From positions 1 through 64,000 of the forward strand of contig CADBEN010000003.1 of the NCBI GenBank assembly GCA_902793685.1: 64,000 nt of DNA. The letters run 5' to 3'. How positions within the stretch are numbered: position 1 is the first letter of the stretch; every line of letters starts with the position of its first letter. The notes under the pieces were generated by a model. That model searched no databases. It was not told the DNA's origin and was given only the letters and a program-made list of their open reading frames with translations. Of this stretch, positions 1-64,000 are shown piece after piece. Source of the stretch: an uncultured Lachnospiraceae bacterium. Its GTDB lineage: Bacteria > Bacillota > Clostridia > Lachnospirales > Lachnospiraceae. A program made the position numbers and the translations under genes.

Positions 1-1
1 T

Positions 2-130
2 GAGGTTCACGCAAGGGCGGCGTACGAAGCCAAGAACTTTATTGGATGGGCAAGATTAGCGCTTACTTACCCACCCAAGCTACAGAAGCGCCGAAAAAAC
101 CGTATCCTTTCCGGGATACGGTCAGAATGA
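2..130 (+). CDS. C-terminal tail of an unknown protein, cut by the window edge
   Basis: An open frame enters from the left edge and runs 42 codons to a TGA at 128-130. The tail is basic and aromatic (YEAKNFIGWARLAL, then PPKLQKRRKNR) and its last residues are encoded by the hairpin at 99-122. A strong terminator follows at 148-184, which supports a real gene end. The basic tail and neighbouring transposase would fit the end of another transposase, but I do not recognise the family. Function left open. Confidence 0.4.
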   Translation, partial: EVHARAAYEAKNFIGWARLALTYPPKLQKRRKNRILSGIRSE

Positions 131-140
131 AGACAAAGTC
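99..140. repeat. Left copy of ~40-bp inverted repeat with perfect hairpin
   Basis: A 9-bp perfect stem (99-107 with 114-122) and 6-nt loop are followed by CAGAATGAAGACAAAG. The same hairpin recurs at 2374-2397 with the flank inverted, so the pair faces inward around the transposase. Confidence 0.65.
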
Positions 141-147
141 TTTTTGG

Positions 148-184
148 GAACCAAGCTCTCTTACGAGATTGGTTCTCTTTTTTT
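148..184 (+). terminator. Intrinsic terminator, GAACCAA...TTGGTTC stem with T7
   Basis: GAACCAA (148-154) pairs with TTGGTTC (169-175), with an inner CTC/GAG pair, and runs into seven T. It lies 18 bp after the stop of the partial ORF. A very similar terminator (GAGAACCAA/TTGGTTCTC plus T7, then TTTTTTTGA-CTCAA) occurs on the minus strand at 54804-54841, again directly followed by the same hairpin-repeat family. Confidence 0.85.
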
Positions 185-240
185 GACTCAAAACTCATAA
201 ATGATCAATGCCGGGGTTAGAATTCAATTCCCGATTGGCT

Positions 241-560
241 GATGTACGGATGCAGAGGGTAAAAACAAGTCTCTCCATCCGTATGAAGACTGATGCCCTA
301 CTGTCCGGGTACGAATGGTGGAGCGCGAGAAACAAGCATACCCACCGTAAGGCAGGTGATCTTCCTGGCTGCGATACGGATGGTGAGGCGCAAGAAGCAA
401 GCATACCCGCCGTAAGGTGAAGAATCTTGCCGGTGGCGATACCAATGGTTAGGGCTAAATTTACGCATCTCCATCCGTATGAAGACGATGTCTTGCCGCA
501 CGGATACGAATGGTTAGGATAAAATACAGGCACCGCCCTTCGTATGGAGACGAATCATTC
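241..560. repeat. Array of about 4.5 imperfect ~65-bp hairpin repeats
   Basis: Units begin near 265, 332, 397, 463 and 526, preceded by the tail of another unit at 241-264. The pattern is ACAAGCAT, then CCATCCGTAT-GAAGAC-GATG, then TCCGGATACGAATGG, then a purine-rich tail. Each unit can fold because CCATCCGTAT pairs with ATACGAATGG. Units have diverged (for example ACCCACCGTAA as the left arm of unit 2). The best-preserved unit (463-527) closely matches the minus-strand units at 54659-54787. Function unknown; REP-like or structured-RNA roles are possible. Confidence 0.75.
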
Positions 561-637
561 TGAGTCGAAAGCAAAGTCTTCTGTGGGCCGATCTCATTAC
601 TGTGCCGGTTCTTCTTTTGACTTGAAAAGTCATAGTG

Positions 638-765
638 CCCCTTTGCGGCTTGACTGCCTTATATCAGCAGGCCGCACAGGAGTCAAGCCTGCCGCAGGCA
701 CCGTTCCGGCTTTGGGCTTGACTCCTGTGTGACCTGCTGAAAAACTGTAATCAAGCCGCAAAGGG
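638..765. repeat. 128-bp imperfect palindrome with ~51-bp arms
   Basis: The left arm 638-689 (CCCTTTGCGGCTTGA ... CAGCAGG ... CACAGGAGTCAAGCC) is the near reverse complement of 714-765. The matching blocks are CCCTTTGCGGCTTGA, CAGCAGG and CACAGGAGTCAAGCC, separated by short mismatched internal loops. The central ~25 nt contain a smaller TGCC-GCA-GGCA hairpin. The structure resembles a foldback or MITE-like element, or a strong structured-RNA segment. No coding potential is visible. Confidence 0.8.
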
Positions 766-897
766 ATATTTCCGGGTGGATAAATCCGCCCGATTTCCCA
801 TGGTTTTTCAATGTTTTCCACAACTTTCAGAACCTGATGACCATTGCTTGAAATAGGCCTGTTCTGCTGTTTTAATGGTTTTAGGAGGTATTCCGCC

Positions 898-2352
898 ATG
901 ATGACGAAAGAAACCAACCTTAAACGAGAACAGGTTTCCTTTTTCTCTATGGATGATCTGGTGCCGCAGGACCACATCCTCAGGCTGATCGACAGATCCA
1001 TGGATTTCAGTTTTATCTATGACCTTGTCGAAGAAAAGTACTGCCTGGATAACGGAAGACCCAGCCTGGATCCGGTCATGCTTATTAAGATACAGCTGAT
1101 CCAGTATCTCTTCGGAATCAGGAGCATGAGACAGACGATCAAGGACATCGAAGTCAACGTTGCCTACCGGTGGTTCCTGGGCCTGTCCATGCTTGATCCG
1201 GTCCCTCATTTCACCACGTTTGGAAAGAACTATACAAGACGGTTTAAGGATACGGACCTTTATGAACAGATCTTCGAGAGAGTTCTGAGGGAATGCATGA
1301 GTGCAGGTTTTGTTGACAGCCGTACCCTTTTTATTGATGCAACACACATCAAGGCCGCAGCCAACAACAAAAAATATATCAACCGCGAGGCAAAGCGTGC
1401 CGCGAAGTTTTATGAAAAGGCACTCCGGGAAGAGATCGAAAAAGACCGGAAGGAACACGGCAAAAAACCGTTGAAAGATAAAGATGGTAATGATCCTCCG
1501 GGAGGCACTGGCGGGGATGACGGGACAACTGTCAAGGAAAGCAAAACCGACCCTGAGAGCGAATGGTTCCACAAGGGCGAGCATAAGCAGGTCTTTGCGT
1601 ACACTGCCGAGACAGCCTGTGACAAAAACGGGTGGATACTGGGATATACCGTACATTCCGGAAATGAACATGATTCAACGACTTTTCCAGAGATCTATGA
1701 CAAGGTGAAGCACAAGGATCTGGAGACGGTAGTTCTGGACGCCGGATATAAAACCCCGGCCATCGCAAAAAAACTCCTTGATGATGCAGTAAAGCCATTA
1801 TTCCCTTACAAACGTCCGATGACTAAGGAAGACTTCTTCCCGAAGTACGAATACGTCTACGATGAGATGTATGACTGTTATATCTGCCCGTCGAACAAGG
1901 TGCTTGAATACAGCACAACAAACAGGGATGGCTATCGGGAATACAAGTCGAACCCTGGCGACTGCAGAAACTGCCCGCATCTTTCAAAGTGTACACTTAG
2001 CCGGGATCACCAGAAAGTGGTTAAACGGTACGTGTGGGAAGACTACATGGAGCGTTGTGAAGATATCAGGCACACGCTCGGAATGAAGGAACTATATCAA
2101 AAGAGAAAAGAAACCATCGGAAGGGTCTTCGGAACAGCGAAAGAGTTTCACGGTCTGAGGTACACAAACATGGTTGGGAAAGCCCGGATGCGGATGAAAG
2201 TCGGGCTTACCTTTACGTGCATGAACCTGAAGAAACTGGCAAAAATGAAGCAGCGGTATGGCCTGCTCAGGCCGCTTGTCTCTTTATTTTTGACGTTTAT
2301 ATGGGAAATGTCATCTCAAAACGACGAAGCAGCTTTAGGATGCGCATCCTAA
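898..2352 (+). CDS. IS1182-family transposase (probable loss of catalytic Glu)
   Basis: DDE transposase of 484 residues. An N-terminal DUF772-type segment (residues about 1-110, with YLFGIRSMRQTIKDIEVNVAYRWFLGL split over it) precedes the catalytic core. D147 (LFIDATHIKAA) and D281 (VVLDAGYK) look like the two catalytic aspartates. A CxxC-type segment (YICP, CRNC, HLSKC) lies near residues 325-370. Family members I know read KRKETIERVF at the third catalytic position; here codon 408 is GGA, giving TIGRVF, so the expected glutamate appears lost. The start is the first ATG after AGGAGG at 883-888; a second ATG follows at once. The stop codon lies inside a 34-bp palindrome. Length and frame are otherwise intact. 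Confidence 0.9.
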   Translation: MMTKETNLKREQVSFFSMDDLVPQDHILRLIDRSMDFSFIYDLVEEKYCLDNGRPSLDPVMLIKIQLIQYLFGIRSMRQTIKDIEVNVAYRWFLGLSMLDPVPHFTTFGKNYTRRFKDTDLYEQIFERVLRECMSAGFVDSRTLFIDATHIKAAANNKKYINREAKRAAKFYEKALREEIEKDRKEHGKKPLKDKDGNDPPGGTGGDDGTTVKESKTDPESEWFHKGEHKQVFAYTAETACDKNGWILGYTVHSGNEHDSTTFPEIYDKVKHKDLETVVLDAGYKTPAIAKKLLDDAVKPLFPYKRPMTKEDFFPKYEYVYDEMYDCYICPSNKVLEYSTTNRDGYREYKSNPGDCRNCPHLSKCTLSRDHQKVVKRYVWEDYMERCEDIRHTLGMKELYQKRKETIGRVFGTAKEFHGLRYTNMVGKARMRMKVGLTFTCMNLKKLAKMKQRYGLLRPLVSLFLTFIWEMSSQNDEAALGCAS

Positions 2353-2360
2353 AGCTGCTT
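2327..2360 (+). terminator. 34-bp perfect palindrome spanning the transposase stop codon
   Basis: AAGCAGCTTTAGGATGC is followed directly by its exact reverse complement, centred between 2343 and 2344. The TAA stop of the transposase (2350-2352) is in the right arm. There is no loop and no long T tract, so it may stop transcription together with the next hairpin, block read-in translation, or act as a transposon-end structure. Confidence 0.7.
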
Positions 2361-2400
2361 TATCTTCGTTCTGACCGTATCCTTTCCGGGATACGGTTTT
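2357..2400 (+). repeat. Right copy of inverted repeat; hairpin with T tract
   Basis: The hairpin ACCGTATCC-tttccg-GGATACGGT at 2374-2397 runs directly into five T and would serve as terminator for the transposase. Upstream CTTTATCTTCGTTCTG is the complement of the sequence inside the left copy at 123-140. Confidence 0.7.
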
Positions 2401-2435
2401 TGCTTTCTGAAGGTATTTTGCTTTCTGAAGGTATT
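2400..2435. repeat. Tandem duplication of 18 bp (TTGCTTTCTGAAGGTATT x2)
   Basis: Two exact head-to-tail copies at 2400-2417 and 2418-2435 lie immediately outside the right inverted repeat. This may be an insertion or slippage scar. No function is suggested. Confidence 0.85.
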
Positions 2436-2492
2436 CCGCGGCCGCAAGCATCGGCCGCCTGCAGAGGAACTTGCAGCCTGCCCGGCTTTACT

Positions 2493-3866
2493 TTACATCG
2501 AGATCACACCCAGCACGCTGAGAAGGGAGCTCAGCAGGATCACGAGAAGGATCGGGAAACAGATGTAGCGGATCATGAACTCAAAGACATTCTGGCGGCG
2601 GAACTCTCCGCCGTTCTTTTTGACTTCCGCTTCCAGGCGCTTCAGGCCGATCACGCGGACCACCAGCAGGCAGGTGCAGACCGCAGCGATGGGCATCATC
2701 ACCGAGTTCGTGATGAAATCGAAGAAATCCAGGAACTGCATGCCGATGACGGTGACCGCTGCCAGCGGACCGTAGCCCAGGGAGGACAGCGTCCCGATGG
2801 CCACCATGATGACACTCATCAGTGCCACCGACTTGACACGGGTGATCCCCAGCTCGTCACAGAAGGTCGCCACTGCGGACTCTGCCAGCGCGATGGCGCT
2901 GGTCAGTGCCGCGAACAGCACCAGCACAAAGAACAGGACGCCCATCAGGGTCGTGAAGCCCATGCTCTCCAGGACCTTCGGCAGCGTAATGAACATGAGG
3001 GACGGGCCCGCCTTCAGCATGGCCGGATCCCCGCCGGAGAAGGCGAAGACCGCCGGGATGATCATAAGGCCCGCGATCATGGCGATGCCCGTGTCGAAGA
3101 TCTCGACCTGGACCGTGGCGTTCTCGATCTCAACGTCATCCTTCATATAGGATCCGAAGGTGATGAGGATGCCCATGGCGATGGAAAGCGAGTAGAACAT
3201 CTGCCCCATGGCGGATACCAGCGTCATCCAGGAGAAGTTCGCCGGATTCGGCACCAGGAAGTACAGGACCCCTGCCATGGCGCCGGGACGGGTCACACTG
3301 TAGCCGCAGATGATGACTGCCAGCACCACCAGCACCGGCATCATGAAGCGGGAGATGCGCTCGATGCCGCTGTCGACGCCCATGACGATGACCGCCATGG
3401 TCATCGCGGCAAAGACGAGGAACCAGAATTCCGTCGCGGCCCCGTTGGAGATAAACTTCCCGAAATATCCGTCCTGGGCCAGAGCCGTGTGGTTTCCGCG
3501 GATATACTCAAACAGGTACTTCGTGACCCAGCCGCCGATGGTCGAATAGTAAGGCACGATCAGCATCGGGATGATGGCATTGATCCAGCCGCCGAAGCGG
3601 AGTCCTGCCCGGTGTCCGAAATGAGCATAGGCGCTGACCGGACTCTTTTTTGTCATGCGGCCGATGGCCGATTCCGCCATGATCATCGTATAGCCGAAGG
3701 TCATCGCGAAGATGATGTAGACCAGCAGAAAGATCCCTCCGCCGTACTTCGCCGCGAGGTACGGGAATCTCCAGATATTGCCCAGTCCCACCGATGCGCC
3801 TGCCGCGGACAGCACGAACCCCAGACGGTTCGTAAAGCTGCCGCGATTCTTTTTCTGCTCTTCCAT
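2493..3866 (-). CDS. Sodium:neurotransmitter symporter (NSS/SNF) family transporter
   Basis: Polytopic membrane protein of 457 residues that should import an amino acid or amine with sodium. The hallmark GNIWRFPY in the first helix is at residues 29-36, preceded by a Gly-rich unwound segment (SAAGASVGLG). Length and about eleven hydrophobic spans fit bacterial NSS transporters such as MhsT/Tyt1, which are shorter than the animal ones. The start is placed at the ATG after AAAGGGGAG rather than an upstream in-frame ATG at 3893 that would overlap this ribosome-binding site. It is transcribed alone, between the IS end and the TPM protein gene. The substrate cannot be read from sequence. Confidence 0.93.
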   Translation of the reverse strand: MEEQKKNRGSFTNRLGFVLSAAGASVGLGNIWRFPYLAAKYGGGIFLLVYIIFAMTFGYTMIMAESAIGRMTKKSPVSAYAHFGHRAGLRFGGWINAIIPMLIVPYYSTIGGWVTKYLFEYIRGNHTALAQDGYFGKFISNGAATEFWFLVFAAMTMAVIVMGVDSGIERISRFMMPVLVVLAVIICGYSVTRPGAMAGVLYFLVPNPANFSWMTLVSAMGQMFYSLSIAMGILITFGSYMKDDVEIENATVQVEIFDTGIAMIAGLMIIPAVFAFSGGDPAMLKAGPSLMFITLPKVLESMGFTTLMGVLFFVLVLFAALTSAIALAESAVATFCDELGITRVKSVALMSVIMVAIGTLSSLGYGPLAAVTVIGMQFLDFFDFITNSVMMPIAAVCTCLLVVRVIGLKRLEAEVKKNGGEFRRQNVFEFMIRYICFPILLVILLSSLLSVLGVISM

Positions 3867-3897
3867 AGCTGACTCCCCTTTGTTAGTTATCATCGTA

Positions 3898-3926
3898 CAG
3901 CCCGGAACGCAAAGCGTTCCGGGCTG
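3898..3926 (-). terminator. Perfect 13-bp stem hairpin with 3-nt loop
   Basis: CAGCCCGGAACGC-AAA-GCGTTCCGGGCTG lies between the end of the TPM gene and the start of the NSS gene. It lacks a T tract on either strand, so it is a weak or Rho-assisted terminator, or an RNA-stability element for the transcript ends. Confidence 0.55.
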
Positions 3927-4078
3927 CGATATCTCTGTAATGATGTCTTTTCCCCTGAAACATGCGGAATATTTATTATATCACAGGTGCGCGGAAACTG
4001 CCAGTCTCCGCATGCCCGGATCCAGAGGCTTAGGCATGCGCGGTCCTTTCGCTGCGTCCGCGGCATGCCGGGTCAGGC

Positions 4079-6739
4079 TCAGAAGCGGTGTCCGCCGCCT
4101 CCGCCGGAGTGGCCGCCGCCACCTCCGCCGCCTCCGCCGCCTCCGCCGGACCAGCCGCCGCCTCCGCCGCCGCTGCTCTTGCTGGGCGGAGAATAGACCT
4201 TGCTGGTGCCGGTAAAGACTGCCATCGGCGCCGCGACAGCCGAAGTGAAGACGATGGAATCCAGGATCTTCTGATCCGAAGGCGTCTTCGCGCTGCCGGT
4301 AAGCCGGAGGATCACATAATTCAGGATCATGGCCAGCGCCAGGGCCAGAAGCGCGTTGCTGGCGTACTTCATGGGCTGGTCGATCTTTCTTCCCTCCAGG
4401 ACGTCCCGGATCTGGGAGTATGCCTCCAGGATACACCGGTGATACTCTCCCCGGGAAGCGTACTTGTACACGTTGTCCGTGATGACATAGGCGTAGCCTT
4501 TGTCGATGTTCCGCAGGTTCTCGCCGTCGCTGTAGATATATATCTCGCGGTTCTCCATGTCGATCATGAACATGGTGCCGCTCTTTGTATTCTTGCCGAA
4601 CAGCGCTTCATAGCAGTCCGCCGCGAAATCATAGGTCGACTGCCCGTCGTCGGAATATCCTGTCGCCGTGCATGCGTTCCCGTACTCCGTCATCGGAAGA
4701 AGCTCTGTGAGAAGCATCTTCTCTTCCTCATCGGTCAGGAGATCCGCCGCGTCCTCCACAGTGACATAGTAACCTGTCGCCGGATTCTGCAAAAGGAGCG
4801 CTGCCCCGCCGGTCCCGCCGGGTCTGGTCTCCGTCCCTGCGGGGAATCCGCTTCCTGCTTCCGCAGATCCTGAAGCGGCCGATGCCGGCGCGTCCGCAGC
4901 CGTTCCCGCCACCGGACGGACCACGCCCAGGACTGCCGTCATCAGAAGCGCGCAGAGGACAATACAGGACATGGCCTGCTTTTCAGCCTTCGCTTTTCCC
5001 GGGCCGCGCTTTTTCTTCTGCGCCTTCTCCGCGCCGTCCCCCCCGTTCTTCGGGTTTCCGTCCTTATCTTTCTCCCGGAACTGGGGCAGAGGACGTGTCA
5101 CCAGACGGTTATACTGTCCGATAAAGCAGCCCAGGGCATAGCAGATGATCGCCAGGACCACAGCCGAAGCACCGTAAAAGATCAGGTCACTCACCGGGTT
5201 TACGACCACGACCACGGCTGCCACCGCCACAGAAACACCAAGCAGGATCGCCGGAAGCTCCGGCTTGCTGTCAGTCTCTCCCCAGCAGGTCACCAGGGTA
5301 AATACAAAGAACAAAAACAGAAATGCAGTGGAGAAGGGGAAGTCCCACTCCTGGATCCAGGCGAATACACAGACGACGATCGAAACAATGAAGGAGAAGC
5401 CTATCGTACAGGCAGCCATGAACAGAACGCCCGCGTCTTTATGCTTGACTTTTTTCGGCGTCCATGCCTTTTCACTCTTCTTTCTTTTCCCTTTCTGCCG
5501 GCTTCCGCTCTCCCGGGCGTTCTCTGCTTCCTCCGCCCAGTCGGCAGTTCCGCGTACAAGTTCTTCCGCCTGACGCTTCTCTGCGGCTTCTCTCTCCGCA
5601 ATAGAGTTCCGGTTCATCCAGCCCTTGTCCAGAATTTTGGCATCCCGGTCCCGGATCTCCTGGGCACTCAGTATATAGATCTCCATCATGATGATGGCTG
5701 CGCCTGCCGCCATCAGAAGCTCCGCGGAGGGATGCAGGGTCAGAAACAGATTCAGAAGAAAGAAGATCGGAACTGCGGTGATCAGGCTGATCAGGAAAAA
5801 GCGTATGTAGCTCACCGGCAGTTCGCAGCTGACCTTGCCTGTCTGACCGTTGACAGCCGCATAGGCGACACGATCCTCGTTCCGGAAGGACAGGAACCAG
5901 ACCGGCAGCATGGCGGCGGAGCTGCTCCCTTTCTTTACCGGAAGCTTCCGCGCCAGATCCGGATCCGTCAGATCCAGATCGTAATCATAACCGTCAAACT
6001 CATGGAATTTCAGGATCTTCTCCGCGACCTCCTTCGCCGCGAAATTCTCCGCATCCTCCTGATACACCGCGCTGTCCACATCGGCCACGGTGGCATAGCC
6101 GCCGGCAAGCCAGGTGGTGGAAAACTCCTTTGCGTCCTTCATCTCGAAGGGGGCAAGCTCCTGGCCGATGGCATCGTCGAAGGTCGAGGAGGCGTCGTAG
6201 GGCAGGTCCGCGAAGCTTGAGTCCACGTCACAGGTAAGATCACTGCGGTCAGTGACGATGTAATCCCCCTCCCGGTGTTCTTTTTTCCCGACAATGGAAA
6301 ACTTGCCCTTGATATCTACATTGTAGAGCCAGTACGGCATGTAGATGGGACGATAGTTGTCCAGATATTCCGGGTCCCGGAACACCGGAGGCGCGTAGAT
6401 GGAGCGGCGCGCCACGGCAGCGTAAGCCTCCCGGCAGTCCTTCTTCGTCTTCCGGAAGGGGATGATCTTTGCCGGGCGGCGGATCCCGGTCAGCCGGGAA
6501 TCCAGGACGTTGGAAGCGCCGCAGTAACTGCAGAATGCTGTCGCGTCCGTGTCAGAGGAATACATCTCCGCCCCGCACTGGGGGCAGGTAAAGACTGTGA
6601 CCTTAAGTTCAGACTCCTCGGCGCGGCTGGCGTACATCTTTGATTCCGGATCAAAACGGCCCCGGCAGGAATTGCAGCAGAGCTTCTGTTCTTCAATGCT
6701 GAATTTCAGGTCATCTCCGCAGTTCGGACAGATATACAT
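4079..6739 (-). CDS. Zinc-ribbon / membrane / TPM-domain fusion protein with Gly-rich tail
   Basis: An 886-residue mosaic. Two N-terminal zinc ribbons (CPNC...CNSC at about 4-25; CPQC...CSYC at about 52-74) are followed by a soluble region (about 80-310). Next come two membrane spans (about 318-360), a charged linker, more membrane spans (about 440-545) and a basic segment. Another span at about 612-636 precedes a TPM (YgcG/Psb32-like) domain at about 660-790, recognisable by LLTDEEEK...L and MFMIDMENREIYI. A final span (about 795-812) leads to a C-terminal tail of almost pure glycine ending HRF. TPM domains sit in membrane proteins linked to photosystem repair or unknown envelope roles. Here the fusion to zinc ribbons suggests an envelope-stress or assembly role, but function is unknown. 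It forms its own unit, downstream of a terminator. Confidence 0.85.
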   Translation of the reverse strand: MYICPNCGDDLKFSIEEQKLCCNSCRGRFDPESKMYASRAEESELKVTVFTCPQCGAEMYSSDTDATAFCSYCGASNVLDSRLTGIRRPAKIIPFRKTKKDCREAYAAVARRSIYAPPVFRDPEYLDNYRPIYMPYWLYNVDIKGKFSIVGKKEHREGDYIVTDRSDLTCDVDSSFADLPYDASSTFDDAIGQELAPFEMKDAKEFSTTWLAGGYATVADVDSAVYQEDAENFAAKEVAEKILKFHEFDGYDYDLDLTDPDLARKLPVKKGSSSAAMLPVWFLSFRNEDRVAYAAVNGQTGKVSCELPVSYIRFFLISLITAVPIFFLLNLFLTLHPSAELLMAAGAAIIMMEIYILSAQEIRDRDAKILDKGWMNRNSIAEREAAEKRQAEELVRGTADWAEEAENARESGSRQKGKRKKSEKAWTPKKVKHKDAGVLFMAACTIGFSFIVSIVVCVFAWIQEWDFPFSTAFLFLFFVFTLVTCWGETDSKPELPAILLGVSVAVAAVVVVVNPVSDLIFYGASAVVLAIICYALGCFIGQYNRLVTRPLPQFREKDKDGNPKNGGDGAEKAQKKKRGPGKAKAEKQAMSCIVLCALLMTAVLGVVRPVAGTAADAPASAASGSAEAGSGFPAGTETRPGGTGGAALLLQNPATGYYVTVEDAADLLTDEEEKMLLTELLPMTEYGNACTATGYSDDGQSTYDFAADCYEALFGKNTKSGTMFMIDMENREIYIYSDGENLRNIDKGYAYVITDNVYKYASRGEYHRCILEAYSQIRDVLEGRKIDQPMKYASNALLALALAMILNYVILRLTGSAKTPSDQKILDSIVFTSAVAAPMAVFTGTSKVYSPPSKSSGGGGGGWSGGGGGGGGGGGGHSGGGGGHRF

Positions 6740-6758
6740 GCTTTCCTCCCTTAATCAG

Positions 6759-6792
6759 AAAAACCGCGGAAAACGGGCTGGGCTTTCCGCGG
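6759..6792 (-). terminator. Intrinsic terminator after the DUF805 gene
   Basis: On the minus strand CCGCGGAAA (6792-6784) pairs with TTTCCGCGG (6772-6764) and runs into TTTTT. It closes the DUF805 transcript before the TPM gene starts at 6739. Confidence 0.85.
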
Positions 6793-6810
6793 TGTCCTCC
6801 GCAGCAGAAA

Positions 6811-7176
6811 TCAAATAGTCGTGTTTCCGTAGATCCCCTTCGGGTTCGGACCGTACTGGTTGTCTCCGGGCTCGCTGTCTCTGATACACCAGACCAGCAG
6901 GATGATCCATCCGATGACCGGGACAAAGTGCAGAAAGATCCACCATCCGCTCTTTCCGATGTCATGCAGCCTGCGGACTCCCGCCGAGAGCGTCGCAAGA
7001 CTCAGCGCGATGGAGACCACTGTTCCGATCCCGTTGTGCGGTCCCAGCAGACGATTGATCAACGCGGACACAATGCCCACAAACAGGGCAAAATACCAGT
7101 ACTCGCTGCGTCTGGCGCGTCCTTCGAAGGTCATGATCTTCGCGATGCAGACCTGTACAGCTTCCGTAAAACTCAT
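6811..7176 (-). CDS. DUF805 small membrane protein
   Basis: A 121-residue protein with about four membrane spans. Family signs are the N-terminal FEGRARRSEYWYF, the central VRRLHDIGKSGWW and a short C-terminal tail after the last span (DNQYGPNPKG). DUF805 proteins are inner-membrane proteins of unknown function in many bacteria; no catalytic residues are known. The start follows AGGAGG. It is transcribed alone: a terminator follows it and a 109-bp gap separates it from the lipoprotein gene downstream of its start. Confidence 0.9.
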   Translation of the reverse strand: MSFTEAVQVCIAKIMTFEGRARRSEYWYFALFVGIVSALINRLLGPHNGIGTVVSIALSLATLSAGVRRLHDIGKSGWWIFLHFVPVIGWIILLVWCIRDSEPGDNQYGPNPKGIYGNTTI

Positions 7177-7285
7177 TGCAGTTCCTCCTAAAGCAGTATT
7201 CTTTTAACAATATAGCGCTTTTTCGATGAAAATTCCATCCCCGCATAAGGAACTGCCTTGATACACAGAAGCAGCTGCCCGGTGA

Positions 7286-7990
7286 TCATTCCGCGTAAGT
7301 GACCTCGTCCGCTTCGTTTGCGTACTTATCCCAAAGGGCGTCGAGCTCTTCTTTGGAGATCTCCTTGCCGTTCCGGAGATAAAGCTCCTCCGCGTTGTCC
7401 TTCTCCGGATAATGGTGCGGTCCGTAGGAATCTGCAGCGGTGATCAGCTCCGGCTCTCCGTCCTTCAGGGAATACACTTCGATATGGCTCTCTCCGGACA
7501 GGCGGTGGTACCAGGTGACGGTGTGCTCCGCTGTATTGCAGATAAATTTCTCACCGCCGGCGCCGCCGATCTCCTTCACGGTCTTCGGACTTCCCGCGTC
7601 ATAGACGATCATGCAAGCCTTGTCCTCGGCGCCGATAAAGGATTTTTCCACCGTGGAGAGGAACAGCACGGGAACGCCGTCCCCGTTCACGTCCACGAAG
7701 CTGTGGTACGGATACTCCTTCATGAGATCCGCGTCGCTCAGCACCTTCATGTACCAATCGCTGTCCGCTCCCGCCGCCGCGGATGTTTCGGCTTCCGTGG
7801 TCTCTGCCGGAGGTGCCTGCGTCTCTGCCGCGGCCGATGTGGTCTCCGCCGCGGTGATCTCTGCTGTCGTAGTTTCCGCTGCAGCTGCCGCGGTGGTCTC
7901 CGCCGGTTTTCCGCCGCCGCAGGCGGTCAGCGCGCCGGCGGTCAGCGCCGCCGCCATGAATAATGCTGTCATTACAGAATATTTCTTCAT
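7286..7990 (-). CDS. Predicted lipoprotein with Ala/Thr/Glu-rich linker
   Basis: A 234-residue secreted protein. A basic N-terminus and hydrophobic core end in the lipobox LTAC (Cys about 24), so it should be lipid-anchored on the outer face of the membrane. Residues about 30-75 are a low-complexity A/T/E linker. The folded part (about 78-234) contains DVNGDGVPVLFL, resembling a calcium-binding or FG-GAP-like loop seen in many clostridial surface lipoproteins. No enzymatic motif was recognised. The start follows an AAAGAAGG-type site. Function unknown. Confidence 0.8.
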   Translation of the reverse strand: MKKYSVMTALFMAAALTAGALTACGGGKPAETTAAAAAETTTAEITAAETTSAAAETQAPPAETTEAETSAAAGADSDWYMKVLSDADLMKEYPYHSFVDVNGDGVPVLFLSTVEKSFIGAEDKACMIVYDAGSPKTVKEIGGAGGEKFICNTAEHTVTWYHRLSGESHIEVYSLKDGEPELITAADSYGPHHYPEKDNAEELYLRNGKEISKEELDALWDKYANEADEVTYAE

Positions 7991-8015
7991 TGCTGAAACC
8001 TTCTTTCTTTAAAGG

Positions 8016-8050
8016 AAGACCCCCTGGACCATCGCTGATCCGGGGGGCTT
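8016..8050 (-). terminator. Stem-loop terminator downstream of ppdK
   Basis: AAGACCCCCTGGA pairs with TCCGGGGGGCTT, with one bulge, just after the ppdK stop on the minus strand. The T tract on that strand is interrupted (TCTTCCTTT); on the plus strand CTTTT follows. Confidence 0.65.
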
Positions 8051-8086
8051 CTTTTAGCTGTTACTCGTCCCAGACAAAAGCTTCGA

Positions 8087-10717
8087 TCACTTCTTGTCTG
8101 CGATAGCTGCCTGCGCCGCTGCCAGTCTTGCGACCGGGACACGGAACGGGCTGCAGGAAACATAGTCCAGACCGATCTTGTGGCAGAACTCGACGGAAGA
8201 CGGATCGCCGCCGTGCTCGCCGCAGATGCCGATGTGGAGCTTCGGGTTCACCGGCTTGCCGAGTTCGATCGCCATCTTCATCAGCTTGCCGACGCCTTCC
8301 TGGTCAAGCTTCGCGAACGGATCGTTCTCGAAGATCTTCGCATCGTAGTAAGCGTTCAGGAACTTACCGGAGTCGTCACGGGAGAAGCCGAAGGTCATCT
8401 GGGTCAGATCGTTGGTTCCGAAGCAGAAGAAGTCTGCGTTGGCTGCGATCTGGTCTGCGGTCAGGCATGCTCTCGGGATCTCGATCATGGTTCCGACCTC
8501 GTACTCCAGAGCAACGCCAGAAGCAGCGACTTCTGCGTCCGCGGTCTCCACGACGGTCTTCTTCACATACTTCAGCTCCTTCACGTCGCCGACCAGCGGG
8601 ATCATGATCTCCGGAACGACCTTCCACTCCGGGTGCTCCTTCTGGACTTCGATGGCGGCGCGGATGACAGCCTTGGTCTGCATCGCAGCGATCTCCGGAT
8701 AGGTGACCGCAAGACGGCAGCCTCTGTGGCCCATCATCGGGTTGAACTCGTGGAGGCCTGCGATGATGTCCTTGATCTCCTGGACGGTCTTGCCCTTCGC
8801 GGCAGCCAGCTTCTCGATCTCCGGCTCCTCGGTGGGAACGAACTCGTGCAGCGGCGGATCCAGGAAGCGGATGGTGACCGGGTTGCCCTCAAGAGCTTCG
8901 TACAGGGCCTTGAAGTCAGCCTGCTGATACGGAAGGATCTTGTTCAGAGCTTCTTCTCTCTCTTCGACGGTATCGGAGCAGATCATCTCGCGGAATGCGG
9001 CGATTCTCTCCGGATCGAAGAACATGTGCTCGGTACGGCAGAGGCCGATACCCTCGGCGCCCAGCTCTCTCGCCTTCTTTGCGTCGGTCGGGGTATCTGC
9101 GTTGGTTCTGACCTTCAGTCTGCGGTACTTGTCAGCCCAGTCCATGATGCGGCCGAACTCACCGGCGATGGAAGCGTCCACAGTCGGGATGATGCCGTCA
9201 TAGATGTTGCCGGTGGTGCCGTCGATGGAGATGAAGTCGCCTTCCTTGAAGGTCTTGCCGCCCAGCTGGAACTGCTTGTTGGCCTCATCCATGATGATGT
9301 CGCCGCATCCGGAGACGCAGCACTCGCCCATGCCGCGGGCAACGACTGCCGCATGGCTGGTCATGCCGCCGCGGACGGTCAGGATACCCTGAGCGGACTT
9401 CATGCCGGTGATGTCTTCCGGGGAGGTCTCAAGACGGACCAGGACGACCTTCTCGCCTCTCTCTGCCCATGCGACAGCGTCGTCAGCGGTGAAGACGATC
9501 TTTCCGCAGGCAGCGCCCGGGGAAGCGCCGAGGCCCTTGCCCATGGGGACAGCGGCCTTCAGAGCCTTCTGGTCGAACTGCGGGTGAAGCAGGGTGTCGA
9601 GGTTTCTCGGATCGATCATCGCGACCGCCTCTTCCTCGGATCTCATGCCCTCGTCCACCAGATCGCAGGCGATCTTCAGAGCCGCCTGAGCGGTTCTCTT
9701 TCCGTTTCTGGTCTGCAGCATGTAGAGCTTGCCGTGCTCGACGGTGAACTCCATGTCCTGCATGTCTCTGTAGTGATTCTCAAGGGTGCTGCACACCTCG
9801 GTGAACTGCTTGAATGCCTCCGGGAACTTCTGCTCCATCTCGGTGATGTGCATCGGGGTGCGGACACCTGCAACGACGTCCTCGCCCTGTGCGTTGGTCA
9901 GGAACTCACCGAAAAGGCCCTTGTTTCCGGTAGCCGGATCTCTCGTAAATGCAACGCCGGTGCCGCAGTCGTCGCCCATGTTTCCGAACGCCATGGACTG
10001 AACGTTGACAGCGGTTCCCCAGGAGTAAGGAATATCGTTGTCACGGCGGTAAACGTTAGCGCGCGGATTGTCCCAGGAGCGGAACACAGCCTTGATGGCG
10101 CCCATCAGCTGCTCCTTCGGATCATCCGGGAAATCAGATCCGATCTTTGCCTTGTACTCTGCCTTGAACTGTTCAGCCAGCTCGTGCAGATCCGCTGCGG
10201 TCAGTTCCACGTCCTGCTTCACGCCGCGGTCTTCCTTCATCTTGTCGATCAGCTGCTCGAAGTACTTCTTGCCGACCTCCATGACGACGTCAGAGTACAT
10301 CTGGATGAATCTTCTGTAGCAGTCCCATGCCCAGCGCTCGTTGCCGGACTTCTCTGCAATAGCCTTGACCACTTCCTCGTTCAGTCCCAGGTTCAGGATG
10401 GTGTCCATCATGCCGGGCATGGAAGCTCTTGCGCCGGAACGGACGGAAACAAGAAGGGGATTCTCCTTGTCGCCGAACTTCTTGCCGGTGATCTCTTCCA
10501 TTTTGACGATGTACTCGTTGATCTGACCCTGGATCTCGTCGTTGATCTCTCTTCCGTCCTCATAGTACTGCGTGCAGGCCTCGGTCGTGATGGTGAAGCC
10601 CTGCGGGACCGGAAGTCCGATGTTCGTCATTTCAGCGAGGTTTGCGCCCTTGCCGCCGAGAAGCTCACGCATGCCCGCATTACCTTCGCTGAAAAGGTAT
10701 ACCCACTTTCTTGCCAT
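8087..10717 (-). CDS. ppdK: Pyruvate, phosphate dikinase
   Basis: Cytosolic enzyme converting pyruvate, ATP and phosphate to PEP, AMP and PPi (reversible), important in PPi-based glycolysis of anaerobes. At 876 residues it has the full family length. The N-terminal ATP-grasp region starts GGKGANLAEM (residues 22-31). The swivelling phosphohistidine domain carries GGMTSHAAVVARGMG (catalytic His about 455). The C-terminal PEP/pyruvate barrel ends with GICGEHGGDP, whose Cys (about 831) is the proton donor. It is preceded by AGGAGG and closed by a hairpin, so probably monocistronic. A near-perfect -10 lies about 45 bp upstream of the start. Confidence 0.97.
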   Translation of the reverse strand: MARKWVYLFSEGNAGMRELLGGKGANLAEMTNIGLPVPQGFTITTEACTQYYEDGREINDEIQGQINEYIVKMEEITGKKFGDKENPLLVSVRSGARASMPGMMDTILNLGLNEEVVKAIAEKSGNERWAWDCYRRFIQMYSDVVMEVGKKYFEQLIDKMKEDRGVKQDVELTAADLHELAEQFKAEYKAKIGSDFPDDPKEQLMGAIKAVFRSWDNPRANVYRRDNDIPYSWGTAVNVQSMAFGNMGDDCGTGVAFTRDPATGNKGLFGEFLTNAQGEDVVAGVRTPMHITEMEQKFPEAFKQFTEVCSTLENHYRDMQDMEFTVEHGKLYMLQTRNGKRTAQAALKIACDLVDEGMRSEEEAVAMIDPRNLDTLLHPQFDQKALKAAVPMGKGLGASPGAACGKIVFTADDAVAWAERGEKVVLVRLETSPEDITGMKSAQGILTVRGGMTSHAAVVARGMGECCVSGCGDIIMDEANKQFQLGGKTFKEGDFISIDGTTGNIYDGIIPTVDASIAGEFGRIMDWADKYRRLKVRTNADTPTDAKKARELGAEGIGLCRTEHMFFDPERIAAFREMICSDTVEEREEALNKILPYQQADFKALYEALEGNPVTIRFLDPPLHEFVPTEEPEIEKLAAAKGKTVQEIKDIIAGLHEFNPMMGHRGCRLAVTYPEIAAMQTKAVIRAAIEVQKEHPEWKVVPEIMIPLVGDVKELKYVKKTVVETADAEVAASGVALEYEVGTMIEIPRACLTADQIAANADFFCFGTNDLTQMTFGFSRDDSGKFLNAYYDAKIFENDPFAKLDQEGVGKLMKMAIELGKPVNPKLHIGICGEHGGDPSSVEFCHKIGLDYVSCSPFRVPVARLAAAQAAIADKK

Positions 10718-10760
10718 AATTTATCCTCCTGTGTATTCATGAATAAAACAGATTAACAGG

Positions 10761-10766
10761 ATTATA
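10761..10766 (-). promoter_or_regulatory. Candidate -10 box of ppdK
   Basis: TATAAT on the minus strand, about 44 bp before the ppdK start. At 17 bp spacing the -35 would be a poor TTCCGG, so the call rests on the -10 alone. Confidence 0.35.
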
Positions 10767-10846
10767 TTATCACAAATCAGGTCGCCGGAACAGTAAAGAA
10801 ACCATAAAACATACCATCTGAAATACCGATATACTTATACAGAAAA

Positions 10847-10872
10847 CAGAGACCCGCAGACGCGGATCTCTG
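10847..10872 (-). terminator. Terminator downstream of glyS
   Basis: CAGAGA-C-CCGC pairs with GCGG-AT-CTCTG around an AGAC loop; on the minus strand it is followed by TTTTCTG. It lies 70 bp beyond the glyS stop. Confidence 0.7.
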
Positions 10873-10941
10873 TCTCTGGTTTCTGTTTCGTACCGGGTGT
10901 TTTCCCGGCCTCAGTCCCTGCCCTCGCGGCCGGACTCAGTC

Positions 10942-12330
10942 TCAGAACGTGAACTTGTCCATGAAATAGTTTCTCAGGTCTGCGATCTTCACGCGCTCCT
11001 GGGACATGGTGTCGCGGTCGCGGACCGTGACGGCACCGTCGGTCTCGGAGTCGAAATCGTAGGTGATGCAGTACGGCGTGCCGATCTCATCCTGTCTTCT
11101 GTAGCGCTTGCCGATGGCGCCGCGGTCGTCGTACTCGCAGTTCCAGTACTTCGCCAGCTCCGCGTGGATCTTCTCCGCGCCTTCCGCCAGCTTCTTGGAC
11201 AGCGGCAGGACGCCGATCTTCACCGGTGCCAGCGCCGGATGGAAGTGCAGGACGGTACGCTTGTCGCCGCCCTCCAGTTCTTCCTCGTCATACGCGTTGC
11301 AGAGGAATGCCAGGGTGACGCGGTCCGCGCCCAGGGACGGCTCGATGACGTAGGGGATGTACTTCTCCTTCATCTCGTCGTCGAAGTAGGACATATCCTC
11401 GCCGGAGACCTCCTGATGGCGGGACAGGTCATAGTTCGTGCGGTCCGCGATGCCCCAGAGCTCGCCCCAGCCGAAGGGGAACAGGAACTCGAGGTCGGTG
11501 GTCGCCTTGGAGTAGAAGGACAGTTCTTCCTTGTCATGGTCTCTCGCGCGGAGCATCTCTTCCTTCATGCCCAGCTTCTTCAGCCAGTCGATGCAGTACT
11601 GCTTCCAGTACGCGAACCACTCAAGGTCGGTGTCGGGCTTGCAGAAAAACTCCAGCTCCATCTGCTCGAACTCACGGGTGCGGAAGGTGAAGTTTCCGGG
11701 CGTGATCTCATTGCGGAAGGACTTTCCGATCTGGCCGATGCCGAAGGGAACCTTCTTTCTGGAGGTGCGCTGCACGTTCTTGAAGTTGACAAAGATGCCC
11801 TGTGCAGTCTCCGGGCGGAGGTACACAGTGTTCTTCGCGTCCTCGGTGACGCCCTGGAAGGTCTTGAACATCAGGTTGAACTCACGGATCTCGGTAAAGT
11901 CGGTCTTTCCGCAGGTCGGGCAGGGGATCGCGTTGTCGCGGATGAAATCTTCCATCTGCTTGTGGCTCCAGCCGTCGACGCTGGACTCCAGGGTGATGCC
12001 CTTCTCCGCCGCGAAATCCTCGATCAGCTTGTCGGCACGGAAACGCTCATGGCAGCCCTTGCAGTCCATCAGCGGGTCAGAGAAACTTCCGATATGTCCG
12101 GACGCGACCCAGGTCTGGGAGTTCATAAGGATGGCGCAGTCAACGCCGACGTTGTAGGGAGATTCCTGCACGAACTTCTGCCACCACGCCTTCTTGACGT
12201 TATTCTTCAGCTCGACGCCGATGTTGCCGTAATCCCAGGTGTTCGCCAGGCCGCCGTAGATCTCGGATCCCGGATATACAAATCCGCGGTTCTTCGCAAG
12301 AGCTACGATCTTATCCATTGTGTATTCCAT
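10942..12330 (-). CDS. glyS: Glycyl-tRNA synthetase, single-chain class II
   Basis: Charges tRNA-Gly with glycine in the cytosol. It is 462 residues, the size of the eukaryote/archaea-like alpha-2 form found in many Bacillota, not the alpha/beta form. Class II motif 2 is in [17 protein letters not shown] and motif 3 near [13 protein letters not shown]. The N-terminal [11 protein letters not shown] is typical of the family, and a CPTCG zinc-type pair sits in the insertion. The start is the ATG after GGAGGAAAGAC; an in-frame ATG further up (12429) would lie inside the structured leader. It has its own strong promoter and a hairpin-rich leader. Confidence 0.97.
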
Positions 12331-12478
12331 GTCTTTCCTCCGTTCGTTCGCCCGCCGTGGCTCGGCGGGACAAGACTTTATTCCCGCCCCGGCTCTCCCG
12401 GGTGCGGCACTTATTTCCCCGCCGGACACGGCGGGACACTAACCACATCATTATATCTTTTGCAATGATATGCGTCAA
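12331..12478 (-). promoter_or_regulatory. glyS promoter and ~110-nt structured leader
   Basis: -35 TTGACG (12478-12473), a 17-bp spacer and -10 TATAAT (12455-12450) make an almost ideal sigma-A promoter. The leader RNA has three or four GC-rich arms built from CCCGCC and GGCGGG words (for example CCCGCCG-agcc-ACGGCGGG), which allow alternative pairings. The T-box consensus AGGGTGG is absent, so a glycine T-box is not supported; some other attenuation is possible. Confidence 0.75.
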
Positions 12479-12532
12479 CGAGGAATCCCCCGTATCCGCG
12501 CCGTTTCCCCGCGGCTGCCGGCATCGCCCGCG

Positions 12533-13183
12533 TCAAAGCATCGCCTTCAGCACCTTGAGAGAATGGATCTCCCGGTCCACGTACCGGTACAGAGAGGCGT
12601 CCACATTGTCCCCCAGCTCCTTCAGGATCTCCTCCGTCACCGTGAAGGTGTAGAGCTTTTCCGGCGGCGCCGTGCAGATATACTGCCAGGTATAGCGGCA
12701 GCGGTCACTGTCCCGGAGAGGCGGCTCCGGGTCGTAGGTCCCGTCGATCACCAGCATCCGGAGCTCAAAGATCCGCCGGGTCAGGGCATGGGGGATCGCA
12801 GGCTTCTTAAGCGCCAGAAAGGACCGGTACAGAAGCTTAAGGAACCGCGGCTCCGGCGCGAACTCCCGCGCGAAGTAATCCGCCAGCTCCAGGAAATAGC
12901 TTGCGTAGCAGGTGGTCTCCAGATCCTCATTCAGCTCCGGGAAATAGTTCCGGATCTCGGCGCTTTCCAGGGTGAAGGAATCCCGCCCCTGGTACAGCCG
13001 GAACAGACCATAAGAAAAAGGCCGGGTCTTCCCCATGAAGGGGCTCCCCGGCTTTGCGGCGCCGCGGGCAAAAAAGGACAGCTTGCCCTGCTCTGACGTG
13101 AGCAGGGTGACTCTCCTGTCCCTTTCCCCGACCGGCATGGACTTGATCACCATGCCGGTGACTTCAATGACGCCGGCTCTCAT
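12533..13183 (-). CDS. recO: DNA repair protein RecO
   Basis: Helps RecR load RecA on SSB-coated single-stranded DNA during recombinational repair. The N-terminal OB fold shows VIKSMPVGERDRRVTLLT and GKLSFFARGAAKPGS, matching the family pattern. The helical domain follows (ETTCYASYFLELADYF). At 216 residues it is shorter than typical (~240-260) because the C-terminal zinc-finger region is reduced, without an obvious CxxC pair. The start lies 4 bp after the era stop, with GAGGT as ribosome-binding site inside the era end. It is the last gene of the long operon. Confidence 0.9.
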   Translation of the reverse strand: MRAGVIEVTGMVIKSMPVGERDRRVTLLTSEQGKLSFFARGAAKPGSPFMGKTRPFSYGLFRLYQGRDSFTLESAEIRNYFPELNEDLETTCYASYFLELADYFAREFAPEPRFLKLLYRSFLALKKPAIPHALTRRIFELRMLVIDGTYDPEPPLRDSDRCRYTWQYICTAPPEKLYTFTVTEEILKELGDNVDASLYRYVDREIHSLKVLKAML

Positions 13184-13187
13184 AGTT

Positions 13188-14087
13188 TTACCTCAGCTTT
13201 CTCGCGTCGTAGCCGAAGCTCTTCAGCTGGGTCTCGTCGTCCCGCCAGTCGCGGCGGACCTTGACCCAGAGCTTCAGATTGACCTTCGCCTCGCACATCT
13301 CCTCTATGGCGATCCGGGCGCCGGTGCCGATACGTTTCAGCATCTGGCCGCCCTTGCCGATGATCATGCCCTTGTGGGAGTCCCGCTCGCAGATGATGCT
13401 GGCCTCGAGGTCGATGATCCCGTTTTCCCGCTCTTTCATGGATTCCACGGTCACCGCGATCCCGTGGGGGATCTCGTCCCGGAGAAGCCGCAGCGCCTGC
13501 TCCCGGATCATCTCCGCCGCGATGTCCCGCATGGGCTGCTCCGTGACGGTGTCCTCATCGTAGAACATGGGTCCCTCCGGCAGATGGCGGTAGAGCACAT
13601 CCATCAGGAGATCCGTGTTCTCGTTCCGGAGCGCCGACACGGCCACCAGGTCCGTGGGAGACGCAAATTTCCGATAGGCCTCCAGGCTGTCCGCCAGGGC
13701 CTTCTTGTCCTTCACCTTGTCGACCTTGTTCACAGCGAGGATCAAAGGCTTCCTCACCTTCTTCAGCCGCTCCGCGATCTCCTGCTCCGAGGCGCCGATA
13801 TAGCCGCCGGCCTCGACGATCCACAGGATCACGTCCGCCTCCTCGATGGTCTTCGCCGCCACGTCGATCATGAACTTTCCCAGACGGTTCTTCGCCCGGG
13901 TCAGACCCGGGGTGTCCTCGAAGACGATCTGCCCCCGCTCGTCCGTGTAGACGGTGCGGATCTGGTTCCGCGTGGTCTGTGCCTTCTCCGAGGTGATCGC
14001 GATCTTCTGCCCGATCAGATGGTTCATCAGCGTCGATTTTCCGACATTCGGCCGCCCGATCAGCGCCACAAATCCGGATTTTGTCAT
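13188..14087 (-). CDS. era: GTPase Era
   Basis: Essential GTPase that binds the 3' end of 16S rRNA and promotes 30S maturation. It is 299 residues, the standard length. G1 is GRPNVGKST (residues 11-19), G3 DTPG (about 58-61) and G4 NKVD (about 119-122). The C-terminal KH domain has IIGKGGQMLKRIG, the RNA-binding GxxG loop. It sits 12 bp after the M16 peptidase gene and 4 bp before recO; the era-recO order is common in Bacillota. Confidence 0.97.
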   Translation of the reverse strand: MTKSGFVALIGRPNVGKSTLMNHLIGQKIAITSEKAQTTRNQIRTVYTDERGQIVFEDTPGLTRAKNRLGKFMIDVAAKTIEEADVILWIVEAGGYIGASEQEIAERLKKVRKPLILAVNKVDKVKDKKALADSLEAYRKFASPTDLVAVSALRNENTDLLMDVLYRHLPEGPMFYDEDTVTEQPMRDIAAEMIREQALRLLRDEIPHGIAVTVESMKERENGIIDLEASIICERDSHKGMIIGKGGQMLKRIGTGARIAIEEMCEAKVNLKLWVKVRRDWRDDETQLKSFGYDARKLR

Positions 14088-14099
14088 AAATACCTCCTG

Positions 14100-17054
14100 T
14101 TACTCCCGGAACAAGGGCTGCACGTCCGTGAAGGCTTCCGCCGCCGCGCGGATCTGCGTCTCGTTTCCGATGGTGCACTTCGCCCCGTCGGACAGGGCCG
14201 CCCGCAGCAGGGGCGCCAGCGCCCGGATATCCTCCGGCTCTGCGGCAAGGATCTGGTCCCGCTCCCTCTGAAGGTCCTCGTCCGTCACATGGGAATACCA
14301 GGCGGACAGGCCGCGAAGACCTTTTGTCAGGGGCGTCAGCGGGACGTCGAGATCACTGAAGGTGCCGATGATGGCCTTCGTCATCTCCCGCTCGTCCGTC
14401 TCAAAATTCTCCGCCCAGTCCGCGATGCCGTCATAGACCGCATCCGTCTCCAGAAGCTTCGGATCCCGGTAGGACGTAAAGCCCGCGATCCCGCTCCGGC
14501 CGAAGGTGGCGGAGCAGCCGTAGGCGCCGCCCAGCACGCGGATATTCTTCCAGAGATAATCGTAGCTCAGCAGCAGCTTCAGGATCCGGAGCACGCCGGT
14601 GTATTCAAATCCGTGATCCCGGAAATTGCCGCAGCGGGCCACATAGTTCACCAGGGACGCGCTCTCCCAGGCCTCCCTGCGGATCCCGGGCGTGAAGTCC
14701 CGACGGTCCTCCCGGACTGCCGTCTCCGGCCAGGTCTTCCGGTATCCCCGGACCGCCGCCCGGAACGCGTCGTATCCCGCCGCGTCGCACACCAGATGGA
14801 TCCTCATGTTGTCCGCGGTAAAGAGTCTGCGGACCAGATCCGCAAGCGTCCCGGACAGCTTCTCCGCCTCCTCGTCAAAGTCCGCGGAGAGCCGCTCCAG
14901 AAGCCGGTAATAGCGGATGCCGCGGGTCGCGTCGGAGAACGCCGCGCCCTCGGAAAGGAAGGAGCCTGCGCGGTTCAGCGCCGCCACATGGCCGCCGGAG
15001 GTGAGCCGGTCCCGGAGACCGGACTTCATCTCCGCCACGATCTCCCGGAGCCGCGCCGTGTCGGAGAGCTTCGACGTGAGAAGCATCTCCCGCATGGTCT
15101 CCAGCGCGAATCCGATCTTGCCGTACAGCACCTTGGCGTTGATGTTCGCCGTCAGAGTGACCTTCCCCGGGACGTGGAAGTCCGGATAGCTGTCCACCCC
15201 CGTGCCGATGCCTCCGCTGTTCAGGTTGATGAGGGTCGAAAGGGCCGCGTAATCACGGCTTTCCGTGTCGATATACCCGATGGTGTCCCGGAGCAGGGCG
15301 AGACAGGAAAGCTCCTCTGAAGAAAGGGTGGAACAGTCGAAGATCAGCTTCAGATAAGCGATGCCGGAGGTGAAGACCTCGGACCAGATGACCGGGATCC
15401 CGTCCTCCTCCCGCTCCTCAAAAATGATCTTTTCCGCTTCGCGGGCGATGTCGGTGCGCTTAAGAAGCGGGATCTTTCTTAAATCTTCCGGACGGGAGGG
15501 CTCGTTCTGGTAGTCCTTCAGCGCCTTCGTCTCCGCTGCGATCCGCTCCCGCTCTTCCCGGGTCATGGCGGCTGCTGCTGCCGCCAGCTTCTCCTTCAGC
15601 GCCTCGTCCTTCCGGGCCGTCAGTCCGCTGACCGGCTTCAGGATCACCAGCGCCCGCTGCGGGTTTTCAAGCAGCGCTTCCCGGATCAGCGTCTCGAAAA
15701 AACCTTCGTCCGCGCGCTTTTTCATTTCCGCAAACATTGCCTCAAAGCGGAGATGCATGCAGGGGTCCTCATCGTAGAGCCAGCTGTTGAAGCTCTCGAT
15801 CCCGTACATCAGTCCCTTCGGATAGGCGCCGAAATCCGCTTCCCTCGCCCGGAACTCTGCCACATTGACGGCTGCCTTCACCATATCGTGGTCCAGGCCG
15901 CCGTCCGCCAGATGCTCCAGGGTCTCCTGCACCACCCTCAGGAAATCATCCTTCCGGTCCGGGGAGGTGTTCCGCGCGTTCACGGAGAAATAAGGCTCCC
16001 GGATGCCGTAATTGTAGCCGCCGTCCGCATCTTCCCCGATGCCGGCCTCGATCAGCGCCTTGTGAAGCGGCGCTCCCGGGACCTCCAGCAGCACATAGCC
16101 CAGAGCCTGGAATGCGTTGTACATGAGAGGATCCAGTTCCCCGCCCACCCGGATGTTCAGGGAGAGGCAGGCAGCATCGTCCTCGGATTCACTCTCGGAG
16201 ATGGAGTACTCCACGACCTTTTCCACAGGCGCGGAGAGGGGCTCCGGAAGCCGGATCTCAGAGTCCACCGGCCGCCGGTCATAACCGGAGAGATATTCGC
16301 GGTCAATATAGACGAGGTGCTCCGCCATGTCGGTGTTTCCGTACAGATAGATGAAGGAATTGGACGGATGGTAGTAGCGGGTGTGGAAATCCAGATAATC
16401 CCCGTAGGTCAGCTCCGGGATCACGGCCGGATCTCCGCCGGACTCCTCTGCGTAGGGATGGCCCGGGAACAGCGCCTCGTCCACAGCCCGCTCCAGAATG
16501 CCGTCCGCGGAAGAATAGACGCCCTTCATCTCGTTGTAGACGACACCGTTCAGCGTAAGCGGTCCGTCCGCGGACTCCATCTCGTAGTGCCAGCCCTCCT
16601 GCCGGAAGATCTTCTCCTCCCGGTACAGGTTCGGGTGGAACACCGCGTCCAGATAGACGTCCATCAGGTTCCGGAAGTCCGCCTCATTGCAGCTCGCCAC
16701 CGGATAGATGGTCTTGTCCGGGTAGGTCATGGCATTCAGGAAGGTGTTGAGAGAGCCCTTCACCAGCTCCACAAAAGGATCCTTGGAGGGATACTTCTCC
16801 GATCCGCAGAGGACCGTGTGCTCCACGATGTGGGCCACACCGGTGGAATCCCCCGACGGGGTCCGGAATCCGATGGTAAACACCTTGTTCGGATCATCGC
16901 TGAGAAGCAGAAAGACCCGGGCACCGGTCTTCACGTGTTCCATCGTCACGCCGACGGCCCGGATCTCCGGGATCTCCGATTCCGTGAGGAAGCGGTAGGC
17001 AGGCAGCGCCTTCAGCGCCGCGATCTGTTTTGTTGCGTCATATACTTCCGACAT
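14100..17054 (-). CDS. M16C-family zinc metallopeptidase (presequence-protease-like)
   Basis: A 984-residue insulinase-superfamily peptidase, expected to cut short peptides in a closed chamber. The inverted zinc motif HIVEH (about residues 73-77) lies in VAHIVEHTVLCGSEKYP. The Lys/Asp-rich KDPFVELVKGSLNTFLNAMTYPD, split over about 84-107, is characteristic of the PreP/M16C branch. Four half-domains are consistent with the length. It is in the long operon between ydcF and era. The biological substrate is unknown; peptide turnover in the cytosol is inferred from lack of a signal peptide. Confidence 0.93.
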   Translation of the reverse strand: MSEVYDATKQIAALKALPAYRFLTESEIPEIRAVGVTMEHVKTGARVFLLLSDDPNKVFTIGFRTPSGDSTGVAHIVEHTVLCGSEKYPSKDPFVELVKGSLNTFLNAMTYPDKTIYPVASCNEADFRNLMDVYLDAVFHPNLYREEKIFRQEGWHYEMESADGPLTLNGVVYNEMKGVYSSADGILERAVDEALFPGHPYAEESGGDPAVIPELTYGDYLDFHTRYYHPSNSFIYLYGNTDMAEHLVYIDREYLSGYDRRPVDSEIRLPEPLSAPVEKVVEYSISESESEDDAACLSLNIRVGGELDPLMYNAFQALGYVLLEVPGAPLHKALIEAGIGEDADGGYNYGIREPYFSVNARNTSPDRKDDFLRVVQETLEHLADGGLDHDMVKAAVNVAEFRAREADFGAYPKGLMYGIESFNSWLYDEDPCMHLRFEAMFAEMKKRADEGFFETLIREALLENPQRALVILKPVSGLTARKDEALKEKLAAAAAAMTREERERIAAETKALKDYQNEPSRPEDLRKIPLLKRTDIAREAEKIIFEEREEDGIPVIWSEVFTSGIAYLKLIFDCSTLSSEELSCLALLRDTIGYIDTESRDYAALSTLINLNSGGIGTGVDSYPDFHVPGKVTLTANINAKVLYGKIGFALETMREMLLTSKLSDTARLREIVAEMKSGLRDRLTSGGHVAALNRAGSFLSEGAAFSDATRGIRYYRLLERLSADFDEEAEKLSGTLADLVRRLFTADNMRIHLVCDAAGYDAFRAAVRGYRKTWPETAVREDRRDFTPGIRREAWESASLVNYVARCGNFRDHGFEYTGVLRILKLLLSYDYLWKNIRVLGGAYGCSATFGRSGIAGFTSYRDPKLLETDAVYDGIADWAENFETDEREMTKAIIGTFSDLDVPLTPLTKGLRGLSAWYSHVTDEDLQRERDQILAAEPEDIRALAPLLRAALSDGAKCTIGNETQIRAAAEAFTDVQPLFRE

Positions 17055-17067
17055 AGTTCTCTCCTGT

Positions 17068-17901
17068 TCAGAGTCTACCCATAAATTTGTCCTTCAGGAT
17101 CGACAGACTTTCCCGGAACAGTCCGTGGAGCAGGAACACCGGGTCCGATGGGACCGGGATGCCGGCGACCTGCATTCCCGTCGCCTTTTCCGCGAGACTG
17201 ACCGCGTGGTAAAGCCTGACGTCCTCCGTGAGGATCGCCGTGTGCACCGGCCGGGATTCCACGGCCGGGATATGCCCGCTGACTTCCGGCTGGTGCGTCG
17301 CCGGCCGCAGGAAGGGCTGCGCTTCACTCCGGATCCTCCGGATCAGGGCTTCGCTGTACACCACGCTCTCATACAGATTTCCGGACTCCACCTCGATGAG
17401 GAGCCGCTCCTGCGGCACACCGTGCTTCATAAGCCAGTCCGCCATGACCTCTGCCTCGCTGACCGGGGCATTCCTTCCGCCGCAGCCCGCAAGGACAAAA
17501 CGGGTCCTGGGATTTTGCTCCGCTGCCCGGAGGACCTCTGCCATCCGACGGTCCATGATCTCCGTATTGACCCCTCTTCCGCGGACGCCGAAGCCCGGAA
17601 CCACGACATAATCCGGATTCTGCACCTCCGCCGCGTCGTTCACGCCGGCGGCAATGAGAATGTTCGTGGCAAAGATCGCCGTCAGAAGGGCAAAGCAGGT
17701 CGTGTGGAGCGCAGTCGCGAGCCACAGCGGCACCGGATGCTCCTCACTCCGGAGTCCCCTCGCGGCCAGGGCGTTCACAAAGAAAAAGAGCGCAAAAAGC
17801 AGCCAGAGCCAGTGTTCTGCCACCAGCGCTCCGGCTGTCAAGAACAGAATGATCCAGAATCCGGCGCAGCCTGCCGCGCAGGCCGCAAAGAATATGGTCA
17901 T
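17068..17901 (-). CDS. YdcF/ElyC/SanA-type DUF218 membrane protein
   Basis: A 277-residue protein with three or four N-terminal membrane spans (about 1-85) and a DUF218 domain. Family signs are DYVVVPGFGVRG, FVLAGCGGRN with the following EAEVM, and NLYESVVYSEALI. Members such as ElyC and SanA act in envelope or peptidoglycan precursor metabolism, but the reaction is unresolved. It is 13 bp upstream of the M16 gene and 12 bp downstream of the U32 gene, so co-transcribed. Confidence 0.85.
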   Translation of the reverse strand: MTIFFAACAAGCAGFWIILFLTAGALVAEHWLWLLFALFFFVNALAARGLRSEEHPVPLWLATALHTTCFALLTAIFATNILIAAGVNDAAEVQNPDYVVVPGFGVRGRGVNTEIMDRRMAEVLRAAEQNPRTRFVLAGCGGRNAPVSEAEVMADWLMKHGVPQERLLIEVESGNLYESVVYSEALIRRIRSEAQPFLRPATHQPEVSGHIPAVESRPVHTAILTEDVRLYHAVSLAEKATGMQVAGIPVPSDPVFLLHGLFRESLSILKDKFMGRL

Positions 17902-17913
17902 AGCGTTCCTTTC

Positions 17914-19146
17914 TTATTTTTCCTCCGCCCTGAGAATGTCCCCCGGCTCCGCCGCCGGTTCCAGCATGACCTTCAAAGGCTCCTGCGGGTGCGGGGCGCT
18001 CTGCACCGGGAGTCCGTCCCGGCCTTCGATGGCGAGCACCTCCGCCGTAACATTCGTGCCGTCCGTTTTCATGATCTCAAGACGGTCTCCGACAAAGAAA
18101 CGGTTCTTCTGCGGGAAACATGCGCGGCCGCGGTCATCGACCGCCTCCACCGTCCCGAGATAGGTCCAGCTTCTGTGGTAAGTATTGCTGTCGTAGATCT
18201 GCGCGCTGCTGTCCGGCTTCCCGTAGAAAAACCCGGTGGTGAAATCCCGGTAGGTGCACTTCCGGATCTCCTCCCGGTACCACGGAAGACGGCTCTGATA
18301 CAGTTCCGGGTCCTTGAAATAATCGTCGATGGCGCAGCGGTAGGTCCGCGCGGTGACTGCCGCGTAGAGCGCAGTCTTCATCCGGCCCTCGATCTTGAAG
18401 CTGTCGATGCCGGCCCCGATCAGTTCCGGGATATGCCCGATCATGCACAGATCCTTGGAATTGAAAATAAAGGTTCCCCGCTCGTTCTCGAACACCGGCA
18501 TGTACTGCCCGGGGCGCTTCTCCTCCACCAGGGCATACTGCCAGCGGCAGGGATGGGTGCAGGCACCGCGGTTCGCGTCCCTTCCGGCCAGGAAACTGCT
18601 CAGAAGACAGCGTCCGGAATAGGAAATGCACATGGCGCCGTGCACGAAGGTCTCGATCTCCATATCCGCGGGGATCTTTTCCCGGATCTCCCGGATCTCC
18701 TCAAGGGAAAGCTCACGGGCTGTCACGACACGCTTCGCGCCGAGATCGTACCAGAACCGGAAGGTCCCGTAATTCGTGTTGTTTGCCTGCGTGGAAATGT
18801 GAAGATCCGTCTCAGGGCAGATCTCCTTTGCCAGCATGAACAGCGCAGGGTCCGAGATGATGAATGCGTCGGGGCCGATCTCCTTCATCTCCCGGAAATA
18901 CTGCTCCGCCGCCGCCAGGTCTTCATTGTGGGCGAGGATGTTCGCCGTGACGTAGACCTTCTTCCCCAGGCTGTGGGCCAGGGCGACGGCTTCCGCCATC
19001 TCCTCCGGCGAAAAATTCTTTGCCATGGCGCGGAGCCCGAAGGCCTCCCCGCCGATATATACAGCATCCGCCCCGTAGTCCAGAACGGTGCGGAACACAT
19101 CCATGCTGCCCGCCGGCAGCAGAAGTTCCGGTTTTCTGATCTCCAA
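17914..19146 (-). CDS. trhP: U32-family protein, probable tRNA U34 hydroxylation protein TrhP
   Basis: Peptidase-U32-family protein of 410 residues. In characterised members (TrhP/YegQ, Bacillus YrrN/YrrO) it makes 5-hydroxyuridine at tRNA position 34 from prephenate-derived chemistry. The start PELLLPAGSMDVFRTVLDYG, the signature MCISYSGRCLLS at about 206-217, and GACTHPCRWQY match the family, with its conserved cysteines. It lies 3 bp after the trmR stop, whose product methylates the same nucleotide. This pairing strongly favours tRNA modification over proteolysis. Gene symbol is by analogy. Confidence 0.88.
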   Translation of the reverse strand: MEIRKPELLLPAGSMDVFRTVLDYGADAVYIGGEAFGLRAMAKNFSPEEMAEAVALAHSLGKKVYVTANILAHNEDLAAAEQYFREMKEIGPDAFIISDPALFMLAKEICPETDLHISTQANNTNYGTFRFWYDLGAKRVVTARELSLEEIREIREKIPADMEIETFVHGAMCISYSGRCLLSSFLAGRDANRGACTHPCRWQYALVEEKRPGQYMPVFENERGTFIFNSKDLCMIGHIPELIGAGIDSFKIEGRMKTALYAAVTARTYRCAIDDYFKDPELYQSRLPWYREEIRKCTYRDFTTGFFYGKPDSSAQIYDSNTYHRSWTYLGTVEAVDDRGRACFPQKNRFFVGDRLEIMKTDGTNVTAEVLAIEGRDGLPVQSAPHPQEPLKVMLEPAAEPGDILRAEEK

Positions 19147-19149
19147 TTT

Positions 19150-19806
19150 TTATTCCTCCGTCCTGGTCTTCACAGTGAGCGCCGCGCCGTCCCCGCAGGG
19201 GATCACGGACGTCACCAGTCCCTCCGTGTGGGTCAGGGTCCACAGGTACTCCCGCATACGCGCATGGATCGTGCGATCCCGCCGGTCCAGGGCAAAGCGG
19301 GATTCCGCGATGGTTCCTCCCTGCAGTACATTGTCGGAAAACAGGACGCCGCCGGTTTTCAGACATTTTAAAAGATGCGGCAGCCAGACCCCGTACTGGC
19401 CCTTGGCCGCATCCATAAAGATCAGGTCATAATGGTCCGCCGGAAGTCCCGGAAGGATCTCTCCGGCATCGCCCTCCATCAGACGGATCCGGTCCCGGCA
19501 GGGGCTTCCGCCGATATTTTTCCGCGCCGCCTCGATCCGCGGCGCCCAGTGCTCGATGGTGTCGATCTCCGCCGTCTCCGGGAGCACGCTGCACATCACC
19601 AGGGCGGAAAAACCCACGGCGGTGCCGATCTCCAGGACTCTCTCCGGGCGCTTCATGGCGATCACCGCCTTCAGAAGCGACTCGGTGACGCGGGAGACCA
19701 CAGGCACCTCCGCCTGCTCCGCCTCTGCCCGGAGCGCCTCCAGCGGCGCCGGATCTCCCGGATCCAGAAGATCCAGCCAGGCCGCAGTCTTCGGGTCCGT
19801 GATCAT
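19150..19806 (-). CDS. trmR: SAM-dependent O-methyltransferase, probable tRNA 5-hydroxyuridine methyltransferase TrmR
   Basis: Class I methyltransferase of the COMT/YrrM type, 218 residues. Motif I is VLEIGTAVGFSAL (about 56-68). IDTIEHWAPRIEAARKNI gives the acidic ribose-binding residue. LIFMDAAKGQY (about 127-137) carries the metal-binding Asp. Bacillus TrmR (YrrM) methylates ho5U34 to mo5U in tRNA. Its start overlaps the end of the MltG-like gene by 4 bp (ATGA), and the U32 gene follows after 3 bp, reproducing the Bacillus yrrL-yrrM-yrrN-yrrO order. Confidence 0.9.
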   Translation of the reverse strand: MITDPKTAAWLDLLDPGDPAPLEALRAEAEQAEVPVVSRVTESLLKAVIAMKRPERVLEIGTAVGFSALVMCSVLPETAEIDTIEHWAPRIEAARKNIGGSPCRDRIRLMEGDAGEILPGLPADHYDLIFMDAAKGQYGVWLPHLLKCLKTGGVLFSDNVLQGGTIAESRFALDRRDRTIHARMREYLWTLTHTEGLVTSVIPCGDGAALTVKTRTEE

Positions 19807-20201
19807 CGTCCGCCCTCCGAGGCCGTCTCCGGCCCGGCGTTCAGCCGTTCCAGGATCTGCTTGATATTTTCCGACGTGTTCAGCACGTAAGTCCCGGGCC
19901 GGAGATCCAGGCCGAAGAACAGCGCCTGCGCGCGGAACGCCCAGACATTGTCGATCAGGCCCTTCCGGCGCAGCAGCTCCGCGGTGCGGAACATGTCAAG
20001 ATCCGCGGACACCGTGACACGGATATCTCTCCCCGGCGGTTCCTCCATGCTCTGCTCATAGAAGGCGTCGTGTCCGAAATGATACGCCGCCTGCACTCCG
20101 CGCACCAGGACAAAGAGAAGCAGGGCATAGAGGAGAATGCGCAGCGCGATCGCCAGTATGCCCGCCGAGATACGGTTCAGTTGTTCGGATCTCTGTCTCA
20201 T
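19803..20201 (-). CDS. Short MltG/YceG-like membrane protein lacking the catalytic domain
   Basis: A 132-residue protein with one membrane span (about 15-38) and an extracytoplasmic part. The segment DLRPGTYVLNTSENIKQIL (about 99-117) matches the LysM-like region of the endolytic transglycosylase MltG. Full MltG is about 350 residues with a catalytic Glu in the C-terminal domain; that domain is absent. The gene holds the position of yrrL (mltG) in Bacillus, upstream of trmR. It could be a regulatory remnant or a peptidoglycan-binding partner. Because the frame is clean and coupled to trmR, I treat it as a functional short form, not a pseudogene. Confidence 0.75.
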   Translation of the reverse strand: MRQRSEQLNRISAGILAIALRILLYALLLFVLVRGVQAAYHFGHDAFYEQSMEEPPGRDIRVTVSADLDMFRTAELLRRKGLIDNVWAFRAQALFFGLDLRPGTYVLNTSENIKQILERLNAGPETASEGGR

Positions 20202-20220
20202 TGTGCCGTTTCCTTACCTC

Positions 20221-20274
20221 TGTCAGGCCTGACGGCCTGCATTTTCCTTCAGCTGTCAGGCCATGACGGCCTGC
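20221..20274. repeat. Two direct copies of a small hairpin
   Basis: TGTCAGGCCTGACGGCCTGC (20221-20240) recurs as TGTCAGGCCATGACGGCCTGC (20254-20274); each has CAGGC/GCCTG arms. They fill the 81-bp gap between RNase J and the MltG-like gene and may act as RNA-processing or stability structures. Confidence 0.7.
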
Positions 20275-20282
20275 CCTTGCCT

Positions 20283-22436
20283 TTACTGCCTGTCGATCCC
20301 CAGAATGATCGGAAGGATCACCGGGTTCCGCTTCATGGTCTTCCAGAACAGCTCCGCCAGGGCGTCCCGGACCAGGTTCTTGATCCGCGCCCAGTCGGTA
20401 ATTCCGGAATCCAGCGCGTTCACAACAGTGCGCTCCGCCAGGCTGCGGGACTCCTCCATCACATCCTCGGAATCCCTCACGTAGACGAATCCCCGCGTCA
20501 CGATCTCCGGTCCGGCCAGGAGCTTTGAGCTGCCCCGCTCCAGTCCGAGCGTTACGATCATGATACCATTCTGCGCAAGGTTTTGTCTATCTCTCAGGAC
20601 GACGCTGCCCACGTCCCCGACGCCCAGTCCGTCCACAAGGATTCCGCCTGCCTGCACCTTTCCGGTGATCCGGCAGGAATCCTCCGTGAGCTCGACCACA
20701 TCGCCCGTGGACATGAACAGGATGTTCTCCTTCGGCACGCCGATGGACTCCGCGATCTCCACCTGGGCCTTGCGGTGACGGTACTCGCCGTGCACCGGAA
20801 TCGCGAACTTCGGACGCAGCAGGGAGTACATCAGCTTGATCTCCTCAGCGCAGGCATGGCCGGAAACGTGGGTATCCTGGAACAGGACCTCGGCGCCCTT
20901 GATGGAGAGCTCGTTGATCACGCGGTCCACCGCCTTCTCATTGCCCGGGATCGGGTGAGAGCTCATGATGACCACGTCGTTGGGACCGATGGACACCTTC
21001 CGGTGATTTCCGTCCGCCATCCGGGAAAGGGCCGCCATGCTCTCGCCCTGGCTTCCCGTGGTGATCAGCACCGTCTTCTCCGGCGGATAGTCCTTCAGTT
21101 CCTCGATATCGATCAGGGTGTTCTCCGGGATCCGGATGTAGCCCAGTTCGTTGGCAATACCGATGACATTCACCATGGAACGCCCCTCGACCACCACCTT
21201 CCGGCCGTACTTGCATGCCGAGTTGATGATCTGCTGGACGCGGTCCACATTGGACGCGAAGGTCGCCACGATGATCCTCTCATCCTTGTGTTCCGCGAAG
21301 ATAATGTCAAAAGTCCGGCCCACCGTCCGCTCCGACATGGTAAAGCCGGGACGGACCGCGTTGGTACTGTCGCAGAGCAGCGCCAGCACGCCGTCTCTGC
21401 CCAGCTCCGCCATTCTCTGCAGATCCGCCGCCTCGCCGAACACCGGCGTATAGTCGATCTTGAAATCTCCGGTATGGAAGATGACTCCCGCCGGGCTGAA
21501 GATCGCCAGGGCGGAGCTGTCGGAGATGGAATGGTTCGTCTTGATGAACTCCACGTTGAAGTCCCCCAGCGGGACCGTGTCGCCGTGCTTCACCACGAAA
21601 AGCTTCGCGGAATCCGCAATCTTGTGCTCCTCCAGCTTTCTGCGGATAAGGGCGATGGTAAGCCGCGTCGAATAGACCGGCACATTCAGCTCCTTCAGAA
21701 TATAGGGCAGTGCGCCGATATGGTCCTCGTGTCCGTGGGTGATGACAAAGCCCTTCACCTTGGACGCGTTGTCCTTCAGATAGGTAACGTCCGGTATGAC
21801 GCAGTCGATGCCCGGCATATCCTCGCTGGGGAACGCGATGCCGCAGTCCACCACGATGATACTGTCGCCGTACTCAAAGGCGGTGATGTTCATGCCGATC
21901 TGTTCCAGACCGCCCAGGGGGAAGATCTTTACCGTGGCCGATGCATCCGTGCTGATCTTTCTTGACTTTCCGAGCTTTGCCGGCTTCAGCACGGAAGCGA
22001 TCTCCGACTTCAGTTCCTTTGCCTTTTTCAGCTTCGGTTCCTTCTTTTCTGTCTTTACGGTTTTTCTCTGCTTCGGCTCCTGCTTTGCCTGCTTCATCTC
22101 CTGCTTTGCCTGCTTCGGCTCTGCCTTTGCAGCCCTGGACTGTCTGCCGGTATTCTTCTTTTCAGGTGTCCTGTCGTTATTCTTCTTTTCAGACGTCCTG
22201 TCGTTATTCTTCTTTTCCGCCGGTCTGTCGTTGTTCTTCTTCGTGGCGTTTTTTCCGCCGTTCTTCTTTTCCGCCGGCTTTCCGGCGTTTTTCTTTTCCG
22301 CCGGCTTCCCGGCATCCTTTTCTTTCTTTGCTTTCGTATCCGCGTGGATCTGCTCCACGCCCTCCCCTGCCAGGCTGCGGCTCCGTTCTTTCAGCCGCAT
22401 GATCGCCTTCAGCGGGTTCTTCTCATGATCACTCAA
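20283..22436 (-). CDS. rnj: Ribonuclease J with long basic repetitive N-terminal extension
   Basis: Metallo-beta-lactamase/beta-CASP nuclease with 5'-exo and endo activity, central to mRNA decay and rRNA maturation in Bacillota. At 717 residues it is about 160 longer than usual. Residues about 1-165 are Lys-rich and repetitive (units like NNDRTPEKK and AGKPAEKKN). The core begins near VKIFPLGGLEQIGMN (about 169-183). The zinc motif HGHEDHIG is at 234-241, ILFMSTGDVVELTEDS is near the C-terminal part, and the beta-CASP region lies between. The extension could bind RNA, ribosome or membrane. It follows the DUF1292 gene within 20 bp. Confidence 0.95.
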   Translation of the reverse strand: MSDHEKNPLKAIMRLKERSRSLAGEGVEQIHADTKAKKEKDAGKPAEKKNAGKPAEKKNGGKNATKKNNDRPAEKKNNDRTSEKKNNDRTPEKKNTGRQSRAAKAEPKQAKQEMKQAKQEPKQRKTVKTEKKEPKLKKAKELKSEIASVLKPAKLGKSRKISTDASATVKIFPLGGLEQIGMNITAFEYGDSIIVVDCGIAFPSEDMPGIDCVIPDVTYLKDNASKVKGFVITHGHEDHIGALPYILKELNVPVYSTRLTIALIRRKLEEHKIADSAKLFVVKHGDTVPLGDFNVEFIKTNHSISDSSALAIFSPAGVIFHTGDFKIDYTPVFGEAADLQRMAELGRDGVLALLCDSTNAVRPGFTMSERTVGRTFDIIFAEHKDERIIVATFASNVDRVQQIINSACKYGRKVVVEGRSMVNVIGIANELGYIRIPENTLIDIEELKDYPPEKTVLITTGSQGESMAALSRMADGNHRKVSIGPNDVVIMSSHPIPGNEKAVDRVINELSIKGAEVLFQDTHVSGHACAEEIKLMYSLLRPKFAIPVHGEYRHRKAQVEIAESIGVPKENILFMSTGDVVELTEDSCRITGKVQAGGILVDGLGVGDVGSVVLRDRQNLAQNGIMIVTLGLERGSSKLLAGPEIVTRGFVYVRDSEDVMEESRSLAERTVVNALDSGITDWARIKNLVRDALAELFWKTMKRNPVILPIILGIDRQ
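22150..22318. repeat. 27-bp coding minisatellite in the RNase J extension
   Basis: About six diverged 27-bp units (for example TGTCGTTATTCTTCTTTTCAG plus variable ends; then TTCTTTTCCGCCGGCTTTCC types) encode nine-residue units rich in K, N, E and P. Period three-times-nine keeps the frame, so copy number can vary without frameshift. Confidence 0.8.
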
Positions 22437-22455
22437 TTTGTAACTCCTTTATCAT

Positions 22456-22770
22456 TCAGTTCTGCAGGTCAACGCCGGAATCGCCCATCAGCTCCTGGAA
22501 AATGCGGAACACATACTCCGCTTCACTGTCATTCTCCACAGGTTCATAGACTGCTTCCGTATCCTCCGGCCGGGAAACGTCCTTCAGAATATAGCAGTCT
22601 CCGTCGCCGTCCTCGGTATCCGCGGCCAGCAGATAATACATTCCGTTGATCTTGGTCTCCTCCAGTACAAAGAGGGGCACCTCCGCACCGGTCTCATCCG
22701 TCACTGCGATCTTCACCGGCTGCGCCGTCTGGTTTTCCTTCTGCGGTGTCTGGTTTTCTTTCCGTTCCAT
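22456..22770 (-). CDS. DUF1292 (YrzB-like) small acidic protein
   Basis: A 104-residue protein. A polar N-terminus (MERKENQTPQKENQT) precedes the DUF1292 core: VTDETGAEVPLFVLEETKING, split over about 25-45, then YYLLAADTED and YILKDV. The family is widespread beside ruvX and ireB in Bacillota; function unknown. The start is the ATG after GGAGAATC. It overlaps the ruvX 3' end by 77 bp in another frame, so the two are translationally linked. An upstream in-frame ATG at 22803 lacks a ribosome-binding site. Confidence 0.88.
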   Translation of the reverse strand: MERKENQTPQKENQTAQPVKIAVTDETGAEVPLFVLEETKINGMYYLLAADTEDGDGDCYILKDVSRPEDTEAVYEPVENDSEAEYVFRIFQELMGDSGVDLQN

Positions 22771-23209
22771 CGTGATTCTCCTTCCCGTACTCCGGGTGTG
22801 CATCCATATATTCTTTCAGGATCAGGCAGGCTGCCACCTGATCGATCACTTTCTTCCGGTCCTGCTTCCGCACGCCGGTCTCCTCCAGGATCTCATCCGC
22901 CGCCACCGTGGTGAGGCGCTCGTCCTGCCAGTCCACCGGCAGTCCGGTGCGCCTTTCCAGCATCACTTTGAAAGCCTCGCATTTTTCCACACGCTCTCCG
23001 GCAGTCCCGTCCATATTGAGGGGCCGCCCCAGCACGATCCGCCCGACGCCCCGCTCCGCGGCCAGCTGCTCCAGTCTGGCGCAGGTCCTGCGCAGCTTGT
23101 TTTCACTGTCTCTGGTGACGGTCTCCGCCGGCTGAGCCGTGAGATACAAGGCATCGCTGAAGGCGACGCCCACCGTCTTCGAGCCGTAATCCAGCCCCAT
23201 TAAAATCAA
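22694..23209 (-). CDS. ruvX: Putative pre-16S rRNA nuclease / Holliday junction resolvase-like RuvX (YqgF)
   Basis: RNase H-fold nuclease implicated in 16S rRNA 5'-end maturation. The N-terminus LILMGLDYGSKTVGVAFSD holds the first catalytic Asp. VLGRPLNMDG is the middle motif and DWQDERLTT (about 98-106) carries D and E. A TTG at 23209-23207 is preferred as start: GGAGG ends 6 nt before it, and it gives the family N-terminus (M-x-I-L-G-L-D). An ATG nine bases further in is the alternative. The C-terminus has a ~30-residue polar extension overlapping the next gene. Confidence 0.9.
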   Translation of the reverse strand: MILMGLDYGSKTVGVAFSDALYLTAQPAETVTRDSENKLRRTCARLEQLAAERGVGRIVLGRPLNMDGTAGERVEKCEAFKVMLERRTGLPVDWQDERLTTVAADEILEETGVRKQDRKKVIDQVAACLILKEYMDAHPEYGKENHDGTERKPDTAEGKPDGAAGEDRSDG

Positions 23210-23473
23210 ATATAACCTCCTTTTCACTCCGCAGTGCCATTCGCGCCTCGCACTGTAAATCCGCGGCGCACCTTTGTACAGCGCTTCGCGCTGCTCTTTT
23301 ATACACGCAACAAAGATTCCGTCGGTCTGATCCGGCGGAATCTGCCTCGTTCCAAGTCTAAGTTGTTGACCGAGCCCATAACGGTCATTCACGCGGCTTT
23401 GATGATACAGACATATGACAGAACGTCAGTCAGGACCTGCGGGCAGAATCCGCCTGCAGGTCTGTTCCAAAGA
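23210..23473. other. Hairpin-rich gap between ireB and ruvX
   Basis: No gene is seen in this 264-bp stretch. It holds several hairpins: CAGTGC/GCACTG arms near 23227-23250, CAGCGC-ttc-GCGCTG near 23278-23292, a long stem GATTCCG-t-CGG/CCG-g-CGGAATC at 23315-23342, and GACCTGC/GCAGGTC arms near 23430-23461. Structured untranslated RNA between operon genes is likely. Confidence 0.6.
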
Positions 23474-23502
23474 AAAAGCGGCAGGAATCAGTCGCTGCCG
23501 CC
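23474..23502 (-). terminator. Terminator-like hairpin overlapping the ireB stop
   Basis: On the minus strand GGCGGCAG (23502-23495) pairs with CTGCCGC (23485-23479) and runs into TTTTT (23478-23474). The ireB TGA stop lies in the loop. It may partly terminate after ireB and lower expression of ruvX and later genes. Confidence 0.75.
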
Positions 23503-23760
23503 AAACTTTCCTTTGATGTAGTAACTGAGCAGTTCTTCAAGGATCTCATCCCGCTCCACCTTCATGATCAGGCTTCGAGCGTTCTTATGGCTGGTGATGT
23601 AGGTCGGATCTCCGCTCATGACGTAGCCGACGATCTGATTCACCGGGTTGTATCCCTTTTCAGACAGTGCCTCATAGACCAGCTGAAGCACCTGGTTCAC
23701 ATTCATCTTGTTTTCCTGAACAGCCTGAAAGAACTGAGTATCGTGAAGATTCTTGTCCAT
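23488..23760 (-). CDS. ireB: IreB family regulatory phosphoprotein (UPF0297)
   Basis: A small cytosolic protein of 90 residues, the standard length. In Enterococcus, IreB is phosphorylated by the Ser/Thr kinase IreK and tunes cephalosporin resistance; other members are uncharacterised. Family signs are LVYEALSEKGYNPVNQIVGY (about 28-47), SGDPTYITSHKNAR and the tail KGKFGG. It heads the ireB-ruvX-DUF1292-rnj order typical of Clostridia and has its own promoter just upstream. Confidence 0.95.
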   Translation of the reverse strand: MDKNLHDTQFFQAVQENKMNVNQVLQLVYEALSEKGYNPVNQIVGYVMSGDPTYITSHKNARSLIMKVERDEILEELLSYYIKGKFGGSD

Positions 23761-23784
23761 TGTCCGATCCTTTCGATTTTCTTA

Positions 23785-23813
23785 ATCATAAACGAAAACC
23801 GATTATTTCTCAA
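23785..23813 (-). promoter_or_regulatory. Sigma-A promoter of the ireB operon
   Basis: -35 TTGAGA (23813-23808), a 17-bp spacer and -10 TATGAT (23790-23785), about 25 bp before the ireB start. It lies in the 64-bp gap after mtaB. Confidence 0.75.
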
Positions 23814-23824
23814 TACCGAAAGTC

Positions 23825-25186
23825 TTAAGAAACCCGGTCAGTTTTTTCCATCTCCAGGATCTCTCCGTTGAGGAACCCCTTCACCTTCCCGCGGACCAGG
23901 GTATTCGGTCCTGCACACTCTGCCGGAAGGGCGATCTTCACATACTCCCTGGTGTTCCCGACGATCCATTCCCGGCCGCCGATGGACGCAGTCTCCTCCG
24001 TGAGGATCTCCTCCTCCCGGCCGATGCGTCTTCCCCGGAATTCCCGGGACTGCCGTGCTTCAATTTCTGAGAGCCGGCGTACCCGCTCCGCCTTTTCTGC
24101 TTTGGTGAGCTGCCCCGGCATGGATGCCGCCCGGGTACCCTGCCGCACAGAGTAGGGGAAAATATGGATCTCGTAAAACCCGACTTTCTCCGCGAACGCC
24201 AGGGTCTCTCGGAACTCTTCCTCCGTCTCCCCGGGGAATCCGCAGATGATGTCCGTGGTAACAGCTGCCTCCGGGAAATACTTCCGGATCAGATCCACCC
24301 CTTTAAGGTACTCCTCCGTCGTGTAATGGCGGTTCATCCGCCTCAGCACTGTGTCGGAACCGCTCTGCAGCGACAGGTGGAAATGAGGGCAGAAGGTCCG
24401 GAGTCCGGAAAGCATCTGCACGAACTCCTCCGTCACGATCTTCGGCTCCAGCGAGCCCACACGGACGCGGTCTATACCGGCCACCCCGTCCAGCATGCGG
24501 ATGACCCCCGCCAGATCCCGCACCGGGACCTCCGGTCCGAAATCCTTCCCGTAGGAAGCGATGTGGATTCCTGTCAGCACCAGCTCCCGGCATCCCTTCG
24601 CCGCGAACTGTTCCGCCTCCGAAAGGATCTCCTCCGCCCCGCGGGACCGGACCCGGCCCCGGACATAGGGAATGATGCAGTAGGAGCAGAACTGGTTGCA
24701 GCCGTCCTGGATCTTCAGGAAGGCCCGGGTGTGCTCCGTCATGGTCTCCGCCGCCATATCGTCGTAGCAGCGCACCGCGCCGATGTCTCCCACCGCCGCG
24801 ATGATCTTCCGCGCGTCAGCATCGTCCGCGAACCAGCGCTCCAGCACCGCGGCAATGTCCCGCTTCTCATGATTCCCGAGGATGATGTCGACGGAAAGAT
24901 CATCCTTCAGCTTCTCCCCTGCCGCCTGGGCATAGCAGCCCGCCGCCACGATCACCGCCTCCGGATTCATGGTCCGGGCGCGGTGCAGCATCTGGCGGGA
25001 TTTCCGGTCCGCGATATTCGTCACGGAGCAGGTATTGATCACATATACGTCCGCCGGCTCCTCAAAGGACCGGACCGCGTAACCGGCCCGGACCAGAGCC
25101 TCGCGCATCGCCTCTGTCTCGTAGGCGTTCACCTTGCAGCCGAGGGTATGAAATGCAACGCTTCTCACACTTTTTCCCGCTTTCAT
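23825..25186 (-). CDS. mtaB: tRNA t6A37 C2-methylthiotransferase MtaB
   Basis: Radical SAM enzyme converting t6A37 to ms2t6A37 in ANN-decoding tRNAs, using two [4Fe-4S] clusters. It is 453 residues. The N-terminal UPF0004 domain supplies three Cys: TLGCKVN (about 17), INTCSVT (about 51) and AGCYAQ (about 84). The radical SAM motif is CNQFCSYC (about 156-163). The C-terminal TRAM-like end has VRGKVKGFLNG. In Bacillus this gene (yqeV) ends the dnaK operon; here thiI, a desulfurase and an HPr-like gene lie between. Confidence 0.95.
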   Translation of the reverse strand: MKAGKSVRSVAFHTLGCKVNAYETEAMREALVRAGYAVRSFEEPADVYVINTCSVTNIADRKSRQMLHRARTMNPEAVIVAAGCYAQAAGEKLKDDLSVDIILGNHEKRDIAAVLERWFADDADARKIIAAVGDIGAVRCYDDMAAETMTEHTRAFLKIQDGCNQFCSYCIIPYVRGRVRSRGAEEILSEAEQFAAKGCRELVLTGIHIASYGKDFGPEVPVRDLAGVIRMLDGVAGIDRVRVGSLEPKIVTEEFVQMLSGLRTFCPHFHLSLQSGSDTVLRRMNRHYTTEEYLKGVDLIRKYFPEAAVTTDIICGFPGETEEEFRETLAFAEKVGFYEIHIFPYSVRQGTRAASMPGQLTKAEKAERVRRLSEIEARQSREFRGRRIGREEEILTEETASIGGREWIVGNTREYVKIALPAECAGPNTLVRGKVKGFLNGEILEMEKTDRVS

Positions 25187-25356
25187 TCTATTGACTTTGT
25201 TCCCCGTTCATTTTACGATATTAATATGATCCAGCACTCGGGAAACAGGGGTAAAATCTGCCCTGAACGAGGGCTGCGGAGCAGTCCGGGTCCGAGTGAT
25301 GAACAATCCCCACTGCACTGACAAAGCAAATAATCTTTCTAAGGAGGCATCTTTCT

Positions 25357-25590
25357 ATGAAGAACGTCAAGATTTCTCTGAATTCCATTGACAAGGTCAA
25401 ATCATTCGTCAACACGATCGCCCGTTACGATCTGGACTTTGATCTTGTTTCCGGCAGATACGTGATCGATGCGAAGTCCATCATGGGAATCTTCAGCCTG
25501 GATCTGTCCAAGCCGATCGACCTGAACATCCACGGCGATGCCGGCATCGATGATGTCCTTGCTGACCTGAAGCCCTACATCGTAGAGTGA
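25357..25590 (+). CDS. HPr-like protein without the active-site histidine
   Basis: A 77-residue protein with an HPr fold pattern. KSIMGIFSLDLSKPIDL (about 46-62) matches the Ser46-region helix of PTS phosphocarrier HPr (KSIMGVMSL), keeping the serine. The N-terminal stretch that should contain H15 (HARPA) reads NSIDKVKSFVNTIA, with no histidine; the only His, near residue 65, is elsewhere. It therefore cannot carry phosphate in the usual way. Similar solitary proteins are common in Clostridia and may be regulatory. The start follows AAGGAGG. It is alone on the plus strand between two minus-strand units. Confidence 0.85.
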   Translation: MKNVKISLNSIDKVKSFVNTIARYDLDFDLVSGRYVIDAKSIMGIFSLDLSKPIDLNIHGDAGIDDVLADLKPYIVE

Positions 25591-25610
25591 TGCCCCTCAA
25601 CTGAATATGG

Positions 25611-25650
25611 AAAACCGCGCCGGGACCGTGTAATGCGGCCCCGGCGTTTT
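25611..25650. terminator. Bidirectional terminator between HPr-like gene and thiI
   Basis: CGCCGGG-a-CCG pairs with CGG-c-CCCGGCG, flanked by AAAA on the left and TTTT on the right. It serves the two convergent genes. Confidence 0.85.
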
Positions 25651-25655
25651 CTTTG

Positions 25656-26846
25656 TCAGTCCGCCGTGCAGAGGATCCGCTCCTGGGTCTCCACCGCCCG
25701 GGCCACCATCTCATCGATGACGTCCGCGAGCTTCTTCTCGGATTCCCGGATCCGCTCAAGATCCGGATGTGTCACCGGGTGCTTCGCCACAAAGATGGTG
25801 CAGCAGTCCTCGTAAGGCTCGATGGAGGTCTCGTAGGTCCCGATCTGCTCGGAACGCTCGACGATCTCCTGTTTGTCAAAGCCGATCAGCGGCCGGAACA
25901 CCGGCAGCGTGCAGACGTCGTTGGTGCAGACCAGAGAGTCGACGGTCTGGCTTGCCACCTGGCCGATGCTCTCGCCGGTGATAAGGGCCATGGCCCCGGT
26001 CTTTTTCGCCATCTCCTCCGCGATCCGCATCATGTATCTCCGCATGATGATGGTCAGCTCCTCGTGGGGGCACTTTTCATAGATGGCCAGCTGGATCTCG
26101 GTAAAGTTGATGATGTGCAGGTTCACCGGACCCGCGTACTTCGCCACCAGCTTCGCCAGGTCGATGACCTTCTGCTTTGCCCGGTCGCTGGTGTAGGGCG
26201 GCGCGTGGAAGTAGGTCGCCTCGATCAGGACGCCCCGCTTCGCGATCATGTAGCCCGCCACCGGGGAGTCGATCCCGCCGGACAGGAGCAGCATGGCACG
26301 CCCGTTGGTTCCCACCGGCATGCCGCCGGGCCCCGGGATGGTAAGAGAATAGATGCTGACCGCCTCGTTCCGGATCTCCACATGCAGCGGGATCTCCGGC
26401 TCGCGGACGTTGACCGTAAGGTTCGGGCAGGCATCCAGGATGACCGCGCCCAGCTCCGCGCTGATGGTCTCGGAGGTGCCGGGGTAATCCTTGTCGATGC
26501 GCCGCGTGAAGACCTTGAAGGTTTTCTGCTGCGTGCCGTAGACCTCCTTCATGTAACGCACCACCTGCTCTTTTACGAATTCGTAGTCCCGGTTCTCGAA
26601 GCGGACCACCGGGCAGATGGAGACCAGGCCGAAGACATGCTTCAGAGCTTCGATCGTGTCTTCATAATCCGCGCTGCCGTCCGTGTCCACATAGATCCGG
26701 CCGTGCTGGCGGACGATGTCGAAGGTCCCGTCCACTTTGCGGAGGGCGGTTTTCACCTGTCTGATCAGCACATCCTCGAATTTCCAGCGGTTTTTTCCCT
26801 TGACGCCGATCTCTCCGTATTTAATAAGAAACGATCTGAATTCCAT
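25656..26846 (-). CDS. thiI: tRNA 4-thiouridine synthetase ThiI
   Basis: Adenylates U8 of tRNA and transfers sulfur to make s4U; also feeds thiamine thiazole synthesis in some species. It is 396 residues with no C-terminal rhodanese domain, the usual Bacillota form. It begins with NFLD/THUMP-type sequence (LIKYGEIGVKGKNR at about 7-20). The PP-loop is LLSGGIDSPVAGY (about 180-192). A Cys pair (EDCCTIF) near residue 350 probably accepts sulfur. The start is the ATG after AAGGGAGAAC. The adjacent upstream desulfurase gene is the natural sulfur donor. Confidence 0.95.
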   Translation of the reverse strand: MEFRSFLIKYGEIGVKGKNRWKFEDVLIRQVKTALRKVDGTFDIVRQHGRIYVDTDGSADYEDTIEALKHVFGLVSICPVVRFENRDYEFVKEQVVRYMKEVYGTQQKTFKVFTRRIDKDYPGTSETISAELGAVILDACPNLTVNVREPEIPLHVEIRNEAVSIYSLTIPGPGGMPVGTNGRAMLLLSGGIDSPVAGYMIAKRGVLIEATYFHAPPYTSDRAKQKVIDLAKLVAKYAGPVNLHIINFTEIQLAIYEKCPHEELTIIMRRYMMRIAEEMAKKTGAMALITGESIGQVASQTVDSLVCTNDVCTLPVFRPLIGFDKQEIVERSEQIGTYETSIEPYEDCCTIFVAKHPVTHPDLERIRESEKKLADVIDEMVARAVETQERILCTAD

Positions 26847-26920
26847 GTTCTCCCTTTCCTGTCCTTTGAAATCTTTCCGCGCCATAAAAGGCGCTTTTCA
26901 TGCCGGTCCTGCCGGCTTGA

Positions 26921-28075
26921 TTATTTCCTCGTAAATCTGCGAAGCTGCGGCACCAGTTCCCGGAAATTTTCCAGGAAATACTGCGCCTCCTCCTCCGTAT
27001 TGTTCTCGCACAGGCTCACGCGGATGGTCGCGTCCAGAAGCGGCTCAGGAAGCCCGATCCCCTTCAGCGTGCCGGAGATCCCCGGATGGTTCGACGAGCA
27101 GGCCGATCCGCTGGACACATAGATCCCCCGGTCCTCCAGCGCGTGCAGGAGCACCTCGCTCCGGACGCCTTCCACGGAAATGCTGACAATGTGAGGCGCG
27201 CCTGCGTTCCCCTTCTTTGAATTCACGGTCACACCCGGAAGCTCTGTCACGCCGTCGGTGATGAGATCCTTGAGCCGGATCATGCCCGCGATCTTCCCGT
27301 CGAAGTTCTCATAGGCTTCCACACTGGCTTCCCCCAGTCCCGCGATGCCGGGGACGTTGATGGTGCCGCTCCGCATGCCCTTCTGCTGGCCGCCGCCGAA
27401 CAGGATGGGCCGGATCTTTACCCGGCTGTCGATGTAGAGGAAGCCCACGCCCTTCGGCGCGTGCAGCTTGTGACCGCTGACCGCCAGGAGGTCGATGCCC
27501 TCCCGCTTCGGGTAGATCCGGAACTTTCCGTAGCCCTGGATGGCGTCCACATGGAGCAGCGTATCCGGGTTTTTCTCATGAATCGCGGCAGCGATCTCCG
27601 CTATGGGTTCCACCGCGCCCACCTCGTTGTTGACGTACATGACCGACACGAGAGTGGTGTCCTTCCGGACCGCCGCCTTCAGCTCTTCGATGGAGATATG
27701 TCCGTCGCCGTCCACCGGAAGGATGGTGATCTCAAAGCCCAGGGACTCGAGAAAGCAGAGCGGCTGATACACCGCCGGATGTTCCACCGAGGTGGTGATG
27801 AGATGCTTTCCGCGCCGCTCGTTGGCCAGCGCGCAGCCGATGAGGGCGAGGTTGTCGGATTCGGTGCCGCCGGAGGTGAACAGGATCTCCTTCTCCTGCA
27901 CCTTCAGAGTCTTCGCGATCTTCGCCGCAGCTTCCTTTACATAGCGCTCGGCCCTGACGCCCATCCTGTGCTTTGCCGAAGGATTTCCGTAATCCTCCCG
28001 CATGGTCTTCACGACGATATCCAGGACCCGGTCAGACACCCGGGTCGTGGCGGAATTGTCAAAATAAGCTTCCAT
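26921..28075 (-). CDS. Cysteine desulfurase (NifS/IscS-like)
   Basis: PLP enzyme taking sulfur from cysteine as enzyme persulfide. It is 384 residues. The PLP lysine is in SGHKLHAPKGVGFLY (Lys about 203) and the catalytic Cys loop reads SSGSACSSNHPG (Cys about 327). The N-terminus MEAYFDNSATTRVS is typical. The neighbouring thiI suggests a dedicated role in tRNA thiolation, as for Bacillus YrvO/NifZ pairs. No IscU-like scaffold is adjacent, which argues against a general Fe-S operon. Confidence 0.95.
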   Translation of the reverse strand: MEAYFDNSATTRVSDRVLDIVVKTMREDYGNPSAKHRMGVRAERYVKEAAAKIAKTLKVQEKEILFTSGGTESDNLALIGCALANERRGKHLITTSVEHPAVYQPLCFLESLGFEITILPVDGDGHISIEELKAAVRKDTTLVSVMYVNNEVGAVEPIAEIAAAIHEKNPDTLLHVDAIQGYGKFRIYPKREGIDLLAVSGHKLHAPKGVGFLYIDSRVKIRPILFGGGQQKGMRSGTINVPGIAGLGEASVEAYENFDGKIAGMIRLKDLITDGVTELPGVTVNSKKGNAGAPHIVSISVEGVRSEVLLHALEDRGIYVSSGSACSSNHPGISGTLKGIGLPEPLLDATIRVSLCENNTEEEAQYFLENFRELVPQLRRFTRK

Positions 28076-28086
28076 GATGCTCCTTA

Positions 28087-28824
28087 TCAGTTTTCCAGTT
28101 TCAGCAAAAGAAATGAAAGAATCACGAGACCGGCGGTCTCGGTGCGTAGGATCCGCTTCCCGAGGGTCACGGGCCGGAAGCCCAGCGCCTCCGCTTCCCG
28201 GATCTCGGTCTCCTCGAAGCCGCCTTCCGGGCCGATAAACACGGAGATCCTGCTGCCCTCCGGAATCTCTTCAATGATTTTCCGGGTGGCGTCCATGCCC
28301 TCCGCCAGTTCGTAGGGGATCAGCCGGACCTGGTCTGAGGAAGCTTCCTTCAGGGCTTCCCGGAAGGACACCGGCATCCCCACCTCGGGGATCCTGTGAC
28401 GGCCGGACTGCTTCGCGGCGCTCTCCGCGATGGCCTGCCAGCGGCGCACCCGGTTCTCCGCCTTCTTCGGGTCCAGCTTTACGATGCAGCGCTTCGTCTC
28501 CACCGGGACGATCCGGGACACGCCGAGCTCCACCGCCTTCTGGACGATCAGCTCCATCTTGTCGCTCTTCGGAAGTCCCTGCCATAGGGTAATACTGGCC
28601 GGGAGCTCCCGGACGTCCCGGTTCTCCTCAAACACCGTGAGGCGGACCTCCTCCTTCGTGATCTCCTCGATCCCGCAGAGATACTCCCAGTCCTCCCCGG
28701 CGCTCAGCAGCACCTTTTCTCCGGGCTTCATCCGGAGCACGTTTCCGATATGATTCACGTCCGGGCCTGTGATCACGGCCCGGTCCCCGGAGATCTGCTC
28801 CGGCTTCACGAAGAAATGGTACAT
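28087..28824 (-). CDS. rsmE: 16S rRNA m3U1498 methyltransferase RsmE
   Basis: SPOUT-fold methyltransferase acting on the small-subunit rRNA near the decoding centre. It is 245 residues. A PUA-like N-terminus (HHFFVK-type start MYHFFVKPEQ) is followed by the knotted domain with VFIGPEGGFEETE (about 196-208) and LGKRILRTETA (about 222-232), which form the SAM site. It starts 3 bp after prmA, as in the Bacillus dnaK operon (yqeU). Confidence 0.95.
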   Translation of the reverse strand: MYHFFVKPEQISGDRAVITGPDVNHIGNVLRMKPGEKVLLSAGEDWEYLCGIEEITKEEVRLTVFEENRDVRELPASITLWQGLPKSDKMELIVQKAVELGVSRIVPVETKRCIVKLDPKKAENRVRRWQAIAESAAKQSGRHRIPEVGMPVSFREALKEASSDQVRLIPYELAEGMDATRKIIEEIPEGSRISVFIGPEGGFEETEIREAEALGFRPVTLGKRILRTETAGLVILSFLLLKLEN

Positions 28825-28827
28825 GTC

Positions 28828-29820
28828 TTATCTCCGTCTCGCAGTCACATTGACCCACTCGCCCTGGTGGTTGACCTCCAGGACTTCAAATTCCGGATTC
28901 TTCGCGAAGGCATCAAGGACGTCCTGTTCCTTGGTGTCGATGATGCCGGAGGTGATGAAGATGCCGCCGTGTTTGATGTGCGGGGCGATCTCCGCCTGCA
29001 GGAGGATGATGACCGGGGCGAGAATGTTCGCCACCGCGATGTCATACTGTTCCTCTCCCGCCCAGGCCTGGATCTCCGGGTCGTCGATCAGGTTTCCGCA
29101 GACCATCTCAAACTGGTCCGGGGTGAGGCCGTTGCTCTTCAGATTGTCCTGCACCGCCTCCGCCGCGTTGTCATCCAGATCCGTAGCCTTCACATGGGCC
29201 GCGCCCAGCTTCAGCGCTGCGATCCCGAGGATCCCGCTGCCGGTGCCCACGTCCAGGATCTGCGCGCCGCCGGCGCTGCCGTCCGGTTTCCCTGTGGTGC
29301 CGGACTGTTTCAGATACTTTTCGATCTGCCGGATGCAGAGCTGCGTCGTCTCGTGGGAGCCGGTGCCGAAGGCCGTCCCCGGATCGATCTGGATCAGGAC
29401 CTTTCCCTCCATGCCTTCCGGGACCTCTTCCCAGGTCGGCTTGATCAGGATCTCGTCCACGGTAAAGGGGTGGAAAAACTGCTTCCAGTTGTTGATCCAG
29501 TCCTTGTCCTCGGTCTCGCTCTCCGTGATGGTGCGCTTTCCGAGATCCGTGAACGCGGAGAGCTCGTCCAGGCATTCCTCCGCCTTCTTCAGCATCCCCT
29601 CCGGATCCTGGTCCGGATCCAGATAAAAGCTGACGCGGGCAGTGCCGTCGTCCGGGGGAAGTTCCGGAAGGATGTCGATGAACATCCCCTTCGTCTCACC
29701 CTCGGTCAGCGGGACATTGTCCTCGATCTCAATTCCCTCGATGCCCAGCTCCGCAAAAGAAGCGCTGATCAGGTCCACAGCCTCTGTCGTCGTCTCCAGT
29801 GTATATTTTTTCCACTTCAT
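28828..29820 (-). CDS. prmA: Ribosomal protein L11 methyltransferase PrmA
   Basis: Trimethylates amino groups of ribosomal protein L11. It is 330 residues. The N-terminal L11-recognition domain (to about 150) is followed by TAFGTGSHETT (about 157-167) and SAM motif I LDVGTGSGILGIAALKLGA (about 193-211). The post-I acidic residue lies in VKATDLDDNA, and an N-A-N-I-L motif (ANILAPV) is also present. It follows dnaJ and precedes rsmE, the conserved heat-shock operon order. Confidence 0.95.
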   Translation of the reverse strand: MKWKKYTLETTTEAVDLISASFAELGIEGIEIEDNVPLTEGETKGMFIDILPELPPDDGTARVSFYLDPDQDPEGMLKKAEECLDELSAFTDLGKRTITESETEDKDWINNWKQFFHPFTVDEILIKPTWEEVPEGMEGKVLIQIDPGTAFGTGSHETTQLCIRQIEKYLKQSGTTGKPDGSAGGAQILDVGTGSGILGIAALKLGAAHVKATDLDDNAAEAVQDNLKSNGLTPDQFEMVCGNLIDDPEIQAWAGEEQYDIAVANILAPVIILLQAEIAPHIKHGGIFITSGIIDTKEQDVLDAFAKNPEFEVLEVNHQGEWVNVTARRR

Positions 29821-29884
29821 ATTATGTAGAACTCCCGTAAGATCTGTTTGCGCCCCGGATCCGGGGTGCCGGATAACTATAATG

Positions 29885-29912
29885 AAAGGGTTGAGTCCTT
29901 GCTCAACCCTTT
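29885..29912 (-). terminator. Hairpin between dnaJ and prmA
   Basis: AAAGGGTTGAG and CTCAACCCTTT form an 11-bp perfect stem with a 6-nt loop in the 128-bp gap. There is no long T tract, so partial termination or RNA processing is more likely than a full stop. Confidence 0.6.
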
Positions 29913-29948
29913 CGGAGTATTTTACGTTTTTCTCTGCGGTCTGTCAAC

Positions 29949-31097
29949 TTATTTGAAAATGCCGCCCTTTTTCTTCGATCCGCTGCCGGTCATCAGATCA
30001 TCGAAGTGCTGCAGCGCTTCCTTCTGGGCTGCCGTAAGCTTGTCCGGGACCTCGACCACCAGAGTAGCGTAGTGGTCGCCGCGGATATTCTTGTTGCGGA
30101 GCGTCGGGACGCCCTTGCCGCGCAGGCGCACCCGTGTATCGGTCTTGGTGCCGGGTTTCACGTCGTATTCCACCTCGCCGTCCACGGTCTTGATGCGGAT
30201 GGGGCCGCCCAGGGCTGCCCGCGCGAAGGAGATCGGGACAGTGGAGAAGATGTTCGTGTCCTGGCGCTTGAAGATGGGGTGCGGGCTGACGATGCATTCC
30301 ACCAGAAGGTCGCCGCGCTCGCCGCCGTTGCTTCCCGGCTCGCCGCCGCCGGCCATCCGGACCGAAAGCCCGTTGTCGATGCCTGCGGGAATCGTGACGC
30401 GGAAGGTCTTCCGCTTCTGATTGTAACCGGTTCCGTTGCAGCCGGGGCACTTATCCTTGATGACCTTTCCGGTGCCGCGGCAGTTCGGACAGGTCTGCAC
30501 GTTCTGCATGGTTCCGAAGACGGTCCGGCTCATCTGGACGATCCGCCCCTTGCCCTGACAGGTCGTGCAGGTCACCGGGCTTGTTCCGGGCTTCGCGCCT
30601 GTGCCGCCGCAGGTGGAGCAGGTCTCCTTGAAATTGATAGTGATCTCCTTCTCGCAGCCGAAGACCGCTTCCTCAAAGGTGAGCCGCACCGAGGTGCGGA
30701 CGTTCGCGCCTCTCTGGGGCTCATAGGCCGACTGGGAGGACCGTCTGCCGCTGCCGAAAATATCGCTGAAACCGCCGCCGAAGCCGCCGCCGAACAGGTC
30801 TCCGAAAATATCGCTGAAATCCGCGCTGCTGTAATCGAAGCCGCCCGGGCCGCCGCCGGCAGCGCCGTCAAATGCCGCATGGCCGAACTGGTCATACTTC
30901 TGCCGCTTTTCCGGATCGCTCAGCACCGAGTACGCTTCACTTGCCTCCTTGAATTTTGCCTCAGCTTCCTTGTCCCCGGGATTTGCGTCCGGGTGATACT
31001 TCTTCGCAAGGGCACGGTAGGCTTTTTTCAGAGCAGCGTCGTCCGCGTCCTTCGGAACGCCGAGGACCTCGTAGTAATCGCGCTTCTGTTCTGCCAT
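29949..31097 (-). CDS. dnaJ: Chaperone DnaJ (type I Hsp40)
   Basis: Co-chaperone that delivers clients to DnaK and stimulates its ATPase. It is 382 residues. The J domain holds HPD in [11 protein letters not shown] (about 34-44). A Gly/Phe region (about 75-125) follows. The zinc domain has four CxxCxGxG repeats: [32 protein letters not shown]. The C-terminal substrate domains end the protein. It is separated from dnaK by 102 bp that contain a GC-rich hairpin. Confidence 0.98.
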
Positions 31098-31133
31098 CTG
31101 ACTTGTTTCCTTTCATTATTTATGACCGACACT

Positions 31134-31161
31134 GTCCGGGGCACCGCAAAGCGCCCCGGAC
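31134..31161 (-). promoter_or_regulatory. GC-rich hairpin between dnaK and dnaJ
   Basis: GTCCGGGGC (31134-31142) pairs with GCCCCGGAC (31153-31161) with a 10-nt loop. There is no T tract. It may reduce dnaJ relative to dnaK or be a processing site, as hairpins at this position do in other heat-shock operons. Confidence 0.55.
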
Positions 31162-31199
31162 CGTATCGATTTTACTTTATTCCTGCCGTCCGGTCCGTG

Positions 31200-33056
<1,857 letters not shown>

Positions 33057-33098
33057 AATGATTGATCCTCCTCAAATTGATGAAGTTAATGTATTAAT

Positions 33099-33794
33099 TC
33101 AGTTTGCGACTTTTACCATGCTGAATCTGAGCACAGTGTCGCGGTACATATATCCCTTCTGGAACACTTCGACAATGGTGTTCTCTCCGACTGTCTCATC
33201 CTCCACATGCATGACTGCGTTGTGGTAATTCGGGTCGAAGGGCTTGCCCAGGCAGTCCATCGGGGTAACACCGGCGCCTTCCAGGTTCTTTAAAAGCTGC
33301 CGGTAGATCATTTCCATTCCGTCCGCAAAGGCTTTTGCCTCCGGATCATCCGGAACGTTGTCCAGGCCCCGCTCGAAATTGTCTATCACGGGGAGCAGCT
33401 TCTCCAGGACGTTCTTCGCGCCCATGTCAAACATGGCTGCCTTCTCCCGGTCTGTGCGCTTCCGGTAATTGTCAAATTCCGCAAGGTTTCTGCGGACCTG
33501 ATCCTTCAGATCCTCGATCTGCTGATCTTTCGGATCTTTCTTTTCCTTTTTTCCGTCTTCCTTTTTCTCAGCCGCTTCCTCAGCTGCTGCCGCGGCTGCC
33601 GCGGCCTTCGCGGCTGCCTCCGCTTCGCTTTCCGGCTCCGCGGCAGTCTCCTCCGCTCCGGTCTCAGGCTCCGCAGCACAGGCTCCGTCGTCTGTCTCCG
33701 GTTCTGCGGCGGTTTTCTCCGCTTCGGCATCCTCTGCGGCTTCGCAGGCTTTGCGGATCACCTCGTCCGCTTCGTTCTCATAAAAGTCTTTCAT
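33099..33794 (-). CDS. grpE: Nucleotide exchange factor GrpE
   Basis: Homodimeric exchange factor for DnaK. It is 231 residues; residues 1-80 are an acidic Ala/Glu-rich extension. A long coiled coil (DQQIEDLKDQVRRNLAEFDN, about 87-106) leads to NYRKRTDREKA. The beta domain carries PFDPNYHNAVMHVEDE, typical of the family. The start is the ATG after GGTGGGGAATG; the longer in-frame start at 33929 would overlap hrcA. Confidence 0.96.
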   Translation of the reverse strand: MKDFYENEADEVIRKACEAAEDAEAEKTAAEPETDDGACAAEPETGAEETAAEPESEAEAAAKAAAAAAAAEEAAEKKEDGKKEKKDPKDQQIEDLKDQVRRNLAEFDNYRKRTDREKAAMFDMGAKNVLEKLLPVIDNFERGLDNVPDDPEAKAFADGMEMIYRQLLKNLEGAGVTPMDCLGKPFDPNYHNAVMHVEDETVGENTIVEVFQKGYMYRDTVLRFSMVKVAN

Positions 33795-33879
33795 GTCATT
33801 CCCCACCGAAAAATCTTTTTCTTTATTTAAAATCACCCGTTCCGGTGCCTTCCTTTCCGATTTCAGCGGACCGTCTGTT

Positions 33880-34950
33880 CTAATCCGGCGCTCCGTTTCC
33901 TTCAGCAGATCCGTCTCCGCCGTCCTCAAAGTTTCCTTCCAGCTGCTTCATGACTGTCCGCAGCGTTGAGAGCACCTTTTCGTAATCCATCCGCTTCGGC
34001 CCGACGATCCCTATGGTGCCCCGCAGGCCGCCGCCCAAGTCGTAATTCGCAGTGACCATGCTGCAGTCCGCCATATCCGGCACCGGCGTCTCGTCGCCGA
34101 TAAACACCTGGATCCCGTCGTGTTCCGCGTCCTCCGCCTCACCGACGTCCCGGAGCACCCGCTTCAGCTGGTCCTTTTCCTCAAAGGTCCGGATCAGCCG
34201 GCTTGCGCTCTCACTGTCTGTAAGTTCCGGATACTTGAACACATTCGTGGCGCCGCTGGTGTAGATCTGGAGATCATCGTCCTCCCGGAAGGCTTCCGCC
34301 AGCTCGTTCAGGACACTTTCCACCAGTTCCCGGTGCTCTCCCGCGTCTGCCTTCAGCTTCCGGATCACATCCAGATTGATCTCATTGATCGCAAGCCCGT
34401 TCAGACTGGTGTTCAGAAGAATATTCAGGTTCAGGATCTCCTGATCCGTGAGTTCCCTGCCCACCGGGATGAACTTGTTGCTGATGATGTTGCCTTCCAC
34501 GACGATCACGACGAGGAGGCGGTTCCGCTCCATTCTGGAAAGCTGCAGAAGCTTGATCCGCGCTTTGTGGGCGCTGGGTCCTGTGATCATGGCCGCATAG
34601 TTCGTGTTCGCGGCGAGGAGCCGTGCCATCTGCTTCAGCACTGTCTCAACTTTGTCCATCCGCTGAGACATGGCATCCTTCAATTCCTGGACCTCTGCCT
34701 GCTTTTCCTTCAGGATCTCGTCTACATAGAATCGGTATCCCTTATCTGTGGGCGTCCTTCCTGCGGATGTATGCGGCTGATGCAGATATCCGAGATCCTC
34801 GAGATCACACATCTCATTGCGGATCGTGGCGCTGCTGAGCTTCAGCTCCGGAAGCTTGGAGATGGTCCTTGAACCGACCGGCTCTCCTGTTTCCAGATAA
34901 TTCTTTATTACCGCTTTCAGGATCAGGACCTTTCTGCTGTCAAGCTCCAT
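33880..34950 (-). CDS. hrcA: Heat-shock transcription repressor HrcA
   Basis: Binds CIRCE and represses the dnaK operon; its folding depends on GroEL, so stress titrates it. It is 356 residues. The winged-helix N-terminus (ILKAVIKNYLETGEPVGSRT split at about 8-27; LSSATIRNEM at about 33-42) is followed by GYLHQPHTSAGRTPTDKGYR (about 50-69), which is diagnostic. The C-terminal GAF-like dimer region has GTIGIVGPKRMDYEKV. The start is the ATG after AAAGGAGAGG; an earlier in-frame ATG at 34980 lies inside CIRCE. Confidence 0.97.
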   Translation of the reverse strand: MELDSRKVLILKAVIKNYLETGEPVGSRTISKLPELKLSSATIRNEMCDLEDLGYLHQPHTSAGRTPTDKGYRFYVDEILKEKQAEVQELKDAMSQRMDKVETVLKQMARLLAANTNYAAMITGPSAHKARIKLLQLSRMERNRLLVVIVVEGNIISNKFIPVGRELTDQEILNLNILLNTSLNGLAINEINLDVIRKLKADAGEHRELVESVLNELAEAFREDDDLQIYTSGATNVFKYPELTDSESASRLIRTFEEKDQLKRVLRDVGEAEDAEHDGIQVFIGDETPVPDMADCSMVTANYDLGGGLRGTIGIVGPKRMDYEKVLSTLRTVMKQLEGNFEDGGDGSAEGNGAPD

Positions 34951-34969
34951 GGCCTCTCCTTTTCTGTTA

Positions 34970-34996
34970 TTAGCACTCATCTACTTTGAGTGCTAA
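34970..34996 (-). promoter_or_regulatory. CIRCE operator
   Basis: Perfect TTAGCACTC-N9-GAGTGCTAA, the HrcA binding site, located between the promoter and the hrcA start. Confidence 0.98.
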
Positions 34997-35010
34997 CATC
35001 TACACTGCAT

Positions 35011-35039
35011 ACTATATCCCTGCCCGCAGTGTTTGTCAA
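35011..35039 (-). promoter_or_regulatory. Sigma-A promoter of the hrcA-grpE-dnaK-dnaJ operon
   Basis: -35 TTGACA (35039-35034), exactly 17 bp, -10 TATAGT (35016-35011). CIRCE begins 14 bp downstream, so HrcA would block initiation or early elongation. Confidence 0.92.
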
Positions 35040-35254
35040 CAGATTTTCTGACGTTCACAAGGTTTTCATAATGTACAGTTTCTCAAATCTCCTCTGTCGT
35101 TTTTCTTAGGTTCCGGCATCTTCCCTTGACAATCGCACCGTTGTCATTTATCGTTACAGGTGTTTCATTTAACAAATATGTAACAATTGGATAACGGTTC
35201 GGCCCCGGCCGGGGCAGACCCGCTGCCGCTTTCATACGGAAAGGAGTTCCGCTG

Positions 35255-35818
35255 ATGAAAACCGCAAAACTCGCTTTTCTTTCTATATTAATAAGCGCAT
35301 CTCTCGCGCTCCCGGTCTTTGCCGCGACAGGCCCCCGCAGTGCCATGGACAAGCTGGCTGAAGACCAGGCCCAGGAAGCTCTGAACGCCGTAAGCGGACC
35401 CGCCTTCGGGATCTCCGCGGACCAGGCCCGCGCAGCAGGAGCCGTATCCGTCGATGCGGAAGCCGCGGAAAGCACCGCAGCTGACGGAAGTGAGGCCGCA
35501 TCCGCAGGCGTCGCTCCCGGGCAGGCTCCGGTCACCGAAGAAAAGGGTGCCTATCTCGGACAGTTCAAGACCACCGGCTACTATAATTCCCACGGCTGTG
35601 CCAGTGCGGACGGCAGCTGGCCCCGCGCTCAGCATACCGTCTCCACAGACTGGTCCGTGCTTCCCCCGGGAACCCGGATCCGTTTCGGCGACAGCGACAT
35701 CGTCTATACGGTCGAAGATACCGGAGTCCACGGCAATATGGTGGACGTCTACTATGAGACCTACTCCGAAGCGATGAGCCACGGCCTGCAGTATAAGGAC
35801 GTTTATCTGGCGGAATGA
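35255..35818 (+). CDS. Secreted 3D-domain protein (first of two)
   Basis: A 187-residue exported protein. The signal peptide (about 1-24) ends in VFAA. An Ala-rich linker (about 30-110) leads to a C-terminal 3D domain (about 115-187). The three-Asp pattern shows as STDWSVLPPGTRI, VEDTGVHGNMVDVYYE and the end YKDVYLAE. 3D domains are the catalytic folds of MltA-like transglycosylases and Rpf/YabE-type enzymes, so a peptidoglycan-cleaving role is plausible. RBS AAAGGAG sits 8 nt before ATG. A TTGACA at 35126-35131 could be its -35. Confidence 0.85.
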   Translation: MKTAKLAFLSILISASLALPVFAATGPRSAMDKLAEDQAQEALNAVSGPAFGISADQARAAGAVSVDAEAAESTAADGSEAASAGVAPGQAPVTEEKGAYLGQFKTTGYYNSHGCASADGSWPRAQHTVSTDWSVLPPGTRIRFGDSDIVYTVEDTGVHGNMVDVYYETYSEAMSHGLQYKDVYLAE

Positions 35819-35972
35819 CCGCTCTGTCCTCGTGGTTCGCAGGAGTATATGTTAACTAATTATGTCAACTTGAAATAGTTTTTACAAGTTTATGTCAACG
35901 TTATTTCGCGGTTCTTCTCATTGAAGATCCGCATTTTTATTGACTTTTTTAAATTTTTCTTCTGTTGGGGGG

Positions 35973-36000
35973 TTGACAATATAAATTTTTATGTTACTAT
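35973..36000 (+). promoter_or_regulatory. Promoter of the second 3D-domain gene
   Basis: -35 TTGACA (35973-35978), 16 bp, -10 TACTAT (35995-36000), in an AT-rich stretch that contrasts with the GC-rich surroundings. Upstream, TATGTCAAC-like words recur three times between 35848 and 35901. Confidence 0.75.
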
Positions 36001-36044
36001 GTGCATGTCAAAATATTACGCAAATGTTAAGAGGTTTTACGAAA

Positions 36045-36758
36045 ATGTTCAACATGTTGTTGTCAATGAAGAAGGCAGCCATATATCTCGTGGTCCTGCT
36101 TCTCGCATTTTTCCCGGTCATGCTGGCGCAGGGACCGGTTAAGACCTACGCGGCAAATGCTGCTGATGCAGAGGTCGTTGCGACTGAGCCGGAAGAGACT
36201 GCTGCCCCCGTGGAAACGGTGCCCGCAAAGGTCGCCGAAAAGCTTCCCGAAGTATCTGTGACGGAACTTCCTGAGATCGATCAGCTGGAGATTCCCGAAA
36301 TTACCAATGCAAAGATCAATGCGCGTGAGAATATGATCGCAAAGAGAAACGATCTTGACCAGGAATGGCTCAAGCTGAAGCTGGAAGAAAAGGCTGCGGC
36401 CCAGGCTGAAGCCGCAAAGAAGGCGGAAGCGGAAAAGTCTTCCTCCTCCGGAAGATCCTGGTCTGCGGGTGCGGATCTCGGCCGCTTTAAGCTGACCGCC
36501 TACTGCCCCTGCTACGAATGTTCCGAGGGCTGGGGCCGTATGACCAGCTCAGGCAGAACTGCCCAGGCCAACCACACCATCGCCACGGACCCGCGGGTCA
36601 TTCCGGAGGGAACCCGGGTCATCATCAACGGCCAGGTCTATGTTGCCGAGGATCAGGGCGGCGGCGTCAAGGGAAACCACATCGACATCTTCTTCGAGCA
36701 TCACGCCACGACGGATGACTTCGGCGTGCAGTATGCTGAGGTCTATCTTGCCGAGTGA
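36045..36758 (+). CDS. Secreted 3D-domain protein (second)
   Basis: A 237-residue exported protein. The signal peptide core is AAIYLVVLLLAFFPVML and cleavage is likely after TYA. A helical, Glu/Ala/Lys-rich stalk follows (about 85-135). The 3D domain (about 145-237) contains KLTAYCPCYECSEGWG, IATDPRVIPEGTRV and EDQGGGVKGNHIDIFF. The stalk and a Cys-rich start of the 3D domain resemble YocH/YabE-type cell-wall hydrolases. AAGAGG lies 10 nt before the chosen ATG; the ATG at 36066 is an alternative start. A terminator follows. Confidence 0.87.
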   Translation: MFNMLLSMKKAAIYLVVLLLAFFPVMLAQGPVKTYAANAADAEVVATEPEETAAPVETVPAKVAEKLPEVSVTELPEIDQLEIPEITNAKINARENMIAKRNDLDQEWLKLKLEEKAAAQAEAAKKAEAEKSSSSGRSWSAGADLGRFKLTAYCPCYECSEGWGRMTSSGRTAQANHTIATDPRVIPEGTRVIINGQVYVAEDQGGGVKGNHIDIFFEHHATTDDFGVQYAEVYLAE

Positions 36759-36810
36759 TCTGTGGATTCCGGACAGGATCCGAAAATCCGTTTTCAGTGA
36801 AATCAAAGAC

Positions 36811-36846
36811 AGGACGTGCCCTTTCCGGGGCGCGTCCTTGTTTTTT
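36811..36846 (+). terminator. Intrinsic terminator after the second 3D gene
   Basis: AGGACG-t-GCCC pairs with GGGC-g-CGTCCT, followed by TGTTTTTT. Confidence 0.9.
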
Positions 36847-36988
36847 GCAGCAAAATGTGTTACTGTCGTTCCTGTCCGCACCGTGCATTTCCGTCCTCCG
36901 GCGGAATGCCCTTTTCTTTTGTCCCGGACAGCAGGACAGACAGTAATCTGTCCGGTACGAAAACGGTGCAGGCAGAATGGAGTACTAT

Positions 36989-37741
36989 ATGAAAGCAGAA
37001 AACATATCCGAATTTCTCCGCGGGATGCGCCACGGCTGGCCCATCGGCGTCGGATACTTCGGTGTCGCCTTCGCGCTGGGCATTGCGGCCCGGAATGCCG
37101 GATTCAGCGCACTGCAGGCCGGCGTCATGAGCGCAGTCTGCACAGCCAGCGCCGGGGAATTCGCCGGCGTGACTGTGGCGGCGGCATCGGGAACCTTTCT
37201 TGAGATGGTTCTGATCGAGCTGGTCGTCAACGCGCGCTATCTTCTGATGTCCTGCGCCCTGACGCAGAAGCTGAGTCCGAAGCTGGGAACTCTGCACCGC
37301 ATGATCCTCGCGAACTTCGTGACCGACGAGATCTTCGGCCTTTCCGTCTCGGTTCCGGGAACACTGAATCCCTTCTACTCTTATGGGGTCATTTCCGTTT
37401 CCTGGCCCGGATGGATCGCCGGTACCGTGCTGGGCGTCATCATGGGAAATGTTCTCCCCGCCAACGTGGTGAGCGCCCTCAGCGTGGGCCTGTACGGCAT
37501 GTTTCTCGCAATCATCATCCCGCCGACCCGGACGAACCATGTGCTGGCGGGCCTGGTCCCCGTTTCCATGGCCATCAGCTGGATCTTCACGAAGCTGAAT
37601 GACGCCGGGATCCTCCCGCTGTCCAGCGGAAACCGCATCATTCTTCTGACTGTCGCCATCTCCCTCGCCGCCGCAGCCCTCTTCCCCCACGATGATCCGG
37701 AAGATCCCGCCGCGGGCGATGCCGGAAAGGAGGCAGCTTAA
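36989..37741 (+). CDS. azlC: Branched-chain amino acid exporter large subunit AzlC
   Basis: Membrane protein of the LIV-E/AzlC family, exporting branched-chain amino acids with AzlD. It is about 250 residues with several hydrophobic spans. Family signs are HGWPIGVGYFGVAFALG near residue 15 and AGEFAGVTVAA, then NARYLLMSCAL. GGAG lies 6 nt before the ATG at 36989; an ATG 12 bp upstream is the alternative. The stop overlaps the azlD start (TAATG). Confidence 0.93.
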   Translation: MKAENISEFLRGMRHGWPIGVGYFGVAFALGIAARNAGFSALQAGVMSAVCTASAGEFAGVTVAAASGTFLEMVLIELVVNARYLLMSCALTQKLSPKLGTLHRMILANFVTDEIFGLSVSVPGTLNPFYSYGVISVSWPGWIAGTVLGVIMGNVLPANVVSALSVGLYGMFLAIIIPPTRTNHVLAGLVPVSMAISWIFTKLNDAGILPLSSGNRIILLTVAISLAAAALFPHDDPEDPAAGDAGKEAA

Positions 37742-38046
37742 TGAAACATTCCATCTGGAGCTACATCCTGGTCATGGGTCTTACGACCTACATGATCCGT
37801 GTTCTGCCCCTGACGCTGATCCGGAAGCCGATACGGAGTAAACTGATCCGTTCCTTCCTGTACTACGTCCCCTATGTGACCCTTGCCGTCATGACCTTCC
37901 CCGCGATCATGGGAGCCACCGCTTCCCAGTGGTCCGCCCTGGCGGCGCTGATCGTCGGCGTGATCCTCGCGTTCCTCGGAAACGACCTGATGATCGTCTC
38001 CATTGCCTGTGTGCTGACTGTCCTGCTGACAGAAATGGTGATTTGA
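37741..38046 (+). CDS. azlD: Branched-chain amino acid exporter small subunit AzlD
   Basis: A 101-residue partner of AzlC with three or four membrane spans. Family signs are TTYMIRVLPLTLIRKPI near residues 16-30 and FLYYVPYVTLAVMTFPA near 41-57. It is translationally coupled to azlC through a 1-bp stop/start overlap. It ends 7 bp before the convergent sortase gene, with no clear terminator between them. Confidence 0.93.
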   Translation: MKHSIWSYILVMGLTTYMIRVLPLTLIRKPIRSKLIRSFLYYVPYVTLAVMTFPAIMGATASQWSALAALIVGVILAFLGNDLMIVSIACVLTVLLTEMVI

Positions 38047-38053
38047 TGATCTG

Positions 38054-39241
38054 CTATTCCACCCGCCGCATCACGGCGTGGACTACGAAGCGGTCTTTTC
38101 CGCCGGTATAGGCGGAACCGCAGGTGGAGAGGGTCAGCACCTTGTCTCCCGGAAAGACATTGACGCCCGTATCATAGACTGAGGCGGCTTTGATCCGTTC
38201 CAGGAATGCGCTGTACTCTCCCGCGTCTTTCCAGTCCATGCGGTAGACCTCGGACGCGTCCTCAGTCTTGTAGCAGGAAAAAACAGCACATTCATAATCC
38301 TGCCGGGGTGTGTAGAGAAGAAAAGTCGGATGCTTCTCAAAAAAAGACTTTTTCCGGTAGCGGTCCAGGTTTCCGAACATGGTTCCGTTATGCATGTTCC
38401 GGCCGTAGATCAGCGAGTAGGGAAGGGAGAAATCCGAGGCAGCGTCCGCCGCGAGGAACGGACAGCCGTTCCGGGATTCCGTCCAGTCAAAGCCCTTGTC
38501 CAGATAAGTGGTGTTGTTGCCGCACCACACCACCGGCCCCGAAAAAGAGATCTGGGGGATGGAAAGCCATCCTGCCACGTCCGGATTCATTCTGCGGAGA
38601 TTCGAGAAATCGAGGCGGCTGCCCCGGACCTTTCCGAAGCGGCTGCCCGAGGTGCCGCCGCTCTGTGTCCCGGTTCCGTCCTCCGCCCCGGCTCCATTTT
38701 CCGTCCCGGCTCCGTCCCCGGCTGCAGTGCTCTGCGGCGGTTCCAGGTCCCGCTCCACAAAAGCGCTGAGACGTTCATAGTAGTCTGCCGCCTTCCGGTA
38801 AGCCTGCAGTTCCTTCACGAAAACGCTGAGACCGGCCAGAGCAATCACTCCGAAGAGAATGCCGGCGATCAGCAGGTGCTTCCTTCTCTTCTTTCCGGTA
38901 TGACCGGGCCGTGACTGTTTCTCCGCACGGGCCTCATGCTTTCCGCCAGCGGGTTTCTGCGCAGCGTGCTTCCCGTCCGTATGCTTCTGAGCAGCATGCT
39001 TCCCGTCCGCGTGTTTCTGCGCCGTGCCCGTTCCGGCAGGATGATCCCGGCCTGTTTTTTTCTTCTCCGTTTCTTCCGGCGCATCCTTCCAGGCACGCTT
39101 CCGGTTCGGGTCGATCGGCGGATCCTTCCAGGCGACCTGCCGCTCCCCGTTTCCGGAGACTGCGTCCTGCGCGGCTTTCCCTTCCGGGTCCCGCGCCGGC
39201 CGTTCCGCCGGCCGGTCATCTCTCCATGCGACTTTCCGCAT
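38054..39241 (-). CDS. srtB: Class B sortase with long charged N-terminal extension
   Basis: Membrane transpeptidase that joins surface proteins to the wall or to each other. It is 395 residues. A polar extension with KHADGKHAAQKHTDGKHAA-like repeats (about 1-125) precedes the membrane span (HLLIAGILFGVIALAGLSV). The catalytic region holds LTLSTCGSAY (Cys about 376) and a downstream Arg (KDRFVVH). The motif that in class B sortases reads YGHNM is YGRNMHNGTMF here, so the expected catalytic His is replaced by Arg, with a His three residues on. The start overlaps the pilin stop by one base (TGATG), so the two are co-translated. Confidence 0.9.
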   Translation of the reverse strand: MRKVAWRDDRPAERPARDPEGKAAQDAVSGNGERQVAWKDPPIDPNRKRAWKDAPEETEKKKTGRDHPAGTGTAQKHADGKHAAQKHTDGKHAAQKPAGGKHEARAEKQSRPGHTGKKRRKHLLIAGILFGVIALAGLSVFVKELQAYRKAADYYERLSAFVERDLEPPQSTAAGDGAGTENGAGAEDGTGTQSGGTSGSRFGKVRGSRLDFSNLRRMNPDVAGWLSIPQISFSGPVVWCGNNTTYLDKGFDWTESRNGCPFLAADAASDFSLPYSLIYGRNMHNGTMFGNLDRYRKKSFFEKHPTFLLYTPRQDYECAVFSCYKTEDASEVYRMDWKDAGEYSAFLERIKAASVYDTGVNVFPGDKVLTLSTCGSAYTGGKDRFVVHAVMRRVE

Positions 39242-41187
39242 CAGGATTTTCCTTTCTTTTTCACGGAATGCTTCAGGGCTGCCGCGATGCATAAGAAGGC
39301 AGCAAATCCGGACACGGCAAAGCAGGCAAGCCCGATCCACATTGCGGGCGAATCACCCGTCTTCACCAGTCCATCTTCCGGAGTACCGCCCAGCGGGATC
39401 CCGAAAGGTCCTCTCGGCGTTTCCGGCGTGTCCCCGCCCGGAGGCGTATTTCCGCCCGGAGGTGTATCACCGCCCGGAGGTGTGTCGCCGCCCGGGGGCG
39501 TATCGCCGCCCGGAGGTGTGTCGCCGCCCGGAGGTGTATCGCCGCCCGGCGGCTTATCCTTCCCCGGCTTCCTGTCGACCATCACCACCCGATTGTCCGC
39601 AAAACCCGTGACTGTGCCATCCTCCGCGAGGGTAAAGGTGATGGGATCCGCGATCTTGTATCCGTCAGGTGCCTTCAGTTCTTCCATGATATAGCTGTGC
39701 CCGACCTTCAGCGGGATCCCGCCGGAGCCGGTCTGATTCAGTTCGTGCGGTTCCTCCGTGCTGGTCCAGGTATCGATCACATCCCCGGTCTCCGCGTCCT
39801 TCAGCCGGAGAGAAGCCCCCTTCAGCGGAGCGTTGCTCTCATTCGTCTTCACGAAACGGATCCGGATCCCGGTGTCCTCCATCAGAAGCTTGTTGCCCGT
39901 GACGGAGAGATTGTCCGATTCGGCGATGATCTCATAATCCTCTGTCACCGTAAAGAACACCGTGTAGGGGACGTAGCCTGCCGGCGGGGTGATCTCCTGC
40001 AGAGTATAGCTTCCGGGCGTCAGACTCAGAGGGTGTGTCCCCTTGTCTGAGGTCCAGCGGTCGATGATGGCATCGTCCGATTCTCCGTTTCCCCGGTACA
40101 GGATCAGGTCCGCGCCGGGCAGGGGATTTCCTTTTTCGTCGGTCTTCGTAATAGAGATATTCTTTTTCAGTGTGTTCACGAACGTAAAGGATCTGCCGTC
40201 ATCGTCCTCTGTGAGCGTGGAGCTGTAGGCCGGAAGCTTGGACATATCCTCGGTCAGAGTGCAGTCTTCCATGCCCTGCCGGATCGTAAAGCGCACCTCT
40301 TCGTCGCCGGAAATGGTTCTTGTCGCCTTCCGCTTCTCTCCGTCCATGGTGTAGGAAAGCACCACCACCGCGTCCCCGTGTTCCTCGTTGGTCTTCCATT
40401 TCTTCCGGACCGTGATGTCTCCGTAGGCGGAGATATGTCCGGTGTTCTTCTGCGAGGCAGTCTTGACCTGGATGGGGAAGCGCCAGCCCTCGGTGCCCGG
40501 CACATAGTAGCCGTCTTCACCCGGGATCACGATCTCATCCGTCTCTTCTTCCAGCCGCATGGAAATGCTGAAGGAACCCGGATCCGCGTAGAGGTCGGAG
40601 CCGATCCCGTTCGGGAAATAGACGTAGAGGTATTTCTCATCGTCCCCTTCGCCCTGGCGGAAAGAAACATCGCCCTCCCGGTACTGGATGGAAAAGTTCC
40701 GGGGGCAGAGCTCCAGCATCCAGGAGATATCCGTGCGGAGGCAGGTGGTCTCCGCGGTGGTGCCCAGCATCAGGGAGGAATCGTCCAGGACTGCCTCCGT
40801 ACCGGCGGAGACTTTCGTTCCGTTCAGGTACTCGGTGTCATGGGTATAGACTGTCTTTACGGACTTCGCCTCCGAAAAGAGAGTCGGATCCGCGTCGTCA
40901 TATCTTCTTCCACAAAGAGAAAACTCGAAATTGAAGGTGACGGTGTCGCCGATGTCCACTTCCAGAGGCGTTCCGTTCTCCTTCTTTTTCTGAAGTTCTT
41001 CCTTTGTATATTTTTTCCCGTCGACCGTGATGGTGATCGCGGTCATGTACTGCATCAGGTCGATGTATCCCTCTGACGCCGTTTCATAGCCGGGATAATA
41101 ATAGTTGTTCTCCGCCGCGCACACCGGCACTGCCGTGAAAAACAGTGAAAGAAACAGCAGTGTGAGCAAAGCCCGGATCCTTTTCAT
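39241..41187 (-). CDS. SpaA-type pilin / Cna-B surface protein with sortase signal
   Basis: A 648-residue wall-anchored protein. The signal peptide ends near VPVCAA. An N-terminal region (about 30-300) precedes a Cna-B-like domain and two SpaA prealbumin-like domains. The latter carry E-boxes YTLQEITPPAGY and YIMEELKAPDGY, expected to form isopeptide bonds. A PPGGDT hexapeptide repeat (seven units) spans the wall. The C-terminal sorting signal reads LVKTGD, then a membrane span and KKKGK. This deviates from LPxTG and fits a dedicated sortase. The start overlaps the pdxK stop by 4 bp (ATGA), and srtB follows directly. Confidence 0.88.
   Translation of the reverse strand: MKRIRALLTLLFLSLFFTAVPVCAAENNYYYPGYETASEGYIDLMQYMTAITITVDGKKYTKEELQKKKENGTPLEVDIGDTVTFNFEFSLCGRRYDDADPTLFSEAKSVKTVYTHDTEYLNGTKVSAGTEAVLDDSSLMLGTTAETTCLRTDISWMLELCPRNFSIQYREGDVSFRQGEGDDEKYLYVYFPNGIGSDLYADPGSFSISMRLEEETDEIVIPGEDGYYVPGTEGWRFPIQVKTASQKNTGHISAYGDITVRKKWKTNEEHGDAVVVLSYTMDGEKRKATRTISGDEEVRFTIRQGMEDCTLTEDMSKLPAYSSTLTEDDDGRSFTFVNTLKKNISITKTDEKGNPLPGADLILYRGNGESDDAIIDRWTSDKGTHPLSLTPGSYTLQEITPPAGYVPYTVFFTVTEDYEIIAESDNLSVTGNKLLMEDTGIRIRFVKTNESNAPLKGASLRLKDAETGDVIDTWTSTEEPHELNQTGSGGIPLKVGHSYIMEELKAPDGYKIADPITFTLAEDGTVTGFADNRVVMVDRKPGKDKPPGGDTPPGGDTPPGGDTPPGGDTPPGGDTPPGGNTPPGGDTPETPRGPFGIPLGGTPEDGLVKTGDSPAMWIGLACFAVSGFAAFLCIAAALKHSVKKKGKS
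39431..39552. repeat. 18-bp coding tandem repeats (PPGGDT)
   Basis: About seven near-identical 18-bp units encode the proline/glycine wall-spanning stalk of the pilin. Unit number can change without frameshift. Confidence 0.9.
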
Positions 41188-42044
41188 ACTCTACTCTCCT
41201 TATCCGAAAGCCTGTGGATCAACAATGGAAGCGCCCGCTCAAAACTGATCCCATACCAATGTTCCGGATCCTTCATTGTCTGCCGGAGACATTCCACCAC
41301 GAAATCTGTCGCCAGCGCCATGGCGTCGTAAGCGTCCAGTCCCCGCATCAGCGCCCCGGTGAAAGCCGCCGCGAAACAATCGCCTGTTCCGTGGGAATTC
41401 TTTTCGATCCGGCCGGTGAAATAATACCGGATCCGGTCGTTCTTTACTTCATAGACCGCGTTGCCGATCTTTCCGTCCCCGGAGGAGAGCCCCTTCAGGA
41501 CTACCGTGGACGGCCCCAGTGCCGCCAGCTTCAGAAGAAGCGTCCGGATCTCTTCCGGGTCCTGCAGTTCCTGCCGGTAAGGTGTCCCTGTCAGAAGGCA
41601 GGCCTCCGTGAGATTCGGGAGAATATAATCCGCCCCCGCGCAGAGCTCCGACATCTTCGCGACAAACGCATGGTCAAAGCCGTAATACAGCTTCCCGTGA
41701 TCCGCCATCGCCGGGTCGACGATCTTCACGCCGCCGGGCAGCAGGAGCCGTTCCATCAGGTCGCGGACGATGTCGATCTGGACAGCGCTTGCCAGATAGC
41801 CGCTGGTCACCGCCTGAAAACGGATCCCTTCGGAAAGCCAGTGGCGTTCGATCCCCGGCATGTCCGCCGTGAGATCCCGGAATGTAAACCCGTGAAACCC
41901 CCCGGTGTGAGTCGACAGGATCGCGGAGGGCATGATGCACGCTTCCACGCCGCAAGCCGAGATCACGGGGAGCGCCACCGTCGCGGAGCACTGCCCGACG
42001 CAGGAGATATCCTGTACTGTCAGGATTCTTGGAATTCCAGCCAT
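41184..42044 (-). CDS. pdxK: Pyridoxal/pyridoxamine kinase
   Basis: Ribokinase-fold enzyme phosphorylating B6 vitamers to PLP or PMP. It is 286 residues. The N-terminus RILTVQDISCVGQCSATVALP (about 5-25) and FVAKMSELCAGADYILPNLTEA are typical of the pyridoxamine kinase branch. The catalytic Asp is in NSHGTGDCFAAAFTGAL (about 219-235). The start is the ATG after GGAGAGG with 9-nt spacing. The stop overlaps the pilin start, an unexpected coupling for a cofactor enzyme. Confidence 0.92.
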   Translation of the reverse strand: MAGIPRILTVQDISCVGQCSATVALPVISACGVEACIMPSAILSTHTGGFHGFTFRDLTADMPGIERHWLSEGIRFQAVTSGYLASAVQIDIVRDLMERLLLPGGVKIVDPAMADHGKLYYGFDHAFVAKMSELCAGADYILPNLTEACLLTGTPYRQELQDPEEIRTLLLKLAALGPSTVVLKGLSSGDGKIGNAVYEVKNDRIRYYFTGRIEKNSHGTGDCFAAAFTGALMRGLDAYDAMALATDFVVECLRQTMKDPEHWYGISFERALPLLIHRLSDKESRV

Positions 42045-42153
42045 TAAAATCAACCTCTCCATTTACACAATCCAAGCCCATTTTAGCACAGGATGACATA
42101 ATATGAAATTCTGTTTTTCGGGTTTGCAGGTTCCTGTTTTTCGGGATTGCGAG

Positions 42154-42182
42154 TTGCTTTCTTTTTTCCCCGTCATTATGAT
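42154..42182 (+). promoter_or_regulatory. Promoter of cysK
   Basis: -35 TTGCTT (42154-42159), 17 bp, -10 TATGAT (42177-42182). Just upstream, CTGTTTTTCGGG occurs twice (about 42111 and 42134), a possible direct-repeat operator. Confidence 0.65.
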
Positions 42183-42257
42183 AGAACTAATGAAAAAGCA
42201 CTCACGCCCCGCCCTTCCGGGCAGGGGGGCGGCGTTCAGATGACCGGAGGGAATACC

Positions 42258-43190
42258 ATGGCAAAAATCTATACTTCTGCAGACCAGCTGATCGGCGGCA
42301 CCCCGCTCCTTGAGCTGACCCATATCGAAAAATCGGAAAATATAAGCGCGCGTCTTCTTGCGAAGCTGGAGTTCCTGAATCCCGCCGGCTCCTCGAAGGA
42401 CCGGGTGGGGCGCAGCATGCTGGACGATGCGGAGGCGAAGGGCCTTCTGAAGCCCGGTTCCGTCATCATCGAGCCCACCTCCGGGAACACCGGCATCGGC
42501 CTCGCCTCTGTGGCGGCAGCCCGGGGATACCGCCTCATCATCGTCATGCCCGACTCCATGAGCGCGGAGCGCATCACCCTGATGAAGGCCTACGGCGCGG
42601 AGGTCGTCCTGACGCCCGGAGCCCAAGGCATGACCGCTGCCATCGCGAAGGCGGAGGAACTGGCGGAAAGCATTCCGGACAGCTTCATCCCGGGGCAGTT
42701 CGTGAATCCGGCGAACCCGGCGGCCCACGAAGCCACTACCGGGCCGGAGATCTGGGCGGATACGGACGGAAAGGTGGACTATTTCGTCGCCACCGTCGGC
42801 ACCGGCGGGACTCTGACCGGCACCGGACGCTACCTCAAAAAAATGGATCCGAAAATAAAGGTCATCGCCGTCGAGCCGGAGACCTCCCCCTTCCTGACCA
42901 AAGGCATTGCGGGCCCCCACAAGATCCAGGGCATCGGCGCGGGCTTTGTCCCGGAGACCCTGGACACCTCCGTCTACGACGAGGTCCTGGCCTGCCCGAA
43001 TGAGGCTGCCTTCACTTACGGCCGGATGATCGGCCGTTCCGAAGGGATCTTGGTGGGCATCTCCTCCGGCGCGGCACTGTGGGCGGCACTGGAGATCGCG
43101 AAGCGCCCGGAGGCCGGCGGAAAGAATATCGTGGTCCTGCTCCCGGATTCCGGCGACCGCTACCTGACCTCGAAGCTGTTCGCGGAGTAA
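42258..43190 (+). CDS. cysK: Cysteine synthase (O-acetylserine sulfhydrylase)
   Basis: PLP enzyme making cysteine from O-acetylserine and sulfide. It is 310 residues. The PLP lysine is in NPAGSSKDRVG (about 42). EPTSGNTGIGLA (about 75-86) and GTGGTLTGTGRYLK (about 180-193, phosphate cradle) are family-typical, and PDSGDRYL ends the active site. The start is the ATG after GGAGGG. It is monocistronic, ended by a bidirectional terminator. Confidence 0.96.
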   Translation: MAKIYTSADQLIGGTPLLELTHIEKSENISARLLAKLEFLNPAGSSKDRVGRSMLDDAEAKGLLKPGSVIIEPTSGNTGIGLASVAAARGYRLIIVMPDSMSAERITLMKAYGAEVVLTPGAQGMTAAIAKAEELAESIPDSFIPGQFVNPANPAAHEATTGPEIWADTDGKVDYFVATVGTGGTLTGTGRYLKKMDPKIKVIAVEPETSPFLTKGIAGPHKIQGIGAGFVPETLDTSVYDEVLACPNEAAFTYGRMIGRSEGILVGISSGAALWAALEIAKRPEAGGKNIVVLLPDSGDRYLTSKLFAE

Positions 43191-43198
43191 AAAATTAG

Positions 43199-43240
43199 AC
43201 CGGCACCTTCGGGAATGGATCCCGATGGTGCCGGTTTATT
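43199..43240. terminator. Bidirectional terminator between cysK and fructokinase
   Basis: ACCGGCACC-t-TCGGGA pairs with TCCCGA-t-GGTGCCGGT around an ATGGA-like loop, followed by TTTATTCTTT. It serves the two convergent genes. Confidence 0.88.
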
Positions 43241-43253
43241 CTTTAAACTTGTC

Positions 43254-44207
43254 TCAGCCCTGAATGCGCTTCAGGATGGTCTCACGGTCGCGGATGCTGG
43301 GGATGCCGCCGGAGAACTCCGTGGAAAGACTGGCGGAGGTCGACGCGAAGGAGCCCACATCCTTCAGCTCTTCCGCATTCAGATCCGCCGGATTCTTCCC
43401 GATCTCCAGGATGCGGGACACTGCGGAGCCGCCGAAGATATCCCCCGCGCCGGTGGTGTCGACGGGATGGACCTTCGGACTGTTCACCCGCGCTTCCGCG
43501 GTCCTGTTCTTCAGGAAGCAGCCCTTCGGCCCCAGGGTGACCATGGCAAGGGAGACGCCGCATTCATTCAGGAGGTGATCCGCGCCCTCTTCCGGAGTCA
43601 GGCCCCAGAGGAACTCCACCTCTTCGTCGCTGATCTTGACCACGTCCGCCTGGCGGAGTGCCCAGTTCATCTGCTCCTTTGCCTCTTCCGGAGTTTTCCA
43701 GAGGTTCAGGCGCAGATTCGGATCGCAGGTGATCATTTTTCCTTTTTCCTTTGCTCTTGCCACAGCTGCCTGCGTCGCGGAGCGGACCGGCTCTGCCGTC
43801 AGGGAGAGGGTCCCGAAATGGAAGATCTTCGCCTCGTCGATCAGGGAAAGATTCAGTTCATCCGGGCGGAGCTGAGTGTCCGCGCCGGGCTTTCTCGCAA
43901 AGCTGAAGGAACGGTCTCCCTTCTCGTCGAAGGTGACAAAAGCAAGGGTCGTAAATACAGAGTCGTCCACCACGAGGCCGGAGGTCCCGATCCCGGCACG
44001 TTCCAGAGTGCGGAACAGCATCCGGCCGAAAGCATCGTCCCCGACCTTTCCGAGAAGCGCGCCGTCATGGCCGAATTTTTTCAGCGCCGCCAGGAAATTT
44101 GCCGGGGCACCGCCTGCATGGGCGGCCATGGTGGGATAGCCGTCCTCATCCTTACTGATGGACGCAAAATCTATCAGAAGCTCACCGAGCGCAGCAACTT
44201 CGATCAT
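43254..44207 (-). CDS. PfkB-family carbohydrate kinase, probable fructokinase
   Basis: Ribokinase-family sugar kinase of 317 residues. The N-terminus VAALGELLIDF (about 4-14) and GGAPANFLAALKKFG (about 32-46) contain the first PfkB signature. The second signature with the catalytic Asp is DTTGAGDIFGGSAV (about 249-262). It most resembles fructokinases (ScrK-type), but no PTS or sucrose gene is adjacent to confirm. An extended -10 (TGtTATAAT) lies about 42 bp upstream. Confidence 0.9.
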   Translation of the reverse strand: MIEVAALGELLIDFASISKDEDGYPTMAAHAGGAPANFLAALKKFGHDGALLGKVGDDAFGRMLFRTLERAGIGTSGLVVDDSVFTTLAFVTFDEKGDRSFSFARKPGADTQLRPDELNLSLIDEAKIFHFGTLSLTAEPVRSATQAAVARAKEKGKMITCDPNLRLNLWKTPEEAKEQMNWALRQADVVKISDEEVEFLWGLTPEEGADHLLNECGVSLAMVTLGPKGCFLKNRTAEARVNSPKVHPVDTTGAGDIFGGSAVSRILEIGKNPADLNAEELKDVGSFASTSASLSTEFSGGIPSIRDRETILKRIQG

Positions 44208-44515
44208 AATGAATCCTCCTGTATTGTTATCGTGAATCAGTTGTTCTGATTATAACATTCCGGGATTTCTCCCGCTACCCGGAAGGACTGTTTCCGCAAA
44301 ATTTCACCATTTGCTCTTCTCCGGGCGCCAATTTTCTGCCGTTTCCCGAATAAACTTGCAATCCTTGCTTTTTCCTGTTACGCTTTTCTGCGATATCATG
44401 ACAAATAGCGGATACATCCCGTCTTTCAGGGATCGTACTGAGCCGGGTCTCAACGGTCTTCCGTACCGTACCGGTTCGGCATTTCACCCAAAGCTCCGCG
44501 GAAAGGAACCCTGCC
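44208..44515. promoter_or_regulatory. 308-bp divergent promoter region, fructokinase / MATE
   Basis: On the minus strand TGtTATAAT (-10 at 44254-44249) serves the fructokinase, with a weak -35. An inverted repeat TTCCGGG-N13-CCCGGAA (44258-44284) overlaps that promoter's -35 region and could be an operator. On the plus strand, AAAGGAAC precedes the MATE start; no convincing plus-strand promoter was found. No gene in between. Confidence 0.5.
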
Positions 44516-45895
44516 ATGGCAGAACAGGCTGTAAAAGAAAACAAAATGGGGACGATGCCGGTGGGCCGGCTGCTGTTCTCCATGTCCGTGCCGATGATGA
44601 TCTCGATGATGGTCCAGGCGCTCTACAACATTGTCGACTCCATCTTCGTCTCGATGATCAGCGAGAACGCGCTGACCGCCGTCTCCCTGGCGTTCCCCAT
44701 CCAGACCCTGATGATCTCCTTCAGCGTGGGCACCGGCGTCGGAATCAACGCCTACCTGTCCCGCTCCCTGGGGCAGCGTGATTTTGACCGGGTCAACAAG
44801 AGCGCGGTCAACGGCATTTTCATAGAGCTCTGTCTCATGGCCGCCTTTTTCCTGATCGGCATGTTCCTGACCGTGCCTTTCTTCAACGCGCAGACGGACG
44901 ATGCCGACATCCTGGGCTACGGCTACATCTATCTCCGGATGGTCTGCTGCCTGTCCCTGGGGCTCTTCATGGAGGTCACCTTCGAGCGGCTTCTGCAGTC
45001 CACGGGCAAGACCTTCTACGCCATGGTCTCCCAGCTCTGCGGCGCCATCTTCAACATCGTCATGGACCCCATCCTGATCTTCGGCCTCTTCGGTATGCCG
45101 AAGCTGGGGATCGCCGGCGCGGCCCTGGCCACCGTCATGGGACAGCACCTGGCAGCCATCGTCGCCATTATCTTCAACCTGAAAAAGAACAACGAGATCA
45201 CCTTCCGGTTCAGGGGGTTCCGCCCGGATCCGCAGATCATCAAAGGGATCACCGCCATCGGCGCGCCGTCGGTCATCATGCAGGCCATCGGCTCCTTCAT
45301 GACCTACGGCATGAACCAGATCCTGATCGCCTTCACTCCCACGGCTACGGCAGTCTTCGGCATTTACTTCAAGATCAACAGCATCATCTTCATGCCGGTC
45401 TTCGGCCTGAACAACGGGGCGGTCCCGATCCTGGCTTACAATTACGGCGCCGGAAAGAAAAAGCGTGTCACCGACACCATGAAGCTTTCCTTCACGGCAG
45501 CCATCTGCATCATGACCATCGGCTTCCTGCTCTTTGAGCTGATCCCCCAGGTGTTCTTCTCCCTCTTCAACGCCTCGGACCATATGATGTCCATCGGCGC
45601 GCCGGCCTTCCGGATCATCGGCCTCTCCTTCCCGCTGGCGGGCTTCTGCATCTCCTGCGGTTCAGTCTTCCAGGCGATGGCACGGGGCGTCTACAGTATG
45701 ATCGTCTCCATCTGCCGCCAGCTGGTGGTGCTCCTGCCCTCAGCCTGGCTGCTTTCGAAGACCGGAGTCCTGAACATGGTCTGGTGGTCCTACCCCATCG
45801 CCGAGATCGCGTCCCTCGCTTTGTCCATCTTCTTCCTCCGGAAGCTGAACCGGGAGATCATCTCGAAGATCGGCTCCCGGGAGCCGCAGAACTGA
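44516..45895 (+). CDS. MATE-family multidrug/organic cation exporter
   Basis: A 459-residue membrane protein with about twelve spans in two related halves, exporting drugs or metabolites with sodium or protons. The first helix region reads PVGRLLFSMSVPMMISMMVQALYN, split over about 16-39, and is followed by IVDSIFVSMI and GVGINAYLSRSLGQ. The second half repeats PSVIMQAIGSF and YNYGAGKKKRV, typical of the NorM/DinF group. It is monocistronic, ended by a strong terminator. Substrate unknown. Confidence 0.94.
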   Translation: MAEQAVKENKMGTMPVGRLLFSMSVPMMISMMVQALYNIVDSIFVSMISENALTAVSLAFPIQTLMISFSVGTGVGINAYLSRSLGQRDFDRVNKSAVNGIFIELCLMAAFFLIGMFLTVPFFNAQTDDADILGYGYIYLRMVCCLSLGLFMEVTFERLLQSTGKTFYAMVSQLCGAIFNIVMDPILIFGLFGMPKLGIAGAALATVMGQHLAAIVAIIFNLKKNNEITFRFRGFRPDPQIIKGITAIGAPSVIMQAIGSFMTYGMNQILIAFTPTATAVFGIYFKINSIIFMPVFGLNNGAVPILAYNYGAGKKKRVTDTMKLSFTAAICIMTIGFLLFELIPQVFFSLFNASDHMMSIGAPAFRIIGLSFPLAGFCISCGSVFQAMARGVYSMIVSICRQLVVLLPSAWLLSKTGVLNMVWWSYPIAEIASLALSIFFLRKLNREIISKIGSREPQN

Positions 45896-45902
45896 ATATA
45901 AC

Positions 45903-45935
45903 GTAAAGCCCGCAAGGTCGTCTTGCGGGCTTTAC
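45903..45935. terminator. Strong 14-bp stem terminator after MATE gene
   Basis: GTAAAGCCCGCAAG-gtcgt-CTTGCGGGCTTTAC is perfectly paired and its CTTTAC arm provides the T-rich end. It may also serve the convergent GHMP kinase gene. Confidence 0.85.
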
Positions 45936-45996
45936 TGACTGTATAAAGAAAACAGGCGGTACCTCCGCCGGGTTGCGTTTTAAAGCGCAGATGAGC

Positions 45997-46992
45997 TTAC
46001 GGCAGTTCCCAGCTCTCGGGGTCGTAGAAGATGACCCTGGTGCCGCCGTTCTCGAATTCGAAGGGCACGAACAGCAGGTCCTCCAGCGCCTTCCGGACCG
46101 CCGGCTGGTTCTCCTCCTCCACATAGAACAGGAGGAATCCGCCGCCGCCCGCGCCGAGCAGCTTCCCGCCCAGAGCGCCGGCCTTGATGGCCTTCTCGTA
46201 GAGGGCGTCGATGGAATCCGTGGAGATCCGGCTGGTGATGCCCCGCTTAAGGCGCCAGGTATGGTCCAGAAGACGGCCGAACTCGCTGAGCTCCGTCTTT
46301 GAAGTCAGGATCCGCTCCGCCTCGTCCACGAGGGACAGCATCTCGAGAAGCTGGGCTGTCTTGTCTTTGATGGCTCTGCTGGTGGAGGTCTGGATGTCCG
46401 CCGAGAAGCGGGAGAAGCCCGTGAAGAACAGCAGAAGTTTTCTGTTCAGGGCTTTCTTCCGGTCCGGGGAAAGGATCAGCGGGCGCACGTCCCATCCGTC
46501 TCCTTTGAAATCGATCCGGTTGAAGCCGCCGTAGGCCGCCGCGATCTGGTCCTGAAGGCCGCCTGCCTCCTGACAGAGGACCCGCTCCAGATAGATCGCG
46601 TCCTCCGCGAGCTTCCTCTTGTCCGCGTATTTTCCCTTCAGCGCGTAGAATGCGTTCAGCATGCCCACCGCGAAGGAGGAACTGGTGCCGAGTCCGGAGC
46701 GCGCCGGCAGATCCGCCTCATAGGTCAGGCGGATCTCACGCATGTCGAGATACTTCATCGCCTCCCGGACTGCCGGGTGAACAATGTCGTTCACGTCCGT
46801 GACCCGCTCGATCTTCGAGTAGGAAAGCTCCGTGCTGTAATCGAAAAACCGGGGCAGATGGCGTACATTGACATAACAGTACTTGTCGAAGGTGGTGGAG
46901 ATCACCGCGCCGCCGTGCTCCTCATAAAACTGCGGCAGATCGGTGCCGCCCCCGAAAAACGACATCCGGAAGGGTGTCTGTGTAATTATCAT
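45997..46992 (-). CDS. GHMP-family sugar kinase (D-glycero-D-manno-heptose 7-phosphate kinase-like)
   Basis: A 331-residue small-molecule kinase. TPFRMSFFGGGTDLPQFYEE is the N-terminal signature of the HddA/DdhA branch. The P-loop PARSGLGTSSSFAVGML (about 96-112) and the C-terminal GGKLLGAGGGGFLLFY complete the GHMP set. Known relatives phosphorylate heptose 7-phosphate or fucose for nucleotide-sugar synthesis. It closes the rfb operon, but the usual heptose isomerase and phosphatase are not seen in the window, so the substrate is uncertain. Confidence 0.88.
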   Translation of the reverse strand: MIITQTPFRMSFFGGGTDLPQFYEEHGGAVISTTFDKYCYVNVRHLPRFFDYSTELSYSKIERVTDVNDIVHPAVREAMKYLDMREIRLTYEADLPARSGLGTSSSFAVGMLNAFYALKGKYADKRKLAEDAIYLERVLCQEAGGLQDQIAAAYGGFNRIDFKGDGWDVRPLILSPDRKKALNRKLLLFFTGFSRFSADIQTSTSRAIKDKTAQLLEMLSLVDEAERILTSKTELSEFGRLLDHTWRLKRGITSRISTDSIDALYEKAIKAGALGGKLLGAGGGGFLLFYVEEENQPAVRKALEDLLFVPFEFENGGTRVIFYDPESWELP

Positions 46993-47020
46993 AGCCTTGC
47001 GTTCCTTTCATCCCGCGCGG

Positions 47021-47080
47021 TGTGTTCCTTGCCCACGCGGTGTGTTCCTTGCCTGCGCGGTGTGTTCCTTGCCTGCGCGG
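47021..47080. repeat. Three tandem 20-bp repeats upstream of the GHMP kinase
   Basis: TGTGTTCCTTGCCTGCGCGG is present three times (first copy with two changes), preceded by a degenerate fourth. It occupies the gap between rfbH and the kinase, and contains no obvious promoter. Confidence 0.9.
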
Positions 47081-47105
47081 TGCGTGAAGCACTTGTGCCA
47101 GCTCT

Positions 47106-48446
47106 TTACAGTCCGATGCCTGCGCGGATGGTCTCCACCATGTAGTCGATCATCTCGTCCGTCATTCCCGGGTACACACCGACCCAGAAGGTGTCCTTCA
47201 TGATCCGGTCGGTGACCTCCAGGGAACCGGAGATCCGGTAGCCGGTGTTCTCCGCGCGCATCTGGTCAAAGCAGGGATGCTTTGTCAGATTTCCCGCGAA
47301 AAGCATGCGGGTCTGGACGCCGCTTCCTTCGATATGCTGCACCAGGGAATAGCGGTCCACGCCCGGGCGGCAGGTGATCAGGAAGCCGAACCAGCTGGGA
47401 TCCGATGCCGGACAGGCCTCCGGAAGGATCAGTCTGTCCTCCGTTCCCGCCAGCGCTGCCTCCAGCCGGGCAAAATTGTGCTTTCTCCGCTCCACGAAGG
47501 AGGGGAACTTGTCCAGCTGGGCGCAGCCGATGCTGGCCTGCATGTCCGTGGCCTTCAGATTGTAGCCGAAGTGGGAATAGACATACTTGTGGTCGTATCC
47601 CTTCGGGAGTTCTCCGTACTGGCCGTCGAAGCGGTGTCCGCAGAGATTGTCCCTTCCGGAGGGGCAGCAGCAGTCCCGGCCCCAGTCCCGGAAGGAGCGG
47701 ACGATACGGTGCAGCAGCGGGTTCCGTGTGTATACCGCGCCGCCCTCCCCCATGGTCATATGGTGAGGCGGGTAGAAGCTGGAGGTGCCGATATCGCCCA
47801 CCGTGCCGGTGAAATAAGTCTTCCCGTCCAGCGTATAGGTGCTTCCCAGAGCGTCGCAGTTGTCCTCCACAAGCCACAGCTTATGGGCATCGCAGAAGGC
47901 CTTCACGGCCGCAAGATCAAAGGGATTCCCCAGGGTATGGGCCAGCATCACGGCTTTCGTCTTCTCCGAAAGCGCGCCTTCCAGCTTCGTGACGTCGATG
48001 TTGTACTGGGGAATGGTCACATCCACGAAGACCGGGACGGCGCCGTACTGGATCATGGGCGTCACCGTGGTGGGGAATCCGCAGGCCACCGTGATGACCT
48101 CGTCCCCGGGACGGATCTGCCGCTCTTTTAAAAGAGGGCTGGTCAGCGCCATGAAGCCCAGAAGATTCGCGCTGGAGCCGGAGTTCACCAGGGACACAAA
48201 GGGCACGCCCAGGTACTCCCCGAGCTTCTTTTCAAACTGATCAGTCCAGCGCCCGCTGGTCAGCCAGAACTCCAGGGCACTGTCCACCAGGTTCACCATC
48301 TCGTCGTGGTCGTAGACCCGGGACGCGTAGTTGATCCGGTCTCCCGGCTGAAACGGTTTTTTCCGGTTGTGGAAGCGGTCGCAGTAAGCGCTGACGGCTT
48401 CCAGGATCTCCTGTCTCGCCTCCGCTTCCGTTCTGTTCTCAAACAT
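47106..48446 (-). CDS. rfbH: CDP-4-keto-6-deoxy-D-glucose 3-dehydrase (RfbH/E1)
   Basis: PMP-dependent, [2Fe-2S] enzyme removing the C3 hydroxyl in 3,6-dideoxyhexose synthesis. It is 446 residues. It belongs to the DegT/StrS fold, but the usual PLP lysine is replaced: FYPPHHMTMGEGGAV shows His at that place, the hallmark of this enzyme. The cluster cysteines fit C...C-x-C-x7-C in DNCDAL and RDCCCPSGRDNLCG. An extra Cys replaces the common Trp between the first two of that group. The start is the ATG after AGGAGG. Confidence 0.94.
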   Translation of the reverse strand: MFENRTEAEARQEILEAVSAYCDRFHNRKKPFQPGDRINYASRVYDHDEMVNLVDSALEFWLTSGRWTDQFEKKLGEYLGVPFVSLVNSGSSANLLGFMALTSPLLKERQIRPGDEVITVACGFPTTVTPMIQYGAVPVFVDVTIPQYNIDVTKLEGALSEKTKAVMLAHTLGNPFDLAAVKAFCDAHKLWLVEDNCDALGSTYTLDGKTYFTGTVGDIGTSSFYPPHHMTMGEGGAVYTRNPLLHRIVRSFRDWGRDCCCPSGRDNLCGHRFDGQYGELPKGYDHKYVYSHFGYNLKATDMQASIGCAQLDKFPSFVERRKHNFARLEAALAGTEDRLILPEACPASDPSWFGFLITCRPGVDRYSLVQHIEGSGVQTRMLFAGNLTKHPCFDQMRAENTGYRISGSLEVTDRIMKDTFWVGVYPGMTDEMIDYMVETIRAGIGL

Positions 48447-48480
48447 CTTTCTTCCTCCTGTCAGATATCCGGGCCTGTTT

Positions 48481-49521
48481 TCAGAAGAACGCCCGGATCT
48501 GCCGGTCCGTGATCTCCTGCATTTCTTCTCCCGCAAGGTAAGCCTTCGACCACTCCGCAGTCTTCCGCACGGCTTCCCCGATATTCCATTTCGGCTCCCA
48601 GCCGAAGGTGTTTTTAAGCTTTGTGCAGTCCAGCTTCAGGAAGCCCGCCTCGTGGGGACCGCCGTCCGGATGCACTTCATAGCGGAAGCCTTCCCCCCAG
48701 GCATCGGCGAAAAGCTGTGTCAGTTCGCCGGTCCGGACACAGTCGGAAAGATCCGGTCCCACATTGTAGGAGCCTGCGAGGCTTCCGTCTTTATACTGCC
48801 GTTCCAGGATCATGAGATAGACCGCCACCGGCTCCAGCACATGCTGGAAGGGGCGGACGGAATCCGGATTCCTGAGCACTACCGGGACACCCTTCGCCGC
48901 CGCGCGGACACAGTCGGGGATGATGCGGTCGGCCGCGAAATCTCCGCCGCCGATCACATTGCCCGCCCGGGCCGTACTCACCGCAATGCGGCCGTCCGGG
49001 AGGAAGGACCGTTTGTAGCTGTGGGTCACCAGCTCGGAACAGGACTTGGAGTTCGAGTAGGGATCATAGCCGTCCAGATAGTCCGTCTCCACAAATCCCT
49101 TCTCCAGCTCCCGGTTGTCATAGACCTTGTCGGTGGTGACGTTCAGGAAGGAGCGGACGCTGTCGGAAAGCCGAAGGCATTCCATCACGTTCACCGTTCC
49201 CATGACGTTCGTCTCATAGGTATAGACCGGTTCCTTGTAAGAGGTGCGGACGATCGGCTGGGCCGCCATGTGGATCACAAACTCCGGCTTTGCCTCATCG
49301 AAGACCTTCTTCAGTCCGGGCAGGTCCCGGATATCCCCGATCACGGAGTGCATCCGGTCCTCCAGCCCGAGGACAGAAAAGAGCGCCGGGTCTGTGGGAG
49401 GCTCCAGCGCGAAACCGGTCACATCCGCGCCGGCCAGCGTCAGGGCTTCACAGAGCCATGCTCCCTTGAAGCCTGTGTGGCCGGTCACGAGGATCCTGCG
49501 GTTTTTCCAGAAATCAAGCAT
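48481..49521 (-). CDS. rfbG: CDP-glucose 4,6-dehydratase
   Basis: Short-chain dehydrogenase-type enzyme converting CDP-glucose to CDP-4-keto-6-deoxyglucose with tightly bound NAD. It is 346 residues. The Rossmann loop is VTGHTGFKGAWLCE (about 12-25). The catalytic triad region is NVTTDKVYDN and DPYSNSKSCSE (Tyr/Lys). FQHVLEPVAVYL is typical for this sub-family. It lies 3 bp after rfbF and 34 bp before rfbH, in pathway order. Confidence 0.95.
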   Translation of the reverse strand: MLDFWKNRRILVTGHTGFKGAWLCEALTLAGADVTGFALEPPTDPALFSVLGLEDRMHSVIGDIRDLPGLKKVFDEAKPEFVIHMAAQPIVRTSYKEPVYTYETNVMGTVNVMECLRLSDSVRSFLNVTTDKVYDNRELEKGFVETDYLDGYDPYSNSKSCSELVTHSYKRSFLPDGRIAVSTARAGNVIGGGDFAADRIIPDCVRAAAKGVPVVLRNPDSVRPFQHVLEPVAVYLMILERQYKDGSLAGSYNVGPDLSDCVRTGELTQLFADAWGEGFRYEVHPDGGPHEAGFLKLDCTKLKNTFGWEPKWNIGEAVRKTAEWSKAYLAGEEMQEITDRQIRAFF

Positions 49522-49524
49522 ACT

Positions 49525-50295
49525 TCACCATACCTTCCAGGGCGCTGCCCCGCTCTGCCAGAGATCTTCCAGCTTCTTCTTCTCCCGCTGGGTATCCATG
49601 CACTGCCAGAAGTCCCGGTGATAGAAGCCCATCAGCTCACCGTCCGCGGACAGCTGCTGCAGCGGCTCCTTCTCCAGCACCGTGGTATCGTCCTTTAAAT
49701 AGTCGAAAATTCCGGGATTGAAGACCATGAACCCACCGTTGATCAGGGTACCGTCGCTGTCGTCCTTCTCCCGGAAGGAACGGATGCGTCCTTCCTCCGT
49801 CACGTCAAGAACGCCCTTCGCCTGGCCGATGTTGACCATGGTAAGCGTGGCGATCTTTCCGTGCTTTTTGTGAAAATCGAGAAGCGCGTTCAGATCCACA
49901 TTGGATACGCCGTCGCCGTAGGTCAGCATGAAGGGCTCGTTGTCCGTATACTCCCGGATGCGGCGCACACGTCCGCCGGTCATGGTGTTCAGTCCGGTGT
50001 CCACCAGCGTCACCCGCCATGGCTCTGCGTGTTTCCTGTGGACCTCCATGGAATTGTTCTGAAGGTCAAAGGTCACGTCCGAGGTATGCAGGAAGTAGTC
50101 CGCAAAGTATTCCTTGACCACGAACTGCTTATAGCCCAGACAGATCACGAAATCATGGAATCCGAAGGCGGAATAGTATTTCATGATGTGCCACAGGATG
50201 GGCTGTTCCCCGATCTCGATCATGGGCTTCGGTTTCAGATGGCTTTCTTCGGCGATCCGTGTGCCGAATCCGCCCGCCAGAATCACAACCTTCAT
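49525..50295 (-). CDS. rfbF: Glucose-1-phosphate cytidylyltransferase
   Basis: Makes CDP-glucose from glucose 1-phosphate and CTP, the first step of the CDP-deoxyhexose branch. It is 256 residues. The nucleotide loop is LAGGFGTRI (about 6-14) with KPKPMIEIGEQPILWHIMKY (about 21-40). YGDGVSNVDL gives the metal-binding Asp, and GLNTMTGGRVRRI separates it from UDP- and dTDP-forming relatives. The start follows AAGGAG. It heads the operon rfbF-rfbG-rfbH-kinase, 22 bp after the M20 gene. Confidence 0.95.
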   Translation of the reverse strand: MKVVILAGGFGTRIAEESHLKPKPMIEIGEQPILWHIMKYYSAFGFHDFVICLGYKQFVVKEYFADYFLHTSDVTFDLQNNSMEVHRKHAEPWRVTLVDTGLNTMTGGRVRRIREYTDNEPFMLTYGDGVSNVDLNALLDFHKKHGKIATLTMVNIGQAKGVLDVTEEGRIRSFREKDDSDGTLINGGFMVFNPGIFDYLKDDTTVLEKEPLQQLSADGELMGFYHRDFWQCMDTQREKKKLEDLWQSGAAPWKVW

Positions 50296-50317
50296 GGTTT
50301 TCTCCTTAATTGTTATT

Positions 50318-51487
50318 TCAGGAATCAATGGCCATCTGTGCCAGGAGCGCCGCGCCCTTCCACAGGACATTCTCATCCGGCGCGTAGTGGCTGGAATGCA
50401 GCGGCCACACGGTCTCGCCTTCCGGCGTCGTCCCAAGCCAGCCGAAGGCGCCGGGCTTCTCCGCGACGTAGAACGCGAAATCCTCCGCCGTCATGGACGG
50501 ATACCGGGGCACCACGACGCTCTTCGCGCCGAACAGCTTCGCGTAGGTCTTCCGCATGAATGCCGCGTTGGCCTCGTGGTTCTGAAGGGAACAGTAGCCG
50601 TGCTCGTAGGTCAGCTTTCCCTCGCAGCCCAGGGCCCTGCACACACCGTCCAGGGCTTCCCCGATCCGGCGCTCCACCATCTTCCGGACGTCGGGATCAT
50701 AGGTCCGCACCGTGCCCTCCATGTCGCAGCTTCCGGGCACCACATTGTAGCGCTCTCCTGCGCGGAACAGGCCGACGGTGATGACTGCGGACTTCAGGGG
50801 ATCGGTGTTGCGGCTGACGATGGTCTGCAGGACCTGAAGGAACTGGGTCCCGGCCACCAGGGCGTCTCTTCCCTGGTCCGGCTGGGCGCCGTGGCTGGAG
50901 GCCCCTTCGATATGGGCGAACCAGTGGTCCGAGGACGCCATCATCTGATCGTCGCGGACGCCGAGGACGCCGCTGGGCAGGTTCGGCCAGACGTGGAGAC
51001 CATAGACCGCGTCCACATTCTCCAGGGCGCCGCCGGCGATCATGGTCCGGGAGCCTCCGGTGGGCGCTTTTTCCTCCGAGGGCTGGAAGATAAGGCGCAC
51101 GGTGCCCTTCAGTTCCCCCTGGGAGAGGCGGAGGAGCCGCGCCGCCCCGAGAAGCATGGTGATGTGATTGTCATGTCCGCAGGCATGCATGATCCCCGGA
51201 TTCACGGAGGCACAGGGAAGGCCCGTGCTCTCAGTGACGGAAAGGGCGTCCATGTCCGCCCGGAGGGCGATGGTCTTTCCCGGCTTCGCCCCCTGTATCT
51301 CCGCGAGGACGCCGTTTGTCCCGTTCACACCGGTGCGGATATTGTAACCGCCGATGCTTTCCAGCTCCTTTACGACGCGCGCCGCCGTCTCCTTCTCGTT
51401 TCCGGAGGTCTCCGGGTGCGCGTGAAAATCTCTCCGGAGTTCAACAAGATGCGGCTGCAGTTCTTCTGCTGCTTTCCGAACGTCCAT
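50318..51487 (-). CDS. M20-family amidohydrolase (N-acyl amino acid / hippurate hydrolase type)
   Basis: Di-zinc hydrolase of 389 residues that removes acyl groups from amino acids or peptides. Metal ligands are in HACGHDNHITM (about 93-103), PSEEKAPTGG (catalytic Glu about 130) and the C-terminal HSSHYAPDE. HGAQPDQGRDAL is the dimerisation-domain His region. The start is the ATG after GAAAGGAAG. It sits directly upstream of rfbF on the same strand, but a functional link to the sugar genes is not evident. Confidence 0.93.
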   Translation of the reverse strand: MDVRKAAEELQPHLVELRRDFHAHPETSGNEKETAARVVKELESIGGYNIRTGVNGTNGVLAEIQGAKPGKTIALRADMDALSVTESTGLPCASVNPGIMHACGHDNHITMLLGAARLLRLSQGELKGTVRLIFQPSEEKAPTGGSRTMIAGGALENVDAVYGLHVWPNLPSGVLGVRDDQMMASSDHWFAHIEGASSHGAQPDQGRDALVAGTQFLQVLQTIVSRNTDPLKSAVITVGLFRAGERYNVVPGSCDMEGTVRTYDPDVRKMVERRIGEALDGVCRALGCEGKLTYEHGYCSLQNHEANAAFMRKTYAKLFGAKSVVVPRYPSMTAEDFAFYVAEKPGAFGWLGTTPEGETVWPLHSSHYAPDENVLWKGAALLAQMAIDS

Positions 51488-51849
51488 GTTTCTTCCTTTC
51501 CTTCCGGTCCTTTCGGGACAGGGCTTCATATCAGTTTCAAATCCTGTGCGCCGCACAAGGTCCGGCGCAGGACAACATATTCTTCCCTATTTTATCACAG
51601 CTGTGCAAGGATTGGGGAACTTTCGGCGCCCTTCCCGGACAGACCGGCGGTTTTTCTGTCCGCAGGTTTCTGTTATACTAACTGACAGCGGGACCGCATC
51701 AGAAGCCGGCGCTTGCACTCTGCTTCGGTCCGAGTCCCGCCTGTGCATTTTCAGAGAAGTATTTTCAGCGAAACATTTTCAACGAAGCATTTTCAGAGAA
51801 GTATTTTCACCGAAGCGTTTTTCACCTTGCTTCAGAAAGAGGTTTTCAT
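51488..51849. promoter_or_regulatory. 362-bp divergent region with promoter and leader of the GTPase-RNase gene
   Basis: An extended -10 (TGtTATACT, box at 51674-51679) predicts a transcript starting near 51687, giving a ~160-nt leader. The leader can form a stem GCGGGAC (51688-51694) with GTCCCGC (51734-51740), then five 14-bp repeats, then the ribosome-binding site AAAGAGG (51836-51842). On the minus strand, a TAAAAT near 51594 may serve the M20 gene. No gene in between. Confidence 0.55.
51747..51816. repeat. Five tandem 14-bp repeats in the leader
   Basis: ATTTTCAGAGAAGT-type units at 51747, 51761, 51775, 51789 and 51803; units 1 and 4 are identical, others differ at two to four positions. 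The period is not a multiple of three, so it is not a coding repeat. Confidence 0.92.
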
Positions 51850-54615
51850 TTGAAACGGCTTACCATCGGTATTCTCGCCCATGTCGACGCGGGAAAGACC
51901 ACGCTCTCCGAGGCGCTGCTCTGCGAGACCGGCGTCCTCCGCCAGGCAGGGCGGGTCGACGCGGGCAATACCTTCCTTGACACCGACGAACAGGAGCGGC
52001 AGCGCGGCATCACCATCTTCTCCAAGCAGGCCGTGTTCCGCACGGAGGACACTGAATTCACCCTGCTGGACACCCCTGGACATGTGGACTTCTCCGCGGA
52101 GACCGAGCGCACGCTCCAGGTGCTGGACGCGGCAGTCCTCGTGGTCAGCGCGCCGGACGGCGTGCAGAGCCACACCGTCACTCTCTGGCGGCTCCTCCAG
52201 ACCTACCGGATCCCGGTCTTCCTCTTCATCAACAAGATGGACCAGATCGATGTCCTGCAGAAGCCTGCAGTCCGCGCCCGGGTCCTGAACCAGCTGAACG
52301 CCATGTTCCGCGGCGGCTTCTTTGACTTCGGAAAAAGCCTCGACACGCCGGAGATCCAGGAGGAGCTCTCACTGCTGGACGAGGCTTTGATGGAGCGCTA
52401 TCTGGAGGACGGAACGCCCGTGGGCGAGGAGGACCTCCGCCGGCTGATCGGCGCCCGGAAGCTTTTCCCCTGCTGGTTCGGATACGCGCGGGGGCTGAAC
52501 GGCCGGACCGAAGGAGTCAGAGCGCTGCTCTCCGGCCTCGCCCGCTTCGCGCCGGTGCCGGATTATCCGGAGGACTTCGGTGCCCGGATCTTCAAGATCA
52601 CCAGGGACGAACAGGGCGCCCGCCTGACCTGGATGAAGATCACCGGCGGTACCCTCCGCGCGAAGATGGTGATCCCGGAGCTCGGTGAGAAGGCGGACCA
52701 GCTCCGCCACTACAACGGAAAGGAGTTCACGCCGCTGCAGGAAGCGCCTGCCGGCACTGTCGTCGCGGTCACCGGCCTCACAAAGACCCGCGCCGGGGAA
52801 GGTCTCGGCACGGAACAGGCCTCCCGCATGCCCCTGCTCTCCCCCGTACTCCGCTACCGCATCCTGCTTCCGGACGGGGTCGATGCCGCCGCCATGCTGC
52901 CGAAGCTCCGGAGTCTCGAGGAGGAGGAGCCCGAGCTTCACATTCTCTGGGATGAGGAGTCCAAAGAGATCCGGGTGCAGCTGATGGGGGAGGTGCAGAC
53001 CGAGATCCTGAAGAATCTGGTGGCAAAACGTTTCGACGTGGAGATCGGTTTTGACCGCGGAAGCATCTCCTACCGCGAGACCATCACCGACACCGTGGAG
53101 GGCGTCGGCCACTTTGAACCCCTGCGCCACTACGCGGAGGTCCACCTGATCCTCTCTCCCGGCGAACCGGGCAGCGGACTGGTCTTCGAGAGCAAGGTCT
53201 CCTCCGACCGTCTTGCCACCAACTGGCAGCGGCTGATCCTCACTCATCTGGAGGAGAAGGAGCACCTGGGAGTGCTCACCGGAGCGCCTGTCACCGACAT
53301 GAAGATCACGGTGGCCGACGGGAAGGCCCATCTCAAGCACACGGAAGGCGGCGATTTCCGCCAGGCAACCTACCGGGCGGTCCGGAACGGTCTCATGTAC
53401 GCCAGTTCTATCCTTCTGGAGCCCTGGTACGAGTTCACGCTGGAGGTGCCCCAGTCCTGCACAGGACGGGCCCTCACCGACCTCGACCGCATGTCGGCGG
53501 AGTTCACTCTGGACGCAGGCCCCGCCGCTGAGGGCGAGGCTGTGATCCGCGGCAAAGTCCCGGTGTCCGAAGCCGTCAACTACATGGAGGAGGTCCGCGC
53601 CTACACCAAGGGAACCGGCCGCCTTTCCCTCCGTTTCTCCGGCTACTTCCCCTGTCACGACCAGGAGCGGGTCATCGAGGAAAGCGGCTATGATCCGGAG
53701 CTGGATCTCCGGAATTCCCCGGACTCCGTCTTCTGCTCCCACGGCGCAGGCCAGACCATCCCCTGGTACGACGTCCGCCAGTACATGCATCTCCCGGCGG
53801 TACTTTCCTTCGGCGCGGATTCTGACGGCGGAGCGGATACTGACGGCGAGGCTGCGGCAGAGCGGGCCCGCAGGGCAGGCTCCGGAAAGGATGAGATCTT
53901 CCTTTCCACGGAAGAGATCGACGCCATCATCAGCCGCACCTTTTTCGCGAACCGGAGAAAGGAAGACCGCCGGAGGCTCTGGGGCCGGCGGCGGGCAGCG
54001 AAGGAAAAAGTGGACTGGTCCGGGGCTGCTTCCGGGGCCGGCACAAGGTCCGGAGGAAAGAAGGATGCCGGGGAGAAAAAGCCCCGCCGGGAATTCCTTC
54101 TGGTGGACGGCTACAACATGATCTTCGCGTGGGAGGAGCTGAACGCCCTGGCGAAGCTGAACATAGACAGCGCAAGGCTCGAACTTCAGGATATCCTGTC
54201 CAACTACCAGGGTTTCCGGGGCTGCGAGGTGATCATCGTGTACGATGCCTACCGGGTCGCAGGCCATCAGACCGAGATCCTGAACTGGCAGAACATCCAT
54301 ATCGTCTTCACGAAGGAAGCCCAGACTGCAGACAGCTATATCGAGCAGTTCTCAATGGAGCATGCGAAGACCGACCAGGTCATCGTCGCCACCTCCGACG
54401 GACTGGAGCAGATCATCGTCCAGACCTCTGGCAGCGAACTGCTCTCTGCCCGCGAGCTCCGGGATGAAGTGATCCGGACTGCCCGTCAGGCGGACGGACC
54501 GCAGAGCGCAGAGCCCGCTCCCCGGAACCGCCCCATGGAGGCGCAGCTGAAGGAGATCCGGGAACAACTGAAGGCAGACGGTGCCTCGCCCGAAGAGAAA
54601 CAGGATAACGCATGA
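51850..54615 (+). CDS. TetM-like ribosomal-protection GTPase fused to a Rae1/YacP-type NYN RNase
   Basis: A 921-residue fusion. Residues 1 to about 650 form an EF-G/TetM-type GTPase: G1 AHVDAGKTT (10-18), RGIT (about 52-55), DTPGHVDF (about 74-81), NKMD (about 128-131), then EF-G-like domains with EGGDFRQATYRAVRNGLM. A charged linker (about 655-740) leads to an NYN domain (about 745-880). There LLVDGYNMI, IIVYDAY, FTKEAQTADSYIEQ and VATSDGLEQ match Bacillus YacP (Rae1), a nuclease that cuts mRNA in the ribosomal A site; the acidic catalytic residues are kept. The start is a TTG, 7 nt after AAAGAGG, giving the expected MKRLTIGILAH. Tetracycline resistance cannot be assumed. A hairpin terminator follows. 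Confidence 0.9.
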   Translation: MKRLTIGILAHVDAGKTTLSEALLCETGVLRQAGRVDAGNTFLDTDEQERQRGITIFSKQAVFRTEDTEFTLLDTPGHVDFSAETERTLQVLDAAVLVVSAPDGVQSHTVTLWRLLQTYRIPVFLFINKMDQIDVLQKPAVRARVLNQLNAMFRGGFFDFGKSLDTPEIQEELSLLDEALMERYLEDGTPVGEEDLRRLIGARKLFPCWFGYARGLNGRTEGVRALLSGLARFAPVPDYPEDFGARIFKITRDEQGARLTWMKITGGTLRAKMVIPELGEKADQLRHYNGKEFTPLQEAPAGTVVAVTGLTKTRAGEGLGTEQASRMPLLSPVLRYRILLPDGVDAAAMLPKLRSLEEEEPELHILWDEESKEIRVQLMGEVQTEILKNLVAKRFDVEIGFDRGSISYRETITDTVEGVGHFEPLRHYAEVHLILSPGEPGSGLVFESKVSSDRLATNWQRLILTHLEEKEHLGVLTGAPVTDMKITVADGKAHLKHTEGGDFRQATYRAVRNGLMYASSILLEPWYEFTLEVPQSCTGRALTDLDRMSAEFTLDAGPAAEGEAVIRGKVPVSEAVNYMEEVRAYTKGTGRLSLRFSGYFPCHDQERVIEESGYDPELDLRNSPDSVFCSHGAGQTIPWYDVRQYMHLPAVLSFGADSDGGADTDGEAAAERARRAGSGKDEIFLSTEEIDAIISRTFFANRRKEDRRRLWGRRRAAKEKVDWSGAASGAGTRSGGKKDAGEKKPRREFLLVDGYNMIFAWEELNALAKLNIDSARLELQDILSNYQGFRGCEVIIVYDAYRVAGHQTEILNWQNIHIVFTKEAQTADSYIEQFSMEHAKTDQVIVATSDGLEQIIVQTSGSELLSARELRDEVIRTARQADGPQSAEPAPRNRPMEAQLKEIREQLKADGASPEEKQDNA

Positions 54616-54623
54616 CAGAAACA

Positions 54624-54665
54624 GGCCGCCGGCATCATCTGCCGACGGCCTCAAATGTTTTTGCC
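54624..54665 (+). terminator. Terminator of the GTPase-RNase gene
   Basis: GGCCG-c-CGGCA pairs with TGCCG-a-CGGCC, followed by TCAAATGTTTTT. Confidence 0.82.
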
Positions 54666-54790
54666 CTTACCATTCGTATCCGGACAGCAAGGCATCGGCC
54701 TCATACGGATGGTAATGCTTGTGTTTTGCCCTTACCATTCGTATCCGGGCAGCAAGGCCCAAGCAAAGCCCATCCTTTTACGAATGGAGT
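54659..54790 (-). repeat. Two hairpin repeats of the family seen at 241-560
   Basis: Read on the minus strand, two ~64-bp units carry GGATACGAATGGTAAGGGCAAAA-type ends and CCATCCGTATGAGG or an equivalent start. In one unit ACCATTCGTAT (54669-54679) pairs with ATACGGATGGT (54703-54713). In the other CCATTCGTA (54735-54743) pairs with TACGAATGG (near 54779-54787). As at the left locus, the array begins just after a GAGAACCAA/TTGGTTCTC terminator. Confidence 0.8.
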
Positions 54791-54803
54791 AAATATTGAG
54801 TTC

Positions 54804-54841
54804 AAAAAAAGAGAACCAACCTCACAGAGAGATTGGTTCTC
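54804..54841 (-). terminator. Terminator of the molybdenum hydroxylase operon
   Basis: On the minus strand GAGAACCAA (54841-54833) pairs with TTGGTTCTC (54819-54811) and runs into seven T. Near-copy of the terminator at 148-184. Confidence 0.88.
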
Positions 54842-54914
54842 AAAAGACTTTTCCTTCATTCTGAAGCCGCGCATCCGGAAGGCAGGTGATCACGCTGTCC
54901 ACGGACGGGAAGTC

Positions 54915-57350
54915 TCAGCCCCGCATCCGCGCGTCCGGAAGACAGGGCTTCCGGAGCGCGATCATCTCCGGGGTGATGGGCAGCTCGGTGCAGCGCAGCC
55001 CGACGGCGTTGTACACTGCGTCGGCGATGGCCGGCCCCGGGGTGTTCAGGACCACCTCTCCGATGGACTTTGCGCCGAAGGGCCCGCTCTTCTCATAGCT
55101 GCACTCAAACTCCACATTGATGTGCCCCAGATCGTTCCGGGCCGGGATCCGGTAATTCATCAGGGAATCTTCCAGGATCCGCCCCCTGCGGTCGTAAGTG
55201 ATATTCTCCATAAGCGCCATGCCGATGCCCTGCAGAATGCCGCCCTCCGCCTGCACCCGGACCAGATTCAGGTTCAGCGGTGTCCCGCAGTCCACACAGG
55301 CGTCATATTCCAGCACCTTCGCTTCTCCGGTCTCCGGATCCACCTCCAGTTCCACAGCCCCGGCCATGAAGGGCGGGGGCGATGTAGGCGAGATGTGGGT
55401 CTCCGTGACCTCCAGCGGAAATTCCCTCTGCAGGAAGGCTGCATCGGAGATCTCCTTCAGCGTCACGAAGCTGCTCCCGGCGTTCGAGGTGTCCGTGCAT
55501 GCAGCTCCGGCAGACAAAGCATCTGTGCCTCCGGCTCCGGCGTTCGGAATGCCTGCGGCCGAAAGAAACACTTTCTCCCCGTCAAATCCGACTTCCTCCG
55601 CCGGAACTTTCAGGATCCGGGCGCCGAGGGAACAGATCTCCTCCCGCAGCTTCCGGGCGGCTTTCTCCGTCGCATAGCCGGTCAGAAACGCCGTGCTGGA
55701 AGCATAGGAGCCTGAATCGTAGGGCGAGTTGTCCGTATCGCCGCTGGTGACCGTCACACGGTCCAGGCTGCACTGCAGCACCTCCGCTGCGATCTGGGCC
55801 ATGGTGGTGTCCGACCCGGTCCCCATATCTCCGGAACCCAGCGACAATGTATAAAACCCGTCATCGTTCAGCTTCAGCCTTGCGGAGGCCTGGTCGACCC
55901 CGCTGATGCTGGAGCCCTGCATGCAGACCGCCATGCCGACGCTCCGGATCTTTCCGTCCGGCATGATCCGCGCGGGGTACTTTTCATCCCAGCGGATCAT
56001 CCTCCGCACCTTTTCCAGACAGCGGTCCAAAGCGCAGCTGGTGTTCGTCTCTCCGTAATATGCCGGCATGACCTCGCCCTCGCGGGTGACGTTCTGCAGC
56101 CGCAGGTCAAAGGGATCCCGCCCCAGAACGTGAGCCAGTTCATTGACCGCGGACTCCACCGCGAAAAATCCCTGGGTCGCCCCGTAGCCGCGGTACGCGC
56201 CCGCCGCCTGCACATTGGTGTAGACCACGTCGTAGACAAAGCGGTACGCGTCCTGTTTTCCGTATATCGGGATCGCCTTGTGGCCGCTGAGGCCCACCGT
56301 CGTCGGCCCGTGCTCCCCGTAGGCGCCGGTGTTTGAGATGGTGTAGAGGTCGATCCCCCGGATGATTCCGTCCTTCATGGCGCCGAGGCGCACATGTATT
56401 TCCATCTCATGGCGCGGGGATCCCATGGTCTGGGATTCTTCCCGGCTGAAGACGATCTTGCTCGGCTTCCCGGTCTTCCACGTCACAAAAGCCGGAAATA
56501 CCTCGCTGATGGCAGTCTGCTTCGCGCCGAAGCCGCCGCCGATCCTGGGCTTGGAGACCCGCACCATGCTCCGCGGGATCCCCAGCGCATTCGCGATGAT
56601 CCGCCTGCAGTGGAACACGATCTGCGTCGAGCTCACCACGTTGAGACGGCCGTAAGGATCCAGGGTGCAGAAGGTTCGGAAGGTCTCCATCATGGCCTGC
56701 GAGCAGGCTTTGGTATGGTAAGTGCGGTCGATGACGACATCGCAGGAGTTCAGCACCGCGTCAACATCGCCCGCCTCGGAAATGTCATGGGAGCAGAGAT
56801 TCCGCTTTGCGTCGGAGCCGGCTGAATGGCTTCCGTCCCAGCTGCTCTCCGGATGTACCAGAGTCTCATTGTCCTTCGCCTTGTGATAATCCAGCACCGC
56901 AGGAAGGACTTCATATTTCACCTTGATGAGACTAAGGGCTTTGTCCACGCATTTCTCATTTTCTCCCGCGACAATGGCGACCACGTCCCCCACAAAACGG
57001 ACGTGGCGGTCGATGACCAGCCGGTCCCGGGGACTGGGCTCCGGCTCCGTCTGGCCGGCCAGAGTAAAGCGGCGCCCGTCCTGGGGAACGTCCTCCCAGG
57101 TGAAGACTGCCTCGATCCCGGGCACCTTCTTCGCGATCTCCGTGCTGATCTCCTGCACGATGGCATTGGCGTGGGGCGAGTGCAGGATCTTCACGATCAG
57201 GCAGTCCTTCGGCGCCAGGTCATCCGTGTAGACCGGCTGCCCCGTCAGGAGCTGCTCCGCGTCCTTTTTCCGGAGCGGCTTGCTGACAGTCTTCAGATTT
57301 CCGCAGAATTCCGCCTGTTCCGGCGAACTGTTCCATCCTTCCGTCCTCAT
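54915..57350 (-). CDS. Xanthine dehydrogenase-family molybdopterin-binding subunit
   Basis: Large catalytic subunit of a molybdenum hydroxylase, 811 residues, cytosolic. The N-terminal a/b hammerhead domain contains LTGQPVYTDDL. Molybdopterin-binding features include GGGFGAKQT (about 273-281), AYRGYGATQGFFAVE (about 384-398) and the late GAKSIGEVVLNTP, whose Glu matches the catalytic base of xanthine oxidases. The substrate (purine, nicotinate or an aldehyde) cannot be fixed from sequence. Its start overlaps the Fe-S subunit stop by 4 bp. Gene order is FAD, Fe-S, Mo subunit on one transcript. Confidence 0.93.
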   Translation of the reverse strand: MRTEGWNSSPEQAEFCGNLKTVSKPLRKKDAEQLLTGQPVYTDDLAPKDCLIVKILHSPHANAIVQEISTEIAKKVPGIEAVFTWEDVPQDGRRFTLAGQTEPEPSPRDRLVIDRHVRFVGDVVAIVAGENEKCVDKALSLIKVKYEVLPAVLDYHKAKDNETLVHPESSWDGSHSAGSDAKRNLCSHDISEAGDVDAVLNSCDVVIDRTYHTKACSQAMMETFRTFCTLDPYGRLNVVSSTQIVFHCRRIIANALGIPRSMVRVSKPRIGGGFGAKQTAISEVFPAFVTWKTGKPSKIVFSREESQTMGSPRHEMEIHVRLGAMKDGIIRGIDLYTISNTGAYGEHGPTTVGLSGHKAIPIYGKQDAYRFVYDVVYTNVQAAGAYRGYGATQGFFAVESAVNELAHVLGRDPFDLRLQNVTREGEVMPAYYGETNTSCALDRCLEKVRRMIRWDEKYPARIMPDGKIRSVGMAVCMQGSSISGVDQASARLKLNDDGFYTLSLGSGDMGTGSDTTMAQIAAEVLQCSLDRVTVTSGDTDNSPYDSGSYASSTAFLTGYATEKAARKLREEICSLGARILKVPAEEVGFDGEKVFLSAAGIPNAGAGGTDALSAGAACTDTSNAGSSFVTLKEISDAAFLQREFPLEVTETHISPTSPPPFMAGAVELEVDPETGEAKVLEYDACVDCGTPLNLNLVRVQAEGGILQGIGMALMENITYDRRGRILEDSLMNYRIPARNDLGHINVEFECSYEKSGPFGAKSIGEVVLNTPGPAIADAVYNAVGLRCTELPITPEMIALRKPCLPDARMRG

Positions 57351-57922
57351 TCTTCTGCCCCCTCCGCAATGTTCCCTGATCCGTCTCCCTTTGACTCTCC
57401 GCCCGGATCCCCGGGTCTGTCTCCCTTTGACTCTCCGCTTAGTTCCCCGGCCTGTGTGCGGGGCCTCCCCGCCTTTTTCCAGGCAAGATACGCCTGAATC
57501 CCGCGGAGCTGCCCCTCATATCCGGAACAGCGGCAGAGATTTCCCGCCAGATATTCCCGGATCTCCTCTTCCGTCGGATCCGGGTTCTCCCGGAACAGCG
57601 CCACCGCGTTCATCACAAAACCCGGATTGCAGAAACCGCACTGCTCTGCTCCCTGGTCCGCAATAAAGGCCCCGAACTCCCAGGCTTCGTCCCGGATCCC
57701 TTCCAGGGTCGTGACCCGGCAGCCGTCAGCCCGGGCCGTCAGCACCCCGCAGGACAACACCGGCACGTCATTCAGAAACACCGTACAAAGCCCGCAGTTC
57801 GCGGTCTCACAGCCCCGCTTCACGCTGAGGCATCCTTCATTTCTCACAAAATCCGCCAGAAGAAGGTCCGGGGCGATCTCCCGGGTGATCTTCTTCCCGT
57901 TCAGTTCGACCGTGACGATCAT
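57347..57922 (-). CDS. [2Fe-2S] subunit of the molybdenum hydroxylase
   Basis: A 191-residue electron-transfer subunit. The plant-type ferredoxin cluster cysteines lie in CLSVKRGCETANCGLCTV (about 33-50) plus one more upstream of NDVPVLSC. The second cluster is in EQCGFCNPGF (about 97-106) and LCRCSGYEG (about 132-140). A ~40-residue low-complexity tail (SKGDRPGDPGGESKGDG) extends beyond the family end. It overlaps both neighbours by 4 bp, so it is tightly co-translated. Confidence 0.94.
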   Translation of the reverse strand: MIVTVELNGKKITREIAPDLLLADFVRNEGCLSVKRGCETANCGLCTVFLNDVPVLSCGVLTARADGCRVTTLEGIRDEAWEFGAFIADQGAEQCGFCNPGFVMNAVALFRENPDPTEEEIREYLAGNLCRCSGYEGQLRGIQAYLAWKKAGRPRTQAGELSGESKGDRPGDPGGESKGDGSGNIAEGAEE

Positions 57923-58761
57923 GATCTGCCCCCTTCCGTGCTTCCATCCTTCTTATCCGGCTTTTCCGGAGCCCGCTTTTCCGGCTCCGGTCTTTCCTGT
58001 TCCGGCTCCGGCTTCAGACTATTCAGCGCCCGCCGGATCAGCACGCCGGCAAGGTGTTCCCGGTACTCTGCGCCGGCGCGGAGGTTGCTCCCGAAGTGCA
58101 GGAATTCCCTCATCTCCGGGGAATCCGGGGAAAGTCCCTGCGGGAGGATGACTGCGGCCCCCGGCCGCGCGCCGATCACGATCCGCGCGGCATCCTCGTC
58201 CGCTTTCCGTGAGACCGCGCATGTCAGGACCGGGAAATCCGTCCGGGAATTCCGGACCGACTGATAGACGCACTGCAGCGGTGTTTTCTTTACGATGATG
58301 CGCACCAGGATATCCCGGTCCTTCGGGCGCGCCGCGAACTCCGGAAGCGGCATTCTCCCGCCCCTGTACAGCTCGACCTCCGTGTCCAGGGCAAGGAAGA
58401 TGCTCAGCACGTCCGAAAAGCCGTAGCGCCCCCAGATGCTCCCGCCCACGGTGGCGAGATTCCGGAACTGCACTCCGACAATGTTCCGGACCGCTTCCCG
58501 CACTGCGCCGTCCGCATATTCGTTCAGCCCCTTATGACACTCCAGCTGCCGAAGCGTCACCATGCAGCCTATGGAAAAGCTGTCTTCCGTCTCCTCGATC
58601 CTGTTCAGGCCGAGCCCTGAGAGGTCAACAGCGATCCCGCATTTTCCCCGGCTCATCCTGAGCCACATCATCCCGCCGATGACACGGTTCCCCCGTTTCT
58701 GATTCAGCTCCCAGGCCTCTTCCAGGCTCCGGACCTTTCTGTATTCTCTGATCTCCAGCAT
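57919..58761 (-). CDS. FAD-binding subunit of the molybdenum hydroxylase
   Basis: A 280-residue CoxM/XdhB-type flavoprotein passing electrons from the Fe-S clusters to the final acceptor. NVIGGM-type FAD loop reads RVIGGMMWLRM (about 24-34). The second FAD motif is RNLATVGGSIWGRYGFSD (about 97-114). A Pro/Glu/Lys-rich tail follows residue 250. The start is the ATG after AGGAAAT; an upstream ATG (58794) lacks a site. First gene of the operon, divergent from the kinase/MobA fusion. Confidence 0.92.
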   Translation of the reverse strand: MLEIREYRKVRSLEEAWELNQKRGNRVIGGMMWLRMSRGKCGIAVDLSGLGLNRIEETEDSFSIGCMVTLRQLECHKGLNEYADGAVREAVRNIVGVQFRNLATVGGSIWGRYGFSDVLSIFLALDTEVELYRGGRMPLPEFAARPKDRDILVRIIVKKTPLQCVYQSVRNSRTDFPVLTCAVSRKADEDAARIVIGARPGAAVILPQGLSPDSPEMREFLHFGSNLRAGAEYREHLAGVLIRRALNSLKPEPEQERPEPEKRAPEKPDKKDGSTEGGRS

Positions 58762-58880
58762 ATTTCCTGCCTTTGCTGTATGCGAAACGGACATTCACGG
58801 TCCGCTTCACTGTTTGCCGATACAACACTTTCACTTTTACTCTATTAGAATCCCGCCGGTTTTGCAAGCTTCCCTGACTT

Positions 58881-58902
58881 TCCCCGGAAAATGGTCTATA
58901 CT
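58881..58902 (+). promoter_or_regulatory. Candidate promoter of the pyruvate kinase/MobA-like fusion gene
   Basis: -10 TATACT (58897-58902) with a weak TGACTT-like -35 about 16 bp upstream, 112 bp before the start codon. Confidence 0.4.
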
Positions 58903-59013
58903 GAAAGCACCTCACACAGACTGTACGCACCGGGCGGAAAACAGCACGCGCACACAGCAGCACCTGCGTGTCCGCGAGAAAAAAACCGTCCGGAACGGAA
59001 GGAGCTGCATTTC

Positions 59014-60771
59014 ATGATCGATATCTACGGTACCCTCGGACCTGCATGCGCAGATCCGGAGACCTTAAAAAAGATGTTCTCACTGGGCATGACCGGCGTG
59101 CGCCTGAACCTGTCCCACATGACGCTGGAAGAAGCGGCGCCGATGATCCGCGCGCTGCATGAGGCGGCGGATGCCTGCGGGATCCGCGCCCAGCTCCTGG
59201 TGGACCTGCAGGGGCCGGAGCTCCGCATCGGCAGGCTGGAAGAGCCCCTCACTTTAACAGAAGGCACCGCTGTCCGTCTGGCCGGATACGGTCCGGACCT
59301 CCGGATCGCCGAGACGCCTGCCGCGGCCGATGCCGGCTGCCCCGTCATTCCGGTCCCGGCGTTTCTGCTTCCGCACTTCCGGCCCGGGCAGGAGCTCCTG
59401 CTGGACGACGGAAAAATCCTGCTGCGCGTGACCGGCACCGGAACGGCAGAGGGCACTGCGGAGAAAACTGCAGAGGCCGCCGCCTGCGAAGCAGTGAAGA
59501 AAACTGAAGCAGCTCAGGCATACGCTGCCGCTTTAGTTCTCCGCGGGGGGAAGCTCTCCGGCCGAAAGAGTATCGCGGCCCCCGGCCTCCATATCGAGAG
59601 TCCTGCCCTCACCCCGGCGGACCTGAAAAATATCGCCGACGCAAAAAAATACGGCGTGACCGCCGTCATGCAGCCCTTTGTCCGGAGCCGCGCGGACCTT
59701 GACACCGTCCGTGCCGCCCTGTCCGAAGCCGATGCCTCCGACATCCGGATCTTCGCGAAGATCGAGAACCTGGACGGCGTCGCGGCGCTGCCCGCACTGA
59801 TCCCGGCAGCCGACGAGATCGTGATCGCCAGGGGGGACCTGGGAAACGCGGTCCCGCTCTGGGAACTCCCGGTGCTTCAGAAACGGATCGAGGCAGAGTG
59901 CCTCGCAGCCGGAACTCCCTTCATGGTCGTCACCCAGATGCTTGCCTCCATGGAACACTCCGCAGTCCCCACCCGGGCGGAGGTCTCCGACATCTGCAAC
60001 GCCATTCTGGACGGCGCTTCCTCCGTCATGGTGACCGGCGAGACAGCGGTGGGCGAATATCCCGCGGAGGTGATCCGCTATCTCTCGGAGACGGCCCTCA
60101 GCGCCCTGTCCTACCGGGAAGAATGCGCCCATGCGGCAGGCTGGACAAGGCCATCTTCCCCGGACAGCGACATTCTCTGCGTGATCATGGCGTCCGGCAT
60201 GGGGAAGCGCTTTGGCAGCAATAAGCTTCTGACGGACTTCCGCGGAGCTCCCATGTTCCGGAAGATCCTCGACGCCACGGAAGACCTTCCGGGGGTGCGG
60301 CGCCTTGTGGTCACCCGGCACCCGGAGATCGCCGAAGCCTGCCGCGCAGCAGGTATCGAGACGGTCCTGCACGATTATCCGGACCGGGACCAGGCCATCC
60401 GTCTGGCACTGGAGACCGCAGCCTGCGGCAGGATCCCCGGCGCGGGCCGGCCTGCCGCCTCCGGCGCGGTACCCGGGGCTTATCTCTTCTGCCCTGCGGA
60501 CCAGCCGCTCCTCACCCGGGAAAGCCTGCTGCGTCTGCTGACAGTAGGACGCAGCGCGCCGGGCCGGATCTGCCGCCTCAGCGGGGTCCGGGGACCGGGC
60601 AGTCCGGTCCTCTTCCCCGCCGCTCTCCGGGAAGAACTCCTCTCCCTTCCGGAAAAGTCCGGAGGGAAGGCTGTGCTCCTTGCCCATCCGGAGCTGGTCA
60701 CCCTGGTGCCGGCAGTCCGGGACGAAGAACTTCAGGACGTTGACACCCCTGAGGATCTGCTCCGCATCTGA
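59014..60771 (+). CDS. Pyruvate kinase domain fused to a MobA-like nucleotidyltransferase
   Basis: A 585-residue fusion. Residues 1 to about 375 follow pyruvate kinase: TLGPAC, GMTGVRLNLSHM (about 26-37), DLQGPELRIG (in place of the usual DTKGPEIR), the B domain, FAKIENLDG with the catalytic Lys, VIARGDLGNAVP, TQMLASMEHS and PTRAEVSDICNAILDG. The allosteric C-terminal domain is absent. Instead residues about 385-585 are a MobA/MocA-like NTP transferase starting CVIMASGMGKRFGSNKLL, with FCPADQPLL and GRPLR-type loop variants. MocA-like enzymes make molybdopterin cytosine dinucleotide. The divergent molybdenum hydroxylase operon makes cofactor supply the likely role. The start follows AAGGAG. 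Confidence 0.88.
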   Translation: MIDIYGTLGPACADPETLKKMFSLGMTGVRLNLSHMTLEEAAPMIRALHEAADACGIRAQLLVDLQGPELRIGRLEEPLTLTEGTAVRLAGYGPDLRIAETPAAADAGCPVIPVPAFLLPHFRPGQELLLDDGKILLRVTGTGTAEGTAEKTAEAAACEAVKKTEAAQAYAAALVLRGGKLSGRKSIAAPGLHIESPALTPADLKNIADAKKYGVTAVMQPFVRSRADLDTVRAALSEADASDIRIFAKIENLDGVAALPALIPAADEIVIARGDLGNAVPLWELPVLQKRIEAECLAAGTPFMVVTQMLASMEHSAVPTRAEVSDICNAILDGASSVMVTGETAVGEYPAEVIRYLSETALSALSYREECAHAAGWTRPSSPDSDILCVIMASGMGKRFGSNKLLTDFRGAPMFRKILDATEDLPGVRRLVVTRHPEIAEACRAAGIETVLHDYPDRDQAIRLALETAACGRIPGAGRPAASGAVPGAYLFCPADQPLLTRESLLRLLTVGRSAPGRICRLSGVRGPGSPVLFPAALREELLSLPEKSGGKAVLLAHPELVTLVPAVRDEELQDVDTPEDLLRI

Positions 60772-60772
60772 A

Positions 60773-60816
60773 AAAAAGTCCGCCGTACCGGCCCTGACCG
60801 GTACAGCGGACTTTTT
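60773..60816. terminator. Bidirectional terminator after the fusion gene
   Basis: AAAAAGTCCGC-c-GTACCGG-ccctga-CCGGTAC-a-GCGGACTTTTT has A and T runs built into the stem ends, so works in both directions. Confidence 0.92.
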
Positions 60817-60860
60817 CTGCAGTGTTAAAGCGGGCATTCGCGATCCGCTTCGCTCCTTGC

Positions 60861-61646
60861 TCAGGCTGCGGCAGGCGTTGCCTTTCCGCCGGATGCCTTC
60901 TGGACCACGATGACTGCCGCCGCGATGGCGATACCCACCAGGTTGAAGGTCATGGCCGGAGTCATCAGCAGGAAGGCGCCGATAATCGCCAGAACGCGGA
61001 TCGGCAGGCTGACCTTCTTGAACAGATGGCCCTCGACTGCGATGGAGAGCAGGGCGACGCCGATGACGGCGAAGATCGCCGTGATCGCTCCCGCGGCGAA
61101 GCCGGTGCGGATCACTTCGATCTTGCCCGTATCCTGATTCAGCTTCTGGCCGATCAGGAGCAGGATGGGCAGCGCCGCACCGCAGACGCGGCGGGTCGCT
61201 TCCAGGACCAGGACCGTGAGGATCTCGCCGACGATCACGTCAGTTCCGTTGACGACGCCTGCGCGGTTGACGATCGTGTTGTAGTTTACGTACATGTAGA
61301 TGGCAGTCACCGCGGACAGCGCCATCAGGATATAGTCATACCATGCGATGGTCTTGCGGCTTGCAGTCTTGGTCGCCGGATACATCGCGAAGGAAAGGAT
61401 CAGCATCATGGCGACGTGGATCGCTCTGTGCTGAAGGGTTCTCAGGGTCCAGATGCCGGCCGCAAAGATCAGGTGATATGCGGTGACGGCAATTCAGAAT
61501 ACCTTAAAGACCAGGGCCATCGTGGGATTCACAAACGTGCGGGTCTTGGCTTCTCTGTCAAACTTTTCCAGTACGGCTTTTTCTTTCTCTTCCGAGATCC
61601 CGCCGTTTTCGACGGTGCCCGCAGCGACCTTTTTCTCGTTCTCGCT
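60861..61646 (-). pseudogene. TAXI-TRAP transporter permease (4TM-12TM fusion), internal deletion and in-frame TGA
   Basis: A TTG after GGAGGTAGATCC (61646) opens SENEKKVAAGTVENGG..., a normal start for the DctQM-type fusion permease. After TMALVFKVF an in-frame TGA occurs at about 61491-61493, and the same frame then continues IAVTAYHLIFAAGIWTLRT through HRAIHVAMMLI to ATRRVCGAALPILLLIG. At this point the sequence jumps from the end of the 4TM part to the C-terminal end of the 12TM part (AVEGHLFKKVSLPIRVLAIIG, then MTFNLVGIAI). Only about 260 codons remain of an expected 640-700. The intact binding protein and DUF1850 genes upstream show which system it belonged to. Confidence 0.82.
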
Positions 61647-61653
61647 CAAGGAT

Positions 61654-62136
61654 CTACCTCCATTTTTTTCCGGCTGTGTATACCGTGATCTTCGCGTGAT
61701 ACGGCATATCAGAGCCTTTGATAAAATCAACATCATTTACCTGGATCGTATCCAGCGCCGTGTCGGAATTGAAAAACCGGAACCGGTCGAACTCGCTCCC
61801 GATGTTGTCCATGTAGATGAGTCCGTCCTCATACCGGTAATCCACGTCCATCTCTGCCGGGATCCCCGCGCCGAAGCCGGCGACGGAGATCGAATCAAGA
61901 TGGAAGGTTCCATCCTCCTTGACCGTGTAATACTCATTCCACGGAATATGCTCAAAGGAATGGATCCAGTCAAATTCCACGGTGTCCCCCGCTTCCACGG
62001 GGATCTCCGCATAGACCTTGCCGGTCTCCTGGTCCTCCGCCCGCAGCACCATTTTTCCGGTGAACTGCTGTGCGGCGAAGGCGATCCCGGCCGACGCAAT
62101 GACCGCAGTCACTGCAAACAGCGCCCTTCCGGTCAC
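61654..62136 (-). CDS. DUF1850 protein of TAXI-TRAP loci
   Basis: About 160 residues with an N-terminal membrane span and an extracytoplasmic part. DTVEFDWIHSFEHIPWNEYY (about 52-71) is the DUF1850 hallmark. The family is found almost only with TAXI-type TRAP transporters; role unknown. The start is set at a GTG that overlaps the binding-protein stop by 4 bp (GTGA), fitting coupled translation. An ATG at 62175 would add 13 residues and neither has a strong ribosome-binding site. The next gene, the permease, is broken. Confidence 0.8.
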   Translation of the reverse strand: MTGRALFAVTAVIASAGIAFAAQQFTGKMVLRAEDQETGKVYAEIPVEAGDTVEFDWIHSFEHIPWNEYYTVKEDGTFHLDSISVAGFGAGIPAEMDVDYRYEDGLIYMDNIGSEFDRFRFFNSDTALDTIQVNDVDFIKGSDMPYHAKITVYTAGKKWR

Positions 62137-63140
62137 GGGTTCAATGGGGTCTCGTACCCGTGCTCTTTCCACCATCTCGCCGCGCCGTCGTGCAGCGGGA
62201 TCTTCAGATCCGTAACACCGAAGCTGATGTCGATGTTCTTATTCGCGGTGTTATGGCTGGCCTTGATCGCGTCGATGTCATCAAAGATGCAGTCAAGCAT
62301 GTCATAGACCATGTCATCGGAGAAAGAATTGCTGACGAGCATGATGTTGTAGACGAAAACGCTCTGGACATCCTCGTCATTGTTATAGGTGCCTGCCGGG
62401 ATGGTACTGGCCGCAAAGAAAGGATACTTCGCGATCAGGTTGTCGCGGCCCGCGCCGTCGATCGGGACGATGACCATGTCGTAGCTGAAGGCAAGCTCGG
62501 AGACGGTGGCGTTCGGAAGACCGGAGGTGACAAATGCAGCGTCGCAGAGTCCGTTCTTCATCTGGTCGATGGCCTCGCCGTAGGACAGATAGTCGACTTT
62601 TGCGTCGGCGTAGGTCATGCCGTATGCCTCGAAGATCATACGGGCGTTCAGCTCGACGCCGGAGTTCGGCGCGCCGACACCGACCTTCTTGCCCCGGAGA
62701 TCCTCAACGCTCTTGATCCCGGTGCTTTTCACCGTGACCAGCTGGACGTAGTTCGGCCAGAGCCTCATCATGGAACGGAGTTCCGGCTTCGGTTCTGTGA
62801 AGGCACCGAAGCCTTCATAAGCCTGGACCACCGAGTCCTGCATGGAGATTGCCAGCTCGGCGTCATCCTGAGTGATCAGGTTGATGTTCTCCACGGAAGC
62901 GCCGGTCGCCTGCGCGCTGGTCTTATATCCCGCGGAACTCAGCACATTCGCGAATGCGCCGCCGATGGGATAATAGATGCCGCTGGTAGGTCCTGTCGCC
63001 ACAGTGATGAACTCATTGGAGCGGACGATGCCGTTCTTTGAGACTTCTCCCGAGCTGCTGCCTCCGCATGACGAGAGCAAGACCGCCATGACGGACAGAG
63101 CAAGAACACAGGATACTGCTTTTCTCAGATTCCTTTTCAT
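62133..63140 (-). CDS. TAXI-family TRAP transporter substrate-binding lipoprotein
   Basis: A 335-residue extracytoplasmic binding protein. The signal peptide ends in the lipobox LLSSC (Cys about 25). The TAXI signature appears as TVATGPTSGIYYPIGGAFANVL, split over about 47-68, and GKKVGVGAPNSGVELNARMI, split over about 150-170. It would capture a carboxylate or amino acid for the TRAP permease. The permease gene downstream is degraded, so the binding protein may be orphaned or use a permease elsewhere. AGGAGGGGG precedes the start. Confidence 0.93.
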   Translation of the reverse strand: MKRNLRKAVSCVLALSVMAVLLSSCGGSSSGEVSKNGIVRSNEFITVATGPTSGIYYPIGGAFANVLSSAGYKTSAQATGASVENINLITQDDAELAISMQDSVVQAYEGFGAFTEPKPELRSMMRLWPNYVQLVTVKSTGIKSVEDLRGKKVGVGAPNSGVELNARMIFEAYGMTYADAKVDYLSYGEAIDQMKNGLCDAAFVTSGLPNATVSELAFSYDMVIVPIDGAGRDNLIAKYPFFAASTIPAGTYNNDEDVQSVFVYNIMLVSNSFSDDMVYDMLDCIFDDIDAIKASHNTANKNIDISFGVTDLKIPLHDGAARWWKEHGYETPLNP

Positions 63141-63453
63141 GCTTGTTTCCCCCTCCTGAAATGAAATAGAGACTTATTTCATTATAAATTTAAATATTTA
63201 TAAACAGTTCAATAGATTTCCTGCATATATAAAAAGTATATCCCGTATATATTTGCCGTAATTGCATAATAAAACATTCTATAGATTTACAATTACCTGT
63301 CAGGATAAGTTGAAGTCGCAAAAAAGCCGCCGCAGATGCTTAAAATTCCTGCATCTGCGGCGGCTTTTTCAACATGAATATTACTGTTTTTCTATCGTCA
63401 CCTCTGACGGTCTTATCTCTGTTTCTGTGGGCCGGAAAATGCCCTCTCAGGTT
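63141..63453. other. 313-bp gap with AT-rich promoter region and terminator
   Basis: 63181-63300 is strikingly AT-rich against GC-rich genes. It has TATAAT (minus strand, 63186-63181) as a possible -10 for the binding-protein gene and palindromic ATAAAT/ATTTAT words nearby. The rest holds the terminator at 63321-63369. No gene is seen. Confidence 0.6.
63321..63369. terminator. Bidirectional terminator downstream of hsp20
   Basis: AAAAAGCCGCCGCAGATGC (63321-63339) and its exact complement (63351-63369) form a 19-bp stem with 11-nt loop; the A and T ends make it work in both directions. Confidence 0.93.
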
Positions 63454-63888
63454 TTAACCCTCAATCGCGATGTACTTCTTCTCTTCCGGCTTCGGCTGCT
63501 TAGTCTCTGCCTTCGGAACTTCGATTGTCAGGATGCCGTTCTCGTACTTTGCCTTGACATCCTCCTCTTCCACATGCTTACCGACAAAGAAGCTTCTGCG
63601 TGCAGCGCCGGTGTAGCGCTCTCTGCGGATCCAGTGTTCCTTCTCGTCCTTCTCTTCCTGCTCCTGCTCTGCGGTAACGGCGATGGTCAGGGTTCCGTCC
63701 TTCAGCTCCGCCTTGATGTCTTCCTTCTTGACACCCGGAAGGCTGATCTGCAGTTCATAGGACTGCTCCTTTTCCTTCACGTCGGTCTCCATCAGGCTGC
63801 AGGTAGTTCTGGAAGCAGGGGCATTGAACCCGAAATTGAAGAAATCGTCATTCATCATGTGATCAAAAACACTCGGCATAAACATCAT
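63454..63888 (-). CDS. Hsp20/alpha-crystallin small heat-shock protein
   Basis: A 144-residue ATP-independent holdase. The alpha-crystallin domain (about 35-130) shows MKETDVKEKEQSYEL-like entry (METDVKEKEQSYELQISLPG), DIKAELKDGTLTI and YENGILTIEVPKAE. The C-terminal I-x-I/V tail motif may be IEVPK; the tail ends EEKKYIAIEG. The start is the ATG after AAGGAGG. No CIRCE is seen in the 112 bp upstream, so it is probably not under HrcA. Confidence 0.95.
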   Translation of the reverse strand: MMFMPSVFDHMMNDDFFNFGFNAPASRTTCSLMETDVKEKEQSYELQISLPGVKKEDIKAELKDGTLTIAVTAEQEQEEKDEKEHWIRRERYTGAARRSFFVGKHVEEEDVKAKYENGILTIEVPKAETKQPKPEEKKYIAIEG

Positions 63889-64000
63889 GGTAATAACCTC
63901 CTTTAATCATGCGGAACAGCCATCCCTTCGGATCATCCGTCCTCCCGGATCAGTGATTCTGTTCTGTTTGTTCCGTCTGTCTTATTTGTTCTAGGCATAA
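63889..64000. other. Upstream region of hsp20, no gene seen
   Basis: 112 bp to the window end. It contains the hsp20 ribosome-binding site and a GATCCGGGAGGACGGATGATC-like hairpin region; no clear promoter or operator is recognised before the edge. Confidence 0.5.

Follow-up and report, generated by a model that had tools for sequence, protein, structure and literature searches.

A GTPase of its own subfamily fused to a Rae1/YacP-like nuclease in Clostridia: a candidate stand-in for Rae1

In Bacillus subtilis, Rae1 (YacP) has been described as a ribosomal A-site endoribonuclease that acts on mRNA, and its gene is co-transcribed with yacO, a homologue of rlmB; the disruption of either rae1 or the adjacent yacO suppresses an efp mutant in a non-additive manner, R166P being one such suppressor within Rae1 (excerpted text of PMC6613710). 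S1025 is named as a substrate of Rae1 in PMC11780869. Nucleases of this type have also been encountered joined to translation-factor-like GTPases: Tet-NYN fusions from ten species of Clostridiales were set out in Atkinson 2015, together with the idea of a role in resistance (excerpted text of PMC4342817). The gene that is the subject of this report lies in the window, a stretch of 64,000 nucleotides from an uncultured Lachnospiraceae bacterium that was analysed as a whole, and shares with the Tet-NYN proteins, compared by the architecture given in that excerpt, a Tet/EF-G-like GTPase, a YacP-like NYN RNase and an origin in Clostridia. An earlier note, made from the DNA sequence, had known of no experimental description of such an arrangement; a literature search indeed found, among the papers listed, no functional study of the fusion and no further paper on it, while the architecture itself was already in print. 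Beyond the excerpted account, the present analysis adds the presence of the fusion in 99 of 293 genomes, the assignment of the GTPase to a separate clade, and signs that stand-alone yacP has been replaced, including a fossil of that gene. The reading favoured here, with somewhat better than even confidence, is that the protein would be a ribosome-directed endonuclease of mRNA with a housekeeping role. Its nuclease half, of Rae1/YacP type, is tethered to a GTPase from a subfamily of its own, and the whole would serve in place of stand-alone Rae1.

Anatomy of the fused protein and its relatives

The fused gene is an open frame of 921 codons, closed by TGA (Table 1); its TTG start, with GAGG located 7 nt upstream, fits the N-terminal alignment of the protein with its relatives. 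The earlier note's description of one frame that joins a complete TetM/EF-G-type GTPase to an NYN nuclease is borne out by Pfam, which places the G domain and domains II, III, IV and V in order, followed by NYN_YacP. The fusion is not an assembly artefact of the window, because the same arrangement recurs in many other genomes. In the AlphaFold model of the full protein, built with 12 sequences (mean pLDDT 77.6, pTM 0.55), residues 1-645 are folded, the linker at approximately 654-743 is of low confidence, and the NYN domain is again folded. The linkers of 34 fused proteins are long, as the earlier proposal presupposed (median 86.5 residues, range 69-137), and are variable and predicted to be disordered outside of a motif, E[LIVM]xxI[FIVYM]x[RK]T, that is found in 23 of the 34 and that in the window protein, at aa 689-697, may represent a docking helix.

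Table 1. Positions of the fused gene and its parts in the window
Feature	Positions	Strand	Basis or remarks
Whole fused gene	51850..54615	+	Open frame, TTG start, GAGG upstream
G domain (GTP_EFTU, aa 3-146)	51856..52287	+	Pfam 2.7e-47; AHVDAGKTT, DTPGH(78)VDF, NKMD
EF-G_D2, EF-G domain II (aa 243-319)	52576..52806	+	Pfam
EFG_III, EF-G domain III (aa 332-399)	52843..53046	+	Pfam
EFG_IV, EF-G domain IV (aa 404-518)	53059..53403	+	Pfam
Clade-specific domain-IV loop GHFEPLRHYAEV (aa 420-431)	53107..53142	+	Alignment; H427 versus Q of the EF-G GQYG loop
Clade-specific domain-IV tip HLKHTEGGDFR (aa 494-504)	53329..53361	+	Alignment; H494 versus H of the EF-G YHDVDSS loop
EFG_C, EF-G domain V (aa 522-605)	53413..53664	+	Pfam
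GTPase C-terminal extension (aa 606-647, SVFCxHGxGxxxxWxxVxxYMH)	53665..53790	+	Common to unfused relatives
Linker, ~100 aa, mostly predicted disordered, motif EIDAIISRT	53791..54090	+	Structure model, linker comparison
NYN_YacP (Rae1-like) nuclease (aa 750-904), acids D753, D799, D828, D850	54097..54561	+	Pfam 3.5e-45

By sequence, the solved structures closest to the GTPase part are those of Tet(O) (4v6v, 2.3e-66) and EF-G, and Tet(M) follows at a lower rank; when sequence and predicted fold are taken together, its neighbours are EF-G and Tet(M)/Tet(O). With Tet(M) and Tet(O) it shares the EF-G-like five-domain plan, a domain-IV loop of the same length that carries DFR, and a C-terminal extension within the aligned range, but it departs from them in the replacement of the drug-site loop YSPVSTPADFR, in the possession of two His-rich domain-IV loops and in the added nuclease; from EF-G it differs in the tip loops. 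It falls below the cut-offs of both NCBIfam models, with 382.3 against 775 for tet_protect and 279.2 bits against 659.4 for EF-G (TIGR00484). The loops GHFEPLRHYAEV and HxKHTxGGDFR, which occupy the sites of the EF-G GQYG and YHDVDSS loops, set apart 90 rows of the alignment, 61 of them fused and 29 unfused; H421, E423, H427, T498 and D502 are present in every one of these, H497 in 89, and H494 and K496 each in 86. A few fused rows, and G070, deviate from the full motif. None of the eight outgroup rows carries the clade motif, and four of them, like Tet(O) 4v6v, have YSPVSTPADFR. The GTPase belongs to a distinct clade with a domain-IV tip of its own, common to the unfused members, most of which stop shortly past the shared C-terminal extension. 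A further group of Tet/EF-G-like GTPases was observed in three other genomes (L226, L227 and L228, from G226, G272 and G289); its tip, of the HxxHxxPxDF type, belongs neither to the Tet(O) type nor to the clade of the fused protein.

The nuclease part scores 154.4 bits with the Pfam NYN_YacP model (cut-off 24.6) and matches Bacillus Rae1 (PDB 5mq9/5mq8) by sequence at 4.2e-20, its acidic active-site pattern aligning with that of 5mq9. Since fold matches to the full model span only residues 1-641, a separate model of the NYN domain was made for the fold search; the closest fold was the Rae1 crystal structure (Foldseek, 5mq9_B, 4.3e-11; next non-Rae1 match 1.4e-2), and comparison with 5mq9_A gave an rmsd of 1.8 over 136 columns. 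Sequence and predicted fold hence uphold the kinship with YacP/Rae1 that the earlier note had proposed. The catalytic acids are also kept across homologues, with D753, D799 and D828 in 90 of 90 rows and D850 in 89, the remaining row having a contig-end gap at that site; because these acids and the GTPase histidine (H78) are invariant in the alignments, the GTPase and nuclease activities have probably both been kept. B. subtilis Rae1/YacP (PDB 5mq8, 5mq9), with which the NYN domain, its acidic residues and its fold are shared, differs in that it stands alone and ends in a C-terminal EKWRR tail, which is absent from the window protein and within which the R166P position falls. An EKxRR-type tail motif, chosen after the data had been seen, occurs in 24 of 26 stand-alone rows versus 17 of 64 fused or split rows; a contig end truncates one row of the latter set, and 22 of the 64 end no more than 23 residues from the start of the tail.

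Distribution, origin and the fate of stand-alone yacP

The class sample consisted of 293 evenly drawn genomes, at least 90% complete and often fragmented, which were searched for the GTPase and then for the NYN family. It comprised 99 fused genomes ("fused" denoting a GTPase frame of at least 780 aa plus NYN_YacP in the genome, the shared frame itself not having been seen for each of the 99), 4 broken or contig-edge cases, 19 in which a GTPase of the clade occurs unfused (13 with YacP and 6 without), 76 that have YacP but no such GTPase (among them G353, whose match is below the cut-off) and 95 with neither. NYN_YacP is present in 84 of the 98 relatives examined, among them 54 of the 59 other genomes of the window's family, 48 of these 54 having it in a long frame; the fusion is close to core in that family, and one genome of the window's own genus, G006, gave no match to either the GTPase or the NYN part. 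In a phylum sample where the GTPase alone was counted, the clade was found in 21 of 299 genomes (E <= 1e-110), as 18 long frames and 3 short ones, and a scan of contigs gave at least 80 loci among the matches listed.

In the GTPase tree (98 rows, from which L102, L103, L104, L116, L126, L128, L129, L206, L213 and G096 were omitted as partial, split or not extracted), the 61 fused rows lie on one branch with SH-aLRT 99, along with three rows that lack an in-frame NYN domain, namely G048, in which the halves are adjacent, and the actinobacterial Collinsella L118 and Bifidobacterium avesanii L122. The simplest reading of this tree would be a single fusion event with later losses. Trees of the NYN domain are poorly resolved; with corrected labels, and with 9 of 90 rows dropped as long-branched, truncated or broken (G049, L117, L212, G016, L210, G096, L222, L120 and G055), one fused clade is not rejected (p-AU 0.41). 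Runs in which five rows had been mislabelled as stand-alone (G050 and G095, which are fused, and G048, G096 and L209, which are broken or split) gave p-AU values against one fused clade of 0.054 (59 fused-labelled and 31 other rows) and 0.0004 (86 rows). The two actinobacterial GTPases nested in the fused clostridial clade, at 4693-6708 of L118 and 5013-7223 of L122, are without NYN and probably reflect horizontal transfer followed by nuclease loss. Split halves were encountered in two frames of one contig (G328, G141) and on different contigs (G267, G251) in the class sample, and among relatives in G048 and G096; L096/L075 (G048) and L209 (G328), in which GTPase and NYN occupy adjacent or overlapping frames, could be either natural splits or sequencing frameshifts.

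Fused genomes very rarely retain a stand-alone yacP, a question raised in the earlier note: a second NYN_YacP over the cut-off is present in only one of the 99 (G376), second matches in G216, G269 and G302 falling below it, while 88 of the 190 others have NYN_YacP over the cut-off. In 24 of 25 loci (G048, G094 and G096 left out), the stand-alone gene adjoins rlmB, sigH or both, and it often lies beside rlmB and near mrnC. A search for SigH in 30 genomes, of which 26 carry the fusion, located the gene in 17, with rlmB adjoining in 12; ten of these junctions are without yacP, G376 retains it, and G079 preserves a fossil in which about 30 codons of the start and 15 of the end remain and the middle is gone. 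An RlmB search in 19 genomes adds empty junctions in G055, G049 and G092. The gaps of these 13 junctions, of -1 to 244 bp, are too short for a gene of ~510 bp. In the window genome the order is cysS-mrnC-rlmB, and a search next to rlmB found no yacP. The fused gene itself does not sit in the rlmB-yacP-sigH slot, being flanked by unrelated genes. Within genus g118, only the stand-alone yacP is found in G148, in its canonical slot, and only the fusion in G119, G216, G269, G302 and G346. Functional replacement would be expected to leave traces of this kind, namely coexistence, a fossil, empty slots and an either-or pattern within a genus, and this pattern of genes suggests that the fusion took over the job of Rae1.

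Proposed action and competing readings

The favoured housekeeping reading can be cast as a series of steps, by homology with EF-G-type factors and Rae1. The GTP form of the GTPase would dock on a paused or A-site-accessible 70S ribosome, where the domain-IV tip would probe the decoding centre; GTP hydrolysis would shift or release domain IV and vacate the A site; and the NYN domain, on its flexible linker of ~70-137 residues, would enter the site and cut the mRNA, which would yield a truncated message for ribosome rescue. The earlier note had the GTPase deliver the nuclease to the A site, a proposal that is amended here: as the A site is the expected place of domain IV and of Rae1 alike, their simultaneous binding is unlikely, and sequential action, with the GTPase first and the nuclease second, appears more plausible. 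Given that most fused rows lack the tail motif found in stand-alone Rae1, we infer that ribosome targeting now falls to the GTPase; the GTPase dependence, the order of steps, the trigger and the substrate are predictions. A more specific version, in which a GTP-gated cutter would use the His-rich tip to read the state of the decoding centre, clear the A site and pass it to the tethered nuclease, is tentative and given somewhat less than even credence, and in a bolder form still, the tip itself would be catalytic or metal-binding.

Several points weigh against the housekeeping reading. Rae1 and domain IV would be competitors for the A site; in some genomes the GTPase can evidently do without the nuclease, six of the 19 unfused-GTPase genomes having no YacP match and L118 and L122 no NYN; the association of unfused GTPase and YacP among the 190 non-fused genomes is weak (13/6/76/95, p 0.055 by a Fisher test that ignores relatedness); no translation gene recurs as a neighbour; G006 has neither part; and the tail motif was defined post hoc and is still matched by a minority of fused rows. 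Some of these observations would also suit the view that the fusion ensures co-expression only, with the nuclease acting as free Rae1 and the GTPase working separately, for instance in back-translocation or A-site clearing. The long, flexible linker, the unfused GTPases without YacP and the loss of NYN in the actinobacterial L118 and L122 inside the fused clade would all fit, but the Rae1 tail motif is missing from most fused rows and splits are few, and this view is considered unlikely.

Protection of ribosomes against tetracycline or another A-site drug, coupled to an RNase step, as put forward in Atkinson 2015, is regarded as a little less likely again. The rank of Tet(O) and EF-G among solved relatives, ahead of Tet(M), speaks for it, as does the filing of such fusions under Tet in the excerpted text of PMC4342817; however, KHTEGGDFR stands where Tet proteins have YSPVSTPADFR, the tet_protect score is far under its cut-off, the gene is near-core in the window's family, and two fused genomes (G002, G034) possess, at another locus, a Tet(O/W)-type gene as well. 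The labels "ribosomal-protection" and "drug-bound" in the earlier note are not sustained by this tip or this score, and the resistance-gene reading was rated low on tip loop, cut-off and distribution. More doubtful is a role in rRNA or tRNA maturation, with the RNase brought to ribosomes or pre-ribosomes, which is an older proposal for NYN/YacP proteins (Anantharaman and Aravind 2006, as cited in the excerpt of PMC4342817). The frequent placement of stand-alone yacP by rlmB and mrnC, both rRNA genes, favours it, but Rae1 is described as acting on mRNA in the A site (excerpt of PMC6613710). An EF-G-type carrier would, moreover, imply a mature 70S ribosome. NYN/PIN nucleases in general serve stress or anti-phage roles, and the protein could be conceived as an effector that stops translation by cutting mRNA or tRNA on ribosomes; yet PADLOC returned just one weak match (ThsB1, E 0.0054), Pfam found no toxin-antitoxin or defence family in the seven flanking proteins, and the gene is near-core, all of which make this reading highly improbable.

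SmrB and MutS2 have domains unrelated to those of the fused protein. They resemble it in manner of working only, as ribosome-targeted quality control of stalled ribosomes: in the excerpted sources SmrB is a collision-recruited mRNase that cleaves mRNA, and the MutS2 of B. subtilis reportedly splits ribosomes but does not cleave the mRNA. If the housekeeping reading is right, a translation-factor GTPase would be linked directly to mRNA destruction on ribosomes. In the GTP-gated version, the protein would, to our knowledge, be the first translational GTPase shown with an mRNase of its own, and would stand in for Rae1 in roughly one third of the class as sampled. For Rae1 research, the protein would provide a natural fusion in support of A-site delivery, and the natural series of stages (both genes, a fossil, an empty slot) opens its equivalence in function with Rae1 to a test. 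It would also call for caution in naming these genes as tetracycline resistance determinants by similarity.

Surroundings of the locus

The genes that flank the fused gene in the window are of sugar-nucleotide, M20 peptidase and xanthine-dehydrogenase type. Among 61 fused loci, for which ORF calling was crude, no translation gene recurs beside the fusion; the widely shared families, named by eye, are generic only (an ABC-transporter-like ATPase cluster in 13 and a MATE-like cluster in 6), and for that reason an operon-based assignment of function was rejected. Other shared neighbours are found mainly within the window's own genus. A promoter scan found none. Directly 3' of the stop codon, at 54623-54651, lies a hairpin of 12 pairs, 9 of them G-C, which the scan called terminator-like on the minus strand. 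Further into the same intergenic region there is a 35-nt direct repeat (54659-54693 and 54724-54758; 97% identical, 65 nt from start to start), and a 20-base core of it has a third copy in the window, with 3 mismatches, at 500-519 on the minus strand.
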